From Ipomoea triloba (taxonomy: Eukaryota; Streptophyta; Magnoliopsida; Solanales; Convolvulaceae), in assembly GCF_003576645.1 (NCBI RefSeq), contig NC_044930.1:26175110-26239109 (forward strand): a DNA stretch of 64,000 nt, given 5' to 3'. The notes under the pieces were generated by a model. The model did no database searches, was not told the DNA's origin, and saw nothing but the letters and a program-made list of their open reading frames with translations. Shown piece by piece: positions 1 to 64,000 of this stretch (its first letter is position 1; the number at the start of each line of letters is the position of its first letter). The translations under genes and the position numbers were made by a program.

Positions 1-3
1 AAG

Positions 4-3000
4 ATGACTACCCTTTCTGAAGCCTACAAGGAACACCCTCTAAGCCTTGAACACATTATCCCTTTAGACTTTCAATCCCTCCACAAAGTCCCTGATTCTC
101 ATCTCTGGCCTAAAATCACTGATCCCAATCATCACAAACAATATGCATCAATACCAACCGTTGATCTCTTGGCTCCAAATGTTGTGGAGCTTATAGGCCA
201 TGCTTGTGAGACATGGGGGATGTTTCATGTGGTTAACCATGGAGTTTCCCCTTCCCTTGTTGATGAGGTTGAGTCTCAAGCTTACCGGCTTTTCTCCCTC
301 CCGGCTCACCGGAAAATGAAGGCCTTGAGGTCCCCCGGCGGCGCCACCGGCTACGGCGCCGCAAGGATTTCCCCCTTTTTCCCTAAGTTGATGTGGCATG
401 AAGGGTTTACCATCATGGGCTCCCCTGCTCATCATGCCAGACAACTTTGGCTCCATGACCATCAACATTTCTGGTATGTTCCATGCATTTTCATGCACGT
501 TCACAAACTGACAAATATCGGGGGTGTTTGGTAAATAGCTGTTACTTGATAGTTGTTAGCTGATTGGCTGAGATACTGGGTTTGACTAGTTGATATCATT
601 AGCTGATTGTCGAAAAGTGTTTGGTTAATTAACTGTTAACTGATAGCTGATTATATACAAAATGACTTTTTCAAAAAGCAGAGTAATAAACTGTTACGAA
701 AAGATTGTTTAACCAAGTCAAACAGCTAATAGTGGCCATATAAGTTAAAATTGACTGATAAAGTGATAAACTAATTATGTTGCCAAACATAGTTAACTTG
801 TAGCCCTTTGTCAGCTAGGGTCACAAGGCGATGTTTATCAAGTACACACTTTCAAGAAATAGTTGTGGGTTTTCCTTATTATTCAAAAAAAAATATTGGT
901 AGCTTGTTTTGCATATATTTGTCATACACATATAGGTATACCTATTAAAACAAAATTTACAATACGATAGGACTTAGCTTTATCAAGGTGTATGTAAATC
1001 TAAAAAGGAATAAGAGAAACATGCAATAATATGATTTAGTATTGATTTTTTTTCCTAACATATTTTTAAAAATTTTGAGAATAGTATGATATCACGCATC
1101 AATCAATCTATCATAAAAAGTTTTTGTAATATACTATTTTGTCTCATTTAATTACCTGTTGAACTATTTTTAATAAATTTTGTCGGAAGCTAAGATAGTG
1201 TCTATCCTCTCAACATAGGACTCTTCTTATCTTTCTATGAGAGGACAATGGAATTCCCTTCTATACTATACGTATGACATTTCAAATCTCCAAATAAAGT
1301 TATCTTTTACATAACTTTTGATCTTACCCCCACTAATATATCTAAACAAATATAAACTATTTGTTTAACTCCATGAATCAGAAAATAATTAGTTAGCCCC
1401 AGACCTTATAGCGGGTTGAGTGGATGTGATTATGCTATTGAAACGTAGCGCTAATTATTATGCAAATATTAAAAAAAGAATAGTGTTGTGTTTTAATTAC
1501 TAATAATAACTTTTGACATAATAATGATAACCGATTGATCTTGACAATTAATGTGATAAGTGTTAGATTATGATATAATTGTCTAATTTAGTGACATAAG
1601 TATGAGACTCTTTATAGAAAAATGTTTTAAAGTTGATTTTGTTAGAGTAGAAAAAATTAAGTAAATAATTAAGATACAAGACAAAGATGGTTAGATATGA
1701 GGGTAACCACAATTAAGTTGCTCAAACAGTGAGCTTGATGACCCAGCTTTCTATTAGTCTATTTTTATTTGAATTAGTCAGCTATAAGTAAGTTAAATTA
1801 GGTTTCACCCAAAACTCACATTCAAATACCAAACTCTAAACTTTTTTATAAATAAATAAAACAAAATTGGTTAGATATTGATTTGGTTCAATAATTTCCT
1901 GAATTATTTTGTCCTTTTTGAGTTTGGAATCTTATAGTTGAGTGTTGTGTTTTTGGTGAGACATAATTAATGTGGAAACTTATTTCGTTAGCCACCTTTT
2001 GGAAGAAGGTTAGGTGGATAAAAGGTTTGGACTTTAGTTTCAAATACATAGAGAGAGTTTTGGATTAGGACAATGAAAGCAAAATATGTGAGGTCCACCA
2101 AGGTGCACAAATAGCTACCAAATCAATCACCATTTCCTCAATATACAATTAGGAAAGAATGACAGTAATTATTGTCTAATTATTGAGCTTGAGTTAATCA
2201 CAAAATCAAGTGATTGTAAGTAGCATGCACTTATGCACACAATATTCAATAAGGGTATATATTTTTGTTACACTTATTAGGAATGTGAATTGTAACATGA
2301 AATTGACCGACTAGTATGATAAGATTGAAAAATTATGTACTAAGATAATATATATCAATTTTGAGTGAACCACGTACATTCTAGCTAGTTCATTTTCAAC
2401 CCTGCAGTTTATCTTTTTAAATATTTAACCTTTCTAATTAATATTTGAAATGATAGACATATATGCTTAATTTGGGCCACTTAATATTTTAAATCAAATC
2501 ATGTTTATTCAAATGTCAATTTTTCTCTACCTTTTCTCTATTATTGTTTTTTACTAATATTATCTTGTATAAAATATTAAGGTGATAAAATATAATTCGG
2601 ATAGTGAGTGCTTATATTACCGACAAATAATTCGGATAGTGAGTGTGTATATTACCGACAAATTATTGTGTGGACTGTGGACCATGATCCACACAGTACT
2701 ATATTAACTATACGGCTGTTAACGAACCGAACATAAACGAACGGAGGCTGTTCGTGTTCTTTTGTTAAGGATTTTGGGGTGTTCGTGTTCGTGTTCGTTT
2801 GTTAAGGTTTTTGAAAATACTGTTCGTGTTCGTTTGTTAAGCGTTCGTTAGTGTTCGTTAACGTTCGCGAACAGGTTCACGAACGTGTTCGCAAACGTTA
2901 ACGAACACGCTCACAAACATGTTCATTTATGTTTGAAAACATTTATAACTAAGCACTTGCACATGTTTATAAACACATTTTGTTCGAGAACAATAAATGA

Positions 3001-3018
3001 TCTACGTTCACGAACAAT

Positions 3019-3066
<48 letters not shown>

Positions 3067-4582
3067 TGTAAATATGTTTGTGAACACTACTAAACGAACA
3101 CAAACGAGCTTGTTCACGAACACTACTAAACGAACACAAACGAGCTTGTTCGCGAACACTTAGCAAACGAGCTTACCACTGTTCAGACTCTGTTCGTTTA
3201 TTAACCGAGCTCTAAATTTTGTTTGTTAATGTTCGTTTACCTTAACAAACGAACATAAACGAACGCTTATTGAGCTCGAACACGAGTAGTTTATCGAAAG
3301 CTCTGTTCGCTAACATCCCTAATTAACTATAACAAAAGTACTAAAAATATATTATTTGTGTACTGAAAATAATGTACTTTCGGTGTTCAAATAATTTACT
3401 TTCCTTGAATATAATGTACATTTTTAATATATTAAAAGTATATTATTTATGTACTGAATGCATATTATTTGATAGTATATATGGTTCACACAGCGACCAT
3501 GTTCACACAATAATGATTGGTATATTACCAAATCAATAATTTGCACTGAGTACAATCCTATATTAGTAGTAGTACCAGACTACCAGTACAATCAAGTAAT
3601 TGTATCCTAAGTTCATATCTCCATAGTAGGTAGTGACTTATTGGTCTTCTTAGTTTTGAGTCAGTTGGTCAATTTATGTTGGTTTACCAAAATGTGGTCT
3701 TTTTTTGAATAGAGTTACGAGGTAGGCTTCACTCATAGCACACCTTCGGGTAACGCTAACTGTGGACTTTCTCCTAATAAATCAAAGTATTTCTATTATA
3801 TATGTACCAATTCACAAGACAAATTATACCATTGACCCGGATCCACTTTGTATTTTGAATCTTGATCCAAAATTACATTTAGATTATGCGTGTGTAGTTA
3901 ATATATTATGCACATGTAGTCAACGGATTATGTGACTTTAATTTATTTACACACAGAATTTATTAACTGAAGACACTTCCATAGTAAATTTTGTTTATTA
4001 TTGTTTTGCAGTGACACAATGGAGAATTATGAGAAGAAGATGAAAGCCCTAGCTTTCAAACTCTTCCTGCTAACCCTAAACTCCATCGGAGCTTCAGAGC
4101 AACACCTGAAATGGCTGAACCCTTCTCCGGCGGCCACCCAATCCGAAGGCGCTTTACAGCTCAACTCTTACCCTCGCTGCCCAAACCCTACCCATGCAAT
4201 CGGCTTAGCTCCTCACACCGATTCCCTCTTCCTCACAATCCTCCATCAGAGCACCGCCACCGGCCTCCAAGTCTTCAGCCAAGGTCTCGGCTGGGCCCCA
4301 GTCGTCCCCGTCGCCGGCGCCCTCCTCGTCAACGTCGGCGACCTCCTCCACGTCCTCTCAAACGGTAGGTTTCCCACGGTCTACCATCGCGCCGTCGTGA
4401 ACGAGTCGGTTCATAGGGTCTCCGTGGCGTATTTCTATGGACCGCCGGTTGATTCCGTGGTGGCTCCGGTGGTGCTGCGTGACGGCGATGGAGCTCCGGC
4501 GTATCGGACGGTGAGAGTCAAAGATTACCTGAGTTTGAAGGCCATGCACCTCGACAAGGCGCTTTCTTTTATCAGACTTTAA
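4..4582 (+). CDS. GA3ox: Gibberellin 3-beta-dioxygenase (GA3ox-like), two exons
   Basis: Exons 4-473 and 4012-4582 join through a GTATGT...TTTTGCAG intron of 3538 bp and encode 346 aa, a normal GA3ox length. The enzyme is a soluble Fe(II)/2-oxoglutarate dioxygenase making bioactive gibberellins (GA9 to GA4, GA20 to GA1). The N-terminal half has the DIOX_N features VVNHGV and the GA3ox-typical block KLMWHEGFTIMGSP (about residues 130-143). The C-terminal half has the iron ligands in APHTDS and VYHRAVV and the 2OG-binding Arg/Ser pair in HRVSVAYF. The splice point (HF|C-D) restores the reading frame exactly. The single intron sits where other GA3ox genes have one, by general family knowledge. 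The ATG at 4 is preceded by only three bases, so the promoter lies outside the window. The intron is unusually long for this family and holds nested transposons. GA2ox or GA20ox are less likely because of the WHEGFTI block. Confidence 0.93.
521..792. mobile_element. hAT-like MITE, copy 1 (in GA3ox intron)
   Basis: Starts GGGGTGTTTGGTAAATAGCT and ends near TGCCAAACAT. The interior words (GTTAGCTGAT, AACTGTTAACTGATAGC, AGCTAATAGTGGCC) recur in copies at about 7270-7535 (reversed) and 13872-14159. No coding capacity. A clean target duplication was not found for this copy, so its ends are approximate. Confidence 0.6.
793..2661. other. GA3ox intron interior, AT-rich, no gene seen
   Basis: Intronic DNA with stop codons in all frames and only short AT-rich runs. 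A duplicated phrase AATTCGGATAGTGAGTG occurs twice at about 2596-2647. I see no conserved coding stretch or RNA gene. Confidence 0.5.
2711..3321. mobile_element. Non-autonomous hAT element with 8-bp target duplication
   Basis: Flanked by a perfect 8-bp direct repeat ATTAACTA (2703-2710 and 3322-3329). The ends are TACGGCTGTTAACGAAC and GTTCGCTAACATCCCTA, which are inverted copies with mismatches. The interior is made almost wholly of GTTCGTGTTCGTTTGTTAA-like words on both strands, plus a (TA)n run. No transposase remains. Confidence 0.8.
3024..3062. repeat. (TA)n microsatellite
   Basis: About 19 uninterrupted TA units inside the hAT element of the GA3ox intron. Confidence 0.95.
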
Positions 4583-5473
4583 TTTGAAGAATATAATATT
4601 ATACGATGGCAAAAACTTGTGTAAGATGGATTTACAGATCCATACCTGTGAAATAGATTAGGTAAAATGTAATACTTATATTGAAAAATGCAATACTAAT
4701 AAGAAATTAAATATTTGTTAGTATTACATATTCAAGTATAAATTTTACGTTTTTATATTGACCCGATCGGATTTACCGATAAAGATTTATAATACAGAGA
4801 AGTCACTATGTATAATGTATGAACGTTGTAGCTACAAATTAAAGAGTCATTGTAGTATTTGTAATGAATGTTTTTTGGCATTGTGATGAACATTACAGTG
4901 GTATAGTACCAAATATACATACATACACATATGCAATTAGGAAGCATTTACAATCTTGACAAATTTTGTACAATTTAGTTTTAATTTTGACAAATAAATA
5001 GCGATGAGTTTAAATATATTGACTTTTTTTTATTATCGCTTCTATAAAAATTAACATGGTGAATTGCATAAAATTTGTGAATAAAACAAGTTGCACAAAA
5101 TTAAAAGTTAAAAATTGTTGTATATATATGGACATTACTAAATGAATTATATTATGATAATACATCGTCCATTATAGATTTGATTGAAGGATGAATAATA
5201 AATGATTGATGACTCTCTCTCCCAATCTTGTCTTCTCTAATTTATACTTTACTAGTTTTATTATGTCTATTACTTTCATGCAATCGGAATGAAGATTGTT
5301 CACACGAGAAAAAGAGTACATGAGTGTGATATAGTAATGTTCAAGGGGAAGTTTAGAAAATAAATATATGTGAACATTACTAGATGAATTATATTATGAT
5401 AATACATATTCATTTTTTATAAAATTTGTAGTTGTTCAGTGTTGAGCATAATATATATACATATATATATATA
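4583..5473. other. GA3ox downstream region, no gene seen
   Basis: AT-rich sequence holding the presumed GA3ox 3' UTR. A phrase around GGACATTACTAAATGAATTATATTATGATAATACAT occurs at about 5130 and again near 5370, which suggests a local duplication. No open reading frame of note. Confidence 0.5.
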
Positions 5474-5505
5474 CTAGTATTTCTACGCGCGATGCGCGAA
5501 AGTTC
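5474..5505 (-). mobile_element. Helitron-type 3' terminus (hairpin plus CTAG)
   Basis: Read on the minus strand this is a GC hairpin (CGCGCATCGCGCG), eight AT-rich bases, then CTAG followed by T. That is the canonical Helitron 3' end. The body would extend to higher coordinates, but I could not find a convincing 5' TC end. Confidence 0.5.
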
Positions 5506-7269
5506 ATGCACAATATTAAAACATTAATAAATATAGATAATTAAAATTTTTAATTCTAATTATATATACAAATATAGTATATGTATTTTATACACACACA
5601 TATATGATTTACCATGTATAGAAATTTAATTAAAATATAATCAACCATTAAATTAATTATATAATGATTTTACTAAAATGGTAATTAAGGAATAGGAAAA
5701 TGATATGATAGATATATGTGTATGATAATAATGATGGAGTTAAAAACTAACGGTGTTATAACGGTGTAATGGTAGTTTTGTATAACAACAATGTAGTAGA
5801 GATAATTTTGTCTAATAACATTGAAGTGTACAATATTTAAAGTAAAATGTACAAATTTATTAGCATATAGAAAGAGGGACATAAATCAAGGATATAACCT
5901 TGATTGTGCAATTCAACTATCAGCTTAATTAGGCTTTTAGTTGAGATGGAGCACATGCTTCAATTTAGTATCAGAGCCCATCCCAGCCAAAGGTCATGCC
6001 CGATAAAAAAGAGACTATGGTATCGTCCCGCGCACGTGACCGTGTGCGAGTCGAGCATATATAATATATAAACATAAATATGTAATCCAAGTATCCAACT
6101 ATCAGTACAGTTTAGGCTTGATTGTTCACGCGAGAATTCACAATAAAAACGTTATAATATACATCTTCAAATAGTGACCGCAGATTTCCTTTCTCATTTA
6201 AAAAAAAAAAAACACAAATTGATTAGTAGCAATCATTTTTTTTACGATGTATGCATATTTTAATCATCATTTGGTATAATATAAAATAATAAGCACATGG
6301 AAGTAATACTAATCATATTATATATTCTCCGTCGTAGGAGCTTTAATTTTCTCGAGTAGGGACAAAACATTGCGTGCCTAAATTGAATTAAGTTATGTCG
6401 GATCGTCTAATCATCACACAAAAGTCCAAAATAAATCACCTCGGTCTTCTGCTTAGTCGTGTTACACAACAATGTTTTAATAAAAAAATTTGATCAAGAC
6501 ATTCGCACATTGCTAGGAGCTAGGGAAATCTGAAAATCTTCTGAATTCAAGTACGACAAACATTCTTATTAAAGGAAGCTAAAAAAATATTAGTTAAATT
6601 CAAACTGTAGCTTGACTCTTATTAAATTAGTTCCTGTTTTAAAGTAATTACTAATTAGCTTACTAGTTACTGGCCAAATAAATAAATTTGTACTGGTTAT
6701 AAAGTATGGCTTCCATAGTTCCATGCGTCTATATATACTACAACTGACTGCTTTGCTTAGCTTGATATGACTATTCTAAGAGTGTATAACTTATTTTAAG
6801 CAATAATTAAACTTTTTGTTTTGTTTGAAAAATAAATAAGGCTTTATTTAAACTCTTTAATTTACTACAAAACGTACTTATAATTATTACTCAAAAGTGC
6901 ATTCATGATGAAGTTCGTTTTATGACCCAATCATGCAAAAAACAAGGTAAATAGACTAGATTGTTCATAACTTACTAATTTAAATCGAGAAGACCAATAT
7001 GTTACTTCCACCGAATTATCAAACTAACTGTCTGACCAACTCTATTGAGTTACTCCAATGTTTATATAAACTCAAACAATATTACAAATATGATACTCAA
7101 GAATCTAGTTTAGTTACAAGATTAACTATGAGAATGATGGGATGAAGTTTACAAAGATAATTGGCAAATTGTGCCATTAACCATGATTCATTTTGTATTG
7201 TGAACCTTAATCGAAAATAACATTCAGATAATGTGTATGTAATAAATAAATTGAAGGAACATAATATAT
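5506..7269. other. AT-rich intergenic DNA, no gene seen
   Basis: No coding stretch or structured RNA is recognisable. The segment near 5960-6060 (CAGAGCCCATCCCAGCC...) looks like a fragment of an unidentified dispersed repeat; this is inference from its base composition being unlike its surroundings. Confidence 0.4.
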
Positions 7270-7535
7270 TTGACCACTATTAGTTATTTGACTTGGTTAA
7301 AAAAATCAATATAATTGTTTGGTTAATCAACTTTTTGTAACTCAAAAATGCTAAAATTCAAAAAGTTGCTCAAAGTAACTTTTTCAATTAGCTTTTTGAG
7401 AAAAAGAAATTATATCAAATAGTTACTAGCGCAGCTAATAGTTAATTTACCAAACACATTTTTACAATCAGTTAATTTTATCAATTATTTATACTCTCTA
7501 ACCCAATCAATTAATAGCCATTTACCAAATAGGAC
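7270..7535. mobile_element. hAT-like MITE, copy 2 (reversed)
   Basis: The reverse complement of the family seen at 13872-14159: shared words include TTGTAACTCAAAAATGCTAAAATTC and TAGCCATTTACCAAATAGGA. The ends are diverged and the boundaries approximate. Confidence 0.6.
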
Positions 7536-7936
7536 AATTATGTTACTCCAGATATAATTTTTGGACTGGGATTGACAATGCAAGGTGGAACCTAGTGTAT
7601 GATATAATCATTGAGGATAGTTGGATTGGGCCTTCGAAGAAAAATTGGCACTATTGGGGAGTATGAAGTACTTGGCTGTTTTTCAGCTGTTTAGCTTCAA
7701 TGAATTGAATACTTTGAGATGGGCCTTTAGTGAAAATTGGGTTTGTAATTCATGCAAATGGGGTTAATTGCAGATAGTGGGTATTTATAGCTGAAATGGG
7801 CCTTTTACAATCGTTTCTTTATTTCCCATTTTCACCTACCCTTATATAAGTATGAGATATTGAGATGTATGAGTATAGTCTTATTATTATTACCCAAAAA
7901 AAAAAAAACTCAAGAGAGGGGTGACCCAAACGGAAA

Positions 7937-8066
7937 ATTATTGTGTGAGCTGTGTGGACCATAAAAAGTATATTTTAATATAATAAAAGTACATTTTTAT
8001 GTACTGAATGTACATAATACAAAATAATGTACTTTTAGTATTCAAATAATGTATTTTTCTTAAAAT
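7937..8066. mobile_element. Short element related to 2662-3514
   Basis: Begins ATTATTGTGTGAGCTGTGTGGACC and continues with TGTACTGAATGTACA and AATAATGTACTTTTAG words, matching the outer element of the GA3ox intron without the hAT insertion. The right end is eroded. Confidence 0.45.
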
Positions 8067-8897
8067 TAGAGTCAGATTGTGCCAATGTAGTAGCATCGCA
8101 CGTTGAATCAGAAGCAAAAAGATCTACCCCACACCGGATATATTAATTACTAGCTATTGTTTTACTCTCATGACATGTTTTCATCATCTAGTTTGTCGTT
8201 TAATAAAGAGATCAGTCAATCTGTTAGTTCATACATTAGCCAGAGCTGCAATTACGCTCTCAATCTGATTCTATTTTTAGAATTCTAAACCTCCTAATTG
8301 TATTAGTTCGCTACTTATTATGAATTAATAATAGCTTTAATTTTTATTTTCAAAAGAAATTAAAGAAAGAAAAATCCATGAAAAAGTTGCAAAGATCTTG
8401 GCGAGCAAGGCAATAATAGCCTACATAGAGGAAAATCATTATACGGAGTATTATATTTTGGTCAAATAGCTATAACATGATACATGTGGTCAACTATCTC
8501 ATGCCACTATTCTTTTGTATGTATTTTTTGTAGTACTTTTTGGTATATTTAATAAAATTGCCAGTATTCTTGGTGAGCACTTCTTTTTATTTTTATTTTA
8601 TTTTTGCTTAATAATTAAATAGACAATTTCTTGGTGACCAAGGGGATAGGTCCTTATTTAAGTTGGCACATCCAATTTGCATTTGCTCCCACACACCTTC
8701 ACTTTCTTTCTTCTTTCCTTCTTCCTATATGGCACCTTCCCATCATGTATTGTTGGGTTTTGGGTGCATCCTTAACTTTATGTAAGTGCTTCTCTTCTTC
8801 CTAGCTAACTTCATTTTTCCATTTTCTTTTTTTTTCTTTTTTTTTTAATCTTTATTCTATATTTACTTTAGATTTGAAGTAGAACTTTTTATAAACT
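8067..8897. other. Intergenic; orphan first-exon-like segment at 8729-8781
   Basis: A pyrimidine-rich leader (CTTTCTTTCTTC...) precedes an ATG at 8729, a short hydrophobic reading MAPSHHVLLGFGCILNF, and a good donor TTTAT|GTAAGTG. No downstream exon that would continue it could be recognised, so it is not called as a gene. Confidence 0.25.
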
Positions 8898-8938
8898 CAC
8901 ACGCACACGCACACGCACACGCACACGCACACACACAC
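8898..8938. repeat. (CACACG)n / (CA)n microsatellite
   Basis: Five or more ACACGC units followed by a CA run and ATATAT. Confidence 0.9.
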
Positions 8939-9088
8939 ATATATATTCGATCTTCACATATAACTAAGAGTAAATATATAAAAGGACAATGAAGATAGCT
9001 ATGTGGTTCGCTCGTCGTTCTAAATGGCTTATTATTTGCCTTGATGATACTACTTAAGATGCTACTGAGTCCTGAACTCCTCAATCAC
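8938..9088. repeat. Dispersed duplicate, unit 1 of 2
   Basis: Shares TTC.CATATAACTAAGA.TAAATAT, GGACAATGAAGAT and CTATGTGGTTCGCTCGTCG with 10117-10265, in the same orientation and 1.2 kb apart. The copies differ by substitutions and indels that do not preserve a reading frame, so it does not look coding. Confidence 0.7.
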
Positions 9089-10116
9089 ATATATAAATAC
9101 AGAATATCTATTGGGTTAATTACCATTTGTTTTTTAAAAAATCATATTCAAATAAATATACAATCTGATTTACCTTAGAGTTTGTCAATATTAAAGAAAG
9201 TACACTTTTACTATTGTTGTGTTAATAATTTTATAAACTAAGTATTTAATAGTAGTATATTCGTTATTGAAAAAATGTTCTTTTTTTTTCATTCTTCGTT
9301 TTCCATCTTAATGTTGATGAAAATTATAGTATCAATTTCATCCTCTAATTGAAACTTATCAAGTGGGGATATTGGGCTCAAAAGTATGGAGGGTACGAGT
9401 GTCGGTTTAGAGTTGTGCTAGGAACATATTAGTTGTGAATAAGGGGGAAGGGGAGTAGGTGGTTCATGATCGAATGGATGATCTCGATTGGTCTACAACG
9501 TAATTGACTGATTGATCTCAATAGTGATCAACCAGTCTACAAGGTAACTAAGCTAGTCAATTGACTTGAAGGTGCATGATCGATCAATGTAAAAGTGGTG
9601 ACATGCAAAATTATTGTTATGTGAGCAAAATTTAAGTGGAATTGTTGTAGTTGGTACGTAGGTAAAGAATTTGAAATAAAAATTTCATTTGAAATCAATT
9701 TAACCAAATTGTAAACTTAACTTTTGATATGCATATCTTCAAAAAAAAAAAAAAAAAACTTTTGATATGCATAAATTTAATAAAAATAATAGTTATTATA
9801 TTATACAATATATATACACTAAGACAAGTTGGTGCAAGTATATGTTGCCCCTCAAAATTTTAAAATTGGAAAATAAATATAATAGATAGAGAACAAGTCT
9901 GAATGTATGTCTACATTTATTTGTTATTTTTATGTTATAATAACTTACAAATAAATAATTATCTCGTATTAAAATACATACACTATATAAATGTGTGTGT
10001 GTGTATTATATATCTTTGATAAGTGAAAGTGGAACTTAATAATATATACTTATTTTCTAGTTGAAAATTTGAATTTAAATTTCACCCTACCTAATTTTTT
10101 CAGATGTACTAAAAAC
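9089..10116. other. Intergenic, no gene seen
   Basis: AT-rich DNA between the two duplicate units. A 9440-9590 stretch contains repeated GATCGA/GATCTCGATT/CAACCAGTCTAC phrases of unknown origin. A poly-A run near 9740 is flanked on both sides by ACTTTTGATATGCATA, which could be a retroposition footprint. Confidence 0.4.
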
Positions 10117-10265
10117 ATATATTTTCGATGTTCATATATAACTAAGAATAAATATAGGAGGACAATGAAGATGACTATGTGGTTCGCTCGTCGTGCAGAA
10201 TGGCTTATTATTTGCCTAACTTGATGATACCACTAAAGATGTTACTGAGTCCTCATCAATCACTT
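10117..10265. repeat. Dispersed duplicate, unit 2 of 2
   Basis: Partner of 8938-9088. The shared core is CTATGTGGTTCGCTCGTCG followed by ATGGCTTATTATTTGCC and a TTACTGAGTCCT block. Confidence 0.7.
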
Positions 10266-10679
10266 ATATAGTAGTAGTAATTAATATTATAGTTACTATC
10301 AAAAGGATGCGTATGTTTTTGCAGTCTCTATTTTGTTTTAATGTGAGTAGAAATTTTTATCTTAATTTTATCATCTCAAACTTGTCACTTTTATGATAGA
10401 AGGAAGAGAACATAGATGGAAAGGTAAAATAAACATTTTTTTTGGTATAATTGCCAGATGGTCAGAAATTTTCAACTAACTTTGAAGGTTTTTAAATTTT
10501 TTGAAGTGTTTATATGTAGATGAAAAAAAAAAAAAAAAAAAGTTAGTCGAAAACAATAGGATGTTTAGTTAAATAATAATTTTATTTTTGATACAGGCAA
10601 GAAGACTCATACTGAAAAGTAACAATGCACTTTATATAAATTATTTCCACAATTTTTTTAAACATTATTTATGCAGATT

Positions 10680-10960
10680 TATCTTGGGTTAAGAATGAAG
10701 GTTGGCGTCATGTTCAGGTAGAGACTGACAATCAAAGTGCCTGCTTCTTTTTGAATTCGTCATCTCCGTATTATTTTTATGCTGGTCGTATTATCGAGAG
10801 ATGTCATTTACTTGTAAGCACTTTGATAAAGTGTTCTTCAGATATATTCGTAGGTCAGCTAATGTGTTTATCCACACCTTAGTTAGGACGCTAGATTCTC
10901 AGGCTGATTCATTTATTTGGTTATCTTCTATTTCTTGTATTCAACATTTCTTCCATTAAT
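10680..10960 (+). pseudogene. RNase H-domain relic of a LINE-type retrotransposon
   Basis: One frame reads VQVETDNQSACFFLNSSS then RIIERCHLL. After a frame change another reads RRSANVFIHTLVRT, LDSQADSFIWLSSISC. This is the usual end of the plant RVT_3/RNase H domain (VxxExDN... then RRSANxVAHxLA...). Stops and a frame change show it is dead. It could derive from a LINE 3' end or a host RNase H-like gene; LINE is favoured because the segment ends without flanking exons. Confidence 0.65.
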
Positions 10961-10978
10961 ATATGGCTTTGGTTTTTG

Positions 10979-10980
<2 letters not shown>

Positions 10981-11029
<49 letters not shown>
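10981..11029. repeat. (AT)n microsatellite
   Basis: About 24 AT units directly after the LINE relic and directly before a minisatellite-bearing element. Confidence 0.95.
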
Positions 11030-11032
<3 letters not shown>

Positions 11033-11390
11033 GATCATGTGAAATAATTGCCTTAGGTGAGAAATATGATGTAATTATATCCGTAGATTGAGTACAGATC
11101 AAGCGTCCAAATTGGAGATTTAAAAAAAAAACGCGGCGACATTATTGTAATTTTGTGTAATAAGTTAATTTTTTTCGCCTTTCAGTGCATATTGTTCCTT
11201 CTTCTAGTGTACATTGTTATGTCATACAGTGCACGTTGTTATGCCATACATAGTACATTGTTATGTCTTACAGAGCACAATGTTGTGCCTTCGTAGTAAT
11301 ATTGTTTGCCTTAGAGTGTATATTGTTGAGCCTTCTTGAGCACATTGTTGTGCTTTTCATTTTTTAAATCATAGGTGTTATATATATACC
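11030..11390. mobile_element. Minisatellite-bearing element, word AGTGCACATTGTTATGTCTTAC
   Basis: A non-repetitive head (GGATCATGTGAAATAATTGCC to about 11180) is followed by about eight degenerate 20-24 bp units of the type GTGCACATTGTTATG (11186-11355). The head-plus-array plan matches the GGTGCGT elements at 34.4, 42.6 and 55.3 kb. It abuts TA-rich sequence on both sides. Confidence 0.55.
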
Positions 11391-12235
11391 AATGCTATAT
11401 ATGAGTTATGTAGTGAAGGGAAAATTGTTAAGTTGAAATAACATAACTTTGAACGCTAAAATTATAGATGTTGAATTTCATCTTGATGAAATTTATGTAG
11501 ATAAACATTTCTCGAATAAATTATAGTTTGCATATAATCTTTGAGTAAGAGATCGAGTACTTTTAAGAAGAATACTTGTAATCGCTGCATTGTTGGGGTA
11601 ATCAGCTCTTTATATTTCATTTCTATAACTCTCTTTTACTTTACCGAGAATAATAGTAAAAGAGAATGTTTCATGTTAAACATGAAAATCTCTAGGGTAT
11701 TATTTATGAGTAAATAAAGTACTTGTCAAAGTGTACGTAAGTTTGATGGAGTTGATCAACTAATTTTAATAATGAAGACTAATTATGATATTAGTCGTTG
11801 AATTGTTGATGGAATGACTTAAATTCCAAGAGGTAATAAATTCATGGTGGATCCCACTTGTGTGGTCAAACGAAGCCATGGAAAGAATCACGAAGTAGTA
11901 CACTAATTGGTCATTCCAATGATCTGTGTACTGGTGAGGTTGAGCTACAGCTCTTAATGAATTTATAACCCTATGAGATGGGTGGTCCTATTGAGACGGA
12001 CTTAATGAATTCACTGCTTAATAACTGAGAGAGTGAGCATAAAATGCTCTTAATGATTTCACACCCTAATTTGGGTAGTCTATATTTAGATAGCCTTAAA
12101 GAAATTACTTACTTAAGTGAAAAAGGTTAACCACCTTTTCTGAAAGATAATGTGTTATATCTTTATAGAGCACTCATTGGCATCAGGATGTCCAATTGAG
12201 TAAAAATATATGAGAATCATGATGTTCTTACAGGG
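11391..12235. other. Unidentified repeat-like DNA, no gene seen
   Basis: Locally less AT-rich, with phrases such as CTCTTAATGAATTTATAACCC, GGACTTAATGAATTCACTGC and GCTCTTAATGATTTCACACCC that echo each other. It resembles LTR or leader DNA of a retrotransposon, but neither LTR ends nor coding were found. Confidence 0.35.
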
Positions 12236-12430
12236 CGTTTGGTTGGGAGGAGGGAATTAGGGGGGAAAAGAATTGTAATTCGGTGGAATTGCAATTAAAT
12301 GAATAAAGTAGGAATTAAAATTACAGTGTTTGGTATGCAGAAATTGGAGTACAAGGAATTGAAAGGTAAGGAGCGACAAAATGACTAAAATGCCCTTATA
12401 ATTTGGCTTATACTATTTAAATGGGATCAT
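12236..12430. mobile_element. MITE-like segment beginning GGGCGTTTGGTTGGGAGG
   Basis: The start GGGCGTTTGGTTGGG and GGAATT-rich interior resemble PIF/Harbinger- or hAT-type MITEs such as 53777-54927. No matching right terminus was located, so this is a partial call. Confidence 0.35.
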
Positions 12431-13456
12431 TTTTGAGTTCAGACACACAGAAAAACATTGTGTGGTGTTTCTATTCTCCTCTTTTCTACTCTAATAGTCG
12501 TTCCAATCTCTGCTTCGGGTGCATGGAGACGGGGATTGCTGTGTTAACCTTCGAGGCTGACGTCGTTGTTGTCAGCCTACACTGGTAGCGGCGAATTCGC
12601 TTCTAGGGTAGTGTTATTGTAACACGGCACAAACTTCATATTCTGTTTAGTTGTTCCCCTTTTCCTAAAGAGTGTCAGGATTAGTTGACGTTGCCTCAAC
12701 TTTCCAACAGTTAATCTTGATCACCCATATGGGAGGGGGTAGGTTCGAGAAATTAAAGTAGCTACGAATAGATACAACATTGTAACAGAGTCAATAGTAC
12801 TAAAAAATAATTAGTCGATTGTAAACACAAAAAATTGAACTATATATTTTCAAATTTAATATTTTGTCAAACTGATCTTTTAGTATTATCTAATTACTAG
12901 GTACCACATACATGTGCATTGCGCGAATAGTTTAATGTCTAATGTGTATTTTTTTTGAATAGTTTAACAATGTGTATTTTTTTTGAATATTTTTTTTGAT
13001 TAGCTTAATGTCTAGCGTATAACAATGCAAAATTATCACTTTTTCATTAAAATAAATATTTCAAGAATGCAGAACTATGACCTGTGGCAGAAATGTTGGA
13101 TTAACTGGTGCAATAGCAATTTTAGAGGGAAGCACCCTCACTACCCTAAGCATAGATTTTGTAACACAAAATCCTATTAATTAATTTGCGTGATTCATGC
13201 TTCCTCTTGTTGCCACTTCTGCCAGAAACGAAATCTTGATTTGATCTAGTCCCTTGGTGTGCTTCACTGCAATTTAGTGCCTTGGCGCAATGCACATTCA
13301 AAAACATAACCAAATTCATCATCCTTTCTAAAAAAGACAATGATAATAGACATAGTTTTTTGTTTGTGTTAAATATATACTGTAAATTAGGTGTATCGTT
13401 TTATCAATGTCAATGCGTGATTCTAATTAATTGGCCAAAGTTCATGTTAAATTTTG
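12431..13456. other. Intergenic, no gene seen
   Basis: A relatively GC-rich block at 12440-12730 (GGTGCATGGAGACGGGG...GGTAGCGGCGAATTCGC) lies in otherwise AT-rich DNA and may be an LTR or leader fragment. No ORF could be assigned. Confidence 0.35.
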
Positions 13457-13863
13457 AGTTAATCCTATTTTTGGTCCTATATTTATAGGTGATAATCCAT
13501 TTTTAGTCCTTTTTTTTTTATTAGAACATCCACATTTGATCCTAATATTATTGTGGCATGACCATTATTGGTCCTTTATTAACAAAACAGGTTTAATGTT
13601 GTTAAATACAAAGGCATTTTAGACTTTAATTAATAATTTTTTTTTAAAAAATAAACATAAAAATATAGCAGGGTCAACTCAGTTTGTATAAAAATGATCT
13701 AAAAGCCATTATATTTAACGATATTTCAATAATTTTGTTCACGGAAGACCAAAAATAGTCATGCCACAATACTACACTAGGACCAAATATGGATATTCCA
13801 ATAAAAAATGACTAAAAGTGGACTGTTGCATATAAATTTAGGACCAAAAATGGAATTAACTTT
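13457..13863. mobile_element. Mutator-type foldback MITE
   Basis: Inverted ends: left AGTTAATCCTATTTTTGGTC, right GACCAAAAATGGAATTAACT. The direct repeat TTAAATTTTG (13447-13456 and 13863-13872) fits a 9-10 bp Mutator-type target duplication. The interior continues the inverted symmetry around GTGGCATGAC/GTCATGCCAC. No coding. Confidence 0.7.
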
Positions 13864-13871
13864 TAAATTTT

Positions 13872-14159
13872 GGTCCTGTTTGGTAAATGGTTGTTGGCTG
13901 ATTGGTTGGCTGTTTGGGTTAGAATGAATGATTTGTTGATAATATTAGTTGATTGTAGAAAGTTGTTTGATAAATTAGCTGTTAGCTGATAGCTATTTGG
14001 TATAATTTCTTTTCTCAAAAAACTAATTGAAAAGGCTACTTTAAGTAGCCTTTTGAATTTTAGCATTTTGGAGTTACAAAAAGCTTATTGACCAAACAAC
14101 TAATAGTGATCAAATAAGCCAAAATTGGCTGATAGGCTTATTATTTACCAAACAGGGCC
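13872..14159. mobile_element. hAT-like MITE, copy 3
   Basis: 17-bp terminal inverted repeats with one mismatch: GGTCCTGTTTGGTAAAT at 13872-13888 and ATTTACCAAACAGGGCC at 14143-14159. The best preserved of the three copies in the window. It directly abuts the Mutator-type element at its left. Confidence 0.75.
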
Positions 14160-14821
14160 TTTAATACATTTTAATACACTCTAACATATTCATAGCATAT
14201 GTTTAACAATTATGTCAATTTTGATTTAGATGGGGTTCGAACCTAAGACATTCCTTATAAAAATCAGTAGGTTAAGAATAATAAATAGTTAGCGGAATAG
14301 AATGATATTTAGGAAAAGTAAATGATATAATAGAGGGTAAAATAAAAAATAATTAAATAAAAAATATTAAAATCAAAATAATATGAACCATTCATTTCAA
14401 CAAATATTTTTTCAGTTCCGGTTGAAAGCCTAACTCTATGAGCTCTTATTAAGTTTATTATTGATGTAAAAACAAATTAAATAATATTAATATTATTCAA
14501 AATATATTAAAATATTTTAATAAAAATAATCATTTTTATTAAAATTTCAGTGTCTATGTCAACTATTATGCATTATGTCAGATGAAACATTGATAAAGAC
14601 TACATATACACAATTTGGTACTTTAGATCGAATCTCAATTTATAGTCAGAATAAACATGTGCGATAAAGGTGAATGCAAAATCTCCAAGATATCATATGT
14701 TACAAAAAAAAAAGAAAAAAAAAAAGAGAGAATCTCATGACAACTAATATGTGAGTTGGCATTTGCTGTATCAATTGGAGAGGAATTAACAAAATACGGA
14801 GTATTAAAATATTTCAATTAA
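14160..14821. other. Intergenic, no gene seen
   Basis: AT-rich. A B-box-like GGGGTTCGAACC at about 14232 may be a decayed tRNA-derived SINE fragment, but nothing else supports it. Confidence 0.35.
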
Positions 14822-14995
14822 GTAGCCTATAGTTCAATGGTAACTATGTAAATTTCTCAAATGAGAGGTCACGTGTTTGAACTTTAATGGGGCATTGAGT
14901 CTTTGTGCTTCAATAGGTTGAGAATATATACATAGACCAACCCCATTAGAGTCTTTGTGCTTCAATAGGTTGAGAATATGATGTTTGTTTACTAA
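14822..14995 (+). repeat. SINE-like tRNA-derived segment
   Basis: AGTAGCCTATAGTTCAATGG (A-box-like) is followed about 35 bp later by GGTCACGTGTTTGAAC (B-box-like). TTGAGTCTTTGTGCTTCAATAGG then appears, and a version of it repeats at about 14950. The shape fits a plant SINE, but no A-tail or target duplication was confirmed. Confidence 0.35.
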
Positions 14996-15017
14996 ACTAA
15001 TAGTAAAGGTAAAATTG

Positions 15018-15218
15018 AAATTATACTTCTAATTCCTCAAGTATTTTCTATTTTGAAACGTGGTCCCTCAGTTTTTTTGTAAGTTGCCAATTTGGTCCCT
15101 CCACCTAATGGAATTGATCAATAATTGATTTGACTTGAGGACTAAATTGACGACTTGAAAAAAAAAATTGAGGGACCACATTTTAAAATGAAAATAATTT
15201 AGGAGTCAAAAATTCAAT
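15018..15218. mobile_element. Foldback MITE with GTGGTCCCTCA arms
   Basis: The left arm (TTTGAAACGTGGTCCCTCAG...GCCAATTTGGTCC) is inverted in the right arm (GACTAAATTGACGAC...TGAGGGACCACATTTTAAAA). Typical of Mutator-type foldback elements; no clear target duplication. Confidence 0.55.
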
Positions 15219-15887
15219 CTCTCCCGTAAAATTGTTTGAAATTTTAGTAAAAAAAAATAACATTTTAAATGGTTGTTTTATGGTATAAATGTCAGTGAGT
15301 TCCACTTTTAATTCTTTTAATTTAGATAAGGTTAAAGTGAATTTAAATTTGATATGAAGAAATTGATATATTGTACACTCAAAATAGAGTATAAGTGAAT
15401 GAGAAATAAATTATCAAAATATTCCCATTTGAGTTGGAAAAATTATTTTTTTGAAAGACTTCGAAGATGTCTGTCCCACATTAAAAAAAAAAAAAAAAGG
15501 AAAATGAGTTTGCTCTAGGCCTCTAGTATAAATATAATTCTTTATTTATTTTTTAATAAAAGTTTGAATTGTATAATACAAAGACTCTCTTACAATAAAT
15601 AAGATTTAAATTCCTGCTTTATTCTCACATTATTCCTTCCTTTCCACAGAACAATTCCTTTCCCTCTTCCTAACCAAAGCGGTAAGTCCTTAGACTCTTA
15701 GCCAACTTAACAAAGCTTGAGATTACACATTTGAAATCATCAAAGCTCATATACAGGTAAAAATTGAAGATCACAACTGAAATACTTCAATTCTTTATAC
15801 AAAATCCAATTTTCCAGGATAATAAACAGACAGATTGGCCTTGTGTCTTAATTACCACAAAAACCAAGCCTACCCAACACCATAAAA
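15219..15887. other. Downstream region of the LEUNIG-like gene
   Basis: Includes the presumed 3' UTR of the minus-strand gene. The sequence around 15770-15930 resembles 38870-39060 (TGAAGTACTTCAA, CCATGATAATGAACA, GTTGAACATACAACAG), so part of it has been copied next to NLR gene D. Confidence 0.45.
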
Positions 15888-18176
15888 CTAACAGTAGTAA
15901 AGTAGTTGAACATACAACAGCAGGGCGAAAAACCGAAGCAAAATCTGCTACTTCCAGAGTTTGACGATCTGATCGTGACTAGCGGAAGCAATCAAACCCG
16001 TCGCAGCAGATGCAGCCAACGAAGAAATTATTCGTTCGTGTGCAGGAATCGCCATGGTCTTGTTCTCGGTCATGTTCCAGAGCTCCAAAGACTGCAATTA
16101 AGAAAACGCTCTGCACATCAGCACGTGTTGGGACAAATTAAATCCCGCTATTTTTGTACTAATACGAGAACCACATCGTTGAATGGATTATATACATAGT
16201 CTAAGTGGAGATATATAAGCCCGAGAACTTGCCTGGTTACACCCAATAACTAGCACTGAAGTGTATAAAGGATGGAAAACGCAGGAGTGAAATTTACTGT
16301 GATTCGAACCGAGTTCGTGTACACAATTCCCTACACTCCCAGAACCGAGTGCCCATACTCTAACAGAATCCTCGCTGACTGTAACCAGTAGCTCGCCCGA
16401 TGGGTCCCAGCAGACATAGTTAACAGGTTTTGTACCCTGCCAATCGAAGAACAGACCTAATTATACATGTTCAGTTTTAACGAAAAGTTTCAGTCGATAG
16501 TTAGATTGCACGTTTACTCTAAAAGTAGCACCTTTAGTGTCTGTATGCATGTTTGCGTTTCGACGTCAATAATTGATACATCGTTCTCGCCTGCTGCTGC
16601 AAGATACCTGCCAAGACGGGGCTGAAATCTCACCTGAGTCGTGCCACCCTATACCGAATAACGGACAAAAGATCGAGTCACGATATGAGAAAACAAGGAT
16701 AAACAACAGAAAGCAATACAATGTTCATCTGTTTATGCTGTTTGGGGTTAGGTGTAACGAGGATAGAAAATGGAATATAATTGTAACGTGGAATCAATAA
16801 ATTACTGCACCGTTAAGGCACTCGTGCAACATCCGTTGGTGACGCTCCAGTACCTAATCTCGCCATCCCCGTCACACGAACAGATCAGATCTTCGTTATT
16901 GGGATGGAAATCGAGCGACAATATGGCAACAGAATGCCCAGTAAAATTCCGAATTGAGTGCCCATGCTATGGAACAAACCAATAGCGTTAACGCTAGAAA
17001 AACCGTGAAGAAAAAAAATATAATACATTGTTGGCTAGCTTACATAATTGTCAGCAGACCAAACTCGTATAGTCCTATCAAAAGAAGACGTTGCAATACG
17101 GGACATGCTTGGACTGAAACGAACATCAGTAATAAGTAACAAATGCTCTTCGAATGTAGCTTTTGGCGTTAAGGTGTCCGTATGCCACAAAACAGCCTGC
17201 ACAACCAAATAATAATCGAACGAAACTAGTGAAGAACAATGAACCAATAAGGGCTAGAAAATTGTGTTCACCTTTTTATCATGCCCCCCACTGACAAGCA
17301 ATTTTCCATCTGATGAGAAGTCGCAACAGATAACTTTACTGGCACTTGCCCGAACAGAGTTTATTTCCGCAAATGTGAACCCTAACATTACAATTCATTT
17401 ACATCGGGTTCATTCCAACGCATTAGACCAACTAAAAACCACTTAAAAAACATAGGACGAATCATAAGAACAGAGAAAACTAACAAAAGAGATATGCAAA
17501 CGCATCGAGTACTAGAAACTAGTATCGAATCTAAAACGAAAGTCAAAAGAGGGGCATCATGATTCATGAACTATATACAGAGAAAACAGTAGACTAATTT
17601 TGACACTACAAGGTCACAAGTTCAACAAATTTAAAAAGGATATGAAAAGTCCAACTATCTAAACTAGCCTAGCTGGTTAATTTCTTCCAACATTTAAACA
17701 ATCTCAGTATATATATCAAAGGGCAACCGATTACTCATATGCAGGCAGAATTTCAGTGTATCCTCTAGGGTAATTTTCTGTTTTCCCCAAATTTTTACAG
17801 GGATAAAAACCCAATTCAAGAAAATTGGAAAAGACTACAGATTTACAAGACTCACTCACTGAATAATGAAGGTTGATATCAAGAATCAAGATTACAGTTT
17901 GATCATATCAATATATCATATCCCTCCTCTGGGCAAAAAAATTGAGTTTATTGTAGAAGCAATAATCTGTAATTATTTGCAGTAGAAAATTCTGGAAATT
18001 AAATGCCCTAATATATACTATGCAAGAGGTAATTAAGTCACCATCCAAAAAAGTAAATAGCAGAAAATTTTACCATGATCATCAGCTTCATTGCTTGGGG
18101 CTGCATCATCATGAGATAAAAAGGGTTCAACATGATTCTCAAGGGAAGAACTTAAATCATCCACAAAATGATCCAT
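15888..18176 (-). CDS. LEUNIG-like WD40 corepressor, C-terminal half only, seven exons
   Basis: Exons on the minus strand: 18176-18074, 17381-17272, 17196-17044, 16966-16811, 16648-16532, 16436-16233, 16091-15888. All joins keep frame and give 348 aa. The start ([20 protein letters not shown]) and [20 protein letters not shown] match the region just before and into the WD40 propeller of LEUNIG/LEUNIG_HOMOLOG. Later blocks such as [38 protein letters not shown] and [16 protein letters not shown] are family hallmarks. In plants these proteins act in the nucleus with SEUSS as corepressors through an N-terminal LisH/LUFS domain. That domain and the Gln-rich region are absent here. The fifth-to-last block lacks the His of GHTKP. 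The last intron uses GC-AG. One A is missing in the final VKLW codons, so the last strand is replaced by a 24-residue unrelated tail. It may be a truncated duplicate, possibly a pseudogene, or a dominant-negative-like short form. Confidence 0.75.
16092..16232 (-). other. GC-AG intron of the LEUNIG-like gene
   Basis: The donor is AACCAG|GCAAGT and the acceptor TTGCAG|TCTTTG. No GT donor nearby restores the conserved join GC(Y/N)Q-SLELWNM, whereas GCAAGT does so exactly. GC donors with strong AG|GCAAGT context are the known minor class of U2 introns. Confidence 0.75.
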
Positions 18177-19328
18177 TGCAGAAATTACAGTGAGTTTATG
18201 CTGCTTTGCTACTGATGTTGTTGTTGCTGATGCAATTGTGCCAACTTTAAACTAAGAATCATATGGGGCAACCAAACAAGATGGAAGAGACCAACAACAA
18301 ATTTTTACTTATAAAGAATTGTTGATAAAAACAAGAAATAGTAATACTATATAATAATATTATAATAATATGATGTTTTATGTGTAAGGACTGTGTGAAA
18401 GTAGTTGTAGACTTGTAGGAGATGGTTTAGACCCCCAATAAAAAATGTGAACACCGTGTGACTTACTTGATCTATCAACTAAGAGGACCATTATTTATTA
18501 TTATTATTATTATTATTTTTTTTTTTTTTTGGTATAGAGACCCATGCTTCACCAACTAGCTATCCTTTTCGGAGTATTAAAAATTAATTTTAATTATCTA
18601 TAATTTCTCAAATCTTTTTCAGCACAAAAAATTAATGGCTCAATCATTGGAGTTTGATCCCGTGATCACTCATTTAAAATACAAAAGTGTCATGTAGTTG
18701 ACTAATTATTAAGTGTATTAACATTGCTACTTTTATTTTTACTTTTTTAAATTTTAAAAGTTTTGGTCAAATAAATCAATTCTATCTACACTCTAAATAT
18801 AGTATTGTAACGGATTTAAACTGAAAATAACCTTTTTTATTATTAATATAGTCAACCTTGTTGGCTACCTACTACATAAATGATAATTCATCTACCTAGA
18901 TATTGTACGTTGTCGAATTTTGTTTACGGAGTATCAATTGTTAATAGAGTCTAATTTTGACTAATATCTTGAAATATATCTCCTTTATCTTACTTTATAC
19001 TTATTGTGTATATTATTTATTAGTCAAACATTCTTTCTTGATTTTTCTTTTATAATTTATAATTTAACTTTTAAAAATTTAACAGTACTATATAATGTCG
19101 ACAGTTGAATATTTAGGTGATGATTGACTATATATTCAAATTAAAGTGATAAGACTAAACTCATTAGATGAGGTTAGCTTTGGAGCAATCAATCTATTAG
19201 GAGGTTAACCTAACTTTCTAGCACAGTTGTTAGAAGACATTATTACACTTGAAAAATTCAGGATTAATTAGTCACCTAGTGATTCGTACAAGTATTTATA
19301 TTTTTCACGAAAAAGGGATTATTAATGG
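18177..19328. other. Upstream of the LEUNIG-like gene; no gene seen
   Basis: On the minus strand the first exon's frame is open for 25 codons upstream to a TAG (about 18254). The upstream DNA contains CAGCAACAACAACATCAG, a possible relic of a Gln-rich coding region. Beyond 18300 the DNA is AT-rich with (TTA)n at about 18496 and no coding. Confidence 0.45.
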
Positions 19329-19341
19329 GACATTTTCTCTT

Positions 19342-19863
19342 GAAGCCATTTCCATTTTTTGTCCTACTGTTATTAGAGTATTGCCAATTTTAGTCCACTT
19401 CATTAATTTTTATCACATTGTGACTAGTCTTATTTAGTCCTTACCACTTTTAATCCACCGTTAAAATTTTCGTCAAATTGTCGTCCAAAATAGGGGCATT
19501 TTTGGTCTTTTCATGCTTTGATCATCTCCTTGACCCTTTGCAGTGGTTTTCGTTACACATTTTCATCCATTGAAGAGGTCCGGCGAAAGCCATGTGAGCC
19601 ACATTACAAAGCCATGGCTTTCGCTGGACCTCTTCATTGGATGAAAATCTGTAAGGAAAACCACTACAAAGGGTAAAGGAGATGATCAAAGCATGAAAAG
19701 ATAAAAATACCCCTATTTTGGACGGTTATTTGACGAAAATTTTAACGGTGGACTAAAAGTGGCAATGACTAAATAAGACTAGCCGCAATGTGGCAAAAAT
19801 TAATGAGGTGGACTAAAATTGGCAATGCCCCAATAACAGTAGGACCAAAAATGGAAATGACTC
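19342..19863. mobile_element. Mutator-type foldback element, family X copy 1
   Basis: Flanked by a perfect 9-bp duplication TTTTCTCTT (19333-19341 and 19864-19872). Nearly the whole 522 bp folds on itself around AGCCATGTGAGCCACATTAC (centre about 19600). The ends are GAAGCCATTTCC and GGAAATGACTC. It shares strong similarity along its length with 20822-21347. No transposase. Confidence 0.9.
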
Positions 19864-19872
19864 TTTTCTCTT

Positions 19873-20345
19873 GCCACCCATTTTGTCTCCTTGCCACTTT
19901 TTTTTTTTTTTTTTTTTAGCTTTCTGTGTTAGGTTCTTTATTTAAATTTTTTCATCTCGTTTATTAGACGAGTTTTTTTGAGCGCGGATTGATAAAGATG
20001 GTCGTGACATATGTAAACTTCCTCTTGGGTCATGGAGATGACAATGAAGAAGCGGGAATATTATGGGCGAAAAAATGAAGATAAAGACCCAAGTGGTGTG
20101 CAAGACTCTTCGACCAAAGATAGTCTGCCAGATCATTAATGATTTTATTATTTTAAAGAAGCTTTAAGTTATATCAGGGACCCCAACTTCCAAGTTGTAA
20201 AACGGTCTACGAATATAAAGTTTTTTTATAGCATAGCAAGGAAAGTTATTTTTGTGTAAAATGATTTACCATTCTATTGAACTTGGATGTAATCATTCTC
20301 ATTTATGATTTAATGAATTAGTTTTATTCCTTTCCCAAAAAAAAA
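19873..20345 (+). mobile_element. A-tailed retroposon with 12-bp target duplication
   Basis: The block ends in nine or more A residues and is followed by GGACATTTTCTC (20346-20357). The same 12 bp occurs at 19328-19339, just before the Mutator-type element. The simplest history is a retroposon with a 12-bp duplication whose left border was later hit by the Mutator-type element. Its interior (20000-20330) matches no family I can name. Confidence 0.6.
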
Positions 20346-20357
20346 GGACATTTTCTC

Positions 20358-20821
20358 ATAATCTTGAAAAAAGAGACAATGGTACCCCTAGACTTTATTT
20401 ATTTATTTTTTTTGAAAGACTTTCTTTACTAAGATGAGGGCTTTGTCAATGGTTGACTCGACATTGCATAGGGTGTGGATATGTAACTTTTACACTCAAT
20501 TTGACATGCTCATAAGTTTGAAAGTAAGGGTTGCCGACGGAATCATTGTGCATCACTTACGGGTGTATTCAATTAATATTTTTATTGTTTTTTAAAGAAT
20601 TTTAAATTGATGAATTTTAAACAATTTTTATAGAACTTTTTAAGACTTTTTCAAAAATTTTTAAACTTTCATCAACTTTATATGAATCATTAAAAGTATG
20701 TAGGATAAACAATTATAAACTTTTAAATACTTTTTTAAGATTAAAAAGCCTACAAAATCATTAAAATTCTAAATTGAATATATCCTTATAAACATTTCAT
20801 AATTTCTAGTAATATATTATT
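20358..20821. other. AT-rich spacer, no gene seen
   Basis: Rich in TTTTTAAA-type runs; contains AATTGAATATATCC, which recurs in looser form near 21450-21510 on the far side of the second foldback element. Confidence 0.4.
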
Positions 20822-21347
20822 GAGTCATTTCCATTTTTGGTCCTACTGTTATTGGGGCATTGTCAATTTTAGTCCACTTCATTAATTTTTGCCACATTAC
20901 GGTCAGTCTTATTTAGTCATTGTCACTTTTAGTCCACCGTTAAAATTTTCGTCAAATGGTCGTCCAAAACAGGGATATTTTTGGTCTTTTCATACTTTGG
21001 TCATCTCCTTGACCCTTTGCAGTGGTTTTCCTTACACATTTTCATCCAATGAAGAGGTCCCGCGGAAGCCATGTGAGCCACATTACAAAGCCATGGCTTT
21101 CGCCGGACTTCTTCACTGGATGAAATTGTGTAAGGAAGACCACTGCAAATGATAAAGGAGATGGTCAAAGCATGAAAATACCAAAATATCCCTATTTTGT
21201 ACGGTTATTTGACAAAAATTTTAACGGCGGACTAAAAGTGGCAAGAACTAAATAAGACTAGCCGTAATGTGGCAAAAATTAATGAAGTGGACTAAATTAA
21301 AATTGGCAATGCCCCAATGACAGTAGGACCAAAAATGGAAATGACTC
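20822..21347. mobile_element. Mutator-type foldback element, family X copy 2
   Basis: Perfect 9-bp duplication TATATTATT (20813-20821 and 21348-21356). The terminal 25 bp (GAGTCATTTCCATTTTTGGT...) are perfectly inverted at the right end. The central palindrome contains GCCATGTGAGCCACATTAC. Same family as 19342-19863, about 1.5 kb away. The long TIR and 9-bp duplication fit a MULE-derived MITE. Confidence 0.92.
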
Positions 21348-21870
21348 TATATTATTTATAATATTCTTAAACTTTTATAATACATACATACATAAATACA
21401 AACATGTATATCGGTAGACTTTTAAAGAGTCTTTAAAAGTCTAAATTGAATACCGCCAAATTTTTAAAGTTGATAATAGTATTTAAAGTGTATAAAAATC
21501 ATGATTGAATATACCCCCTTAGTCAAATCGGATCATTCATATATGAAGAATTAGTTTATTACGTTTGTTTGGCATTATTGTCTTACTTTGAAGAAGAAGG
21601 ATCGATACCGGCAACCATGCACAAGTCGCTAGTAGCCTTTTTCTTCTTCAAAGGCAATTTGCAAGTGATCGCCAATCATTGATTTCTGTTACTAAAACCC
21701 TAGTGACGGGTTATTATGGGTGGATAATCAACTATTGGGCGTATTTGAACATTTTTCTAATTTTATTTTAGTAAAATGTGAATCATTGGTTATGGTTGAA
21801 TATTTTTATATAAAAAAATGTACAATTATTTCTCGCTATTTATAGCAACCTATTAACCTAGCCTACCTAG
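21348..21870. other. Intergenic, no gene seen
   Basis: AT-rich DNA with a short less-AT block at 21595-21720. No coding or structural RNA recognised. Confidence 0.4.
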
Positions 21871-22505
21871 TAGGGATGAGCAAAAAAATTAGACAAATAA
21901 AAAAATTGATGATCAAAAATCAAATCACCCAAATATTTCAATTTTTAGTTCAATTTTGGTTATTAAGGTCAAACAAATTTGGTTATTTTAATTTTTCTTT
22001 ATGTTATAGATTTTTCAAGAAAAACCCAAAAGTCGATCGAAGAATCAAAGATTAATTCCAAAAAAAATCTAACCTTATCCTATTTACATTTTGCAGGTCC
22101 ATAGTCTATCACATTAATTTTAATGACTTATTTGATTGCACTGTATTTGTTAACTATATAATGTATATATATAGTCCATTTGTATTTCATTAAACTAATA
22201 TTGTACTTGAGGACGAAAAACAAAAAAACAAAAAAACAAAAATAAAAATATTGTACTTGAGGACATTTGTTTTAATTGATTATAAATACTAAGAAATTAT
22301 TTGTTTTCTTTAATAATTTAGTCCATAAGCATTAGTCAAATAAATAAAATAAATTACTATTTTACAAAAAAAAAAACGGTTATATTTGTTATGAAAGTTG
22401 GTCGGTCGATTTTTAGTTGCGGTTATGAAGGTTCGATTAAAATTTTGTTTATTTCAATTATTAATTAACCGAAAGTTGGTTGAAACCAAACGATGTTCAT
22501 CCCTA
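21871..22505. mobile_element. Non-autonomous hAT element with 8-bp duplication (7 of 8 match)
   Basis: Termini TAGGGATGAGCA and TGTTCATCCCTA are inverted. The flanks CTACCTAG (21863-21870) and CTACCAAG (22506-22513) match at 7 of 8 positions. The interior is AT-rich with GTTGGTCGGTCGATTTTTAG and AATTTTGGTTATT arms. No transposase. Confidence 0.75.
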
Positions 22506-23678
22506 CTACCAAGCCAACAATAACTAGCCGGAGAAAACTGAAAAGTTACCTGGTCTTTTTTTTTTTTGAATTTTTTTTAAATAAATGTATGGTAAATAAG
22601 GCATAGTGGATCACTAATTTCAAAGAAGGGAAAAATACTACTCTCTGATTTGATTCTCTTTTAAATTTCAAAAATAATAAGTAAGCAATTTAGTCTTAAA
22701 CTAAATGCAAGTTTTTTTTAAAAATAAAAAATAAAAAATTATAAAACTTTAAATTTAAATACAAAGTTTCAAAGTTCAAGATTCAAAATACAAAATTTAT
22801 AATGTTTATTCAACTTCTATTTCAATTTTTTAATTTAAAATTTTTGTCATATTTCTAGTCAAGTACATGGCCAAGTCTACATATAGGAAAAGTATTTTAT
22901 ACATGAAAGTCACATTAAAAAGAAAAAAAAAACCTATTGTAGTACAAAAGAAAAATTATTTGCACATAAACACACCTTCAGCTAGTGACACCAATTTTCA
23001 TCTTAATTCAAAAAGAAACAAATTGCATTTTTTAATGTTTCAATATTTAAACAATTTTTTTTTCTAATTTAAAAGTATAATTCAACTTTTAATTTTCAAG
23101 TGATGATTCGAGAGCTAGACAACTAGTATCTTTTTTGTTCTTTTTTTGTTTTTTGTTTTTTTTTTTTTTTGTTTCCCTTGATTTATCTTTCCTTTCATCT
23201 TTAGCTTTCACTCCACAGCTGTGTTTAATCTTGGCTCCCAAGTGGCCAAAGTCAACTATAGAAAGTAGCCAAGTCATGTAAACATTTTTATCACATGTTT
23301 TGTAAAAGAGTTGTTACTACGTTTATTTCATATTTTTACTTCTTCACTTTAATTTCTTTATGTGGCAGAGCATCCTCAATAGTTATGATTTTTGATAAGT
23401 TTTTACAGTATTGATTGTGAAAGAGAAGATGGGAGCGAAGAGAAAGAAAGAAAAAAAAAAGATCTTACCTTCCCAACAGGCAGTGACGGAGCCACTGTGG
23501 GGATAGCTGCCCCCACTCACCCCACCCTACCCCGCCCCCATATATAGCCTTGTATGTATATATGTATATATATATACATGTTTTAGATATAAATATATAA
23601 AAGCAGATGTAATATACAAAAAGTTAGCTAGACAAGATGGTAGAATCGCGTTTTGCTTTACGAAAGGTCGTGTATTCG

Positions 23679-23680
<2 letters not shown>
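22506..23680. other. Intergenic, no gene seen
   Basis: AT-rich with homopolymer tracts. A C-rich stretch at 23485-23545 (CTGCCCCCACTCACCCCACC) resembles a fragment of a common dispersed repeat. Nothing coding. Confidence 0.4.
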
Positions 23681-23752
<72 letters not shown>

Positions 23753-24267
23753 NNNNNNNNNNNNNNNNNNNNNNNNNNNNNNNNNNNNNNNNNNNNNNNN
23801 NNNNNNNNNNNNNNNNNNNNNNNNNNNNNNNNNNNNNNNNNNNNNNNNNNNNNNNNNNNNNNNNNNNNNNNNNNNNNNNNNNNNNNNNNNNNNNNNNNNN
23901 NNNNNNNNNNNNNNNNNNNNNNNNNNNNNNNNNNNNNNNNNNNNNNNNNNNNNNNNNNNNNNNNNNNNNNNNNNNNNNNNNNNNNNNNNNNNNNNNNNNN
24001 NNNNNNNNNNNNNNNNNNNNNNNNNNNNNNNNNNNNNNNNNNNNNNNNNNNNNNNNNNNNNNNNNNNNNNNNNNNNNNNNNNNNNNNNNNNNNNNNNNNN
24101 NNNNNNNNNNNNNNNNNNNNNNNNNNNNNNNNNNNNNNNNNNNNNNNNNNNNNNNNNNNNNNNNNNNNNNNNNNNNNNNNNNNNNNNNNNNNNNNNNNNN
24201 NNNNNNNNNNNNNNNNNNNNNNNNNNNNNNNNNNNNNNNNNNNNNNNNNNNNNNNNNNNNNNNNNNN

Positions 24268-24336
<69 letters not shown>
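23681..24336. repeat. (TA)n microsatellite enclosing an assembly gap (N at 23753-24267)
   Basis: Uninterrupted TA repeat on both sides of 515 undetermined bases. Translations across it are meaningless. The real length of the array is unknown. Confidence 0.95.
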
Positions 24337-24340
<4 letters not shown>

Positions 24341-24765
24341 GAGATATGTAATTTATAATTTTTTTAACTATCTATTTTATTTTAATACTTCGCTCACGCT
24401 GGAACAAATTCCTGGATACGTCCCTGCCAACAAGCACGTGCCGTGCAAGCACCTGCTAAGCATGCAAGTTGTGCTAAACGCATAGGTGTTGCGTAGCTTT
24501 TTCTCCACATGGGCCTCAAATTTTTAGACCAAAAACCCCTCCTCCTACAAGCACACACTCAATATATTTCTTCTCTCTCCTTACACTCTCTCCTCCACAT
24601 CAGCTTTTTCAAAAATCACTAATGAGGATAGCCTTATTAGTTATTTTCATCATGTGGCTCCAATAAAAATGTCAACATCAAAATTTTGTAAGAGGGAGTA
24701 AAAGTTTGGAGTAGAATTGGAGAGTAGCTAGGAGTAGTATTTTCCTTTGTAAAATAAATGTTTTT
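24337..24765. other. Intergenic, no gene seen
   Basis: Includes a short mixed-composition segment (24395-24490: CGTGCCGTGCAAGCACCTGC...) and a pyrimidine-rich tract. No ORF can be supported. Confidence 0.4.
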
Positions 24766-25056
24766 ATGAGATAGTCTCACTGTCTCACGGATCTTTATTA
24801 ATGAAACGGGTTAATTTTTTTTATAAGTATTACAAATTTCATCATAATTAACTCTTCAACTCTTAATATTATATTTTAATTTAAAAGTCTTACATTTTTC
24901 GTCATATGTATTACACTCTCATAAATAACAATTAAACAATTTATCCATGATTATTATTTCGTTTTTTCTCATATGTAACTTGTTAACCCTAAATATTACA
25001 TTTTTAACACATACATAAGAATCTCTGAGACGGTCTCACATAAGACTCACTCGTTT
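24766..25056. mobile_element. MITE with GAGAC-type inverted ends
   Basis: The left end ATGAGATAGTCTCACTGTCTCACGGATC is mirrored on the right by GAATCTCTGAGACGGTCTCACATAAGAC. The interior is AT-rich with TATTACATTTT words. This resembles a widespread plant MITE with GTGAGACGGTCTCAC termini. Confidence 0.55.
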
Positions 25057-25281
25057 TGTAATTGTTACATAATATTTTTTTTAATTGATATTAATAAGAA
25101 TCAAATTCATATTATTTTAATAGTATCTTAAAAGTTTAAGCATTTTTGTATAATGCTAATCTTTAAATTTTACAATTATTTTATTTAATATTAACATAAA
25201 TTATGAATAAACTCCTAAAGTAAAAATAATATTTTCAAAAGAAAACTGTCCCTCACTTCACCACCCTTTTAGCAATCGTTA

Positions 25282-25916
25282 TATCGTGGACCATGGTCCG
25301 AAACGACGTCGTTTTGATGTTAGTGGACGCGGATGCGAATGACTTCAGGGAATTCATTGTCTATAATACACAAAATTCTTGTCTAGAATACACAGAATGA
25401 CTTGAGTGAATACACAGAATATTGGCACAACTACACAGAAATCATCCTCCTAACATTCGAATACACAAAACACGTCACAACCTATGTTTAAGTACCTCTA
25501 ATATGAATACATAGAATTATAGTCTACAATACACAGAATATGAAAACACCAAATATACAAACACATCACCACTGTATTTAAGTACCACTAACATGAATAA
25601 ACAAAATCGTTGTCTAGAATACACAGAATGACTTGAGGGAATTGAATACACAGAATATTGATACAACTACACAGAAATTATCCTCCTAACATTCGAATAC
25701 ACAAAACACGTCACAACTACCTCTAACATGAATACATAGAATCGTAGTCTACAATACACAGAATGTCTTCAAAGAATACACAGAATATTAACACAAATAC
25801 ACAGACCGGGCGAAACACGAAACATTATTTCCAAAAAAAAAAAATTAATTAAAATGACCAAAACGACGTTGTTTTGATATAGAATGCATAATGCATTGTG
25901 CACCTGGTCCACGATA
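25282..25916. mobile_element. Minisatellite-bearing element M1, word GAATACACAGAAT
   Basis: The left end TATCGTGGACCATGGTCC and the right end CACCTGGTCCACGATA are inverted. Inside the ends AACGACGTCGTTTTGAT is again mirrored by AACGACGTTGTTTTGAT. Between them lie many degenerate AATACACAGAAT units, partly organised as two long (about 200 bp) copies. No coding. Confidence 0.7.
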
Positions 25917-26285
25917 CTTTTGGAGTGTGCACTTGCAAATTGCAATACAGTGTTACTTTCTGTTTCAATGGGAAAAAAGGATGGTTAAGGTATTTTAATT
26001 TATTATAATATTTAAGAAGTGGTGGTGGGACGTACTGTTGTCTCCCAACATCACGGGGCATGCACGCGTCCAAGTGCCTAACCCCCTTTTTCCTTTATTT
26101 TTAAGGGTGAATATTCTCTCGGAAGAATGTTATTCCCTTTCCCTCCAACATTTTCTCTCTCTGTTTTTTTTTTATTTTTTTTTTATTTTTTTTGAGTTTT
26201 TGCTCAAAAGTATCCCTCCAACCAACCGTCAGAAGACTAACCTTTCGTTTCAACCGTCAGCATATTAAATAGTAAAGAACGCAAA

Positions 26286-26865
26286 TTATGATGTGGACCC
26301 ACCTGGGTCCACAAACTACGTCTTTTTGTCTTTTTTTTTTTTTTAAATTAGTAAACATATTGCTGAATATAGAGTTGTCCAAAAATGTGTGAATGTAGAG
26401 GTTTCAAAGTGTGAATGTAGAGTATAGAAATCGTGAATGTAGACTTATGATTGTGTGAATGTAGAGTTGCCCAGAAATGTGTGAACGTGGGGGTTTCAAA
26501 TTGTGAATATAGAGTATAGAAATCTTGAATGTAGAGTTATGCATGTGTGGATTTGTAACAGAGTTAAGAAGTTCTAGCAACTTGTAGCCCTGTCATGTGT
26601 GAATGTGAAGTTCTCAAGTTGTGGATATGGAGTATATGACCTGTGAATATAGAGTTTTGAATGTGTGAATGCATAACAGTGGTAATATAGTCACTAAACA
26701 TATAATCCTGTAATGTGTGAATGTGGAGTTTACAAATTGTGAATGTAGAGTATAGTGTATGTGAATGTAGAGTTTATGTTCCACATTTCAGGCCAATATG
26801 TTTAGTAAAAAAAAAAAGTAAAAAGAAAAAGAAAATGGTGTGGTGGACCTGGGTCCACGACATAA
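26286..26865. mobile_element. Minisatellite-bearing element M2, word GTGTGAATGTAGAGTT
   Basis: The left end TTATGATGTGGACCCACC and the right end GGGTCCACGACATAA are inverted. The array at about 26370-26780 repeats GTGAATGTAGAG(T/TATAG) units, some linked to GTTTCAAATTGTGAAT. Confidence 0.7.
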
Positions 26866-27044
26866 CTATTCTGGCCAAATGGTTTGTTCCATTCACGTAG
26901 ATTTGTTTTTTCTCCTTATTGGGCCAAATGTGCTTTATTATTCTTGAACTGAGATGTGACAATTCATTGTTCACAGCAATACTACTATACTAGTGGACTA
27001 TGAAATTGGAGGAGCATAGGATTGGCAAATTAATGATTTAATGT
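26866..27044. other. Short spacer between elements
   Basis: Mixed sequence with no gene seen. Confidence 0.4.
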
Positions 27045-27745
27045 GTTGACCACGGTTTAAAATAATGCATTATGACGTTAAAAAAATATATTGCTCTATA
27101 TATGTGTTAGAATAATGAATATTCTGAGATAAAATAATGTATTTTATAAGTTAGAATAATGTGCTTTATATGTGTTAGAATAATGATATTTTTAGGGTAT
27201 GATAATGTATTTTATATGTTAGAATAATGTACTTTATGTGTTAGAATAATATATTTAGAAAAAATTTTAATTTATGCCTTTCATAATATATCAATTATCA
27301 ATGTCGCCCCTGAATTATTAGTGGTATAAATGTTGCCCTCAATTATTAGTGGTATAAATATTGCCCTCAATAATGACATATTATGGAGGGGTATAAATTA
27401 CATTAATAATTCAAGTTAGAATAATGTATAATATACTTTGTGTTAGAATAATGAAATTTTTGGATAAGATAATGTATTTTATGAGTTAGAATAATATAAT
27501 TTAGGTGTTAAAATAATGTATTTTACGAGTTAGAATAAGAAATTACTTGGTGTACTCCCATTTTATACTCTCAAATTTTACTTCATCTTACTAGTTTTTG
27601 ATGTAGACAATTTTTTGTGGACCTACTACATGATGAAAATAACAAATTCTTATTTGCCACATCAAAAATTAGAATTTGAAAATATACATAGTAAAACTCG
27701 TTAAAATAATATACTTTAATTTATGTATTTATAGACCATGGTCCA
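27045..27745. mobile_element. Minisatellite-bearing element M3, word TTAGAATAATGTATTTTA
   Basis: The right end carries TAGACCATGGTCCAAAC and the left end GTTGACCACGGTTT. At least ten GTTAGAATAATGTA units occur. A 27265-27410 block (GCCCTCAATTATTAGTGG repeats) and a 27540-27700 block appear inserted in the array. Confidence 0.5.
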
Positions 27746-27989
27746 AACAACCCCGAGCAATAATAATTGGTATGGGAAGTGAATAGCTTCTGCTCAAAAG
27801 CCACAAAATTAGGAGCAAATTGAATAAAAGTTGACTATATACTTGTAACAACTAATTATATCTCCCATTCAAAACCATCATCTCGTATGAAAAAAATAAT
27901 ATAATCAGCACTCTATCCCTTAATCTAATCAACTTATGCGAACATGAATTAGTCTAAATATTATACTGACTTAAAAGGTGACTTATACA
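27746..27989. other. Spacer, no gene seen
   Basis: AT-rich sequence between two elements. Confidence 0.4.
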
Positions 27990-28380
27990 GTTAGGGGCCG
28001 GTCTATTTAGGACACCTTTCAATCCTTATACAATGGACCCCCTGGTGCATATATATATGTCTTATGTTATGAGTTTTTGTGTCTTGTATTATGAAATTCT
28101 GCTTTATAAACTCTGTATCTGAAACAAATTAGTAATTGTATCTTATGTTATGAATTTATGTGTCTTGTGTTGTGAAATTCTGTGCCTAAGAACACAAATT
28201 TTGTACCTAAATCAGATTTGAAAAATAAATAAATATAAAACATGTGTATGTGTTATGTGTTGTGATTTTTTTATGTCCTTGTGCTATGGAGTTTTATACG
28301 TTACGAGTATGAATTTTGTATTTCGTCATTTTGATCTAGGGTCTATAACATTATGTGGACGGTCCATGATATAAATTGCC
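27990..28380. mobile_element. Minisatellite-bearing element M4, word GTGTCTTGTGTTATGAAATTCTG
   Basis: The right end is GTGGACGGTCCATGATATAAATTGCC and the left region has CAATGGACCCCCTGG. The array uses TTATGTTATGAGTTT and TGTGTCTTGTGTT units. The outer right sequence ATAAATTGC is shared with element M5 at 37993. Confidence 0.55.
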
Positions 28381-28799
28381 GATACTTTTTTTTTTTAAAT
28401 TTTTTTAAAAACTAATTATAACCCAAATAACGACAAACTCATTAAACAGAAAGAAACAAGAAAGACGACCAAACAAACATAGGTTGCCGACAGTTCTTTT
28501 TTCTAACATTTTGAAAGCTAACTCCATCTCACAGGTTTTTATCTTTTTTTAAGAAGAATTCTTTATATGAGTTTATTGTGTAAAGGGAAAAAAGCTGAAT
28601 TGGAATAGAGATTCTCTATATTGAAATAATTCTCGTAAAGATAACAATTTTTTACTCTGTATATAAGTTTATTGAACGCACACATGCCTCTACGTAAAAT
28701 TAGATTATACATATATTGAATATGTTTGACCAATCTTAATATATAAGAAGAAAAAGTTATGTAATAGGAAATGCTAGACAATTATGTTGTCTCAAATTA
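28381..28799. other. Spacer, no gene seen
   Basis: AT-rich sequence with no coding or element ends recognised. Confidence 0.35.
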
Positions 28800-29734
28800 A
28801 AGGACTAGATATACAATTACAACAAGTGACGAATTGGTAACTCAAAGAGTCAAAGGTAATCTCTGATTCATTGAATCATTGTTATTAGCAACCTTTAAAT
28901 GAGCTTAGCTTGTTTGTTCTTCCGAAGAACACCTACCTATATGTTGAACTGTATCTTCCTAAAAGGTTGAATCCCCAACACTAAGGCTCCCCACGTCCCG
29001 ACCTGACTAATCATCTGTATGATGTAAATCATGGTATGTAGCTCAGTTGAACATAGAGGTTAGACATTTAATTTGCTTACTGTGTATAAACCCAAACTTC
29101 ACTCATGTGATCAACTAAACTGTCCATGAGAGTTAAAATTACCGCCACTAAAAAAATATCATGACCAATGTAAATAGCCCTTGAAAGCCAAGTCATTTTA
29201 TTTTTGTGCTTTTGTGATAAGCATCGGAATTCTTATTATGTTCAAACATCATGGATTAACATTAATATTTCAATGAACCATTCTATTCTTTTGATACAGT
29301 AAGTTCAGAACTAACATCGATCTCAACCAAATACCAAATCATATTTAACACTAACACTTCAATGAATCTCACAATCCAGTAATACACTCTCACTTCAGAA
29401 CCATTGTTTTGATACAATAATAATAGTTCAACCAACCAACCAGCCAACATTTTATATTATGAAAGATGAACTCCAACATAAACTCAAAGAACCCAAAGAA
29501 ACAACATTGTAATAACACCAAGCTGCATATGAGACACACCACAACTTCAGGCAGCCAGGATGCATTTCTGGGAATGAGCCAATGCATCATTGTAACTTGT
29601 ATATGATTCCCTTCAAGAAACATAAACGGAAAAGCTAAAATTCTTTGCAAATATCCAAAATAAAAATGTCTAAATGAGATGGTAGCTTGGTTTTGATGTT
29701 CCATTGGTAATTTGGTATGCATACCTTGGTTAAA
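28800..29734. repeat. 3' flanking module of NLR gene A
   Basis: Homologous to 35300-36017 (same orientation) and, inverted, to about 52700-53520 and 62742-63700. On the gene strand it starts with a donor-like AAG|GTATGCATACC. It also contains a conserved block CTTGAAGGGAATC...ATGCATTGGCT...CCCAGAAATGCATCC. Probably 3' UTR exon/intron and downstream DNA duplicated together with the genes. Confidence 0.7.
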
Positions 29735-32627
29735 TCAGATTTCCTCAAACACAAAGTTATCAATTGCATACTCAGTCCTTTTTTCTGAGCTTTTATTTGT
29801 TGGCAGCTCAATCTAATAAAAAAATAAAATAAAAAATCAGAAAAATTAAGAAAACAAATAGGAGAGGAAGGAGTGATTTAAAAAAAAATTGATTATTCTC
29901 AAAAAAAATAAAAAATTGATTAATAGAATCAAAAGACACATAAACTATCTATCAAAATTCATAATTCATAAATAGGAATTAGAGAGAGACCTTAGTTACA
30001 TCACGAACAACAAGTCCTTCATATCCCAAGTCTCGTTGCATTTGTTGGATCTCCATTGCAGAAGTCACAAGAGAAGAACAACAATTGTCTAGCTCAATTA
30101 ATCGGAATGTATAAACTTCCTCAAAATTATTTGGAAGTTTTTCCAAGTCCAAGCAATATCTTAGAACTAGACGCTCCAAAACTGGGAAATGATTTGCATT
30201 TGCATTCCAATGTTCGAGATCAGAGCGCTCAATAACAAAGAACCTTAGTTGTAGAAACTCCCCATCCCTTGGTGTCCACTTTGGGCCACAAACAGCAAAA
30301 TCTTTCAATTTGAGTAAATCAAGGTTGGGTAACTTGCCAATAATGTCCATATCTTCCCATGAAAGATACGTATTACTAAGGGTCAACTGCTTGAGGTTTG
30401 ATGGAAAACAATTTGGGAGATTAAACCGCTCCACCCTTCCCATTTTAACCTTTAACTTCTCAAGCTGATGTAACTGAGCAAGGCTGTCAAGAGCATTAGG
30501 CAATACTTCACCTTCAATGTAGATCCCCAACTCCTTCAGGTTTGGAGCTTTTGTAAAGTTTGTTGTTCTTGAGTCTCGGCTGGTAACTTTGAACCATGAA
30601 AGAGTTTGTAAGTTTTCTTGAACCAAAATTGGGAGATAAGATGACGATCCCTTATCAAAGCGCACATGCCTTAGCCATGGCAAATCCAAAACATCACATG
30701 GCAGTTGCAATTGATACTCTTTTGTCCACGATGAGAGAATGAGAGTTTGCAAACTTTGGAGCTTAAACAATTGAGAGTCATTACAAACAGAACCTATAGT
30801 TCGTAAAGCTAAATATCTTAAATGAACCAAATTTACAATCTCACTAGGCATGCCATGCCAACATTTTATTAGTGATAAGTCCAATACTCTTAACAACTTC
30901 AAAGATGAGAATATCGACCAACACTTTGCAAGATATAAATTTTCATCAAAGTAGAAAAGGGAACGAGTTTTAAGTGAAGAGTGAGTGAAATAAATTGTAG
31001 GAATTGACAAGTAATCATTTCGACAACTTACCCAACGATGACCTTCAGGAAACTTATCATATTCCGTCCTACAAGCCACCATAATGTCCTCCTGAAGTGC
31101 TTTTGTAACGCAAAATTGATGTAATAAATCATGAAGCATACATGATTTGATCTTTCTATCCAAACTCCTCTGGTAAACTTGAACTAGCCTTCTATTGATA
31201 AGATCACACAAATAATCCATAGCTATCTCTTCTAAACTCTTCTTCTTGTCCATCTCTGGATTTACAAATCCTTCAGCTACCCATAACTTTATCAACTTTT
31301 TCACACGAATTTTGGTATTCTTAGGAAAGACTCCGAAATAAAGAAAACAAGGTTTTAGGTGTGTAGGCAAATAGTTGCAGCAAACTTCAAGTGTGGAATA
31401 CACTATTGTTGTACAATCCTTGAATGATGAAATGGTGAACAGAATATCCTCCCACTGCTTTGGTGAGTTGTTGAGTGTGGCTAGAAGTCCACCAATCAAA
31501 ACAATTCCTAGTGGCATTCCCATACATTTCTCAGCAATGCGTCTCCCTATAATCTCAAACTCGAGGGGTAATTTTCCATTAGACGTTGCAGTTTTGCTTA
31601 ATAATTTCCAGCTTTCTTCTGGATTCAGACTACGTGTTTCGAAAATCCACATATCTGAGCTGCTAGCAAATTTAGCCACACTCATATCTCGAGTAGTTAT
31701 CAGAACTCGGCTTCCATTATTATTGCGTGGAAAATATCTACTCAATATTTGCACTGCCGTCAAGGACCAACTGTCATCAATGACAATGAAATACCTTTGG
31801 CCCATCAGAAGTTTGCGGAGTTGCTCTGCTAGCCGCCGCTTATCATTTTGTTTGGAGATTTCTTCTTTGGTCAATGACACAATACAGCTTAGAATATCAA
31901 TGAGTAGATCTCTCAGACCGTGTTGTGGACTTTCGACCGTCCATGCTTGAATGTCAAAGTGTGACACAATTGATGGATCTTCGTAAACTTTTTTTGCCAA
32001 AGTAGTCTTTCCAGTGCCACTCATTCCCACAATTGAAACAATTTGTAGTTGAGTGGACGAAGAAGATTGAATGAGAAGCATGTCTTTTATTTTCTCAACA
32101 TCACCTTCGATTCCTATCATTGTATTCTCTAATTCATAGTTGGAGGAGGAGGAGGAGACACCATCCCTCACGTTCTCTAGCTGTAAACAAGAAGAAGAAG
32201 AAGAAGCATCATCAAATGTATGTCTCATTTGCAGATCTCTGATTTGCACTTCAACACACTCAAAATCCTTCACTAATTGCTGCAAGCTCCGATGAAGATC
32301 TTCACAAGCCTCCTTTACTGCTACTCCCTCACCCTGCACCTGGTAAATTTCACCCAGTTTGGACTCGATTTCATCTTCTGCTTTCATTGCAACATCTCTA
32401 ATTTCTTCATCCAGCCTTTTCACTGCCTCGCGATCGGGATCAGAGGTAAATTTGGGCTTAGGTTTGTCTAGATAGGCTTGCAGGAAATGGAGCTTATCCT
32501 TTAAGGTGGATAGGATGATTTGAGCATCATCAGGAAGATTATTATTGTGTGGGGGTTTCTGAAGAAGAAGAAGAAGCTGTAGTTGCTCTACTATTCCTAG
32601 TATACTACTTACAAAAACATAATCCAT
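29735..32627 (-). CDS. NLR gene A: R1-like CC-NB-ARC-LRR resistance protein, two exons
   Basis: Exon 1 is 32627-29991 and exon 2 is 29812-29735, joined ACTAAG|GTCTCT...TTATTAG|ATTGAG, giving 904 aa. These proteins are cytosolic immune receptors that detect pathogen effectors. Approximate order of parts: an N-terminal coiled-coil-type domain (residues 1-165) with the EDVID-like AEDEIESK near 83. Then come the P-loop GMSGTGKTTLAKK near 200 and kinase-2 RYFIVIDDSW near 278. RNBS-B GSRVLITTRD, GLPL-type CMGMPLGIV, RNBS-D CFLYFGVFP and MHD-type MLHDLL near 497 follow, and the remainder is LRR. All nucleotide-binding residues look intact. The ATG at 32627 lies in the context AATTCAGCAATGG shared with gene E; the open frame runs four codons further but without an ATG. 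Exon 2 adds IELPTNKSSEKRTEY then AIDNFVFEEI. If the intron is retained, the protein ends VSL. Closest relatives by recognition are late-blight R1 homologues. Confidence 0.9.
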
Positions 32628-32960
32628 TGCTGAATTCAATTGCTTTTTCTCTTCTTCTTTTTCTCAACTAGTGATGGATCTATAGGAGAATTTGCAATTG
32701 GCTATACTACTATGTATTTGGTTGGTGTTATTGTTCAAACAATAATTAAAAGAATAGATAATAAGGGTTCATTCCCTAAGCATTGCATGATTAATTGATT
32801 GTTTAATTAGATGACTCACTCATCAATTGGATACCCACTAAATTAGACCAAATTAAATATATAAGTCGAAAAAAAAAAACTTAATTTGTTCCAATTTTTT
32901 AATGGGCTGCCAGACTTCCCAAGGTAGTATATAATTAATCATTTTCTCAATGTCTCTAGA
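32628..32960 (-). promoter_or_regulatory. Promoter-proximal module of gene A
   Basis: Read towards the gene it contains CAATTGATGAGTGAGTCATC, TAATTAAACAATCAAT and TTGTTTGAACAATAACACCAACCAAATAC. The same blocks stand before genes E and F, so this is conserved proximal upstream DNA. A TGAGTCA (bZIP/GCN4-like) core is present in all three. Function is inferred from conservation only. Confidence 0.5.
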
Positions 32961-32993
32961 ATTAAATTTATTAACAAGTATTATTGATCTTGA

Positions 32994-32995
<2 letters not shown>

Positions 32996-33038
<43 letters not shown>
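32996..33038. repeat. (TTA)n microsatellite
   Basis: About 14 ATT/TTA units. A similar array lies at 55973-56000 in the inverted homologous position upstream of gene F. Confidence 0.9.
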
Positions 33039-34100
33039 CAGTAAATTTATTAAGATGACATCAATTTGTAGGATTAAATTTAGTAAATATAATATAAGTT
33101 TATTAAAAAGTATTACTGATCATAAATCATTACTTATTATAATGGACTAATGGTGTAGATTCATTAACACGACATCAATTTGCAAGGGTGGATTCAGAGG
33201 GGGACAAAGGGACATATGTATATGTATATGTATAGTATTAAAGTTGTGATTTATGATATTTATTTCTAATTTTAGTTCTATTTGTGATGTGTAACATTGT
33301 GACTTTTTAATGCTTTTTTGTTTTTTATTAAAAAAAAAAGATTAATAGTGAGATGTGTAATTTTATAATGTATTTTATATTCAAATTATTTTATCTAATA
33401 AATTATGTTTTATGCACACAACTACGTACCATTTTACTTGTTATGTCAATATTAAGATTTTCAATTTTATTGCCTCTTGGGGTAAATATATCATTAGATA
33501 ATTATCATATTAGTTGTTATGATAATATTAAGATTTTCTTATTATCTCTCGTATTAATTATATATATAAGTTTGCCAAAGCCTCGATGAAAATAAACAAC
33601 CTTAACCATTAATTTTTTTTTATTTATATTTGTTCGATTTTCAAAACTCAATCGGTGAATTAACTACTTAAAAGTTAAAACATACAATTAGTCATTATTT
33701 TATAAGCTATAAAATATGTGCTCTCAAATTTTCTCCTTACTTCTTAATGTGACACAGACAACAAACTAGTATTAAAGGTGATCCACGCATTTCTTAACAT
33801 GTACAACTAGCATACAATCATGCATTAGTTATGATGTCAATATTAAGATTTTTTCAATCTCTCAAATTAAATATAACAATAGAAAACTAGCATGGTATAC
33901 AATTAAGGTTTTGTTTCAAATGAACTATAACAAATGGACAACCTATAACATATTAGTTGTCATGATAATATTAAGATTTCTTTTTTCTTTTTTCAAATTA
34001 AATATAACAACATACAACTACCGTGATAGTTCATGACTAGTTGTCATGATAATATTAATATTTTCTCCAATTAAATTAGTAGTTTAATTTTAAATAATGG
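33039..34100. repeat. Upstream tandem-repeat module of gene A
   Basis: Several copies of a roughly 65-80 bp unit of the form TTAGTTGTCATGATAATATTAA...TTTCAAATTAAATATAACAA...CAACTAGCAT. The module is inverted at 47640-48370 upstream of gene E. Single or paired units also occur at 53515-53660 and 56460-56690. Confidence 0.65.
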
Positions 34101-34448
34101 ATTGTGTTGGGGTTAATTTTTATTTCAATAATTGTGATGGATAAAGCTGGCCGGCAACCTGCACGCATAATCACGTAGCTGTCTAGCATTTGTAATGATT
34201 TTAAAATTCTACAATAGTGACAACCATAGCTTCACTTCTCTATTATTATATCAAAATAATCCATACTATATAGCGTATAACATGCAATGTCAAATAATTT
34301 ATTTTTAAAGACCCAATGGAATGCTCTTCCTAGCAATAAGTCATTTTTTTTTAATATTTCTTTCACTATCAAGTAAAAGATTTTATGATAAAGTATTACT
34401 CTCATCATGTGTGTTTTATTAATTACTAGTATGTATAGAAATGAATTT
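34101..34448. other. Spacer, no gene seen
   Basis: AT-rich DNA between the repeat module and the next element. Confidence 0.35.
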
Positions 34449-35003
34449 TTGTGCGATTGGCTATCTCAGGTGTAGTTGTGCGGTTATATTTGAGTCATTA
34501 ATCTTGTTTAAATCAACGTTCAGGATTAATAATGATTAAAAAAATGCGTGATAGTAATTTGGTCTTTTTACATCTAGGTCAAATTTAATATGCGTAATTT
34601 TTCTTCTTAAGGTGCGTGAGTTTTGTACTTAATTAAGGTGAGTGGTTTTGTACTGTGTGGCTTAAGGTGCGTGCGTCAGGTGTTGAAAACTTAAGTGCGT
34701 TGATCTAAAGCTTTAGGTGCGTGGTTCTCCTTCTTAAGGTGCGTGATTTGTATGCTTAAGGTGTGTCAATTGTTGAAACTTATTAAGGGGTCGCGATTTT
34801 AAAACTTTAGGTGCGCGATCTGTGTTCTTAAGGTGTTTTGTTTGTGTGTTTAAGATGTGTGATTTGTGTACTTAAGGTGCGCAATTTTAAAACTTTAGAT
34901 GCGTGGTTTGTGTACTTAAGGTGCATCATTTGAATGCTTAAGGTGCATTTTTTTGTGTTAATCGTACAACCGCACAGGAAGATATATTTGCACCTGATCC
35001 ACT
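34449..35003. mobile_element. GGTGCGT-array element, copy G1
   Basis: A head with GTGCGATTGGCTATCTCAGG and GTGCGGTTAT is followed by about 15 units of the type CTTAAGGTGCGTGATTTGTGTG, then ACAACCGCACAGGAAGATAT and GCACCTGATCC. The terminal GTGCGGTT/AACCGCAC are inverted. Sister copies are at 42596-42992 and 55319-55940. Confidence 0.65.
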
Positions 35004-35225
35004 CCCACCACACAGAGTGAATTGGTTTTGTATGACCCTATAAATGAAAGAATGGATCTGTAACATCCCTAAGGAACACAAGGACAGGCAACACAACATA
35101 ATAGTAGCTCACACTAATGGTCAGTGATAATATAAAAATAAATGTGATGGAGTATCATTTGAGATAAACTGTAATTTTATTTACGGAGCTCCGTTAACAT
35201 GTGATGCTAGCCGATTTTTTACTTA

Positions 35226-35300
35226 TAAGAAACGGTGTCGTTTTTGGACCATGGTCCACAAAGCTTTGTGGACCATGGACCACGGACCACGATATAACAA
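35226..35300. repeat. Compact palindrome TGGACCATGGTCCACAAAGC
   Basis: TGGACCATGGTCCACAAAGC is followed at once by its inverted partner TTTGTGGACCATGG and then ACCACGGACCACGATAT. To the left lies AAACGGTGTCGTTTTT, like the subterminal AAACGACGTCGTTTT of element M1. It looks like the ends of that family without an internal array. Confidence 0.6.
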
Positions 35301-36017
35301 TTGTGTAAATCATAGTATGTAACTCAACTGAATACTGATGTTAAACTTTTGCTTATTGCCCATAAGCCTAAATTTTACTCCTGTGACCGACTAAGCTGCC
35401 AATGCGAGTTAAAATTACTACCACTAAAAAAAATCATGACCAATGTAAATAGCCCTTGAAAGCATCGGAATTCATACTATATAGTGATAAGCATCGGAAT
35501 TCTTATTATGTTCAAACATCATGGATTAACATTAATATTTCAATGAACCATTATATTCCTTTGAAACAGTAAGTTCAGAACTAACATCTCAACCAAATAC
35601 CAAATCATATTTAACACTAACACTTGAATGAATCTCACAATCCAGTAATACACTATCACTTCAGAACCATTGTTTTGATACAATAACAGTTCAACCAAAC
35701 AGCCAACATTTTATATTATGGAAGATGAACTCCAACATCAACTCAAAGAACCCAAAGAAACAGCATTGTAATAACAGTCAAAGCTGCAAATGAGACACAC
35801 CACAACTTCAGCCAGCCAGGATGCATTTCTGGGAATGAAGCCAATGCATCATTGTAACTTGTATATGATTCCCTTCAAGAAACACAAATGGAAAAGCTAA
35901 AATTCTTTGATACCCAAAATAAAATGTCTAAATGAGATGGTAGCTAGGTTTTGATGTTCAATTGGTAATTTGGTATGCATACCTTGGTTAAACTAGATTT
36001 CCTCAAACACAAAGTTA
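35301..36017. repeat. 3' flanking module of NLR fragment B
   Basis: Near-identical over long stretches to the gene A flank at 28990-29734, for example GGATTAACATTAATATTTCA and GCATTTCTGGGAATGA. It shows B is a duplicate of a gene like A together with its downstream DNA. Confidence 0.75.
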
Positions 36018-36559
36018 TCAAATTGCATACTCACTCCTTTTTTCCGAGCTTTCATTGGCCGGTAGCTCAATCTAATAAAAAAATATAATTAAAAACCAGA
36101 ACAATTAAGAAAAAATAGGAGAGGTATAGAACCATCATAAACTATTTATCAAAATTCATCATAATTCATAAATGGGAATTAGAGAGATACCTTAGTTACA
36201 TCACGAACAACAAGTCCTTCATATCCCATGACTCGTTGAGCTTGTTGGATCTCCTTTGCTGAAGTCACAAGAGAAGAACAACAATTGCCTAACTCAATTA
36301 ATCGCAATGTACAAACTTCCTCAAAATCATTTGGAAGTTTTTCCAAGTCCCAACAATATCTTAGAATTAGATGCTCCAAAACTGGGAAATGGTTTGCTTT
36401 TGCATTCCAATGTTCGAGATCAGAGCGCTCAATAAGGAAGAACCTTAGTTGTAGAAACTCCCCATCCTTGGGTGTCCACTCTGAGCCGCAGAAGGCAAAA
36501 TCTTTCAATTTGAGTAAATCAAGATTGGGTAACTTGCCAATAATATCCATATCTTCCCA
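36018..36559 (-). pseudogene. NLR fragment B: last LRRs and terminal exon of an R1-like gene
   Basis: The minus-strand frame from WEDMDIIGKLPNLDLLKLK (36559) to GLVVRDVTK (36191) matches the end of genes A, E and F closely. Exon 2 (36071-36018) would read IELPANESSEKRSEYAI then stop, after a TTATTAG acceptor. The donor is AAG|GTATCT rather than GTCTCT. No CC, NB-ARC or earlier LRRs are present: homology stops abruptly at 36559, where a copia retrotransposon fragment begins. It cannot encode a working receptor. If transcribed from the adjacent LTR it would give a short LRR-tail product in a different frame from gag. Confidence 0.88.
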
Positions 36560-37040
36560 TTGGGAAGGAAACTAGCTCTAGGGCCGGATTCTCATTAATG
36601 TGCAGGTAGTAGGGGTTTGATTGTGTCTGAGGATTGAAAGTTACCTCAGAGGGATCGGAACCGGTCGCCGGCGTAGAAGAAGAGGGTGCCGTGTTGCCGG
36701 TAGTCTGATTCCCTGCTGGATTCGTTGCTGTGTTGTCGATCGGCTGTGATCGACTGCTGATCGGAGGCCATGGCTCCATGGATGATTGACAGAAGAAGCT
36801 CCTAAACAGTGAGCTCTGATACCATGTCGCGAAGCTTCGAACGAGAGAAAAAAGGGAAGAACAGAGAAGGAAAATGATCTGTTTATTGTGATACTCAATA
36901 ACTGAAATACATGGTTTTATATACATCAAGAATGGAGGGAAAAGGAACTGACTGCTACTGCTAACAGACTGCTAACTAATGCTATAACAGAAAGGTGAAG
37001 GAGATGATGCCAGGTGGCAATAATCCTACTGTCCTGAAAA
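36560..37040 (-). mobile_element. Ty1/copia fragment: LTR, primer-binding site and gag N-terminus
   Basis: Read on the minus strand: LTR-like DNA (about 37035-36825) with a TATATAAAAC box and end CGACA, then the primer-binding site TGGTATCAGAGC (36824-36813) complementary to initiator tRNA-Met. A gag-type reading follows from about 36780. Its block NPYYLHINENPALELVSFPM is typical of the copia gag N-terminal domain. The element breaks off at 36560, where NLR sequence begins one frame out. No pol, second LTR or target duplication is present. Confidence 0.85.
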
Positions 37041-37551
37041 AAGAAATATTAGAAAATGAGCTAGTTGCTAATTAAAGACATTTTCAAAATGAGCTAGAAA
37101 ATGTTAAACCTTTTCAGAACAGTTGCAAAAAATCAGTCTCCTTTGTTAATTTTTATACTAATGATTGTATCAAAACAATAGTTCATTGAAATTTTAATGT
37201 TGTATTGGGAAGCTTCATGGGACTTCGGTCCAAACTTGATCTTTACCGGCTTCCGCCCAACAATCTCCCATTCTAGCATCAGTTTTGAACAACTACTTGT
37301 TAGATAGGACCAAGTGCTTACCACTTACATCAAAAGTTATAGCTAGTAGCGAATTGAAGACACAACTTTATTTCTGTATAATCGCCACACATTTTCGAGA
37401 CGCTCGATGCTGGACTTGGCTTTTTAAGCCTTTTTATCGGCCTTTGCCCAACAATTCCCTAGTCATTGGGTGCTTGACTTGGCCTTTTATGTTTGTTGAT
37501 TAATCTAAGATGTTTGTGGTGTGTTGTGGAGATTATGAGCTTCCATTTGCA
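37041..37551. repeat. Relic of an NLR 3' flank in the opposite orientation
   Basis: Blocks such as GAAAATGAGCTAGTTG, CAGTTGCAAAAAATCAGTCTCC, TTAGATAGGACCAAGTGCTTACCACTTAC and ATAGCTAGTAGCGAA match the flank of plus-strand gene E (53217-53420 and 54950-55318) in the same orientation. This suggests a plus-strand NLR copy once stood to the left and has been lost. Confidence 0.65.
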
Positions 37552-37993
37552 GTTTCATAACTTGTAATTTCATAACTCCATGTTCACAATTTTATAACTC
37601 TATGAGTCTATGTTCACAGTTTTATAACTCTATGTTCACAGTTTTATAACTCTATGTTCACAATTTCATAATTCCATTTTCACAATTTCATAGCTCTATG
37701 TTCACAATTTTATAAAATTACAATTTCATAATTCTATGTTCAACAGTATCAAAACTCTACGTTCAACAGTATTACAATTTTTGAAACTATAAAAAAAAAT
37801 TGTAAATATAGAGTTCAAAAATTGTGAATGTTTTTTTTTTTTTTTTTTTTGAAAAAAAAAACATTCACAATTTTTTTATATAGATTGTGAATCTTAAGTA
37901 ATGCAATTTTATATATTGAGATCTAAAATTGTGAACATAGAATTTTAAAATTATATATATAGACTTGTGGACCCAGGTCCATAGCATAAATTG
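37552..37993. mobile_element. Minisatellite-bearing element M5, word TTCACAATTTTATAACTCTATG
   Basis: About ten units of TTCACA(A/G)TTTTATAACTCTATG, an inverted A/T-rich hairpin at 37780-37870, and a right end GTGGACCCAGGTCCATAGCATAAATTGC. The homologous flank at 63640-63715 lacks the array, so it is an insertion. The left border has no clear palindrome. Confidence 0.6.
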
Positions 37994-38860
37994 CTAAATG
38001 GGTTGGGACCGGCTGGACTGTGTTAGAAATTTCTCACTTAAATCCACCTAAAAATGGGCTAAATGATCCTAACCTAGTCGGTTAAGCCATGTTTTGATAG
38101 CTCTACCGACAAAATATGTTACCAATGAATACGGATATGTGATTTTTTTTCAATTGTATTATATTTTAATTAAAATTTCAAATCCTCGATCTAAATCATT
38201 TAATATTATAAACATTAATCTCTCTACAAAGAAAAATGATTTCTAGCATAAAAGGAGGGAATTTTATTTGATCTTTTATTTGACTAACGTTCTAACTACT
38301 ACTCCGGTATATTACACTATCAAGTTAGATACTTTATTTGATTTTTTATTAGACAAACTAACGTTCTTACCACTATATTACACTATAAATTTAGACATTT
38401 TATTGAGGTTGTTTGCACAAAATCAGCATTTCTCTGTCATTCTTTCTTGGAGGGAGTCACATATGCATGGACTTCCCAAATATGCATGCATCCTGGCTGC
38501 AGGCTCAAGTGATGATTGGTTGATGATATTTGTTTATATATTACTGTAATCAGTTGACTTCGAGGAGGACAATAGATCACTTTCATATAGATTAGAACTA
38601 GAACTTTGTGATTATCAAACCAACAATCTTGATAAAGGCCAATAGACTGCTCGCTAAGTTGTCGAAACTAAAACCTTATAAGCAAATCAACAGCCAAACA
38701 AACTCGGTTGGAAGTTGCCTGCACCTTTGAGAGCTCCAAGATTAAAGCTTTTTCTATGGAAATTATCCTCTGGTTGAACATCCATTTCTAATTTTCCCAA
38801 TCTCTAATGGTGAGCCATAAGCCAAATAATGCAAGCATAAATGAAAGATGACAGCTGAAG
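37994..38860. other. Intergenic; continuation of NLR 3' flank, then no gene
   Basis: 38035-38100 (GTTAGAAATTTCTC..CCACCTAAAAATGGGCTAA) matches 63724-63785 after gene F. The rest shows no gene. A repeated phrase (CTACTCCGGTATATTACACTAT / CCACTATATTACACTAT) occurs at 38300-38390. Confidence 0.5.
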
Positions 38861-38869
38861 TACTTCAAA

Positions 38870-39060
38870 TTTTGGCAACAAATATTTTGAGTTTTCCATG
38901 ATAATGAACATTCACTGCACCAGAATTGACAAGAGTAGTCTACTTACACAATTAAACACCAAAATCTAAAATCCAATGTCTGTCTAATCAGCCTCTACAA
39001 AAGGAATTTTAGTTGAACATACAACAGGAGGAAGAGGAAGAGGAGGGTGAAAAACAAGGT
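38870..39060 (-). repeat. Fragment resembling the LEUNIG-like gene 3' UTR
   Basis: Shares TGAAGTACTTCAA, TTTTCCATGATAATGAACA and GTTGAACATACAACAG with 15770-15930, in order and orientation. No coding part of the LEUNIG-like gene accompanies it. Confidence 0.45.
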
Positions 39061-39306
39061 TTGAACTTGACAGCCCAACAACACAACAATCTTAGCTCAT
39101 TTATCAAAAGCAATGTTTGAATTAATCATTATATTTGACAAATTTCCTTTGGTTTTAGGCTCACGTCCATCAGTACATACCTTCTCGGCTTTAACCAGGT
39201 TTCCTCAAACGCCCGCTACATCATCATCAAACTCCTCATTCACTTTCATATTCTTCAGAGGATTCACTTTCATCTTCACAGCTTTCATGTACTTCATTAG
39301 AGCATT

Positions 39307-42044
39307 ACTTAGTTGGCAATTTAATCTACAAAACCAATTTCCATTGACAAAATTAAATAAAGTGAAAGATATTAGAATGAATGATTTCCATATATATAAG
39401 GGCACAAAACCAATATTTCAATATCAAGGAAGGGGAATAGGAGACAGACCTTAGCTCCAAGATCACGAATAACAAGTGACTCGATACCATAGCTCTGTTT
39501 CTCTTCTTGAATCTTCCTTGCAGATTCCACCAGAATAGGATAACAATTTTCTAACTCAATTAGTTGTAGTGCATTTAAATTTGCAAATTCACTTGGAAGT
39601 TCTTCCAAGTCCAAGCAAAATCTTAGGATTAAGCGTTCCAAGACTGGGAAATGATCATCAGTTGTAATCCAGCATTTGAGATCTGAGCGTGCAATAAGGA
39701 AGAGCTTTAATCCCTTAAACCCATCATCATCTGCTGGTTCCCACCTTGGACCGGAGAAGGCAAACTCTTTCAGTTTGAGCACCTCGAGCGTTGGCAACCT
39801 TCCAATAATGTCCATGTCCTCCCACGAAAGATAAGTATTACAAAGTGTCAACTTCTTAAGGTTCTGAGGAAGAGCAGTTGGAAGATAAAAGCCCTCCACA
39901 TTTCTCCTTTCAAGTTTCAATCTCTCAAGCAAACGCAAATGAACAAGACTGTCAAAAGCACCTGGTGGCAAATCATTGTCAATGTAAACCCCTAGTTCCT
40001 TCAAGTTTGGGACCATTGCAAAATCTGTTGTTCTTGGGGCCAGGCCATTAACTTTCAACCAAAACAGAGTTTGTATGCTTTTCTGAATCTCATTTGGGAG
40101 GTATACTGTGGCTCTCTTGTCAAGGTATGCATGCCTTAACCATGGCAAATCCAAAATATCCCGTGGCAATTGCAAACAACATTCTTCCCTCCAGGAACAA
40201 ATAATTAGAGTCTGCAAATTTCGAAGCTTAAACAGTTCAAATTTGTCAAGAGAGCCCACAGTCGTCAAAGCCAAGTATCTCATATGAACTAACTCCACAA
40301 TTTCACTAGGCGCCCCATGCCAACATTTTATTAATGATAAGTCTAACACTCTCAGCAACTTCATACACGAGAATATCAAGTTGCGCTTGGAGAGGTACAC
40401 ATCTTCACCAAAGTAGAGAATAGAATGAGTTCCATCAGAAGTAGGCCAATTAGTTGATTTACAACTAATCCAACGACAACTATCTGCTGATTGGAATTGT
40501 TTTCTTACACTCAGAAGTCTCCCCCTTCTAGCTTCATTCACAGATATGTCATGCAACATATCATGAAGCTTACATGACTTGATTTTGCCATCAAAACTTT
40601 GCTGGCTGACTTGCACTAGATTTCGATTGATAAGATTGCGCAAGTAACTCTCTCCCACTTCTTCCAAACTTTTAGTCATCTCTTTCTCTTTCATTAAAAA
40701 TCCCTCCGCAACCCACAAGTTGATCAATTTAGTAGCAAGAATGTCCCTATCTTCCGGAAAAACTCCGAAATAGAGGAAACAAGCCTTCAGATGACTAGGC
40801 AAGTAGTTGTAACTCAAGGAAAGTAGTCCTAAACATTTGTTAGTAGGATCTATTTCATCCAAAGAATTCATATTCTTAACAACATCACCCCATGCTTCTA
40901 CTGACTTGTCAAGTGCACGTAGAAGTCCAGCCATCACAACAATGGCTAGTGGCAATCCCTGACATTTCATAACAATATATTCCCCTATGGTCTGTAATTT
41001 AGTAGGGATGTGAACATGTTTCCCTTCAAACACCTTTGCCTCAAATAAATCCCTACTTTCATCTTGGTTTAGAAAACGCATGGAATGAATAGACTTACTT
41101 GAGCTAGCATATTCAGCCACCTCTTTCTGCCGGGTAGTCATCAGGATTCGGCTTCTGCTCAAATTATCTGGAAAACATTGTTTGATTGCATCCCAGGCCG
41201 AACTGCTCCATATGTCATCTATGACAATCAAATACCTTTGACCCAACAAATGTTTGCGCAACTGGTCTGCTAGCTGACCTTGTTCTTTGTTGTTGAGTTC
41301 ATTGGTGGTTGGTACAATGCAGGCTAAAAGGCTAATGAGTATCCGCTTCATATCAGGTTCTTGAGACACAACTGCCCATGCCCGAATGTAAAATTTTGAC
41401 ATAATATCGGGATCGTCATAGACCTTCTTTGCTAGTGTAGTCTTCCCGATGCCTCCCATGCCTGTTACCGGGATGACTTCTAGTTGCTCAGAAGACTGTT
41501 TGCCAATGATCATGTTCTTTATTTTCCGAAACTCATCATCACATCCCACCATTTGATTCTCAGGCTCTAAATCATGATGATGGGTGGAAGTGGAACCGCC
41601 GGCAGGTAGTTTGTTTTCTAACTTTAAAACATCTGGAGATGAACTGCCATATGACTGTGACTGATCTTGGGCAGATCTGCTTTCCTTCTCAATCTGGATC
41701 CGGACTTCAAGTGCCTCAACATCCCTTACTACTTGCTGCAAAGTCAGGTGAAGCCCACAACAAGCTTCATCTGCACAGAAATCTTGGTTGGTAGAAGCCA
41801 AATAAACCCCTCTGAGTTGTGATTCGATTTCAGCTTCTGCTTCAACAGCTACATCTCTGATCTCTGCATCCAGACTTTCATTAACAGTCTGTGTCTCAAG
41901 AAAGTTTTGAAGAAAGCGAAGCTTTTCAGATAACAACAAGACTAGTTGTTTATCATCATCAAGAATATTGTTCAAAGATGGGTTGGGATGCCAAAGGTGT
42001 TGATCCACTATTCCCAGTAGAGAAGTTACGACAACAAAAGCCAT
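39307..42044 (-). CDS. NLR gene D: R1-like CC-NB-ARC-LRR resistance protein, two exons
   Basis: Exon 1 is 42044-39450 and the terminal exon 39327-39307, joined GCTAAG|GTCTGT...TTTTGTAG|ATTAAA; 871 aa ending IKLPTK. Start at the ATG of MAFVVVTSLLGIVDQ, homologous to the paralogues' start. Domains: CC-type region 1-165 with AEAEIESQ; P-loop GMGGIGKTTLAKKVY (195-209). Also kinase-2 YLIVIDDIWS (271-280), RNBS-B SRILMTTRQ, GLPL CQGLPLAIVV (361-370), RNBS-D CFLYFGVFPED and MHD-type KLHDML near 493. LRRs follow to the end, including the shared block YLSWEDMDIIGRLP. All nucleotide-binding motifs are canonical, more so than in the neighbours. It is clearly more diverged from A, E and F than those are from each other, and its downstream flank is different. 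Read without splicing it would extend 22 residues past AK, ending NHSF. Confidence 0.9.
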
Positions 42045-42393
42045 TCAAGAATTTTAGTGAGCTAGTGTGTAGGGAGAGATGCAGGGTTTGAAATCAAGAG
42101 CAGGTTTAGTTTGAACTCTGAACTATTGAACAGGAAATGCAGTGGTTACGTTAATAAAGACTCCCACATTTGAAAAAAAATGTAGATCAGAGAGAAATAT
42201 TCATGAGTTTATAATGTTATACTCCGATTAATAATAATTAGTGTTAAAGGTTAAGAATTAGTGTTAACACTATCTCTTTACTAAAAGAAAAAAGATATAC
42301 ATCTTCACCTACAATATTATTTATTTAATCATAATATAATATTTCACAGGACTTGGTGACTACAAGACTAATAGAAATTACTAATGGTGCAAC
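42045..42393. other. Upstream of gene D, no other gene seen
   Basis: Presumed promoter of gene D. It lacks the TTTGAACAATAACACC module found before A, E and F. Confidence 0.4.
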
Positions 42394-42480
42394 ACAATCG
42401 AATTAGTCGGCTAGTTGACTTGGTAAGCACAAGACTTCAGGTTCGACTCTCAATTGATTTGTTATTTCTTCACAGTACAA
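42394..42480 (+). repeat. SINE-like segment with A- and B-box-like motifs
   Basis: GGCTAGTTGACTTGGTAAGC is followed by CAGGTTCGACTCTC at tRNA-like spacing. It may be the head of a tRNA-derived SINE; no tail or target duplication found. Confidence 0.3.
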
Positions 42481-42566
42481 AGCGTGCTTCATTCAAAATA
42501 CATCCTCAAATTGTATATGCTGGACTATGTAGTAACTTTTAAGAAAAAAGAAAACGATCGCATGCG

Positions 42567-42596
42567 ACAAGATATATATATATATATATATATATG
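42567..42596. repeat. (TA)n microsatellite
   Basis: TA run directly abutting the left end of a GGTGCGT-array element. Confidence 0.9.
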
Positions 42597-42992
42597 GAAA
42601 TAGGTTCCCGTGCGGTTGTATGGTTGTTTAGGTACGTAGCTTTCCTTCTTAAAATGCACCATTTGTGTGTTTAAGGTGCGTCAGTGTTGAAACCTAAGGT
42701 GCGTCAACCTAAAGCTCTTTTAGGTGCGTGGTTTTCCTTCTTAATTAAGGTGCGTCATCTGTATGCTTAAGGTGTGTCAGTGTTGACACTTAAGGTGCCC
42801 CATTTTAAAACTTTAGTTGCGTGATTTGTGTTCTTAATGTGCTTTGTTTGTGTGCTTAAGGTGTGTATTTTGCGCATCACCATTTCAAAACTTTAGGTGC
42901 GTGTTTTGTAGTCTTAAGGTCTTTTGTTTGTGTGCTTAAGGTGCATAATCACACAACCGCACGAAAAGCTATACTCGCACATGAACCCTTCC
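42597..42992. mobile_element. GGTGCGT-array element, copy G2
   Basis: GGTTCCCGTGCGGTTGTATGG opens it and CACAACCGCACGAAAAGCTAT then GCACATGAACCCTTCC closes it: inverted ends. The interior is TTAAGGTGCGTCA(T)...TTGTGTG units. TA-rich microsatellite flanks on both sides suggest insertion into a TA array. Confidence 0.7.
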
Positions 42993-42995
42993 ACA

Positions 42996-43000
<5 letters not shown>

Positions 43001-43035
<35 letters not shown>
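43001..43035. repeat. (GTAT)n microsatellite
   Basis: About eight GTAT units after ATATATATATG. Confidence 0.9.
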
Positions 43036-43037
<2 letters not shown>

Positions 43038-43378
43038 ATATTACAATCTAACTTAATAATCATAGTATCTGCTCAACATGATATGTCAACATTTTTAATT
43101 GGAATGGAACTCAAACCGGTGACCTTCCGTTAAAAATAGTAACAGTGATGCAAAGTGCTATAATTAATTGTAGAAATTGAGAAAATATTAAAATTAAAAT
43201 TAAAAGGTGTGATTGGGAAATACGCCAGCCGGCCAGACCATTAAAAATGAGAACAAATTGATTATTTTTTTAAAGAATTATTATATTAGAATAATTGATA
43301 ACTAATTGTAATTAATCATATCATGATATATATGATATGATAGACCAATCCTCCAGTCGGTGGGAAAAATGGTCTCTT

Positions 43379-43468
43379 GTTTTTTTTTTTTTTTTTTTTT
43401 TTTNNNNNNNNNNNNNNNNNNNNNNNNNNNNNNNNNNNNNNNNNNNNNNTTTTTTTTTTTTTTTTTTT
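43379..43468. repeat. Poly-T tract with assembly gap (N at 43404-43449)
   Basis: A T run on both sides of 46 undetermined bases. Confidence 0.9.
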
Positions 43469-44337
43469 TCTAATTCTGTTGACTCTGTTATAATATAGTA
43501 TTTTTTTCATAGTACAAACAGTCAATATCGTCACTCGAATCGTCTATCACCTCTCATTTGAGAGAACCATTTTGTGCCACTAATACCACAAAGTCATTAG
43601 CACAAACATTTCTTGTTTGAAGAATAATAACATAGAGAACTTTGATGGAGTTGAGATTGAAAAAGTGAAAGCCAAACACGTACATTGAAATGGCATTTGC
43701 TGATTCAATAACAATTCAACAAATCAACCAGCTAGCCAACATTTTATATTAAGATAAACGCACTAATTCATGAACAGATTGTTTGGTTTTCACTACTATC
43801 AAAAATAAAATAAACATATATAAGGGTGCTTGTTGATTCTTTTTACCTATATGTCAATTATTCAATATCTAATTTTACTATATATATACTTTTAACTTAG
43901 TTGAAAAGTGTGCTAACAAAGCAACAAACTTAACTTCTACTCCGTATATTAATCTATACTGCATCCTAAAATATATGTCTAGTATATCATTTTTAAAGTC
44001 TTGCGTACCGGGTAACCCCCTCCACGAGGATGATTATGATGAGAAACATATAGGTCTTTATACCGAGTTGCCCCTCCATCAGATCTTAAAAAAAAAAAAA
44101 ATAATAATAATAATAATAATAAAAAACATATAGGTCATTTTCTAATATTTCTTTCACTGCCTGAGAGATTATGATAACAAATAATAATATGATAGTTTTC
44201 ATTTTCTATTCTTTTAATTTTTTTTTTCATATACTACTGGATGGTATTCATATTTTGCTATAATTTTTAAAACTAATAATTTTATTGGAAAAACATTAAT
44301 AAAATATGCTAGTACAGTTTTCTATTATTATATTTAA
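43469..44337. other. Intergenic; NLR-flank fragments, no gene seen
   Basis: 43680-43750 (GCATTTGCTGATTCAATAACAATTCAACAAATCAACC..AACATTTTATATTA) resembles the NLR downstream flank at 29400-29460. 44160-44300 resembles 53700-53770 and 56395-56470 (inverted in part). These are scraps of the duplicated NLR modules. Confidence 0.5.
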
Positions 44338-45683
44338 CTAGTATTTTCGCCCGTGCGTTGCACGGAATGAATTTGTTATAATATTTTAAGAATATTTGAA
44401 TCGATATACAATTATATAAATTATAACATCGAATATTGTATAGCGCAATTGATGAAATTGGTTGGATCGATTATGTTGTCTGGTGTTTTCCTTGCTTGAC
44501 TTAGAGCAAATAATTGTTCAATTACCGGTGCGATGCACAAATAAATTTTTTATTATATATTTAGATAATAAAAATAAAGAAAATTATAAAAAATTCTAAT
44601 ATTGAACGTGTACATTATTTGATTATAAGATTAGTGCAACAGTATAACTCAATTAATTGAAATATATATGACTTGTTTGTCTACAATTATCTTAAAAAGA
44701 TCGATATGTAATATGACTTATGTAATTATATTATTACTAAAATAAATATGAGAAATAATTTAATTATAATTATTATAAAACTAAATTCAACGACCAGTGT
44801 TATTATCATAATTAATAATTATTAGGCAACTATTATTAGTCAATTACACTAATATATGTGCAATTATACTTTTATACCTTAAGTATATTAATTTTCACCC
44901 TATTGCATTTTGTTTTTCTTCCTCCTTCATATTTGAATGAATTAATTGTAACTATTATAAAAAATCTAACAGTCATGTTTAATTAATTTTTTTTAAAGTT
45001 TAAATAATTTAAAGTTTTCAAAAGAAAAGTGTAATTAATTTTTTTTTAAAGTTTTTAAATAATTTTCAGTCAATTAGTAATATCCATTCCCTTTTCCAAT
45101 TTGCCTAATTTCCGTTTCCTTTTCTATTATGATTTTTTTTATATTTTCAATCAATTAGTAAAATCAGTTTTCTTTTTCATTTTATCTTTAATATTGTCTT
45201 GACGGAATTTCACAAAGGATTATTTTATTTTTATTAATAGTAGTATAGATATAGAAGTATAGATAAGTATTCGAATTATTATTATTGGTGTAAATAATAA
45301 TTAATAAATTATTTTTTCTTATAAAATTATGCAGAATTAGTTTCCATTATTCTCACAATTATAATAGTTTAATTATTCTCAGAATTTTGTAAATAAAATT
45401 TTGTTACCAATTAAACTTTATTAATTTTTTTTACCAATTAATTAATAATATTAGTTTGCGCGGGAAAGTTGAAGGGGAAGATTTTTCTTTTATTATTATT
45501 ATTGATATGTGAATATAGAAACAATGTTACCAATTAATAGATATTAGTTAATTTCCATTTTACATTTTCTTACCAAATAAGCTTTATTAATTATTTGGCC
45601 AATAAAATATTTAATTAATTCACTACAAAAGTTTTGGCGGGAAAAATGAAATAGGAGGATTTTACTTTTATATATAGTATAGA
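44338..45683 (-). mobile_element. Non-autonomous Helitron with both termini
   Basis: Minus-strand 5' end TCTATACTATATATAAAAG at 45683. The 3' end has the hairpin CCGTGCAACGCACGG then GCGAAAATA and CTAG at 44338. The insertion is exactly between A and T (A|TC...CTAG|T), as Helitrons do. 1346 bp, very AT-rich, with no ORF. Confidence 0.85.
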
Positions 45684-45848
45684 TTGTTAGAAATTTTTAG
45701 AAATTGAACCAATGTGCTCGTTCTCTGGCAACTTAGTTATAGTAATGAATTGCTATTCTAATTCATTTGTATAGATGATATATTTTTTGTCTAGATATAT
45801 AGCAACTTTATTATTTTGAAAAGAAAAACATAATATCATCGATTATAT

Positions 45849-46951
45849 TTACACATTATTGAAAACCTCTTTATAGAGGACATTGGAAGTCGCAACACAA
45901 TCTTGTCCATCCTCGTCTACCGCTAACACCTTCAGGCCATTAGGATGACTGACTCGGGAGAAAGCCACATACAATTGACCATGACTAAAGACCGATTTTT
46001 TTAGCAATAACCCAACGTGAGTTAGTGTTTGGCCTTGGCTTTTGTTTATAGTCATGGCATATGCAAATATCAAAAAGACATCCAAACAAACACATACCGA
46101 GAGTCTTCAATGACAAAATCAATCAACCTTTGAGGATTTGAATTAACTTGGACAACTTTTTGCTCAGTAATGGAAACAACACGGCCAATCAAATCTGCAA
46201 AAAAAAAAAAAAACCAAACAAAAGATTTGAAATAAAGGACCTTTTGTATCCTATATTGCCAAACTAAAATTTATATATTTTGTAGCAACTAAATATTTAA
46301 AGTATTAATAAGGATGCATGTATATTTAATATTATTTTGGTCTGATAAAATGTTTCTTGACAAAAGATTTAAAATTGGCATTCATGAATGTATACTATTA
46401 GAAATTTAGTATAACAAAAAGAAATAAAAACACATCTAGTATAGAATAAGATCTAAAGAAGAATTTACCAATTAGCATATTGCTATCCACTCCTCCGGGA
46501 GCCTTCAATGTTTCTTGAATTTAACCACAAACTCTTTAGGGATTTGTAAATGGATACAAGTTCCCTGAAGAAAGAAAAAAAATATTGTAATGCTCTCCAG
46601 GTGCAAATATTAAATATGACTACAGTGTTCACTACAAAATGCCAACCACTGCAAAATTTACACAACTTTTTTTCCTCTAATTCATAGAACAAAATTCGGC
46701 CATGATATAGGCACAATATGCTCTCTCTAATTTATATATACTTTTAAACTTAATAGCATTTACCTGGGAGTCATGGAGTAAGCACTCCAGTGTGTGTTGA
46801 TTGTGGAATGTGGATATTCCCTTGACAAATAACAACGCATTAGCCGGAGTCTAATACAACTCCTTCTCGTCTTGGGAGATAGGTCGGAAGCAGAGACAAA
46901 AACAAACCCCATTAGTGAAAGAACAATATTGTTGAAAGATTTGCATGACAA
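45849..46951 (-). pseudogene. Decayed Helitron coding relic: OB-fold (RPA-like) exons and PIF1 helicase end
   Basis: Minus-strand order: ASDLSPKTRRSCIRLRLMRC then, after a frame change, HTLECLLHDSQ. Next GTCIHLQIPKEFVVKFKKH is followed by a stop. Then DLIGRVVSITEQKVV with PQRLIDFVIEDSR follows a TTTGCAG acceptor. Finally a 78-aa frame with FAYAMTINKSQGQTL and SHGQLYVAFSRV gives motifs V-VI of PIF1-type helicases. Plant Helitrons carry Rep/helicase proteins with PIF1 and separate RPA-like OB-fold proteins. Here Rep is absent, the OB-fold runs into the helicase tail, and there are stops and a frameshift, so it is non-functional. Confidence 0.8.
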
Positions 46952-46984
46952 TATTGTTTTACTATTTCGATTTGTGTGAGCATG

Positions 46985-47639
46985 TTATAAAATTTCTAAT
47001 TGATGAATGTATTTATAATACGAATAGACGGAGGAATTGTAGTATAGGAATTGTAGTATACGAATTGTATCGGAATTGTAGTATAGGAATTGTAGAATAG
47101 TAGACTTCATTTTGTAGTATTGGATTTCGTGTTTTAATAGCAGATTTATTTGATACGAATTGTATTGGAATTGTAGTATAGGAATTGTATTGTTTTAATA
47201 TTATTCTATTGTTTATAGGAATTGTATTGGAATTGTAGTATAAGAATTGTATTGTTTTAATATTATTCTATTGTTTATACGAATTGTATTGGAATTGTAG
47301 TATAGGAATTGTATTGTTTTGATATTATTCTGTAGTATTGGATTTTGTGTTTTAATAGTAGATTTATTTGATACGAATTGTATTGGAATTGTAGTATAGG
47401 AATTATATTGTTTTAATATTATTCTATTGTTTATAGGAATTGTATTGGAATTGTATTGTTTTAATATTATTCTATTGTTTATACGAATTGTATTGGAATT
47501 GTAGTATAGGAATTGTATTGTTTTAATATTATTCTATTGTTTTAATATTATTTTATTATTTTAATTGTTTTAATATACAATATTTTGGGCGGGAAGGAAG
47601 ATTTCGTTTTGGAGGATTTTGTTTTTATATATATAAAGA
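46985..47639 (-). mobile_element. Second Helitron 5' end with internal tandem repeats
   Basis: The minus-strand end TCTTTATATATATAAAAAC at 47639, followed by AAAATCCTCC and CTTCCCGCC, parallels the Helitron end at 45683 (TCTATACTATATATAAAAG, AAAATCCTCC, TTCCCGCC). Between 47035 and 47580 a unit of about 55-75 bp built from GAATTGTATTGGAATTGTAG, TATAGGAATTGTATTG and TTTTAATATTATTCTATTG is repeated several times. It is probably the 5' part of the element whose coding relic is at 45849-46951. Confidence 0.65.
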
Positions 47640-48375
47640 TTTGAAACGAAATTTTAATATTATCATGACAACTATTATGCTAGTTGTCTATTGCTATATT
47701 TAATTTGAGAGAAAATATCAATATTATCATGGCAATTAGTCAACTATGCTAGTTGTCTATTGTTATATTTAATTTGAAAAAAAAAAAGAAATCTTAATAT
47801 TATCATGACAACTAATATGTTAGGTTGTCTATTGTTATAGTTAATTTGAAACAAAACTTTAATAGCATCATGCATGCTAGTTTTTTATTGTTATATATAA
47901 TTAAATTGAGAGATGGAGAAAACCTTAACATCACAACTAATATATGTTAGTTATTGTACATGTTAAGAAATGTGTGGATCGCCTTTAATACTAGTACTAT
48001 GTGGTCACATTAAGAAGTAAAAAGTATAACTCATATAAAATAATGACTAATTGTATGTTGTAAGTTTTAAGTAGTTAGTCCACTGATTAAGTTAATTTTA
48101 AAAATCGAACAAATATAAGAATGAATAAATAAATAAATGCAATGGTTAAGGTTGTTGATCTTCATCGAGGCTTTGGCGAACTTATATACGGAGTATATAA
48201 TTAATATGAGAGATATTAAGAAAATCTTAACATTATCTAACAAATAATATGATAGTTATGTATTGATATATTTAACTGAAGAGGCAATAAAATTGAAAAT
48301 CTTAATGTTGACATGACAACTAAAATGCTAGTTGTATTTATAAAATATAATTTATTAGATAAAATAGTTATTATA
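47640..48375. repeat. Upstream tandem-repeat module of gene E
   Basis: Inverted homologue of 33340-34080 upstream of gene A: units of CAACTAATATGTTAG...TTGTCTATTGTTATATTTAATTTGA...TTAATATTATCATGA. It also shares GAAATGTGTGGATCGCCTTTAATACTAGTA with 33760-33790 (inverted). Confidence 0.65.
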
Positions 48376-48385
48376 ATAAAATAAT

Positions 48386-48912
48386 GGGATAAGGGTCAAA
48401 TAGACCCTCAAACTATACTCAACTGTGTAATTAGGCCCTTCAACTTTAAAAAGCTCCAGTTAGGCTCTCAAACTTGTTACTTCAAAGCAAATAAGCCCTT
48501 TAATCTATTTTTGACCTGTGATTGCAGGTCAACTACAATTCCAGCCAACTCCTGCGATCCTCCGACGAAGTTCCGGCGAGCAAAGCCAAACATCAACCAC
48601 CGGCGACCGCCAGTGGCGTCCGGCCGGAGAAGGCTCCGGCAGTGCAGAAGGCGACCAAGTTGGTTGCCTTTTGCATTGCCGGACGCCACCGGCGACCGTG
48701 ACGGTTGTCGGTGGTTGATGTTTGGCTTTGTTCGCCGGAGAATCGACGGAGTTGGTTGGAATTGTAGTTGACCTGCAATCACAGGTCAAAAATATATTAA
48801 AGGACTTATTTGCTTTAAAGTAATAAGTTTGAGGGCTTAATTAGAACTTTTTTAAGGGAAGGGCCTAATTGCACAGTTGAGTATAATTTGAGGGTCTATT
48901 TAACCCTTATTC
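48386..48912. mobile_element. Mutator-type foldback element with GC-rich palindromic core
   Basis: Flanked by ATAAAATAAT (48376-48385 and 48913-48922). The ends GGGATAAGGGTCAAATAGAC and GTCTATTTAACCCTTATTC are inverted, and the similarity runs about 170 bp inwards on each side (GACCTGTGATTGCAGGTCAA / TTGACCTGCAATCACAGGTC). The core 48540-48770 is strikingly GC-rich and again palindromic (GCAAAGCCAAACATCAACCACCG against CGGTGGTTGATGTTTGGCTTTG). Reading frames on both strands through it are by-products of the palindrome. Confidence 0.85.
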
Positions 48913-48939
48913 ATAAAATAATTGATGTTTTTTTTTTCT

Positions 48940-49227
48940 TTCTAATTTAGTGGCTATCCGATTGATGAGTCATCTAATTAAACAATCAATGAAAAACTAG
49001 TGCACTTGCTTAGAGAAATGAACCCTTAATTAGCTACCCTTTTTTTTTTTTGAAGATAAACGTAGCTATTCCATTAATTAGCTACCCTTTTAGTTGAGCA
49101 ACATCTATATATCTATCTCTTGTTTTCATTATTGATTGAACAATAACACCATCCAAAAACTAGCTTGGGAATTCTCCATCAGTAGTTCATCAAAAAAAAA
49201 AAAGAGAGGAGGCAATTGAATTCAGCA
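48940..49227 (+). promoter_or_regulatory. Promoter-proximal module of gene E
   Basis: CCGATTGATGAGTCATCTAA, TTAAACAATCAAT, AGAGAAATGAACCCTTAATT and TTGAACAATAACACCATCC correspond to blocks before A and F. A T-rich insertion at 49040-49085 duplicates TTAATTAGCTACCCTTTT. Confidence 0.5.
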
Positions 49228-52032
49228 ATGGATTTTGGTGTTGTAACTTCACTACTAGGAATAGTAGAGCAACTTCTTCTTCAGAAACCCTCACTACTAG
49301 TAGTTGAGAAAAAAGAAGAAGAGAAAAAGCAATTGAATTCAGCAATGGCTTGTGTTGTTGTAAATAGTCTACTAGGAATAGTAGATCAACTACAACTTCT
49401 TCTTCAGAAACCCCCACTTAATAATCCTCTTTTGATTCTTCCTGATGATGCTCAAATGATCCTATCCGCCTTAAAGGACAAGCTCCATTTCCTGCAAGCC
49501 TATCTTGACAATCCCGATCGCGATGAGGCAGTGGATAAAGAAATCAGAGATGTTGCAATGAAAGCAGAAGATGAAATTGAATCCAAGCTGGGAGAAGTTT
49601 ACTTGGCGGCTAACCAGGGTGAGGGTGAGGGAGTAGCAATAAAGGCTTGTGAAGATCTTCATCGGAGCTTGCAGCAAGTAGTCAAGGATTTTGAGTCTGT
49701 TGAAGTGCGCATCAGAGATAATCTGCAGCAAATAACACTACATACTACCTCCTCCTCCTCATCATCCTCATCCTCATCAGAGAACATAACGGTAGGAGTA
49801 GAAGATGATGTTGAGTATATAAAAGATATGCTCCTCATTCAATCATCTTCATCCAGACAACAACTACAAGTGGTTTCGATTTGCGGAATGCCAGGCACCG
49901 GAGTCACTACTTTGGCTAAAACCGCTTATGAAGATCCATTCATTGTGTCTCACTTTGACATTCGAGCATGGACGGTTGCATCTCGACCATACACTAGGAG
50001 AAAGCTACTCATTGCCATTTTAGGTTCTATTGTGTCGTCATTCACAACCGAGATCTCCAACAAAGACGATAACCAGCTAGCTCAACAGCTCTGCAAAATC
50101 CTGACGGGCCAAAGGTATTTGATTGTCATCGATAACCTTTGGACAACAGAGGCATGGGATGAATTGAAAGCATCTTTTCCACCCAATAGTAATGGAAGCC
50201 GAGTTCTGATAACTACTGCAGATCAGAGAGTGGCTCGTTCTCTTAGCTCAGGTATGCGTATTTTCCATAAACGTTTTCTCAATCCAGAAGAAGGCTGGAA
50301 TTTATTAAGCAAAAATGCGTCTAATGGAAAATATTGTCCGTCCCGAGAAATTGAGTTAATAGGAAGAAGCATTGCTAATAAATGTCAGGGCATACCACTG
50401 GCAATTGTTTTGATTGGTAGACTTCTGGCCACCCTCAACAACTCACCAAACCAGTGGGAGGATATTGAAACACAATTCAACAATCCATTAATCCGGTACA
50501 ACGATCCTTCTAGGATCTTGTGGCACACAGTTGAAGTTTGCTACAACTATTTGCCTAGTTATCTAAAAGCTTGTTTTCTTTATTTGGGAGGTTTTCCTGA
50601 GAGTACTGAAATTCATGTGAAAAAGTTGATAAAGTTATGGATAGCTGAAGGGTTTTTAAAATCAGAGATGAATAAAAGTTCCGAAGAGATAGCTGAGGAT
50701 TATTTGTGTGATCTTATCAACAGAAAGCTAGTTCAAGTTCACAAGAGGAGTTTGGATGGAAAAATCAAGTCCTGTATGCTTCACGAATCATTACATCAGT
50801 TTTGCTTCCAAAAAGCATATGGTGATGATGAGGAGAATATTAGTAAGGGGGAATGTAATTATTTTCTTGGCGGGCGCCGTTGGGTAAGTATTCAAGATAG
50901 TTTTTGGCCAATTACTCCAAATCATTTGATCAACTCTTCATTTAAAATTCGTTCCCTTCTTTATTTTGGTGAAAATTTATATCTTGCAAAGTGTTGGTTG
51001 ATATTCTCACATTTGAAGTTGTTAAGAGTGTTGGATTTATCATTATTAAAATATTGGCATGGCATGCCTAGTGAGATTGTGGATTTAGTTCATTTAAGAT
51101 ATTTAGCTTTAACAACTATAGGTTCTCTTTGTGACTTTCAATGGTTCAAGCTTCAAAGGTTGCAAACTCTCATTCTCTCCTCGTGGGCAAAAGAGTGTCA
51201 ATTACAACTGCCATGTAATGTTTTGGATTTGCCATGGTTAAGGCATGTGCGCTATGACAAAGGATGTTCATCGCATCTCCCAAACATGGTTCAAAAAAAT
51301 TTACAAACTCTTTCTTGGTTCAAAGTTACCGGCGAGGACTCAAGAACAACAAACTTTACAAAAGTTCCAAACCTGAAAGAGTTGGGGATCTATCTTGAAG
51401 GTGAAGTATTGTCTAATGCTCTTGACAGCCTTGCTCAGTTATGTCGCCTTGAGAAGTTAAAGATTAAAATGGGAAGGGTAGAGCGGTTTAATCTCCCAAA
51501 TTCTTTTCCATCAAACCTCAAGCAATTGACCCTTAATAATACGTATCTTTCTTGGGAAGATATGGACATTATTGGCAAGTTACCCAACCTTGATTTACTC
51601 AAATTGAAAGATTTTGCCTTTCGCGGCCCAGAGTGGACACCCAAGGATGGGGAGTTTCTACAACTACGGATATTCCTTATTGAGCGCTCTGATCTCGAAC
51701 ATTGGAATGCAAATGCAAACCATTTCCCAGAGCTGGAGCGTCTAATTCTAAGATATTGTTCGGACTTGGAAAAACTTCCAAATGATTTTAAGGAGATTCG
51801 TACATTGCGATTAATTGAGTTAGGGAATTGTTGTTCTTATCTTGTCACTTCAGCAAAGGAGATCCAACGACAAGCGGAACGAGACTTTGGATATAAAAGA
51901 TTTATTGTTCGTGATGTAACTAAGGTCTCTCTCTAATTCCTATTTATGAATTATGAATTTTGATAAATAGCCTATGAGCCTTTGGGTTCTGTTAGTCTTT
52001 TGTTTTCTTTGTTCGATTGTTTGTTTTCTTCT

Positions 52033-52075
<43 letters not shown>

Positions 52076-52528
52076 NNNNNNNNNNNNNNNNNNNNNNNNN
52101 NNNNNNNNNNNNNNNNNNNNNNNNNNNNNNNNNNNNNNNNNNNNNNNNNNNNNNNNNNNNNNNNNNNNNNNNNNNNNNNNNNNNNNNNNNNNNNNNNNNN
52201 NNNNNNNNNNNNNNNNNNNNNNNNNNNNNNNNNNNNNNNNNNNNNNNNNNNNNNNNNNNNNNNNNNNNNNNNNNNNNNNNNNNNNNNNNNNNNNNNNNNN
52301 NNNNNNNNNNNNNNNNNNNNNNNNNNNNNNNNNNNNNNNNNNNNNNNNNNNNNNNNNNNNNNNNNNNNNNNNNNNNNNNNNNNNNNNNNNNNNNNNNNNN
52401 NNNNNNNNNNNNNNNNNNNNNNNNNNNNNNNNNNNNNNNNNNNNNNNNNNNNNNNNNNNNNNNNNNNNNNNNNNNNNNNNNNNNNNNNNNNNNNNNNNNN
52501 NNNNNNNNNNNNNNNNNNNNNNNNNNNN

Positions 52529-52588
<60 letters not shown>

Positions 52589-52697
52589 TTAAATCCCTCA
52601 TTCCTGCCCTATTTTTCTTAATTGTTCTGGTTTTTAATTTTATTGTTTTTCTTAGGTTGAGCTGCCAACCAATGAAAGCTCAGGTAAAATGGTTTGA
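49228..52697 (+). CDS. NLR gene E: R1-like CC-NB-ARC-LRR protein with degenerate nucleotide-binding motifs, two exons
   Basis: Exon 1 is 49228-51924 and exon 2 is 52656-52697, joined ACTAAG|GTCTCT...TTCTTAG|GTTGAG; 912 aa ending VELPTNESSGKMV. Start chosen at the first ATG in the context AATTCAGCAATGG; a second identical context at 49345 results from a tandem duplication of the N-terminal segment. The architecture matches gene A, with full-length LRRs and block YLSWEDMDIIGKLP. However, the P-loop is GMPGTGVTT (codon 49903-49905 is Val, not Lys), kinase-2 is VIDNLW (Asn at 50134-50136, not Asp), and RNBS-B is LITTAD (Ala at 50218-50220, not Arg). The MHD-type motif is MLHES (Glu at 50785-50787, not Asp). 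The reading frame is otherwise fully open over about 2.7 kb, so the changes are not simple decay. ATP binding and hydrolysis are probably lost; it may act as a partner or decoy or be a young non-functional copy. The intron contains a poly-T gap. Confidence 0.88.
52030..52587. repeat. Poly-T tract with assembly gap (N at 52076-52528) in the gene E intron
   Basis: T runs border 453 undetermined bases. The homologous intron start of gene F has only CTTCTTCTTTTTTATTTTTG here, so the gap is an expanded T tract or an assembly artefact rather than missing coding sequence. Confidence 0.9.
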
Positions 52698-53520
52698 GTC
52701 TGCAATTTGGTGATTTTGTGTTTAAGCTAATCTGGTTTAGGCAAGGTATGCATACCCATGCAACATCAAAACCTACCAACTTATTTAGACATTGTATTTT
52801 GGGTATTTGCAAATAATTTGCTCTTCACTTTTCGTTTCTTGAAGGGAATCATAAACAAGTTACAGTGATGCATTGGCTTCCCAGAAATGCATCCTGGCTG
52901 GCTGAAGTTGTGGTATGCTCATTTGCGCTGCTTGTCTGTTATTAAAAGGATGTTTCATTGGGTTGATGTTGGAGTTCATCTTCCATAATAAGTGATAGTC
53001 TGTCTATTACTAGATTGTGAGATTCATTGAAGTGTTAGTGTAAATTAAATATGATTTGGTTTTGGTTGAGATGTTAGTTCTGAACTTTATTATCCAAACT
53101 ATGATTCATTGGGCTTGTATGTCTGTTATCACAATGATGTTTCATTGGGGTCTTTGAGTTGCTGTTGGAGTTCAATGTTGTTTGGTTGGTTGAACTGTTA
53201 TTGTATTAAAATAATAGTTCATTGAAATGTTAATGTTGTATTTTGAAGTTTTATGGGACTTGGCATTTACTGGCTTCCGCCTAACAATTCACCTCCTAGT
53301 ACCAATGAGTTCTAGTTCTGAACCACTTGTTAGATAGGATCAAGTGCTTACCACTTACACTAAAAGCCATAGCTAGTAGCGAAGACGTAACTTTATTTTC
53401 TTATACTCGTCACACATTTTCAAGACGGTGCTGGACTTGACCCTTTAAGCCTATTACCGTTTTCTGTCCAACAATCCCCAAGTCACGGAGTGCTAGACTT
53501 GGCCTTTATGTTGTCATGAT
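52698..53520. repeat. 3' flanking module of NLR gene E
   Basis: Starts with TAATCTGGTTTAGGCAAG|GTATGCATACC, a conserved donor also present after A and F. CTTGAAGGGAATCATAAACAAG and ATGCATTGGCTTCCCAGAAATGCATCC follow. Further blocks (GATTCATTGAAGTGTTAG, TTAGATAGGATCAAGTGC) match the flanks of A, B and F. Confidence 0.75.
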
Positions 53521-53776
53521 AATTAGTTGATTAATTAGTTGTCATGATAATATTAATATTTCCTCTCAAATTAAATATAACAATAGACAGCTAGCATATT
53601 AGTTGTCATGATAATATTAAAATTTCGTTTCAAATTAAATATAATAATAAACAACTAGCATATTTTATTAATGTTTCTCCAATTAAATTATTAGTTTAAA
53701 AAGTATAGCAAAATATGAATACCAGTAGTATATGAAAAAAATTAAAAGAGTTGTTATCACTTATCATAATCTCTAA
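53521..53776. repeat. ATTAGTTGTCATGATAATATTAA repeat units
   Basis: Two or three units of the same family found upstream of genes A and E, here downstream of E. Confidence 0.55.
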
Positions 53777-53986
53777 CAGCACGTTTGGTTCACGGAACGA
53801 ATTTAGGGGGAATAGGAATGCTATTCTATAAGGAATGGAATAGGTAAGGAATAAAATATGAATTGCATTCTATTGTTTGGTTCGCTAAAGGAATAGACTT
53901 TAGGAATTGTATTCCAACGTTTGGTTGGTTAACGGAATAGAAATGAAATATATGTTTAAAATACATAAATACCCTTATACAAAATA

Positions 53987-54024
<38 letters not shown>

Positions 54025-54927
54025 GATAAGATTTTATATAATATTATTCCATAGCAATTATAATATTAAAAAAATGATCTATAAATTATGAAACAAAATA
54101 TGTACACAAATAATAAAAATTTTTAAAGAACATTCAATAATATTCAGAAGAAGAAATTATGAATTGTTCAAGAAGTTGGTTTGAGATGGGTGTCTCTCCT
54201 TATTTTAAGGAGTCTTCATGCAACAAATTATCATATATTCAAGGATGTGGAGTAATCTCGCTAAGCGGTGACTTCTTGCCAGGAATTAATTTCGACGGAG
54301 CGGTGCGACAAAAAATTAATCGGCGCAAGCAGCTTCAATTTCAATTTGGTGGAGAAACTTTAATTTGGCAGATTGTGAAATTGCAGCAGGTTCTTAATTT
54401 TACTTTGATTTGGTGAAGGGATTATTGTTTGCTTTTGATTTCAATTGGTTGATTAAGGGAAAAAAAATGTTTAGTAGTTAATTTTAATTGCCCAAGAAAG
54501 TGATGATTTTGTGATGGGATTATTGTTTGCTTTTGATTTAATGTTGTCAAATCATTGCTCGTCTCCCACTTTAACTTGGACAATTTAACACCATCCATTT
54601 CAACAGGACGAAAACTAGAACGCTTTGCTATGGTTATTGATCATTCTTAGCTATGAAAACTGAGAGAGAAAGAGAGAAAGATAAGCCTAAAAATTTAGGT
54701 TTAACAAAGGGTAAAAAGGGAAATATAATAAAAAATCTATTCCTGAGAACTCAAGAATAGTCTAATACCTAGGGGGACCCTAGGAATCTCTATTCCCCTT
54801 GCAAGGGGAATAGGTCATTCCCAGGAACAATGTTCCTGGGAATAAGAGGTTTTACCAAACAGCGGAATAGGCCTATTACTAGGAATACTATTCCATTTCA
54901 GGCTTATTCCGTGAACCAAATGTGCCA
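53777..54927. mobile_element. PIF/Harbinger-like non-autonomous element
   Basis: Termini CAGCACGTTTGGTTCACGGAA and TTCCGTGAACCAAATGTGCCA are inverted with three mismatches, and are flanked by TAA on both sides (53774-53776, 54928-54930). A (TTA)n array sits at 53987-54023. An 85-codon frame at 54159-54416 shows no recognisable domain. No DDE transposase was seen. Confidence 0.7.
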
Positions 54928-55318
54928 TAAGAGTAAGACAGTGAAAGAAATACTAGAAAATGAGCTAGTTGTTAATTAAAGACATTTTCATTTTTTTTGG
55001 GATGGGTGGATTTGCCAATGGTGGTCGTTAAATCCTCACGTGGATTTAAGTAGGGTGATCCCGGTTTGCGGAAGAAGCGATTCATCGCTAACTTCTCGGA
55101 TATAAGATTTGGCGCTTGGGAACTTTACGAAATTGCGGAAACCAATCGGTTGGTATGTTTATGCCAATGCATACATGGATTTTGGATATACATATATACA
55201 TGTATACGGTATACGTGTAACAATGTTTCTGATCGGTTAGACGTTTTCAGAACAGTTGCAAAAAATTAGTCTCCTTTGTTAATTTTTATACTAATGATTG
55301 TATCAAACCAATAGTTCA
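54928..55318. repeat. NLR 3' flank continuation
   Basis: GAAATACTAGAAAATGAGCTAG and CAGAACAGTTGCAAAAAATTAGTC match 37040-37150. Between them a 54990-55240 segment absent from 37 kb is an insertion of unknown type. Confidence 0.55.
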
Positions 55319-55945
55319 TTGAGTCTTAGAAACGCACATTAAGTGTTAGAACAATGCACCTTAAGTGTTAAAATGACGCCCTTAAGTCTTAGAAACATGC
55401 ACCTTAAGTGTTAGAATAACGCACCTTAAGTGTTAAAATGACGCATCTTAAGTCTTAACATCGCGCACCTTCAGTTTAGAAAAAAGACGCACCTAAAGTG
55501 ATACAAAGACGCACCTTAAGAAGAAAAACTCATGCACCAAAAGCTTTAGATCGACGCACTTAAGTTTCAACAAAAAACGCACCTAAAATTCTTAACTTGA
55601 AGAACTGACGCACCTTAAGCACAGAAACCACGTATCTTAAGAACGAAAACCACACACCTTAAACACAAAACTTATGCACATTAAGCACAAACTTACGCAC
55701 CTTAAGTTCTCAATTGCATAAGTGACACACCTTAAGCACAGCACGCACGCACCTAAAGAAGGAACACGACGTACTTTAAGCACAAGACATGCAAACTTAA
55801 GTTTGACCCATATGAAAAATGATCAAATTGCCACCGTATTTTTTAATATTGTTAATCCTGAACATTGATTTTGACAAGATGGCTTTCCTCTCATCACTGC
55901 ACAATCACACCTGAGAAGCTCTACCGCACGCGAACTATATTATAT
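55319..55945. mobile_element. GGTGCGT-array element, copy G3 (reverse orientation)
   Basis: About 20 units of ACGCACCTTAAG(T/C)(G/A)... from 55330 to 55800. A tail with CAAATTGCCACCGTATTTTTTAATATTG and CACACCTGAGAAGCTCTACCGCACGCGAAC, the inverse of the G1 head, follows. The flank continues uninterrupted at 37180, so the left border is placed at TTCATTGA|GTCTTAG. Confidence 0.7.
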
Positions 55946-56919
55946 TGATGCCGTCTTAATGAATCTACACCATTATTATAATAATAATAATAATAATAAT
56001 TCAAGATCAATAATACTTTTAAATAAATTTAAATTATAGAGACATTGAGAAAATGAATTATATACCTTGGGAACTGGGAAGTCTGGCAGCCCGTTTTTTA
56101 ATGGAACAAATTGAGTTTTTTTTAAGACATATATTTCATTATTTTGTGTAATTGAGTGGCTATCCAATTTTTTTTTGAATATTACTGACTCTATTACAAT
56201 GCAGTATCTGTTCATAACTACTTTCTCAACCTATTGACTGAGTGGCTATCCAATTGATGAGTCATCTATCTAATTAAACAATCAATTAATTAATCATGCT
56301 TAGAGAAATGAACCCGGCCGACCTTATCTTTTGTTTTAATTATTGTTTGAACAATAACACCAACCAAATACTCCTCAGCTCCTCCAAGTACTGGTATTCA
56401 TATTTTGCTATACTTTCTAAACTAATAATTTAATTGGAGAAACATTAATAAAATATACTAGTTGCCTATTATTATATTTAATTCGAAACGAAATTTTAAT
56501 ATTATCAAGACAATTAATATACTAGTTGTATATTGTTATATTTAATTTGAGAGGAAATATTAATATTATCATGGCAACTAATCAACTATTATGCTATTTG
56601 TCTGTTGTTATATTTAATTTGAAAAAAGAAATCTTAATATTATCATGACAATTGACAAATAATATGTTAGGTTGTCTATTGTTATAGTTGATCAAGTTAT
56701 ATTTTGTGTAATTTAGTGGGTATCCAATTGATGAGTCATCTATCTAATTAAACAATCAATTAATTAATGATGCTTTGCTCAGAGAAATGAACCCTTGTTT
56801 TAATTATTGTTTGAACAATAACACCAACCAAATACATTCTAGAGTCTAGACAGTATAGCTAATTGCAAATTCTATTCTCCATCCCATAGATCCATCTATC
56901 AGTAGTTGAGAAAAAGAAG
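55946..56919 (+). promoter_or_regulatory. Upstream region of gene F with a duplicated promoter-proximal block
   Basis: The block TGGCTATCCAATTGATGAGTCATCTATCTAATTAAACAATCAATTAATTAAT...TTGTTTGAACAATAACACCAACCAAATAC occurs twice (about 56232-56371 and 56717-56836). Between the copies are TATTCATATTTTGCTATAC and ATTATCATGACAA repeat units. 55946-56210 is homologous, inverted, to the region upstream of gene A at 32880-33180, including an (ATT)n array. Confidence 0.65.
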
Positions 56920-59900
56920 ATGAATGATAAAAAGCAATTGAATCCAGCAATGGGTTATGTTGTTGTAAGTAGTCTACTAGGAACAGTAAATCATCTAAAG
57001 CTTCTTCTTCTTCAGAAACAACCCCCACATAATAATCCTTGTTTTACTACTCTTCCTGATGATGCTCAAATCATCCTATCCATCTTAAAGGAGAAGCTCC
57101 ATTTCCTGCAAGCCTATCTAGACAAACCTAAGCCCAAAATTACCACTGATCCCGATCGCGTGGCAGTGAAAAGGCTGGATGAAGAAATCAGAGCTGTAGC
57201 AATGAAAGCAGAAGATGAAATCGAGTCCAAACTGGGTGAAATTTACCAGGTGCAGGGTGAGGGAGTAGCAGTAAAGGCTTGTGAAGATCTTCATCGGAGC
57301 TTGCAGCAAGTAGTGAAGGATTTTGAGTGTGTTGAAGTGCAAATCAGAGATCTGCCAATGAGACATACCGCCTCAATTGATGATGCTTCTTCTTCTCCTT
57401 CTTCTTCAACACCACCTTGTTTACAGCTACACAACGTCTCCTCCAACTATGATTTAGAGAATACAATGTTTGGAATCGAAGGTGGTGATGAGAAAATAAA
57501 ACGCATGCTCATTCAAACTTCTTTGTCCACTCAACTACAAGTGGTTTCAATTTCGGGATTGAGAGGGACAGGTAAGACTACTTTGGCCAAAAAAGTTTAC
57601 GAAGATCCATCTATTGTGTCTCACTTTGACATTCAAGCATGGACGATTGAAGGTGGAGTACACAGTCTGAGAGATATACAGATTCATATTCTAAGCTGTA
57701 TTGTGTCATTGACCAAAGAAGAAATCTCCAAACAAAATGATGAGCAGCTAGCAGAGCAACTCCGCAAACTTCTGAGGGGCCAAAGGTATTTGATTGTCAT
57801 TGATGATCTTTTCTCCACAACGCCATGGAATGACCGTTGGACATCACAGGGGATATGGGATGGATTCATGAGATCATCTTTTCCAGATGATGGAAATGGA
57901 AGCCGAGTTCTGATAACTACTCGGGATATGAAAGTGGCTGAATTTGCTAGCGACTCAGATATGTGGATTTTCTACACAGATGGTCTGAAACCAGAAGAAA
58001 GCTGGAAATTATTAAGCAGAACTGCAACGTCTAATGGAAAATGGAGTAGTGTACCCCCTGAATTTGAGAAAATAGGGAGATGCATTGTTGAGAAATGTAT
58101 GGGAATGCCACTAGTAATTGTTTGGATTGGTGGACTTCTGGCCACACTCAACAACTCACCAAGGCAGTGGGAGGATATTCTGTTGAGCATTCCATCAAGC
58201 CGGTATGGTTTAGAGATATTGCTTTACACTTTTGAACTTTGCTACAACTATTTGCCTACTCACCTAAAAGCTTGTTTTCTTTATTTCGGAATTTTTCATG
58301 AGAATACAGAAATTCATGTGAAAAAGTTGATAAAGTTATGGGTAGCTGAAGGATTTGTAAACTCGGAGATGAACAAGAGTTTGGAAGAGGTAGCTAAAGA
58401 TTATCTGTGTGATCTTATCAATAGAAGGCTAGTTCAAATTCACAAGAAGAGTTTGGATGGAAAAATCAAATCATGTATGGTTCATGATATATTACATGAA
58501 TTTTGCTTGAAAAAAGCAACTAAGGAGGATATTGTGGAGGTTAGTTGGATGGCATATAATAAGTTTCTTGAAGGGCATCGTTGGCTAAGTCGTCAGGTTG
58601 ATTGTTGGTCAGATACTACAAGTTATTTTACTAATTCTTCACTTAAAACTCGTTCCCTTTTCTACTTAGATGAAAATTCATATCTTGCAAAGTCTTGCTT
58701 GATATTCTCGTCATCTTTGAAGTTGTTAAGAGTATTGGACTTATCACTAACAAAATATTGGCATGGCATGCCTTGTGAGATTGTGAATTTGGTTCATTTA
58801 AGATACTTAGCTTTAAAAACTATAGGTTCTGTTTGTAACTCTCAATTGTTTAAGCTCCAAAGTTTGCAAACTCTCATTCTCTCTGCGTGGACAAAAGAGT
58901 ATCAATTGCAACTGCCATGTGATGTTTTGGATTTGCCATGGTTAAGGCATGTACGCTTTGACAAGGGATCTTCATCTTATCTCCCAAACTTGATTCAAGA
59001 AAACTTACAAACTCTTTCATGGTTCAAAGTTATCGGCCGGGACTCAAGGACAACAAACTTTACAAAAGTTCCAAACCTGAAGGAATTGGGGATCTACATT
59101 GAAGGTGAAGTATTGCCTAATGCTCTTGACAACCTTGCTCAGTTACATCAACTTGAGAAGTTAAAGGTTAAAATGGGAAGGGTGGAGCGGTTTAATCTCC
59201 CAAATTGTTTTCCATCAAACCTCAAGCAATTGACCCTTAGTAATACATATCTTTCGTGGGAAGATATGGACATTATTGGTAATTTACCCCGCCTTGATTT
59301 GCTCAAATTGAAAGATTTTGCTTTTTGTGGCCCCGAGTGGACACTAAGGGATGGGGAGTTTCTACAACTAAGGTTCTTACTGATTGAGCGCTCTGATCTA
59401 GAAAATTGGAATGCAAATGCAAGCCATTTCCCAACTTTGGAGCGTCTAATTCTAAGATATTGTTGGGACTTGGAAAAACTTCCAAATGATTTTGAAGAGG
59501 TTTGTACATTGCAGTTAATTGAGTTAGGGAATTGTTGTTCTTCTCTTTTCACTTCAGCAAAGGAGATTCAACAAGCACAACGAGACTTGGGAAACGAAGG
59601 ACTTGTTGTTCGTGATGCAACTAAGGTCTCTCTCTAATTCCCATTTATGAATTATGAATTTTGATAAATAGCTTATGAGCATTTGGGTTCTGTTAGTCTT
59701 TAGTTTTCTTTGTTTGTTTGTTTTCTTCTTCTTCTTTTTTATTTTTGTTAAATCCCTCATTCATGTCCAATTTTTCTTAATTGTTCTGGTTTTTAATTTT
59801 ATTGTTTTTATTACACTAGTACAGAAACAGGCATCTGCGTCCGGAGTTATGGACTATCTGCGTCCGGAGTACTCTGGACGCATATGCCGGAGACGCAGCT

Positions 59901-62741
59901 GCCATCGACTATCTGCGTCCGGAACTGCCCAGTTCCGGACGCAGGTTTTTTTTTAATTTTTTTTTATTATATACCAGCTGTGTCCAGAACTGCCCAATTC
60001 CAGACGCAGCTGATTTTTGTTTTTTTTTTTAATAAATGTCAACTGCGTCCGGAACTGCCCAGTTCCGGACGCAGTTGAATTTTTTTTTTAAAATTTTTAA
60101 TATGCTATTTATTTGCTGTGCACCCCCAACAATTTTCTGTAGCATTTACAATATAATTCCTGTCCAGTTCTCAACACATACACATCAAAACATACCAATT
60201 TCAACATCTATCTATCCAACAAGTTCAACATCAAACCACACCACATACATCAAAACCATACACCAAACATCAAATCACACTTATCCAACACTTCAAAACT
60301 TCAAAGCTACTTCAAAGTTCTCAAAACTTCAACAATAAATAAATCAACTTCAACACTAGCTACTCCAAATCTAAATATTTCTCACCAATTCAAAGTAAAA
60401 CTAAGTTACCAAAATACTTAACGCATACCAAATAAAACATAATAAGTAAACATATAATGTTAATAGTAAACACATAATTTTAACACATACCAAATACTTA
60501 ACACATACATAATTACAATATTATAAAACATATAAGTCATTACATCATTACAACACTTTACTTACACAAAATATCATAAGCATTCTTCACAAAAGTATTT
60601 AGCCCAAATTTCACGAATTTCATTGATTTGATTCTCCATGTAGGACTTTGACCCCGCAAATGCTTACAAAAATTTAGAAATTATCAAATTATTAGTTTTA
60701 ACATTAATAAAATATAATTTAAAATTCTTTAGTTTTATTAAATTCTTCATACTCATAGTATTGAGTGCATATCTCAAACATATATCGCAAGACATAATAT
60801 CCGCACTCCACACTACCGGGTTGTATAGGACACTATAAATTATAAATTTTGATGTATATATATTAGAAAGTTAAACAATAAAACATTACTAATAACATTA
60901 TAAAATATATAAAACAATTTTGATATATACCTTAATTTCCCTCCATTTTAACAAATTTTTAGCTCTTTGTCCTTTCAAATTTGTTGCCGACCGAAATGCC
61001 CTATAATATACTCTCATAAGGTGAATTCAAAAGAATAATAATAGTTAATAATAATAAATAAATATTATTAGGAGTTACTTACACACACCGAAATGCCCTA
61101 TAATATACTCTCATAAGGTGAATTTGGTTAATTTTGGTTATATACTTTATTGAGTATTTACTTATATACTTGAATGTGATAATTATTTCTTATTTATTGG
61201 ACACTTTGTTTATTTTGATTATATACTTTATTGATAATTATTTGATTTACTTGAATTTTTTATAATTACTTAGCTTCTTATTATTTATTGTACACTTTAT
61301 TGTAAAATTTAAAATACTACCAAAAACTAATTAAAAATTTATTGGACACTTTGTTAATTTTGGTTATATACTTTATTGAGTATTTACTTATATACTTGAA
61401 TGTGATAATTATTTCTTATTTTTTGGACACTTTGTTAATTTTGATTATATACTTTATTGATAATTATTTGATTTACTTGAATTTTTTATAATTACTTAGC
61501 TTCTTATTATTTATTGTACACTTTATTGTAAAATTTAAAATACTACCAAAAACTAATTAAAAATTTATTGGACACTTTGTTAATTTTGGTTATATACTTT
61601 ATTGAGTATTTACTTATATACTTGAATGTGATAATTATTTCTTATTTTTTGGACACTTTGTTAATTTTGATTATATACTTTATTAATAATTATTTGATTT
61701 ACTTGAAAATTTAAAATACTACCAAAAACTAATTAAAAATTTTACCAACTAAAACTAACTAAATAATTTAAAATTTTAAATACTAATTAAAACTAACTAT
61801 TTACTTATATACTTTGTTAAAATACTAATTAAAATTAACTAAATAATTTAAAATATATTATTGAACATTCAAACACATAATAGCAAGTATATGGATATAA
61901 ATAATACACAATTTTATTAATTCAACTATATCACAATATTAATACCAAACACATACAATAATACATAATAATTAATCAAAATTAAATTTAAGAATAATAA
62001 ATATTTATTATGTATAAAACAAATAAATAAAATAAATTAAAAAAAAAATAACGTGCGTGCGTACCTGGATCGGCGACGGAGCGTGGGAGGCGGCAGGGAA
62101 GTGCGGCGGCGAGGGGAAGCGTCCGGCGGCGAGGGGAAGCGCCCGGCGGAGAGGGAGTGCGGCGGCGAGGGGCAGCGTCCGGCGGCGAGGGAGTGCGGGG
62201 TTGCGTTGGTCGGCGAAGTGCAGCGGCGCGGAGGCTTTGGAGGGCAGTGGCGACGGTGCTTTGAGCGGCGGCGGTGGCTGTGGAGAGCAGCGGCGCTGGC
62301 GGTGGCTGTGTCGACCGGAGGCGGTGGCTGTGGCTGTGGCGTCGGCAATGTGAAGACGAAGTTCGAACGACCAGATCCAGATCTACTTTTATATTTTATA
62401 AAAAAAAACAAAAAAAAAAAAAGAAAATAAAGGGTAGCTGCGTCCGAAGTTCGAACTTCGGACGCAGTTACGTGTCACGCTTCAAGCAGCTGCGTCCGAA
62501 GTTCTAACTTCGGACGCAGCTGCTTGATAGAGTCGGATCAGCTGCGTCCGAACTGGAAACTTCGGATGCAGCTGGCCATTTTTTTAAAAAAATTTAATTA
62601 AAATGTGGACAATTTAATTACAAAAATGCCACCGCCCCCATTTCGCGCGTCCGGACGCAGCTGGTCCTATATTTTTAGTCTATTTTGTACTAGTGTTAGG
62701 TTGAGCTGCCAACCAATGAAAGCTCAAGTAAAAAGGTTTGA
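56920..62741 (+). CDS. NLR gene F: R1-like CC-NB-ARC-LRR protein with a transposon in its intron
   Basis: Exon 1 is 56920-59625 and exon 2 is 62700-62741, joined ACTAAG|GTCTCT...GTGTTAG|GTTGAG; 915 aa ending VELPTNESSSKKV. The ATG at 56920 gives MNDKKQLNPA; the ATG at 56950 (MGYVVVSSLLG) aligns with the starts of A, D and E and may be the real one. Motifs: AEDEIESK near 97, P-loop GLRGTGKTTLAKK (213-225), kinase-2 YLIVIDDLFS (290-299), RNBS-B GSRVLITTRD, GLPL CMGMPLVIVW, RNBS-D CFLYFGIFHEN, MHD-type MVHDIL. LRRs to the end. After kinase-2 there are about nine extra residues (SQGIWDGFM) not seen in A or D. The intron has grown to 3074 bp by a CACTA insertion whose right end lies 4 bp before the exon. 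Intron retention would end the protein with VSL. Confidence 0.88.
59839..60077. repeat. Left subterminal CTGCGTCCG/CGGACGCAG hairpins of the CACTA element
   Basis: Three near-perfect inverted pairs such as CTGCGTCCGGAACTGCCC with AGTTCCGGACGCAG, plus two half units. In CACTA elements subterminal repeats are the transposase-binding sites. Confidence 0.85.
60545..61003 (-). pseudogene. Ulp1-like C48 cysteine peptidase remnant in the CACTA element
   Basis: Minus strand: exon 61002-60931 reads FRSATNLKGQRAKNLLKWREIK with donor AAG|GTATAT. The next, from 60832 after TATAG, reads CPIQPGSVECGYYVLRYM and FEICTQYYEYEEF. A further block at about 60650-60560 reads MENQINEIREIWAKYFCEE. The QPGSVECGYYV block is the catalytic-Cys region of Ulp1/SENP peptidases, often carried by plant CACTA and MULE elements. 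The upstream His/Asp part of the domain is missing, so it cannot be active. Confidence 0.75.
61120..61790. repeat. 225-bp tandem repeat, about 2.8 copies, in the CACTA element
   Basis: Unit starts at ATTTTGGTTATATACTTTAT (about 61131, 61357, 61582) and includes TTGGACACTTTGTTAATTTT and AAAATACTACCAAAAACTAA. Copies differ by few bases. A separate 95-bp duplication (CCGAAATGCCCTATAATATA at 60992 and 61087) precedes it. Confidence 0.85.
62050..62360. other. GC-rich GGCGGCGAGGGG block of the CACTA element
   Basis: A sharp rise in GC in an AT-rich element, built from GCGTCCGGCGGCGAGGGG(A/C)AG repeats and GGCGGTGGCTGTGG repeats. Frames on both strands are open but low in complexity; I do not call a protein. 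Confidence 0.6.
62437..62575. repeat. Right subterminal CTGCGTCCG/CGGACGCAG hairpins of the CACTA element
   Basis: Three inverted pairs such as AGCTGCGTCCGAAGTTCG with AACTTCGGACGCAG. The arms share CTGCGTCCG with the left end, but the loop halves differ (GAAGTTC instead of GGAACTGCCC). Confidence 0.85.
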
Positions 62742-63785
62742 GTCTGCAATTGGGTGATTTTGTGATTAAGCTAATCTGGTTTAGGCAAGGTATGCATATC
62801 AATGGAACATCAAAACCTACCATCTTATTTAGACATTGTATTTTAGGTATTTGCATATAATTAGCTTTTCACTTTGCGTTTCTTGAAGGGAATCAAAAAC
62901 AAGTTACAATGATGCATTGGCTTCCCAGAAATGCATCCTAGCTGGCTGATTTTGTGGTCTGCTCATTTGCTTGTCTGTTATCTCAAGGATGTTTCATTGG
63001 GTTGATGTTGGAGTTCATCTTCCATAATGTTGGTTGGTTATTAATATTGTATTTGATATGTTCGAATGTTTTATAACTCATAAGTGACAGTCTGTCTATT
63101 ACTAGATTGTGAGATTCATTGAAGTTTTAGTGTAAATATGATTTGGTATTTGGTTGAGATGTTAGTTCTGAACTTTATCCAAACTATATGGTCATTGGGT
63201 TTGTATGTCTGTTATCACAATGATGTTTCATTGGGTTCTTTGAGTTGTTGTTGGAGTTCAATGTTGGTTGGTTGGTTGAACTGTTATTGTATAAAAACAA
63301 TAGTACATTGAAATGTTAAAGTTGTATTGTGCCTTTACCGACTTTCGCTCAACAATTTCCCTCTTAGCACTAACCAGTCTTAAATGTGATCTAGTTTTGA
63401 ATCACTTATTAGATAGGATCAAAAGTTTACCAGCCTTTATGTTTGTTGAAGATGCAACTTTATTTCTTTATACTCGCCACACATTTTCAAGACGTTGGGT
63501 GCTGGATTTGACCATTTACCAGCCTTTGCCCATCCAACAATCCCCTATCCCTAGTTACCAAGTGCTAAACTTAGCCTTTATGTTTGTTGATTGATCTAAG
63601 ATGTTTGTGGTGTGTTGACGTGTTGTGGAAATTATGAACTTCTGTTTGTAGGTTGTCCAATCTCTAATGGTTAGCTATAAAGCCGCACCATAATAGCTAA
63701 ACAGGTCGAGACTACTTGGACTATGTTAGAAATTTCTCTAGCTTAACCCACCTAAAAATTGGGCTAAGCGAGACTAACCTAGTCA
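62742..63785. repeat. 3' flanking module of NLR gene F
   Basis: Very similar to 52698-53520 after gene E: the same TTTAGGCAAG|GTATGCATA donor, the TTGAAGGGAATCAAAAACAAG block, GTGAGATTCATTGAAG and TTAGATAGGATCAA. 63590-63785 matches 37500-37551 and 38035-38100, giving an element-free comparison for the insertion at 37552-37993. Confidence 0.75.
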
Positions 63786-63787
63786 GG

Positions 63788-64000
63788 TTTTTTTTTTTTT
63801 TTTTTTTTTGAAAAGAAACAATACACTTTCATTAAAAAGCATCAGCCTGTAAAGGAACATACAGAAAATCGGGAGGGCAACTAGTCCCCTCCACAACCAA
63901 CATAAAAAACGGTTTTTCTAGCCAACAAGTGGGTTACCGTATTCGCAGGTTGTTTAGCAAACATAAAACTAATTTTTGAGAAATTTTTAGCTAGTTTATG
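63788..64000 (-). mobile_element. LINE 3' end (RNase H tail and poly-A), continues beyond the window
   Basis: Minus strand: HKLAKNFSKISFMFAKQPAN then TVTHLLARKTVFYVGCGGD and a stop, followed by a short 3' UTR and a poly-A tail (T run at 63788-63808). The QPANTVTHLLAR block is the C-terminal RNase H signature of plant LINEs. The frame is open up to the window edge. Confidence 0.75.

What the first reader, a model, noticed from the sequence alone, without database searches (positions are those of the whole stretch)
59811..62741. CACTA transposon ends 4 bp from the 3' splice site of an NLR gene
The TTA target duplication at 62696-62698 supplies part of the acceptor TTAG|GTTGAG. Compared with gene E (TTTTTCTTAG|GTTGAG), the original pyrimidine tract now lies 2.9 kb upstream, and the DNA before the acceptor is the transposon end (TTTTGTACTAGTG). 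Splicing must use transposon sequence or fail. If it fails, the frame stops after VSL, leaving an almost complete receptor.
Basis: partly seen in the sequence, partly recalled or inferred. Interest (0 to 1): 0.8.

Follow-up and report, generated by a model that had tools for sequence, protein, structure and literature searches.

The report
Transposon splits immune-receptor gene's splice site
In a wild relative of sweet potato, a jumping gene has landed inside the signal that marks the end of an intron in a disease-resistance gene; the sequence suggests that the cell may now splice into the jumping gene and change the receptor's tail, which is a new instance of a known kind of event and still needs RNA evidence.

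Summary
A 2,882-bp CACTA element (59814-62695, TSD TTA) sits between TTA and G of the 3' splice site of the last coding intron of an R1-like NLR gene with an open frame, in an Ipomoea triloba-like genome. Joined flanks align gap-free at the site with paralogs B, D and E; five annotated Ipomoea proteins use the exon 1/exon 2 junction. The element is an internal-deletion derivative of a tnp2-encoding family. The likeliest processed product is therefore exon 1 spliced into the left end, giving a transposon-coded tail of 41-70 aa. Retention (VSL stop) and native-AG splicing of a 3,074-nt intron are rivals. Every outcome leaves the first 902 residues intact. No RNA was available; the choice between outcomes is inference, and approximate splice scores do not decide it. 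CACTA ends as splice sites and transposons in NLR introns are known.

The parts
56920..59625 (+). Exon 1 of gene F, R1-like NLR (NB-ARC, winged helix, LRR; no coiled-coil domain hit in Pfam); frame continues to 59637 (VSL stop) if the intron is retained. Start may be 56950
   Evidence: ORF; Pfam PF00931 E 3e-41, PF23559, PF23598; homologs
59626..59813 (+). Host part of the last coding intron (25% GC, 57% T), donor AAG|GTCTCT
   Evidence: paralog alignment
59776..59781 (+). Candidate branch site CTTAAT (A at 59780), present in B, D, E, L025, L026 but not L029; second candidate A at 59796
   Evidence: motif scan only
59797..59810 (+). Host U-rich (pyrimidine) tract of the split acceptor
59811..59813 (+). 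Target-site duplication TTA, left copy
59814..62695 (-). CACTA element, 2,882 bp, internal-deletion derivative; in larger copies the transposase lies on the strand opposite to gene F
59814..59826 (+). Left TIR CACTAGTACAGAA
59818..59819 (+). AG of CACTAG: first AG after the host branch-site candidates; predicted hybrid acceptor, 70-aa TE tail
   Evidence: approximate score -0.8
59823..59824 (+). AG of TACAG: predicted hybrid acceptor, 43-aa TE tail
   Evidence: score 2.5
59829..59830 (+). AG of AAACAG|G: predicted hybrid acceptor, 41-aa TE tail
   Evidence: score 1.4
59837..60074 (.). Left subterminal repeats GCGTCCGGA and palindromes
59945..59946 (+). Possible donor CAG|GTTTTT; with 59824 or 59830 would make an in-frame 120- or 114-nt TE exon that keeps the native tail (with 59819 it is out of frame)
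   Evidence: recalled donor matrix
61124..61801 (.). Internal tandem repeat, 3 copies of 226 nt
62436..62574 (.). Right subterminal repeats GCGTCCGAA and palindromes
62683..62695 (-). Right TIR (TTTTGTACTAGTG on + strand); its own AG ends at 62693, 6 nt before the native AG, and gives TGT TAG (Cys-stop)
62696..62698 (+). Target-site duplication TTA, right copy; supplies TTA of the native acceptor TTAG
62698..62699 (+). Native acceptor AG; upstream AGs at 62660, 62678 and 62693 are in frame and each leads to a stop
   Evidence: score 2.1 after insertion, 4.1 in the empty site
62700..62789 (+). Exon 2 (VELPTNESSSKKV, stop 62739-62741), followed by a probable 3'UTR donor AAG|GTATGC

Best explanation
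Shown: an internal-deletion CACTA element inserted exactly inside the 3' splice site (TTA^G) of the last coding intron of an R1-like NLR gene with an open frame and split that site in two. The left half keeps the host branch-site candidates and pyrimidine tract and is now followed by AGs of the element's left end. The right half keeps the host AG and exon 2 and is now preceded by the right TIR. Inferred: the spliceosome, which in plants is thought to take the first usable AG after the branch point, mostly joins exon 1 to the left end of the element (after 59819, 59824 or 59830). The mRNA then ends in the AT-rich element, giving a full receptor whose native 13-residue tail VELPTNESSSKKV is replaced by 41-70 transposon-coded residues. 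Retained-intron (VSL) and native-AG forms would be minor products.
For: Exact insertion and empty site. Branch-site candidates at 59780 and 59796 lie 40/24, 45/29 and 51/35 nt upstream of the first base after the three left AGs (35/19 in the empty allele), with no AG before 59818 within the 60 nt scanned; CTTAAT is kept in five of six other loci. PMC3017782 (passages) states that branch points usually lie 18-40 nt from the 3' splice site and that data suggest first-AG scanning in plants. Composition switches from 25% GC (intron) to 58% GC (59820-59944) at the left junction; that such a contrast helps dicot splicing is recalled. No yTnAy branch motif lies within 60 nt of the native AG in the inserted allele, and three in-frame AGs that lead to stops precede it. 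The element carries 13 AATAAA hexamers on the sense strand. Same-genus precedent: a Tpn1 (CACTA) element in DFR-B of I. nil gives chimeric transcripts (PMC5105172, passages). CACTA ends are said to sometimes mimic splice sites (PMC4219821, passages).
Against: No RNA data. With a recalled, approximate dicot matrix the left AGs (-0.8, 2.5, 1.4; ranks 28, 4 and 8 of 100) are not clearly better than the native AG in the inserted allele (2.1, rank 5), and all lie below the empty site (4.1); an AG deeper in the element (59977) scores highest, 4.4. The first AG, CTAG|TA, is itself poor. No database protein bears the predicted tail (only proteins of roughly 158-500 aa were candidates, 67 of them). No protein matching gene F was listed (120 best of 431 shown; 7,989 candidates scored), so it may be silent. 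An AG within 17 bases of a random start occurs in 57% of cases. A 13-kb CACTA element in a soybean intron was spliced out accurately, though at lower levels (PMC4219821).
Confidence: 0.45

Rival explanations
1. The whole 3,074-nt intron is spliced at the native AG, with the transposon's right end acting as pyrimidine tract, perhaps at reduced level and dependent on whether TNPA-like protein or methylation covers the subterminal repeats (Spm-suppressible type). The receptor is then normal.
For: Native AG keeps TTAG|GT; T is 52% at -25 to -5 (76% in the empty site); score 2.1, rank 5 of 100 AGs. Soybean TgmR* precedent and statement that CACTA ends mimic splice sites (PMC4219821 passages).
Against: No yTnAy motif within 60 nt; in-frame AGs 6, 21 and 39 nt upstream each lead to a stop; a complete branch-point/pyrimidine-tract region with AGs lies 2.9 kb earlier in the transcript.
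Confidence: 0.2
2. The intron is not removed: transcripts are cleaved and polyadenylated inside the AT-rich element and the receptor ends in VSL (905 aa), lacking the 13-aa tail.
For: 13 AATAAA hexamers on the sense strand of the element, whose middle 1.9 kb is 22% GC. Proximal polyadenylation in an intronic transposon of an NLR gene is documented for RPP7 (PMC7529245 and PMC8116057 passages). Annotated relatives that end in TKVSL at this position exist: P0005 (I. trifida) and P0152 (I. batatas); a third, P0146, ends in KVSL after a longer tail.
Against: The donor and the branch point/pyrimidine tract region are intact and close together, so a short intron can be spliced before the element is transcribed far; such hexamers are expected in AT-rich DNA (no shuffled control was run).
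Confidence: 0.2
3. Gene F is a silent or decaying paralog and the insertion has no consequence.
For: No annotated protein matching F was listed, although five proteins (P0002, P0003, P0007, P0009, P0014) match other loci on the same contig at 99-100%; the cluster contains a truncated copy, D.
Against: 905-aa ORF without an internal stop and NB-ARC motif strings in place; dN/dS 0.75 against B and 0.63 against E, which is weak constraint and says nothing about the time since insertion. B and C are also unmatched though their ORFs are open.
Confidence: 0.15

Closest known systems
TgmR* CACTA element in intron 2 of the soybean R (MYB) gene (PMC4219821, abstract and passages seen)
   Same: CACTA element inside a host intron; element ends proposed to interact with splicing; subterminal repeats that may bind transposase
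   Different: TgmR* is 13 kb and its intron is spliced accurately in the stable line; here the element sits inside the 3' splice site itself and splits it
Spm-suppressible and dSpm alleles of maize (mentioned in PMC4219821 passages; bz-m13 and its details recalled)
   Same: CACTA terminal sequences used or usable as splice sites
   Different: Recalled: the classical cases are insertions in pigment genes with a phenotype; here a host/TE hybrid acceptor at a natural intron end is predicted from sequence only
Tpn1 family, CACTA elements of Ipomoea nil (PMC5105172, abstract and passages seen)
   Same: Same superfamily and genus, 3-bp TSD, non-autonomous copies, some in 5' UTRs and introns, chimeric transcript with DFR-B
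   Different: Tpn1 has 28-bp TIRs; this family has about 13-bp TIRs and GCGTCCGGA-type subterminal repeats
RPP7/COPIA-R7 with EDM2 and FPA (PMC7529245, PMC8116057, passages seen)
   Same: Transposon in an NLR intron, with alternative RNA processing
   Different: LTR retrotransposon in intron 1, ahead of the coding frame, with regulated proximal polyadenylation; here a DNA element at the last coding intron where only the C-terminal tail is at stake

Membership tests
CACTA (En/Spm) superfamily | Termini CACTA...TAGTG as terminal inverted repeats | tested here: met
   12 of first 13 positions identical
CACTA (En/Spm) superfamily | 3-bp target-site duplication | tested here: met
   TTA/TTA; of 15 fetched relatives 6 showed a right end by exact motif within 10 kb, 5 of those 6 with matching 3-bp flanks
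CACTA (En/Spm) superfamily | Subterminal short repeats | tested here: met
   12 GCGTCCGGA/GCGTCCGAA-type motifs, all inside the element in this window
CACTA (En/Spm) superfamily | tnp2 (TNPD-like) transposase in larger relatives | tested here: met
   PF02992 E 1.3e-91 in L017 and 7.6e-77 in L009, with PF13963, PF13960, PF13952. In the window element 7 ORFs were scanned (6 of its own frames of 24 listed, plus the left-end frame), 0 Pfam hits
Spm-suppressible / intron-spliced CACTA alleles | Transcripts spliced at or across CACTA ends | not testable with these tools
   No RNA data for this plant
Spm-suppressible / intron-spliced CACTA alleles | Dependence on trans-acting element protein or methylation | not testable with these tools
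   Needs methylation and expression data
R1-like NLR (late blight resistance homolog) | NB-ARC, NLR winged helix and LRR, with closest relatives annotated R1A/R1B | tested here: met
R1-like NLR (late blight resistance homolog) | N-terminal coiled-coil (Rx-N type) domain | tested here: inconclusive
   No such domain among the 6 Pfam families at E 0.001; some relatives carry PF18052

The most novel reading that the evidence does not exclude
One insertion inside an acceptor turned one splice site into two competing hybrid sites. The left one exonizes the transposon end and gives the immune receptor a new 41-70 aa tail. If the CAG|GTTTTT donor at 59945 is also used after acceptor 59824 or 59830, a 120- or 114-nt in-frame transposon exon is inserted before the unchanged native tail, so the receptor gains 40 or 38 TE-coded residues without losing any.
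Probability: 0.35. Interest if true: 0.5.

Novelty: new member of a known kind. Interest (0 to 1): 0.36.

Why it matters
It is a clean natural experiment on how a plant spliceosome chooses an acceptor when branch point/pyrimidine tract and AG are pulled 2.9 kb apart, with six uninserted relatives of the site in the same genome as controls. It also shows a simple route by which a DNA transposon could append new residues to an immune receptor without touching its core. It would not overturn anything: CACTA ends as splice sites and transposons in NLR introns are known.

Tried and rejected
TIR-TIR looping: on paper the two TIRs could form a 13-bp RNA stem (one G-U) that would bring the host branch point next to the native AG and hide some of the other AGs. 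Partition-function folding of 59600-62760 gave pair probability 0.0 (three decimals) for all 14 register pairs. In the same fold the G of nearly every AG in question is predicted paired (59819 0.70, 59824 0.96, 59830 1.00, 62693 1.00, 62699 0.99), which tells the rivals apart no better. Such long folds are unreliable; nothing supports looping, so I dropped it.

TE-coded tail in other proteins: no hit at E 0.1 among 67 candidates. Rfam on 56000-64000: nothing at gathering thresholds. Pfam on 7 ORFs of the element: nothing at E 0.01.

Splice scores come from acceptor and donor matrices that I recalled approximately, not fitted to Ipomoea; they do not separate the rivals. I did not build an Ipomoea matrix. 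Gene E as sole comparator was judged insufficient, because F resembles B and D at the acceptor and E in exon 2.

Assembly error: cannot be tested without reads; exact TIRs, TSD and an empty site in paralogs argue against it. Gene E's intron holds an assembly gap (52076-52528), so it cannot be compared in full.

Full report
The host. The window lies at G000:C15:26175110-26239109 of a 461,989,178-base, 17-contig genome. Proteins named Ipomoea triloba (P0002, P0003, P0007, P0009, P0014) sit on a contig of the same length as C15, 27,111,266, and match loci of this genome at 99-100% over the parts compared, so the genome is I. triloba or indistinguishable from it here. The window holds several R1-like NLR genes. 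Gene F (56920-59637) has NB-ARC, winged-helix and LRR domains and an open 905-aa frame; Pfam showed no coiled-coil domain.

The gene model. In F, exon 1 ends ...DATK at 59625 and exon 2 starts VELPTNESSSKKV at 62700. Of 158 proteins retrieved, five (P0001, P0004 from I. nil; P0002, P0003, P0007 from I. triloba) carry K[VI]ELPTNE across this junction, 33 carry a looser exon-2 motif, and three end in KVSL (P0005, P0146, P0152), two of them at this position, the unspliced reading. P0007 is gene E: over 560 aligned residues it has one difference from my unspliced translation, which falls at the junction (S for E). No protein matching F was listed, where the best hit is 77% identical; B and C also lack one among the proteins retrieved.

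The insertion. CACTAGTACAGAA at 59814 and TTTTGTACTAGTG ending at 62695, TTA on both sides. Flanks joined with one TTA align gap-free at the site with B, D and E. A 161-base query from gene E finds nine matches in the genome: six single matches across the site (E itself, L025, L026, D, L029, B), F in two pieces overlapping by exactly three query bases, and one partial match further away. So the target was TTA^G of the acceptor TTTTTATTAG|GTT.

The element. A search with its first 590 bases gave 90 matching pieces in the genome (only the best candidates are scored, and pieces of one copy are counted apart), and the exact first 26 bases occur 13 times, this copy included, with 0 for the reversed control. 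Of 15 relatives fetched, six show a right end by exact motif within 10 kb; five have matching 3-bp flanks (CCG, TAT, ATA, TGA, TAT), one does not (ATC/CTC). The 9,558-bp copy L009 and the 9,126-bp copy L011 align to both parts of the window element and carry about 6 kb more in the middle. L009 and the 7,836-bp L017 encode tnp2 transposase pieces (PF02992, E 7.6e-77 and 1.3e-91) with the associated domains, on the strand opposite to gene F. No such domain was found in the seven ORFs of the window element that I scanned. It is an internal-deletion derivative.

What the insertion did to splicing signals (sequence shows directly). Native intron: 189 nt. In the inserted allele the host branch-site candidates (A at 59780 and 59796) and U-rich tract are followed at once by CACTAG|TACAG|AAACAG|G. 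Introns ending there would be 194, 199 or 205 nt and add 70, 43 or 41 residues before a stop. On the right, the native AG at 62699 would end a 3,074-nt intron. AGs at 62660, 62678 and 62693 are in frame with exon 2, and each runs into an in-frame TAG (tails LVLYF, SILY and C). No yTnAy motif is found within 60 nt of the native AG. Composition changes from 25% GC (intron) to 58% GC (59820-59944) at the left junction.

How it most likely works (inference). Plant 3' splice sites are thought to be chosen by scanning to the first AG after the branch point, usually 18-40 nt away (PMC3017782, passages). From A 59796 the three left AGs fall within that range (24, 29, 35 nt); from A 59780 they fall at or just beyond its edge (40, 45, 51 nt). 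This points to the left end of the element. Downstream, the element offers 13 AATAAA hexamers on the sense strand, so the chimeric mRNA probably ends within it. The matrix scores, recalled and approximate, are 4.1 for the empty site, -0.8, 2.5 and 1.4 for the left AGs and 2.1 for the native AG after insertion; they do not decide the matter, and a deeper AG at 59977 scores 4.4, the best of 100. Rivals are native-AG splicing as in soybean TgmR* (PMC4219821, passages), retention with polyadenylation in the element as in RPP7 (PMC7529245 and PMC8116057, passages), and silence of the gene. The first two may coexist with the left-end form.

Consequence. Every outcome considered keeps the receptor through ...DATK (902 residues). 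What changes is a tail that varies among relatives (13 aa here, 18 in I. nil P0001 and 17 in P0004). The VSL reading is encoded at the start of the same intron in B, D, E, L025, L026 and L029 too, though not in C, so loss of the tail by retention was possible before the element came.

Known or new. CACTA ends that mimic splice sites, CACTA elements in introns, and chimeric transcripts from a CACTA element in Ipomoea are in print (PMC4219821, PMC2613891, PMC5105172; passages). In Arabidopsis, CACTA is among the superfamilies enriched in transposon-linked alternative splicing (PMC10241880, passages). The listings of my ten literature searches showed no report of this locus or of a CACTA element splitting an NLR acceptor, but only an open-access library was searched, the listings were capped, and I opened passages of seven papers. 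I file it as a new member of a known kind.

Noticed in passing
52025-52590: Gene E's homologous intron holds long poly-T runs on both sides of a 453-base assembly gap (52076-52528), so its true length is unknown; other gaps lie at 23753-24267 and 43404-43449
   Followed up: partly
36021-36559 (-): Truncated NLR paralog (D) with only the last part of exon 1 found, donor GTATCT and an exon 2
   Followed up: partly
L015 (G000:C4), element 5,689 bp: Family copy with unequal 3-bp flanks (ATC/CTC), possibly mutated or recombined
   Followed up: no
62041-62350: A 310-bp stretch of 72% GC inside the otherwise AT-rich element; no Pfam match in the frames tested
   Followed up: partly
61124-61801: Three 226-bp tandem repeats inside the element, second copy 99% and third 72% identical to the first
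   Followed up: no
P0005 (I. trifida): Annotated protein that joins a C-type and a B-type NLR piece and ends in KVSL; probably a gene-prediction chimera
   Followed up: no
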